A stretch of 11,098 nt of DNA from Boothiomyces macroporosus. Its lineage: Eukaryota; Chytridiomycota; Chytridiomycetes; Rhizophydiales; Terramycetaceae. This document shows positions 1 through 11,098 of the stretch, in pieces. Made by a program: the position numbers and the translations under genes. Position 1 is the first letter of the stretch. Each line of letters begins with the position of its first letter. Where the stretch lies: assembly GCA_027604185.1 (NCBI GenBank), contig JADGKB010000210.1, positions 1-11,098 of the forward strand, written 5' to 3'. Below the pieces are notes generated by a model. That model saw only the letters and a list, made by a program, of their open reading frames with translations. It did not search any database and was not told the origin of the DNA.

Positions 1-843
1 CCAAGAGAAGATGAAACTGTCAAGCCAGCTGATCCTGACGCTACTCAATGGCCAAAGGAAGGAAAGATTGAAATCAAAGACTTGGAGCTGCGGTATCCAA
101 ACAGACCTGACTCTGTCATTATCAAGGGGATATCTGCCCTGATCAAGCCTGGTGAGAAGGTTGGTGTAGTGGGCAGGACTGGGTCAGGAAAGAGCACTCT
201 GCTGACCGCATTCTTCCGAATCATGGAGCCATCGCAGGGAACGATCACCATCGATGGCCAAGATATCCAAAAGCTGGGGCTCGCCACTCTGCGCTCCCGA
301 ATCCAAATCATTTCCCAAGAGCCGGTCCTGTTTGACGGCACCTTTAGATCAAATCTAGACCACACTGGCGAGCATACTGACGACGAGCTGTGGAAGGCGC
401 TCGAATACTCTGGGCTGAAGGACTATGTTTCTGAGCTGCCAGAGAAACTCGATGCCTCAATCACCACGAACGGCGAAAACCTTTCTGTCGGGCAACGGCA
501 GCTGGTATGCCTCTCCCGCTCAATCCTGCAAAAGCCAAAGATTCTGATGATGGACGAGGCAACGTCGTCTATCGATGGCGACTCTGACAAGCTGGTGCAG
601 CAGGCGATCCAGAACCACTTTGGGTCGACGACTGTGATCAGTATCGCACACAGACTCAACACCATTGCTGGGTTCGACAGAGTGATTGTGCTTGACAAGG
701 GCAAGATTGCCGAATTCGACACTCCGCATGCGCTACTACAAGACAAGAAGTCCATCTTTTCTCAAATGACTGATGCGTCTGGCCAAGCCAATGCCCAGCT
801 GATTAGAGAGCTGGCTCAGCAGCACTATGAATCTACTCATTGA
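1..843 (+). CDS. ABCC (MRP/Ycf1-type) ABC transporter, C-terminal part with NBD2; 5' end outside the window
   Basis: The frame is open from base 1, so the start lies upstream; 280 residues are visible, ending at TGA 841-843. This is the second nucleotide-binding domain of an ABC exporter, which hydrolyses ATP to drive substrate export. Visible motifs in order: the 'WPKEGKI..KDLELRYP' entry strand typical of ABCC NBD2, Walker A GRTGSGKST (bases 172-198), signature LSVGQ (481-495), Walker B with the catalytic Glu in ILMMDEATSSID (541-576), and the H-loop SIAHRLNTI. The tail 'GKIAEFDTPHALLQDKKSIF' resembles Ycf1/MRP C-termini. In fungi this class usually sits in the vacuolar or plasma membrane and exports glutathione conjugates and metals; the substrate cannot be read from the NBD. 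Base composition is clearly more GC-rich than the rest of the window. It converges on the MINDY gene with a 51-bp gap. Confidence 0.95.
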   Translation, partial: PREDETVKPADPDATQWPKEGKIEIKDLELRYPNRPDSVIIKGISALIKPGEKVGVVGRTGSGKSTLLTAFFRIMEPSQGTITIDGQDIQKLGLATLRSRIQIISQEPVLFDGTFRSNLDHTGEHTDDELWKALEYSGLKDYVSELPEKLDASITTNGENLSVGQRQLVCLSRSILQKPKILMMDEATSSIDGDSDKLVQQAIQNHFGSTTVISIAHRLNTIAGFDRVIVLDKGKIAEFDTPHALLQDKKSIFSQMTDASGQANAQLIRELAQQHYESTH

Positions 844-847
844 TATC

Positions 848-853
848 AATAAA
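848..853 (+). terminator. AATAAA poly(A) signal of the ABC transporter
   Basis: AATAAA begins 5 nt after the stop codon. Cleavage 10-30 nt downstream would fall inside the presumed 3' region of the convergent MINDY gene. Confidence 0.6.
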
Positions 854-893
854 TATATACAGTATCGGCACATTGAAATCTTTTATAAAACTA

Positions 894-899
894 TTTATT
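894..899 (-). terminator. AATAAA overlapping the MINDY stop codon
   Basis: The stop TAA (897-895) is bases 3-5 of AATAAA (899-894 on the minus strand), so translation stop and poly(A) signal share bases. Confidence 0.55.
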
Positions 900-1963
900 G
901 AATTATACAGTCCTTCTTTTTTTCTTTGCTGCTACTAGTAGATTCAGTACCAACCCTTTCATGTCTCTGCTCTCTTTCGCGCTGCTCTATAGCTCTCTCT
1001 GTTTGTTGTCTTTGCTGCTCTTCATAATCATACTGCTGCTGCAACTGCCTCGCCAATTCATCATCATTCCCAGTCCCAAATTCTTGAAAGTTGTAGTTGT
1101 AAAACTTGCAGTCACCATCTAGAACTAAATCTTGCCATACTACATCTTCATCAAAATACCCTTCATCAGTCACTAGGCAATAAAGTTTGTTTTCATTTCG
1201 AGTAAGAACACTGAAATGGTTATTGTAGAAGAATACACATGGCTCGTTCACTGTAACCAAAAGTGCTTCAATGCCAGCAAGGGTCAACTGCCCTTGCTGT
1301 AAAAACTCTCGGCACACCAGTCCTTCAACCGTATCTTTGATTCCTTCTTCTACCACCTTGGTTACTTGTGATTACCTTATTGTAGCACTTTAGATTATTG
1401 ATCACTTTATAGTATTGGTCCTGAGGATCAATTACCCACCCATGATAAATCTGTATTCTGAGCAATTCAAAAGGCGAAAGTAAATCCGTATATTCTACAT
1501 GTATACTGTCAAAGTAAATATTTACATCCAACCCATAGTTTAGCCTTGGAAGCACTTTGAGCGTGTCGTCAAGAATCTTTTCATCGTTTGCGTTTGTGAT
1601 TTGAATGGATAAAATGTACTGACAGAGTAGATTTAAAAGCTCTTCCAAAGAAAGGTCTCTGTTTATCTCGATGCGGTTGGTTATTGAAAGTAAGTTTGCG
1701 AGGGCTAATAGTGGACAAGGGCCATTCTCGTTTTGTAAGAGGATACACTTGTCTGGAGCAATTTGCTTGCATTTAAACTTTTCTTCTGTTGGTTTGTTTG
1801 GTTCTGAGAGCACTGGTGGCTCGGCATTACTTTCTCCCTGCGCTTCTTTGCTTTCAGTATTCGCCTTTGCTTGCTCTTCAACTCTCTGGTTGTTGTCGGT
1901 CGGAATTTCATTGTCCTGGACTTGCTCTTCAGCTCTCTGGACACTTTGGTTTTCAGATTGCAT
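895..1963 (-). CDS. MINDY1: MINDY-family deubiquitinase (Lys48-linked ubiquitin), two exons
   Basis: Exons 1963-1376 and 1356-895 join across a 19-nt intron to give 349 residues. MINDY enzymes are cysteine proteases that trim Lys48-linked ubiquitin chains. The catalytic Cys is C83 in LLQNENGPCPLLALANLL, with the oxyanion Gln at Q77; the catalytic His is H243 in FFYNNHFSVL. IYHGWVIDPQ (about 172-181) and LVTDEGYFDEDVVW (257-270) are further family blocks. The joined reading YNKVVEEGIKDTVEGLVCREFL aligns with the family only if the intron is removed. The N-terminal 60 residues are acidic, Gln/Glu-rich and probably disordered. After the catalytic domain comes an MIU-like ubiquitin-binding helix (DDELARQLQQQ, about 294-304), a charged Gln/Glu/Arg stretch, and a C-terminal CIIQ that fits a CAAX farnesylation box, implying membrane attachment. 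ATG 1963 is the first Met in frame. It diverges from the sulfatase-like gene. Confidence 0.93.
1357..1375 (-). other. 19-nt intron in MINDY
   Basis: GTAATCACAAGTAACCAAG, phase 0, between AAG and GTG. TAAC sits at bases 12-15. Retention shifts the frame and ends 11 codons into the next exon. The spliced protein restores a continuous MINDY fold. Confidence 0.9.
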
Positions 1964-2467
1964 CTTGAATGGATAAACTTTACCTGATTGAGCTGCAGGG
2001 ACAACTGCTTCTAGAAGAATCGAACACCAAAACCAAACTCGGAGAATTTGTATATCCGTATCTGTATATAGGGTAATTAAAGCTGATTAAAGGAACCACA
2101 AGATTCAAGGCAAAAAAGAGACTCTTAAAGAACCCATTGTTGTACTGCCTTCTAGAACAGTAATCTATGAAAAGCTGATTTTCAAATCTAGACCAGAATT
2201 CATAATCAATAAATAGCGTTCTTAATTCCATCAATTTGACAGACCAAAAAGAACCAACCATTCATTAAAGCTCGACCAATCATATCAACGGTTGCCCACG
2301 TGATTTTCCTCGGTTTTTAGTTCAAAGTACAAAAAAAGCCGAAATTTGAATCAAAGAAAAAAATATTTGAGGTCCAAGTTGGAGATATGCATTCAAAGAA
2401 TATTTGTCGCCATTGTATTTTTAATTTAGCATGAAAAACCCCAATTTCCTCTTGCTGTCGTGTCCCA
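1964..2467. promoter_or_regulatory. 504-bp divergent intergenic region (MINDY / sulfatase-like)
   Basis: This AT-rich stretch holds no convincing gene and must carry the promoters of both flanking genes. It contains a CACGTG E-box (2297-2302) and two copies of the palindrome TTCTAGAA (2009-2016 and 2150-2157). A 93-codon minus-strand ORF at 1980-2261 has no recognisable features and I do not call it. Confidence 0.6.
2297..2302. promoter_or_regulatory. CACGTG E-box
   Basis: On the minus strand the context reads ATCACGTG, which fits the Cbf1/CDEI consensus RTCACRTG; bHLH factors bind this core. It lies 166 bp upstream of the sulfatase-like ATG and is shared by a divergent promoter. A 6-bp motif can occur by chance. 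Confidence 0.35.
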
Positions 2468-4522
2468 ATGTTGTCACAAAACATGGTCAAACCTCTGAGG
2501 CTTTTTTTCCAAATGCAATATTTGTTCATATTCAGTAAATCGTACTTTCTGTCGATTCTGTTGGTTGGATTCTTTTACAAATGCGTTTTGGCATATCTCG
2601 ACATTGGCCACTACAATTGGATTGAAATGTTCATCTACTTTCCCTCAATCATGTACCAAGACCTCATTCTAGTGTTTGGAGGATATTACCTTGATTCTCT
2701 GCTGATTTCTAATTTTGGTGGATGGGCAATGCTTGGATATTTAGTGCTCGGGCTTGTAAAACTGTTCAATTTGTTCCTGCTGCTTACTTGCATAACTGCG
2801 ATATTTGTTTCTGGGGCAGAGTTGGATGTTGGTATCATCTACAAAGTAATTGCCAACTGGAAGCAGTTTTCCAAGATGGCATCTTCTCCTGAAGAAATGA
2901 ATACAATGCAGACAATATACGGGACTTACTTTGTGATCTTGGCAATTATCATTTGGATCAATTACTTGAGACAGAAAACCACTGCGCAATACATTTCGCT
3001 ATCAACCAGAAAGCCTATTGGAAAGAGAAAGATTTTTCAATGGGCAACTTGGTACATGGTCTATCTGCTCGGTGCGTTGTTAATTCGCCCCCTCTGGCCT
3101 TACAGCAACATGTCAAAGTATGTGCTGTTCAAATTTATCGCTGCGCCATGGACCGACAGAGTATCTTCCTGGGGCATATCAAACACAGAGCCGGACGCTT
3201 TCTTCAAGACCGATAACGTAGATTTACCAATTGAAAAAGTATCTGACTTCTCTTTCCTTCAGCGAACAAACACATCAGAAATCAAGAACGTGCTGTGGTT
3301 TACCTTTGAATCGGCAAGAGCAGAAGTTTATCCTTTCAATTACAACTCTACTTTTGCCAAACGAGTATTGACTGAAAAAGCAATGTCTGAAAGGAAAATC
3401 ACACCATTTATGGATGAGTTTGTGAAGGAATGTTCAATTGCAACTGGTGCATCAACTGCTGCTTCGTATACTATCAAATCTATTTTAGCAATGCAATGCT
3501 CAATGTATCCATACCCGTCCGACTTTATTTCTGAAGATGAAAGGGCATATTACAAGACTTGTCTTCCGACGCATATGAAACAGAATGGCTTTGCTTCTAT
3601 TTTTATGGAGCCATGTACCGTCTTTGATAAACTGGACAGGGTTCTTGCAAAGATGAACATGTCAATGTATGGCAAAGAAGAAATTGACAAGGAATTCAAA
3701 AATGGCGCTCCATACGATCCTGTGAATTACTTTGGGTACGGTGATGATGTAATGCTGGATAGAATGTTTGCCTGGATCGAAAAGAAAGTTGAATCAAAAG
3801 TGCCATTCTACTTTTCGTCAATTACCAATACCAACCATCATCCATGGAACTCGCCTAAAGGCTGGGAAAAGCAAGACTTTGCCAAAGAAGAGTTCCACAT
3901 GTCCAACAACTATCTCAACACTGTTGCATACACTGATACAATGATCAAAAAAGTAGTTGATTATTTGAAAAAGAAGGGAATCGCGAATGAAACTCTTTTG
4001 ATTATCAACGGCGATCACGGTAGTGCCTTTGGTGAACAGGGTATGGTTGGTACTACCAATCGTTTAGCAGTGACTTTCAAAGTGCCATTAATCCTGTGGA
4101 CAGATAATGAAAAATGGAAGCCTTTGTTAAAGAATAGAAAACTTTTAGGTGATAGAACTACCATGGACATCCTGCCTACTATCTTGGATGTCTTAAATGA
4201 CAAATTTACTCCAAATACCAGATTTGACTATGGGTATGAAGGAGATAGTCTCGTCCATCCGCCAATCGATAAACCAAGATTTGGGTTTTCAAATCCTGGT
4301 CTTAGGGCCATTCAAGTCAGAGAAAAAGACATGAAAATGTCTATTGACTCTTCTGGCTACACGTCTGTCTACAATTTGAAAACTGATCCTGATGAAAGCA
4401 ATCCGTTGGATTTGAACACTTATCAAGGGGGTAAATATTCCAAGTGGCATGAAAGGGCTAGAGCTTTGATTGGGCAAAAGATTAGAGAGCTAGAGAAAGC
4501 TTATGGACCTGTTAATCTATAA
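2468..4522 (+). CDS. Membrane-anchored LtaS/sulfatase-fold (alkaline phosphatase superfamily) enzyme
   Basis: 684 residues in one exon. The N-terminal part (about 1-207) has about five hydrophobic segments (near 24-43, 53-80, 86-115, 150-166 and 190-207). The rest is a sulfatase-fold domain, probably extracytoplasmic. This layout matches lipoteichoic-acid synthase and the related fungal membrane 'sulfatase' proteins. Metal-site residues are visible: E281 in VLWFTFESARAEVYPF, the nucleophile region ATGASTAASYT (325-335; S329 or T330 the likely nucleophile), H457/H458 in NTNHHPW, and D516/H517 in IINGDHGSAFGEQG. The Cys-X-Pro-X-Arg signature that true sulfatases use to make formylglycine is absent, so a phospho- or phosphoglycerol-transferase, or a phosphodiesterase, is likelier than a sulfatase; that is inference. 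ATG 2468 is the first Met; a second at codon 6 is possible. An 18-19 bp tandem repeat follows the stop at once. Confidence 0.88.
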   Translation: MLSQNMVKPLRLFFQMQYLFIFSKSYFLSILLVGFFYKCVLAYLDIGHYNWIEMFIYFPSIMYQDLILVFGGYYLDSLLISNFGGWAMLGYLVLGLVKLFNLFLLLTCITAIFVSGAELDVGIIYKVIANWKQFSKMASSPEEMNTMQTIYGTYFVILAIIIWINYLRQKTTAQYISLSTRKPIGKRKIFQWATWYMVYLLGALLIRPLWPYSNMSKYVLFKFIAAPWTDRVSSWGISNTEPDAFFKTDNVDLPIEKVSDFSFLQRTNTSEIKNVLWFTFESARAEVYPFNYNSTFAKRVLTEKAMSERKITPFMDEFVKECSIATGASTAASYTIKSILAMQCSMYPYPSDFISEDERAYYKTCLPTHMKQNGFASIFMEPCTVFDKLDRVLAKMNMSMYGKEEIDKEFKNGAPYDPVNYFGYGDDVMLDRMFAWIEKKVESKVPFYFSSITNTNHHPWNSPKGWEKQDFAKEEFHMSNNYLNTVAYTDTMIKKVVDYLKKKGIANETLLIINGDHGSAFGEQGMVGTTNRLAVTFKVPLILWTDNEKWKPLLKNRKLLGDRTTMDILPTILDVLNDKFTPNTRFDYGYEGDSLVHPPIDKPRFGFSNPGLRAIQVREKDMKMSIDSSGYTSVYNLKTDPDESNPLDLNTYQGGKYSKWHERARALIGQKIRELEKAYGPVNL

Positions 4523-4526
4523 TAAA
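4521..4526 (+). terminator. AATAAA overlapping the sulfatase-like stop codon
   Basis: The stop TAA (4520-4522) shares its last two bases with AATAAA (4521-4526). The repeat array starts 4 nt later. Confidence 0.5.
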
Positions 4527-4529
4527 CAG

Positions 4530-4672
4530 TAATTAGACACTATTTCTGTAATTAGGCATTGTTTCTGTATTTAGGCACTGTTCTGTAATTGGACACTGTT
4601 TTTATAATTAGACACTATTTCTGTAATTAGGCACTGTTCTGTATTTAGACTCTGTTTCTGTATTTAGGCATT
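4530..4672 (+). repeat. Tandem minisatellite, about 7.6 copies of an 18-19 bp unit
   Basis: Units start at 4530, 4549, 4568, 4586, 4605, 4624, 4642 and 4661 (the last is partial). The consensus is close to TAATTAGGCACTGTTTCTG. Units vary at A/G in 'TTAG(A/G)CA', TAATT versus TATTT, and one T more or less near the end. The array begins 7 nt after the stop and probably lies in the 3' UTR. Copies differ by a few bases each, so it is not freshly expanded. There are no spacers, so it is not CRISPR-like. Confidence 0.9.
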
Positions 4673-4830
4673 AATGATCTTCTTCATACTGGGTGAATCT
4701 AAACTAGGAAGATCAAGCTGCCAAACAAGATTACAAATGCCAAAAGATTTTGTATTAGTAGCAGGAATGTAGCTGGCCAGTTAATTTAGAGAGATATTAC
4801 GTAAGCAAAAAAGTTTAACATTTTTTCCCA
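4673..4830. other. Intergenic remainder before the methyltransferase
   Basis: 158 bp of AT-rich sequence between the repeat array and the methyltransferase ATG, with no ORF or recognisable motif. It presumably holds that gene's promoter; a run of T and C (TTTTTTCCCA) directly precedes the ATG. Confidence 0.4.
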
Positions 4831-5699
4831 ATGATGCACAGTGTAAATTATACTAGAGTAAAATCACACTATCACTCATTGTTATCCCAGCATTATACTT
4901 GGACTTTTGGAGGCGGCGGTGCCAAGCAATCGAATAACTACAAGCTGCTCTCTGATTATCTCAAAGATGGGAAGGGTAAAATCGCAGTTGACTTGGGATG
5001 TGGTTCTGGATTCCAATCTATCCCTTTAATGCAGTTAGGTTAGTTGTACTAATGTAGGTAACTATATATAATACAGGATATCATGTTTACTGTGTGGATT
5101 CGTCTACTCAGCTGCTAGAAGAATTGAAAGAGAATGCGCCAAATACAAACTACACTCTGGTAGAAACAGATATGCTGTCTTACACTCACAAGGCAGATGT
5201 AGTGGTTTGCATGGGAGATTCAATAACGCATTTGGCAAACCTTGACGAGGTTGAATTGCTTCTTAGGAATGTTTATGAAATGCTTGACGGCTTGTTTTTT
5301 ATTTCGTTCAGAGACTTGACTGTGGAAATGTTTGATTGTGACAGGTAGGCAATTATCATCTCCAATCACGCAATTTTCAAATATGGAAATTCAACGGATT
5401 TTAGAGAATTAATGCTAGATTTATCCCCGTCAGATCTGATGAAAGAACCGTGTTTACTTGCTTTTTAGAATGGAAGTCTAGTGGAAATGGATGCTTGGTA
5501 AAAATCACGGATTTGGTTCATGTAAAGAAAGGCATTGGTAATCAAATATAACATAGGTGCTTGGGAATTATGTACTAGTTGGTATGAAAAGCTGGGAATC
5601 TCTATTGATTGGCTAAGACAGAAAGGGTTGGAAATTGGATTTACCGTGCTGGCTGAAGGACAGGACCAAGGAATGGAAATGATTATCTTCAAGAAATAA
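4831..5699 (+). CDS. Class I SAM-dependent methyltransferase of bacterial type, four exons
   Basis: Exons 4831-5038, 5077-5344, 5419-5537 and 5557-5699 give 245 residues. Rossmann methyltransferase motif I is IAVDLGCGSGFQSIPL (51-66), the ribose-binding acidic end of strand 2 is YCVDSS (74-79), and VVVCMGDSITHL (111-122) follows. The later block RFIPVRSDERTVFTCFLEW (159-177) is, as I recall, the signature of a family known mainly from bacteria and archaea whose substrate is unknown. The N-terminus HYHSLLSQHYTWTFGGGGAK also fits that family. Each splice choice is fixed by this homology: Y71 after G70, R159-F160, and GAWELCTSWYEK from 199. The second ATG codon (4834) is an equally good start. 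No signal or targeting peptide is evident. Possible horizontal acquisition followed by intron gain is an inference. Confidence 0.87.
5039..5076 (+). other. 38-nt intron made of two abutting 19-nt intron-like units (methyltransferase)
   Basis: Unit 1 (5039-5057) is GTTAGTTGTACTAATGTAG; unit 2 (5058-5076) is GTAACTATATATAATACAG. Each starts GT, ends AG and has TAAT at bases 12-15, as the stand-alone 19-nt introns do. Excision as one 38-mer or as two 19-mers gives the same mRNA. Retaining unit 2 alone gives an early TAA. Confidence 0.85.
5345..5418 (+). other. 74-nt intron in the methyltransferase
   Basis: The only long intron in the window. It runs from GTAGG to TTAATGCTAG, phase 2 in an AGA codon, and restores DRFIPVRSD. 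No internal GT exists, so it cannot be a chain of mini-introns. An alternative acceptor after TTTTAG (5404) would give a 60-nt intron and a truncated protein. Confidence 0.85.
5538..5556 (+). other. 19-nt intron in the methyltransferase
   Basis: GTAATCAAATATAACATAG, phase 1, TAAC at bases 12-15. Retention reads into an in-frame TAA inside the intron. Confidence 0.9.
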
Positions 5700-5999
5700 G
5701 CAGTTATTTGTGTTGTTCTGTTTCTAATTACATCCACTTTAAAATACCTTATATCGCTTAGCTACAAATCTCTTGCGGTGAGTTGATTCGTTTTGCCCAA
5801 CTCATAAAGGTCTTTGAGTAGCCAAATGTTACACAAAAAAAACGACAATTAACTCCACGAAAAACTGATTCGCCTCCATATTCGCAAACCAGCAAAATGG
5901 TTCCCAAGGCAGTCGATGGTAGTTTCAGGCTGTTTTTTAGTCCTTTTTTTGTTCCAATTTGGAAAAGCCACCATTGAGACCTTGAAACAACGCCTCATT

Positions 6000-6023
6000 T
6001 AAAATGAAAATTGTTTCATTTTA
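6000..6023 (+). promoter_or_regulatory. Perfect 10-bp inverted repeat just before the start codon
   Basis: Arms TAAAATGAAA (6000-6009) and TTTCATTTTA (6014-6023) flank the loop ATTG. If transcribed it forms a 10-bp hairpin ending 10 nt before ATG 6034, with the upstream ATG (6004) inside the stem. Confidence 0.5.
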
Positions 6024-6033
6024 CACTTTTTGA
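6004..6033 (+). promoter_or_regulatory. Upstream ORF of nine codons ending directly at the main ATG
   Basis: ATG 6004 opens a nine-residue frame (MKIVSFYTF). Its TGA (6031-6033) is immediately followed by the main ATG (6034). If present in the mRNA, this favours termination-reinitiation control of the membrane protein. The transcription start is unknown. Confidence 0.4.
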
Positions 6034-7452
6034 ATGATTCTGTTCACACTGCTACTGTCATTGATAGCGACGTTGGCAGCTGCACAGAAGACTTGTACTG
6101 CTCACAGTGACTGTCCAGGCTCTTTTTGTCAGTTTCAAACAACACCTACTGGACCTGTTGGAACTTGTGCACCTGTTGGAACTGCAACTGTAGCAACATC
6201 AGCAAGCACTCCAACGCTAGTCACATGTATTTCTAATAGCACTGTGTCGCTAGGCGGTTGTCCTACTGGCCAGTTATGTATAAAGCAAGTGTGCACTTCC
6301 CCAGTGGACGAAGCAAAGTCGTTTTTCTCTCCAACTGTACGTTATATTTCATTATAGGTGATTGCGATTATTATTGGTGTGGCAGTTTTGATTTTGGGTC
6401 TATGCGGGTGCTGGATTTGCTGTTGCTGTAATATTTGCTGTTTTGCTGGAAAGACAGCTGGCAAAGCTACTAAGGGAGTAGTTAAAGGCGGGGCCGCTAT
6501 AATTGCTGCTCCATTTTCTGGTTCAAAAAGAAGTGAGGAAAGAAGTAGGAATAATACAAGAGAGAATTCATCTAGAAATGATTACTCCCGAACTAACGCT
6601 CCTGCACCGCCAGCTGATGATTACAGGCCTCAACTCAATCCAGCAACGAGGCCTGAAAAGTCTGGTCCCGCTCCTTTACCTGCAAATTATCAAGCTCCGC
6701 CAAAGCAATATGAAGCTCCAAAGCAAAAGTACGCTTATGAGGAAGTTGTAGAAATAGTTCCTATTGCTCCTCCACCACAGCAATATGCTAGCTATCCTGT
6801 TCCTGCACCTCCAGTTCAAGCTCCTGCTCCATACCAACCACCGCCTCAAAGCTACGATATTCCTCAATCTTATCCTCCTCAGAATCATCCTCAAAACTAT
6901 CCACCTCAGAATTACAGCCCAAAATATAACGACTATGCTCAGCCTTCCTCATACAATTCTCCTCCAATAGTTAGACAGAATTCAAAGAGCACTAATTATG
7001 ATAGCCAAAGAGCAGAAAACTCTGTAAAAGATTTAGGTAATTTGAAACCAGCTGGTATTCCGGTTTCAAAGCCTTACAAACCAGTAATGAACCAAAAAGT
7101 TGGTCCAATTGTTTCGGATATGAAAAGGCCGCCAACTACGCCAGGGTTCTTTGGATTTTGGGATAAGAAGGGTAAATTCCACCAAGGATTCACTGATGAT
7201 GATAATTTTGTACACGGAGGTGTGTTTGATGACCAAGGGTTCTTCCATTTCGGGGTATTTGGATCTGTGGAACCTATACTAGTTGAAGATTCGATGATGG
7301 CTACCGAGAGAGTTGCAAAAACAGAAACAGCAGTTAGTCTATCGGAGCGTTCAGATGTACATGATGAACCAAGAGTAGAAGTAAAAGATGTTAGAGATGC
7401 TATTTCGTTTGATGCTACCTACCGCGGTAGCTTTGATGTACAACAAAAATAA
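6034..7452 (+). CDS. Secreted-end/single-pass membrane protein: Cys-rich ectodomain, palmitoylation-like Cys cluster, Pro-rich tail
   Basis: Exons 6034-6336 and 6358-7452 give 465 residues. Signal peptide 1-17 (MILFTLLLSLIATLAAA) is followed by an ectodomain with eight Cys in two four-Cys groups (C21, C27, C32, C45; C65, C76, C82, C87) joined by a Thr/Ser/Ala linker. One membrane segment (about 102-121) runs into CGCWICCCCNICC, a likely palmitoylated cluster. The cytosolic tail is basic (131-175), then Pro/Gln/Tyr-rich (about 180-305) with repeated PPxxY words (PPKQY, PPQSY, PPQNY). It ends with three 11-residue repeats (370-402) and a charged tail. I do not recognise a named family. The layout resembles fungal wall sensors and, loosely, Shisa/WBP1-like adaptors of animals. 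A receptor or adaptor role is inference. The exon join is needed to link signal peptide and membrane segment. Confidence 0.82.
6337..6357 (+). other. 21-nt intron in the membrane protein gene
   Basis: It begins GTACGTTATA and ends CATTATAG, phase 0 between ACT and GTG. It lacks TAAY; TTCAT may serve as branch site. Retention gives an in-frame TAG at its last three bases, cutting the protein just before the membrane segment. Confidence 0.8.
7162..7260 (+). repeat. Three coding repeats of 33 nt (11 residues)
   Basis: The repeats are DKKGKFHQGFT, DDDNFVHGGVF and DDQGFFHFGVF, in exact 11-residue register (370, 381, 392). Pattern: D-x2-(G/N)-x-(F/V)-H-x-G-x2. The DNA copies have diverged, so the conservation is at protein level. 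Confidence 0.85.
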
Positions 7453-7453
7453 A
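7448..7453 (+). terminator. AATAAA overlapping the membrane protein stop codon
   Basis: The stop TAA (7450-7452) is bases 3-5 of AATAAA. The convergent NAD kinase signal lies only 46 nt away on the other strand. Confidence 0.55.
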
Positions 7454-7499
7454 AATATACAATATTTAAATATCTCGATCGTAACAGGATACCAACAGT

Positions 7500-7505
7500 T
7501 TTATT
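7500..7505 (-). terminator. AATAAA overlapping the NAD kinase stop codon
   Basis: On the minus strand GAATAAAAC holds both the stop TAA (7503-7501) and AATAAA (7505-7500). Confidence 0.55.
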
Positions 7506-8978
7506 CTCCTAAATCCATCCCAAACAAATCTTGAGCTAGTAAATCCAAATCTTCAGGTTCATCACCAAAGGCCTCTAGTTTCAAATTACTTCCAAACTGA
7601 GCATTTTCCGTTCCTCTCTGCCTAGTTCGTTGATTCCAGTGCAAAGCTCGTTTAAGCCCCTCAAACCAATCACCGCTAGATGAATCTTGGCAAACGGTAG
7701 GCACTGGATATCTTGACAGCTTGACTACAATATAATCGCCTTGCTTAAGTTCTGTGCGGTGTCGGCCATCGAATGACGCCCAAGCAGTAGATCTGGAATC
7801 AACAGGTACTTTGATCTGCAGCTCTGTAGAGTCTGGTAGCAGCATCGGTCTAAATGAAAGTGAATGTGCGCAAATTGGTGTTATTAGAAAAGATGGGACT
7901 TCTGGGTGGACTAAGCTTCCACCTGCAGATAACTAAATTAGTATTAATTACAGAGTAAGCGGTGCTGCCTGTCGGTGTTGAGACAACCAAGCCATCTGCT
8001 TGTACTGTAGTCAATGGTTTCTCCTCTACGTATAAATCAAGTTGCGACATGTAAGCCGACGGTCCTCTATCTACCACCAAATCATTAAGGATCTCAAAAG
8101 TCTCTTCAGGAACTGCTTTTTGTTCATTTAAACTAGGAACTGATTTTGATCTTTTCGATTGCTTTTTTGGTAAAGAAATATCGTATGATTTCGTCAATGA
8201 TTCCAGCGAGCCTCGATAGTCTCTTTCTGGAGACCGTCCTGGCCGCTCAAAAAAGGAGCTTCTGGACAACGGTCTTTTTTCTAGGTCAATAATGGTTACC
8301 AGCTAACGTGTTCTCATCCGGCATTCGTTCGTCATATGAAATTGTTACTGGACTAACTTCTTTATCTTTAGCCCTCCATATCGTACAAGACAAGCGCATA
8401 CGCATATTTACGTGGATGCCATCAATAAGATTGCCATGTTGAATTACTCTATCTAGAACACTGTCAACCTCATTAATTTTGAAATTAGTCAAGAACCCTA
8501 ATGAGCCCAAGTGAAATGGAATAACAGGTGGTACCTGGGTGGTTTGGAACATCCACGTAGTGTATAACACGGTGCCGTCTCCTCCCAAAGTAATAATAAA
8601 ATCGATATTATCTGGCTGAGAAGCACACAATTCTGCGGTCCATCCTTTCAAGTATTTCGCATAATGCGGGTGTTTCTGTACGATTTCCGAGTAGTAAAAT
8701 GACGGATTGTTGAGAAGCTTGTTTTCAATATAAACAACTAATTTCCGATTGTCAATTAAATGCCTAGCAAGTTCTCTGGTGAAATACACTAATTTTTGGT
8801 CCATCATCTTTGCTACTATCATTACTGAAGTTGGGTGTTCTAATTTCAAAAGTGCTTTTCCTGCTGTTTACGAAAACATACCTATGCCTTTGGCAGCATC
8901 TCGCACGCATAAAGCGGTTTCAGCCAAATCATGGGCTGATTTGGAGTAGGTCTTGTTTAGCGTACAAGAGTCGTTCAT
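7501..8978 (-). CDS. NADK: NAD(H) kinase, four exons
   Basis: Exons 8978-8882, 8860-8300, 8280-7952 and 7932-7501 give 472 residues. The enzyme phosphorylates NAD with ATP to NADP and so feeds reductive metabolism. Motifs: GGDGT (125-129, with the essential Asp at 127), FHLGSLGFLTNF (148-159), RMRLSCTIWR (186-195), LNDLVVDRGPSAY (284-296; most family members have NE rather than ND), QADGLVVSTPTGSTAYSLSAGG (313-334) and STAWASFDGR (377-386). The N-terminus SAHDLAETALCVRDAAKGIG resembles fungal Utr1. A basic, Ser-rich insert of about 60 residues (220-280) contains RSKSVP, a mode-1 14-3-3 word. The C-terminal tail is acidic. ATG 8978 is the first Met giving this N-terminus; 49 bp separate it from the divergent RING gene. 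No mitochondrial presequence is evident, so it is probably cytosolic. Confidence 0.94.
7933..7951 (-). other. 19-nt intron 3 of NAD kinase
   Basis: GTAATTAATACTAATTTAG, phase 0, with yeast-like TACTAAT ending at base 15. It splits the invariant STAYS/LSAGGSL block, so its removal is certain. Retention shifts the frame. Confidence 0.95.
8281..8299 (-). other. 19-nt intron 2 of NAD kinase
   Basis: GTAACCATTATTGACCTAG, phase 1, TGAC at bases 12-15 (adenine kept at base 14). Retention gives an in-frame TGA within the intron. Confidence 0.88.
8861..8881 (-). other. 18- or 21-nt intron 1 of NAD kinase (CAGCAG acceptor)
   Basis: It begins GTATGTTTTCGTAAA and ends CAGCAG, so both an 18-nt (8881-8864) and a 21-nt (8881-8861) intron keep the frame. 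The products differ by one alanine (GI-G-KALL or GI-AG-KALL). TAAA occupies bases 12-15. Retention gives TAA after four codons. Confidence 0.82.
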
Positions 8979-9027
8979 GGTATTACGCGGGAGGGAAAAA
9001 TAGTTTGAATTTTCTCCTGGTTCAAGT
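8979..9027. promoter_or_regulatory. 49-bp bidirectional promoter, NAD kinase / RING ligase
   Basis: Only 49 bp separate the two start codons, so both 5' leaders and both core promoters must overlap or lie inside coding sequence. It contains ACGCGGGAGGG (8984-8994), the only GC-rich patch, near a motif class used by MBF/E2F factors. No TATA box is seen. Confidence 0.5.
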
Positions 9028-9932
9028 ATGATAAGGGGAAAACAGACAAAAATCGTAGACCTGGACAGCGAAAATAATGTAACTGAATCAACAAGACGAG
9101 CTAGGAAGAAAGGAAAGGAAAAATCTAATCCGCAAGACGATTTGGTATTTGTGAGGGACACAAGGACCAATGCGGAGAAAGGAAAGCGACAGGGAGAAAT
9201 AGGAGAGTCTTCCAAGAGTAAGCCTTTGGCAAAGTCGAAAAAAAGGAGCGCCGGTGAAACGAATATGCCGTCAAACAAAAGATCGAGGGAAAGTGACTCT
9301 GTAGTTACAGTAATTGACGACACTCCAAAGAAACCTTTGATTGTCGATATTGGCACAGATGTAGACACGCCGAATAATCGATCTGTTATCGATATATCTC
9401 CAGATACACCATCAGATATACAAATAATCTCCTCTACTACTAGACCTGTACAAAGGACTACACCACATGCATTCGCAGACGATGAAGAGCTGGCACGGCG
9501 ATTGCAGAATGAAGAGTATGAAGCTTATCAACCAACTTCTTACCTTCACTTGCTCCAGAGGGAGTTGGAGATGGATAGTTATCAAGACTTCGCGACGGAT
9601 ATACCAACAAACAACTATATCCCAGATGATCAATTCGATGATTCTTATGAAACACTGTTACGGTTAGGTGATTCAATTGGATCTGTCAGCACTGGATTGC
9701 CAAAATCTATCTACGAAAGTTATCCTACTATCAGGTATAAAGATGAAAAGCTGGAGCAGTGTGTAGTGTGTATGACTGATTACGAAAAAAAGGAGGTTGT
9801 AATGGGGCTACCGTGTCTACATTGGTTCCACAAAAAGTGTATTTTATCTTGGTTTGCGAATAGCAGCAAATGTCCAATGTAAGAATTCTCTAACATAGAT
9901 GTCGATTCGATTTAAAGCATAACCATGCGTAA
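9028..9932 (+). CDS. RING-H2 ubiquitin ligase with candidate SIM array and MIU
   Basis: Exons 9028-9878 and 9899-9932 give 294 residues. Without splicing the last RING cysteine is missing; after splicing the end reads KCPICRFDLK, completing C-x2-C-x14-C-x-H-x2-H-x2-C-x10-C-x2-C (245-285), a full RING-H2 that should recruit E2 and transfer ubiquitin. The N-terminal half is basic with NLS-like clusters (23-32, 69-74, 83-88). Several hydrophobic words next to acidic residues look like SUMO-interacting motifs: IVDLD (9-13), VVTVIDD (92-98), LIVDI (104-108), VIDI (120-123) and IQII (131-134). ADDEELARRLQNEEYE (150-165) fits an MIU. This order resembles Arkadia/RNF111 and other SUMO-targeted ligases; nuclear action on SUMOylated proteins is inference. 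It converges on the Rag gene (92 bp). Confidence 0.88.
9879..9898 (+). other. 20-nt intron in the RING ligase
   Basis: GTAAGAATTCTCTAACATAG, phase 2 (AT/A, Ile). TAAC sits five bases before the acceptor as in the 19-mers. It separates the last CP from IC of the RING; retention gives CPM-stop and loses the final zinc ligand. Confidence 0.9.
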
Positions 9933-9937
9933 GATAA

Positions 9938-9943
9938 AATAAA
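9938..9943 (+). terminator. AATAAA poly(A) signal of the RING ligase
   Basis: AATAAA begins 6 nt after the stop TAA (9930-9932). Confidence 0.5.
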
Positions 9944-10021
9944 GTATTTATAGATTAATTCTGATAGAAAGCTTTTAATGGTATCATGGGTTACTTCATT
10001 CATAACATATCTTGAAAATGA

Positions 10022-10027
10022 TTTTTA
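10022..10027 (-). terminator. AATAAA-type signal overlapping the Rag GTPase stop codon
   Basis: The minus strand reads GAATAAAAAT at the end of the gene; the stop TAA (10027-10025) is part of AATAAA. Confidence 0.5.
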
Positions 10028-10963
10028 TTCATGCTGTTGAATCATTAATGTTTGAATGGCCTTGGAAATAATATTAAAATTGTACTCTACCAACCCCTGC
10101 TTTTCAAACTGCTCTTTCCTAATCAAACAAACTAGTACAAGTTTTCTAATTTAGTGATTCTTACTCATTAATGGTATACAAATATAGCAACATTCCATTA
10201 TCCAAATGAATTATTGAATTTAATGGGTTTTCATTTGAATATATAAACGTCATATCTAGAATCACATCAATCATATCCGAGCATAGTTCGTAACTCTGCA
10301 TATCGACTGTATTAATAACGAGTACCTGGAGAACTATCAGTAGCGATATAAATCTTGCTATTTAAATCAAAAATAAACGCTTTTTCAATCCCTGAATTTG
10401 AACAAAACATATTCAATAGATTTTCTAATGCCGGTAATTCTGTAATCAATTTCTGTACAATTTTCGAAAATGCTTCAAAGATAGAGTGGTCGTAGATACT
10501 CGTTTGGTGAAAAGATAGATTGATTTGCTTTTCATTGTCAATCAGCTCATCATTGATTCGTTGGAACACGTCTCTTTGGATATCAATTTTATCGTCATCT
10601 GATAATCCATCCACTTTATGAATAAATATTTCAAATGAAATCTTTGGGTTTTGACTGTAAGCATTCAGCAGAATTGGAATAAGTTTATGCAGCGATTCAA
10701 TGTAATCATCCTGTGCATCTACGATATAAACGAGTGAATTTGTAGTAAAGAAATCCAGTTCTATTGAGTCCGGACAGTCCCATACTTGGAAATCGATAAA
10801 CGAGGAAATATTGATTTTGTGGATTTTCAAGGTTTGTTCCAGGTAAAGGGTTTCATTGGCTTGCATTTTATTGAAGACTACATTCTGGATACTGGATTTA
10901 CCTGATCTGGATTAAATTGGCTTACTTTTTCTGTCCCATTAGTAGTATTTTCAACTCATTCAT
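10025..10963 (-). CDS. GTR2: RagC/D (Gtr2)-type small GTPase, four exons
   Basis: Exons 10963-10926, 10906-10326, 10306-10165 and 10145-10025 give 293 residues. RagC/Gtr2 pairs with RagA/Gtr1 on the lysosome or vacuole and relays amino-acid status to TORC1. Visible: P-loop GQKKSGKSS (10-18), [10 protein letters not shown] (29-38), [10 protein letters not shown] (108-117; HKVD replaces NKxD, usual for RagC), [20 protein letters not shown] and [12 protein letters not shown], both near-identical to RagC, then the roadblock-like C-terminal domain ending in [20 protein letters not shown]. The first exon is only 38 nt and encodes the start of the P-loop. The G3/switch II region is abnormal: [22 protein letters not shown] lacks the usual Gly-Gln of WDFPGQ and about nine following residues. 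The gene diverges from a possible gene at the right edge. Confidence 0.94.
10146..10164 (-). other. 19-nt intron 3 of the Rag GTPase
   Basis: GTAAGAATCACTAAATTAG, phase 2, TAAA at bases 12-15. Retention gives GAG-TAA at once. Splicing restores [14 protein letters not shown]. Confidence 0.9.
10307..10325 (-). other. 19-nt intron 2 of the Rag GTPase
   Basis: GTACTCGTTATTAATACAG, phase 1, TAAT at bases 12-15. It splits [14 protein letters not shown], which is continuous in RagC. Retention gives an in-frame TAA. Confidence 0.93.
10907..10925 (-). other. 19-nt intron 1 of the Rag GTPase
   Basis: GTAAGCCAATTTAATCCAG, phase 2, TAAT at bases 12-15. It interrupts the P-loop (GQKK/SGKSS). Retention gives AAG-TAA at once. 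Confidence 0.93.
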
Positions 10964-10976
10964 TTTCAAGATTGAA

Positions 10977-10994
10977 AAAAGTAAATTTACTTTT
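10977..10994. promoter_or_regulatory. 18-bp perfect palindrome upstream of the Rag GTPase
   Basis: AAAAGTAAATTTACTTTT is self-complementary and lies 14 nt upstream of the Rag ATG (10963), in its leader or core promoter. It could bind a dimeric regulator; the low complexity makes chance possible. Confidence 0.4.
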
Positions 10995-11009
10995 GGTAAC
11001 TTATTTGAA

Positions 11010-11026
11010 TAGGGTTAGGGTTTTTG
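11010..11026. promoter_or_regulatory. Telobox-like TAGGGTTAGGGTTTTTG
   Basis: About two TTAGGG-like units lie midway between the Rag ATG (10963) and the possible ATG at 11075. Proteins of the Tbf1/TRF type bind such internal motifs in promoters of fungi and plants. Confidence 0.4.
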
Positions 11027-11074
11027 ATTAACTCTATTTCTACTGTGATAAAGTGGATATCAAGGCAGCTTACT

Positions 11075-11098
11075 ATGCACGAGATTCTTCTGCAGAGT
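11075..11098 (+). CDS. Possible gene start running off the right edge
   Basis: ATG 11075 opens an eight-codon frame (MHEILLQS) to the end of the window. Its distance of 111 bp from the divergent Rag ATG fits local spacing. Openings of this kind occur in fungal Med18 (MHELLL-) and Dml1/Misato (MHEI-), but eight residues cannot decide, and it may be chance. Confidence 0.25.

Follow-up and report, generated by a model that had tools for sequence, protein, structure and literature searches.

Predicted ultra-short spliceosomal introns in the chytrid fungus Boothiomyces macroporosus

Genes sampled from the chytrid Boothiomyces macroporosus are interrupted by predicted U2-type spliceosomal introns, mostly 19-23 nt long, which a canonical spliceosome would remove at its geometric minimum. 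Judged from sequence, this reading is given a probability of roughly 90%, and both the splicing of the short introns and their branch points are matters that we infer. The assignment to the U2 type is based on GT-AG (or GC-AG) ends that occur above chance, a branch motif that fits U2, and the presence of genes for U1, U2 and U6. In the literature consulted, introns this small occur in ciliates, in a parasite and in relic nuclei; in the present case they are predicted across a 15-Mb chytrid genome. Because nothing unusual is seen in the snRNAs and the early splicing factors, this fungus could allow a direct study of the smallest intron that a standard spliceosome accepts. The limit seems to concern how far the branch lies from the 5' splice site, and this amounts to a testable structural claim.

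The window, meaning the whole stretch of DNA analysed, is contig C210 (11,098 nt) of a 15.2-Mb, 216-contig B. macroporosus assembly. The host genome is fungal (Chytridiomycota, Rhizophydiales, Terramycetaceae) and not a green-algal nucleomorph. An initial annotation of the window had predicted 12 introns, and all 12 were located at the predicted places (Table 1). Seven are exactly 19 nt long, one of 38 nt consists of two 19-nt units, three more announced as 18-21 nt measure 21, 21 and 20 nt, and one measures 74 nt. The proposed signature of GT, T-R-A-H at bases 12-15 and AG was found, reading by eye, in all seven single 19-mers and in both units of the 38-mer, each unit being complete in itself, from GT through TAAT (bases 12-15) to AG. 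Retention had been said to cause a stop in 11 of the 12; when each intron was kept singly, all 12 gave a premature stop. The gene at 4831-5699 is presumably methyltransferase-like.

Table 1. Predicted introns of the window, with the two units of the double intron on separate lines.
Feature	Position	Strand	Remarks
19-nt intron, MINDY deubiquitinase gene (895-1963)	1357..1375	-	junction at residue 197, inside MINDY_DUB 71-286; stop if retained
First 19-nt unit of 38-nt double intron (5039-5076), methyltransferase-like gene (4831-5699)	5039..5057	+	own GT, TACTAAT, TAG
Second 19-nt unit of double intron, methyltransferase-like gene	5058..5076	+	zero exon between units
74-nt intron, methyltransferase-like gene (4831-5699); sole long one of the twelve	5345..5418	+	stop if retained
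19-nt intron, methyltransferase-like gene (4831-5699)	5538..5556	+	stop if retained
21-nt intron, predicted membrane protein gene (6034-7452)	6337..6357	+	stop if retained
19-nt intron, NAD kinase gene (7501-8978), directly after TPTGSTAYS	7933..7951	-	Pfam scan; stop if retained
19-nt intron, NAD kinase gene	8281..8299	-	stop if retained
21-nt intron, NAD kinase gene	8861..8881	-	stop if retained
20-nt intron, RING protein gene (starts 9028), splits zinc-site CPICR	9879..9898	+	Pfam scan; stop if retained
19-nt intron, Rag GTPase (Gtr) gene (10025-10963)	10146..10164	-	stop if retained
19-nt intron, Rag GTPase gene	10307..10325	-	Pfam scan; stop if retained; likewise removed in public record P0241
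19-nt intron, Rag GTPase gene, inside P-loop GQKKSGKSS	10907..10925	-	Pfam scan; stop if retained

After removal of the introns, four window proteins passed the Pfam cut-offs, for MINDY_DUB, NAD_kinase together with NAD_kinase_C, zf-RING_2 and Gtr1_RagA, and five of the eight junctions in these MINDY, NAD kinase, RING and Rag proteins fall within the matched domains. Of the conserved blocks named in the initial annotation, the Rag P-loop and the RING zinc site are each split by an intron, and one NAD kinase intron comes directly after TPTGSTAYS. The spliced NAD kinase of the window is identical to the public B. macroporosus record HK103_003026 (P0002) throughout the aligned parts and has a relative at 91% in Terramyces sp. 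JEL0728 (P0001).

The public gene records handle these segments poorly. In HK103_003026 none of the three NAD kinase introns is right and the block VQADGLVVSTPTGSTAYS is absent; no part is missing from the NAD kinase record of Terramyces. In the Rag GTPase record HK103_003028 (P0241) one intron of three is correctly removed, the P-loop is absent, and the record ends at the third intron, so that the two B. macroporosus records together have one of six short introns right. A U2AF35 record from Boothiomyces sp. JEL0866 (P0169) opens only with residue 63 and is nine residues short where the third junction lies, and this damage suggests that the relative JEL0866 also bears ultra-short introns. All three Boothiomyces public records checked are damaged at short introns, and in two instances the damage hits a block for catalysis or nucleotide binding. 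That such records retain or misplace several segments would also be expected if the segments were no introns at all, being kept in the mRNA and passed by frameshifting or ribosome bypassing, or if the genes were decayed copies. This is considered extremely improbable, given the GT-AG ends and U2-fitting branch motif of the segments, the intact domains on either side of them in U2AF35, SF1 and NAD kinase, the short segment carried by 59 of the 76 predicted genes in blindly chosen loci, and the lack of any peak with decoy ends.

These blind loci comprised 20 stretches of 10 kb (200 kb) on 20 contigs among C1-C80, taken at preset places regardless of content. Introns were called with a custom gene finder that applied a flat length cost, to introns of 12-150 nt in a run limited to GT-AG ends and to introns of 12-400 nt in a second run, for which donor and branch weights had been learned from calls of 18-24 nt. 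The flat-cost finder called 202 introns of 19-24 nt in the 20 blind loci (39, 81, 47, 28, 6 and 1 at 19, 20, 21, 22, 23 and 24 nt, respectively), none of 15-18 nt and three of 13-14 nt. The predicted short-intron peak is thus genome-wide and narrow, as the initial annotation had anticipated, but it lies at 19-22 nt with a mode of 20 instead of forming a sharp spike at 19 nt, and a class of exactly 19 nt was rejected. The second run covered 33 sequences, namely the window, the 20 blind stretches and 12 loci from searches for snRNAs and splicing factors; this count leaves out L001, which belongs to the window, L024, which matched U2 by chance, and L032, which overlaps L031. It returned 58, 95, 54, 29, 6 and 2 calls at 19-24 nt, none at 18 nt, three at 12-17 nt and one at 25-30 nt.

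The GT-AG-only run over 211 kb gave 15, 24, 19 and 12 calls at 19, 20, 21 and 22 nt (70 in all), five at 23 nt and one at 18 nt, as compared with two to nine calls at 19-22 nt, and no peak, for each of 12 decoy dinucleotide pairs; the coding model had been trained iteratively on genes called with GT-AG ends in this very sequence, including the window, and is therefore biased toward GT-AG over the decoys, though toward no particular length. At 24 nt or more the order was reversed, with 78 GT-AG calls against 131-145 across the 12 decoy pairs. Introns of ordinary length as the main class were ruled out because GT-AG calls in this range were fewer than decoy calls. Calls of 31-400 nt in the blind stretches (24 and 104) are doubtful because six of the seven calls longer than 24 nt in the window were wrong. 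If the 202 introns per 200 kb are extrapolated to the full 15.2 Mb, the genome would contain about 15,000 short introns, an estimate that is probably low because the finder recovered only eight of the 12 short units in the window. The density is about 1.45 short introns per kb of coding sequence.

A search free of gene models gave the same size range. The pattern GTAH...TRAY, followed by one to three bases and YAG, was counted in the blind stretches and compared with reversed sequence and with a CT donor. At 19-22 nt it matched 175 times, against 25 and 16 in the respective controls. It stayed at background at 14-18 nt (28 vs 21 and 36), at 23-30 nt (46 vs 44 and 52) and at 31-60 nt (184 vs 190 and 161). 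Between 61 and 200 nt there was a diffuse excess (936 vs 751 and 814), which leaves room for a class of longer introns. One intron of 74 nt occurs in the window, alongside this excess.

Short-intron junctions fall inside conserved domains also outside the window. A filter for predicted genes that have one or more short introns, no intron longer than 24 nt and fewer than 900 residues was passed by 24, and 20 of their proteins were scanned against Pfam (one of the 20 bears in addition a call of 14 nt that is doubtful; two others of the 24 are genes of the window, covered by the separate scan above). In these 20 proteins, 24 of the 36 short-intron junctions lie inside a domain scoring above its cut-off, including three each in an AAA ATPase, a P450 and a protein kinase. 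Back-to-back pairs scoring as introns occurred twice in 211 kb, as the 19+19 pair at window position 5039 and as a 20+20 pair at L003:8930. At the latter the frame is kept by removing all 40 nt, but not by removing none or only the first 20. With six decoy pairs of ends, no such doubles were found at a stricter threshold and one at a looser threshold. The double introns could be removed either as two units or as one.

The position of the branch was next examined against the splice sites. At the donor, GTA is followed by A at +4 and by T at +6, position +5 being weak. For 244 called introns the likely branch A was sought 2-6 nt before the AG. It was base 14 in 103 introns, base 15 in 102, base 16 in 28, base 17 in eight and base 18 in one, and it preceded base 14 in two. 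Base 14, proposed earlier as the branch site, is thus shared about equally with base 15. The proposed fixed distance from branch to acceptor was not borne out either, since the gap between branch A and AG is 2-5 nt in 242 of the 244, mostly 3-4 nt, and the sharp limit is instead that the branch A lies at base 14 or later. Because the first model had itself learned the branch, a recount was made on 113 blind-stretch introns called without a branch model, seeking the A 2-5 nt before the AG. YTRAY was present in 71 of the 113, compared with 8% in shuffled interiors. A single TRAH 2-5 nt before the AG was found in 94 introns, and in none of these did the A precede base 14; the other 19, with no TRAH or several, stand outside this count.

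Whole-genome searches separated intron length from branch position. The pattern GTAATTN{1,30}CTAAYNTAG matched 173 times, against 12 for the reversed pattern; among the 100 matches listed, 59 are 19 nt long, 24 are 20 nt, five are 21 nt, one is 22 nt, one is 16 nt and ten are at least 28 nt. With one extra base before TAG there were 150 matches against 28 in the control, and the 100 listed comprise 50 at 20 nt, 20 at 21, six at 22, three at 23, five at 17-19 and 16 at 26 nt or more. Each list holds the first 100 matches by contig number, a few entries being copies in duplicated stretches. In the matches listed, shifting the AG by one base shifts the length mode by one base and leaves the branch A at base 14. 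As the length mode tracks the AG, what is constrained appears to be the spacing between the 5' splice site and the branch A. An A at bases 11-13 was seen in six of the 200 matches listed, where the controls predict about three; the floor is therefore sharp, though not proven to be absolute, and it may leak. The geometry is thus best described as a predicted floor, with the branch A at base 14 or later and rarely before it, and not as a fixed point. The alternative of a sharply defined class of 19 nt, in which the branch A is always base 14 and U2, SF1 or U2AF is altered, would agree with seven of the 12 window introns and with the 19-nt mode among the matches listed for the 3-nt gap to AG. It is very unlikely, being largely refuted by the blind loci, where 39 of 202 introns have 19 nt and 81 have 20 nt; the branch A is moreover found at bases 14 and 15 equally often, and the factors look canonical.

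Genes for U2 (twice), U1 (once) and U6 (once) were found, U1 scoring 68.8 bits, just under Rfam's 69.5. The motifs AUACUUACCUG, GUAGUA and ACAGAGA are intact in this set of U1, U2 and U6, and the branch motif YTRAY of the introns is complementary to the intact GUAGUA of U2. SF1 retains what we take to be the N-terminal motif with its Trp, the regions SF1-HH and KH-QUA2, and a pair of zinc knuckles. U2AF65 falls below the family cut-off when left unspliced, and when spliced it keeps RRM1, RRM2 and the C-terminal UHM. The U2AF35 gene was located by a degenerate pattern; its spliced product aligns with S. pombe U2AF23 across residues 1-190, all junctions being free of gaps (E 7.5e-87), and also with four other chytrid homologues. 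These genes carry short introns of their own, predicted at 24, 22 and 21 nt in SF1, at 19, 20, 19 and 19 nt, perhaps with a first one of 21, in U2AF65, and at 21 (GC-AG), 19, 19 and 20 nt in U2AF35. One further protein, which has a Cir_N domain, starts MGGGDLNLKKSWHP and keeps MGGGDLN, so that the GGG plug is present; from the Cir_N match and the N-terminus we take it to be Cwc25. The initial annotation had suggested inspecting the U2, SF1 and U2AF homologues for change. No modification was seen in the sequences of U2, SF1 or U2AF, and a modification of these as the cause was rejected, as was a Stentor-like loss of the Cwc25 plug, because the GGG is kept. From their sequences, U1, U2, U6, SF1, U2AF65, U2AF35 and the Cwc25-like protein look canonical.

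A working order for removal of such an intron can be proposed on this basis. U1 would pair with GUAA at the 5' end, the YURAY motif would be bound by SF1 and then by U2, and U2AF35 would bind an AG just 2-5 nt past the branch. With the AG this close, U2AF65 would lack a polypyrimidine tract in the usual place. Bases 1-6 would be occupied first by U1 and later by U6, while U2 would cover the branch heptamer (bases 9-15), leaving about two free nucleotides, which would account for the length floor; any shorter intron would bring the two helices into collision. The minimum length would then be 13 nt plus the branch A, 3 nt and AG, or 19 nt. The steric argument draws on the known structure of the spliceosome. 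We tentatively extend it, at somewhat less than even odds, to most of the roughly 15,000 introns, which may sit at the physical limit of an unmodified spliceosome, with 13 nt or more between the 5' splice site and the branch A, 2-5 nt onward to the AG and U2AF65 acting without a polypyrimidine tract. If so, U1 and U2 snRNPs could not share one such intron in the usual A complex, and exon definition or an immediate hand-over from U1 to U6 would be needed.

The uniform size could also arise if the introns were spliceosomal but mostly recent insertions of a small mobile, introner-like unit and not shrunken old introns; the 19+19 and 20+20 pairs could then be insertions into an AG|GT site. This origin is judged unlikely, as column counts in introns of 19-22 nt, the one measure used here, show interiors between donor and branch that are AT-rich with no shared sequence, and one reconstruction describes the chytrid ancestor as intron-rich (PMC8476143).

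Among known systems, the introns of chlorarachniophyte nucleomorphs are the nearest match. The initial annotation had named these nucleomorphs and some ciliates as having introns this short, and had called such introns atypical of fungi. In Bigelowiella natans and others these are 18-23 nt long with GT-AG and rare GC-AG ends, 19 nt accounting for 70.3% in B. natans and 20 nt for 35.8% in Lotharella vacuolata (PMC4494063, PMC4035089), and rare introns of 40 and 41 nt are explained as two fused units (PMC4494063). The predicted Boothiomyces introns resemble them in their 19-24 nt, in GT-AG ends with GC-AG also occurring, and in the double introns of 38 and 40 nt. The nucleomorph, however, is what remains of an algal nucleus, about 0.37-0.61 Mb in size, and its set of snRNAs is incomplete (PMC4494063, PMC4035089), and B. 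natans introns are reported to be without a branch-point signature (PMC2483917), in contrast to a 15.2-Mb fungal genome with canonical-looking U1, U2 and U6 and a clear branch motif.

The heterotrich Stentor coeruleus likewise has a narrow class of GT-AG introns, of 15-16 nt, with 3 nt between the likely branch A and the AG; its A is at base 10 or 11 and its Cwc25 lacks the GGG plug (PMC9505925), whereas in Boothiomyces the A precedes base 14 in two of 244 introns and the Cwc25-like protein keeps the plug. Mikrocytos mackini, an obligate parasite in which 17-19 spliceosomal proteins were found, has 224 introns of 16-17 nt with conserved sequence (PMC10245619). These are similar in being a narrow, numerous and sequence-conserved class, but are shorter; a branch signature may also exist in mikrocytid introns, which are far fewer than those of Boothiomyces. 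Yarrowia lipolytica, Trichomonas and Giardia share a branch motif close to the AG and no 3' polypyrimidine tract, but they are intron-poor with a fixed gap from branch to AG of 2 or 4 nt (PMC2483917), unlike the variable 2-5 nt and the high intron density of Boothiomyces.

No report of introns of about 20 nt in fungi was found in the open-licence literature, although an unseen report is possible. Cryptococcus neoformans is likewise an intron-rich fungus with short introns, its mean of 56-63 nt being at the short end for fungi in the reports consulted (PMC11913375, PMC8476143), but these are about three times longer than in Boothiomyces. A 2008 survey describes three intron-rich genomes with short introns, weak constraint and no branch signature (PMC2483917); in Boothiomyces the weakness of the donor is in line with this expectation, but a clear branch signature is present.

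Three public Boothiomyces protein records, the U2AF35 of Boothiomyces sp. JEL0866 (P0169) and the B. macroporosus Rag GTPase (P0241) and NAD kinase (P0002), are mis-spliced or truncated at introns of 19-21 nt, and a catalytic or nucleotide-binding block is missing from two of the three. The predicted first intron of the U2AF35 gene, of the GC-AG type, is located only seven bases into the coding sequence. Two U2 snRNA genes differing from each other (loci L022 and L023) were found, and the branch-recognition region is intact in both.

Features located in the window and at the U2AF35 locus
Feature	Location	Description
U2AF35 gene, first intron	L036	21 nt, GC-AG (predicted)
Gene fragment, presumably ABC-transporter-like	window 1-843	
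Tandem array	window 4529-4670	19-bp period, unit GTAATTAGACACTGTTTCT, 7.4 copies

Within the window, the tandem array starts shortly beyond the end of an open frame (4522). Its period equals the intron length, a match that is perhaps accidental. The gene fragment has a G+C content of approximately 0.52, compared with 0.30-0.46 for the remaining window, and no intron was noticed in it.

The assembly also contains large repeats. Identical introns recur at fixed spacings of 53,656 (contig C10), 42,596 (C2), and 45,067 (C20), identical introns occur in C20 and C31 at a constant coordinate offset of 91,416, and loci L037 (C49) and L038 (C100) share 3.1 kb of identity. These repeats represent either segmental duplications or unmerged haplotypes.
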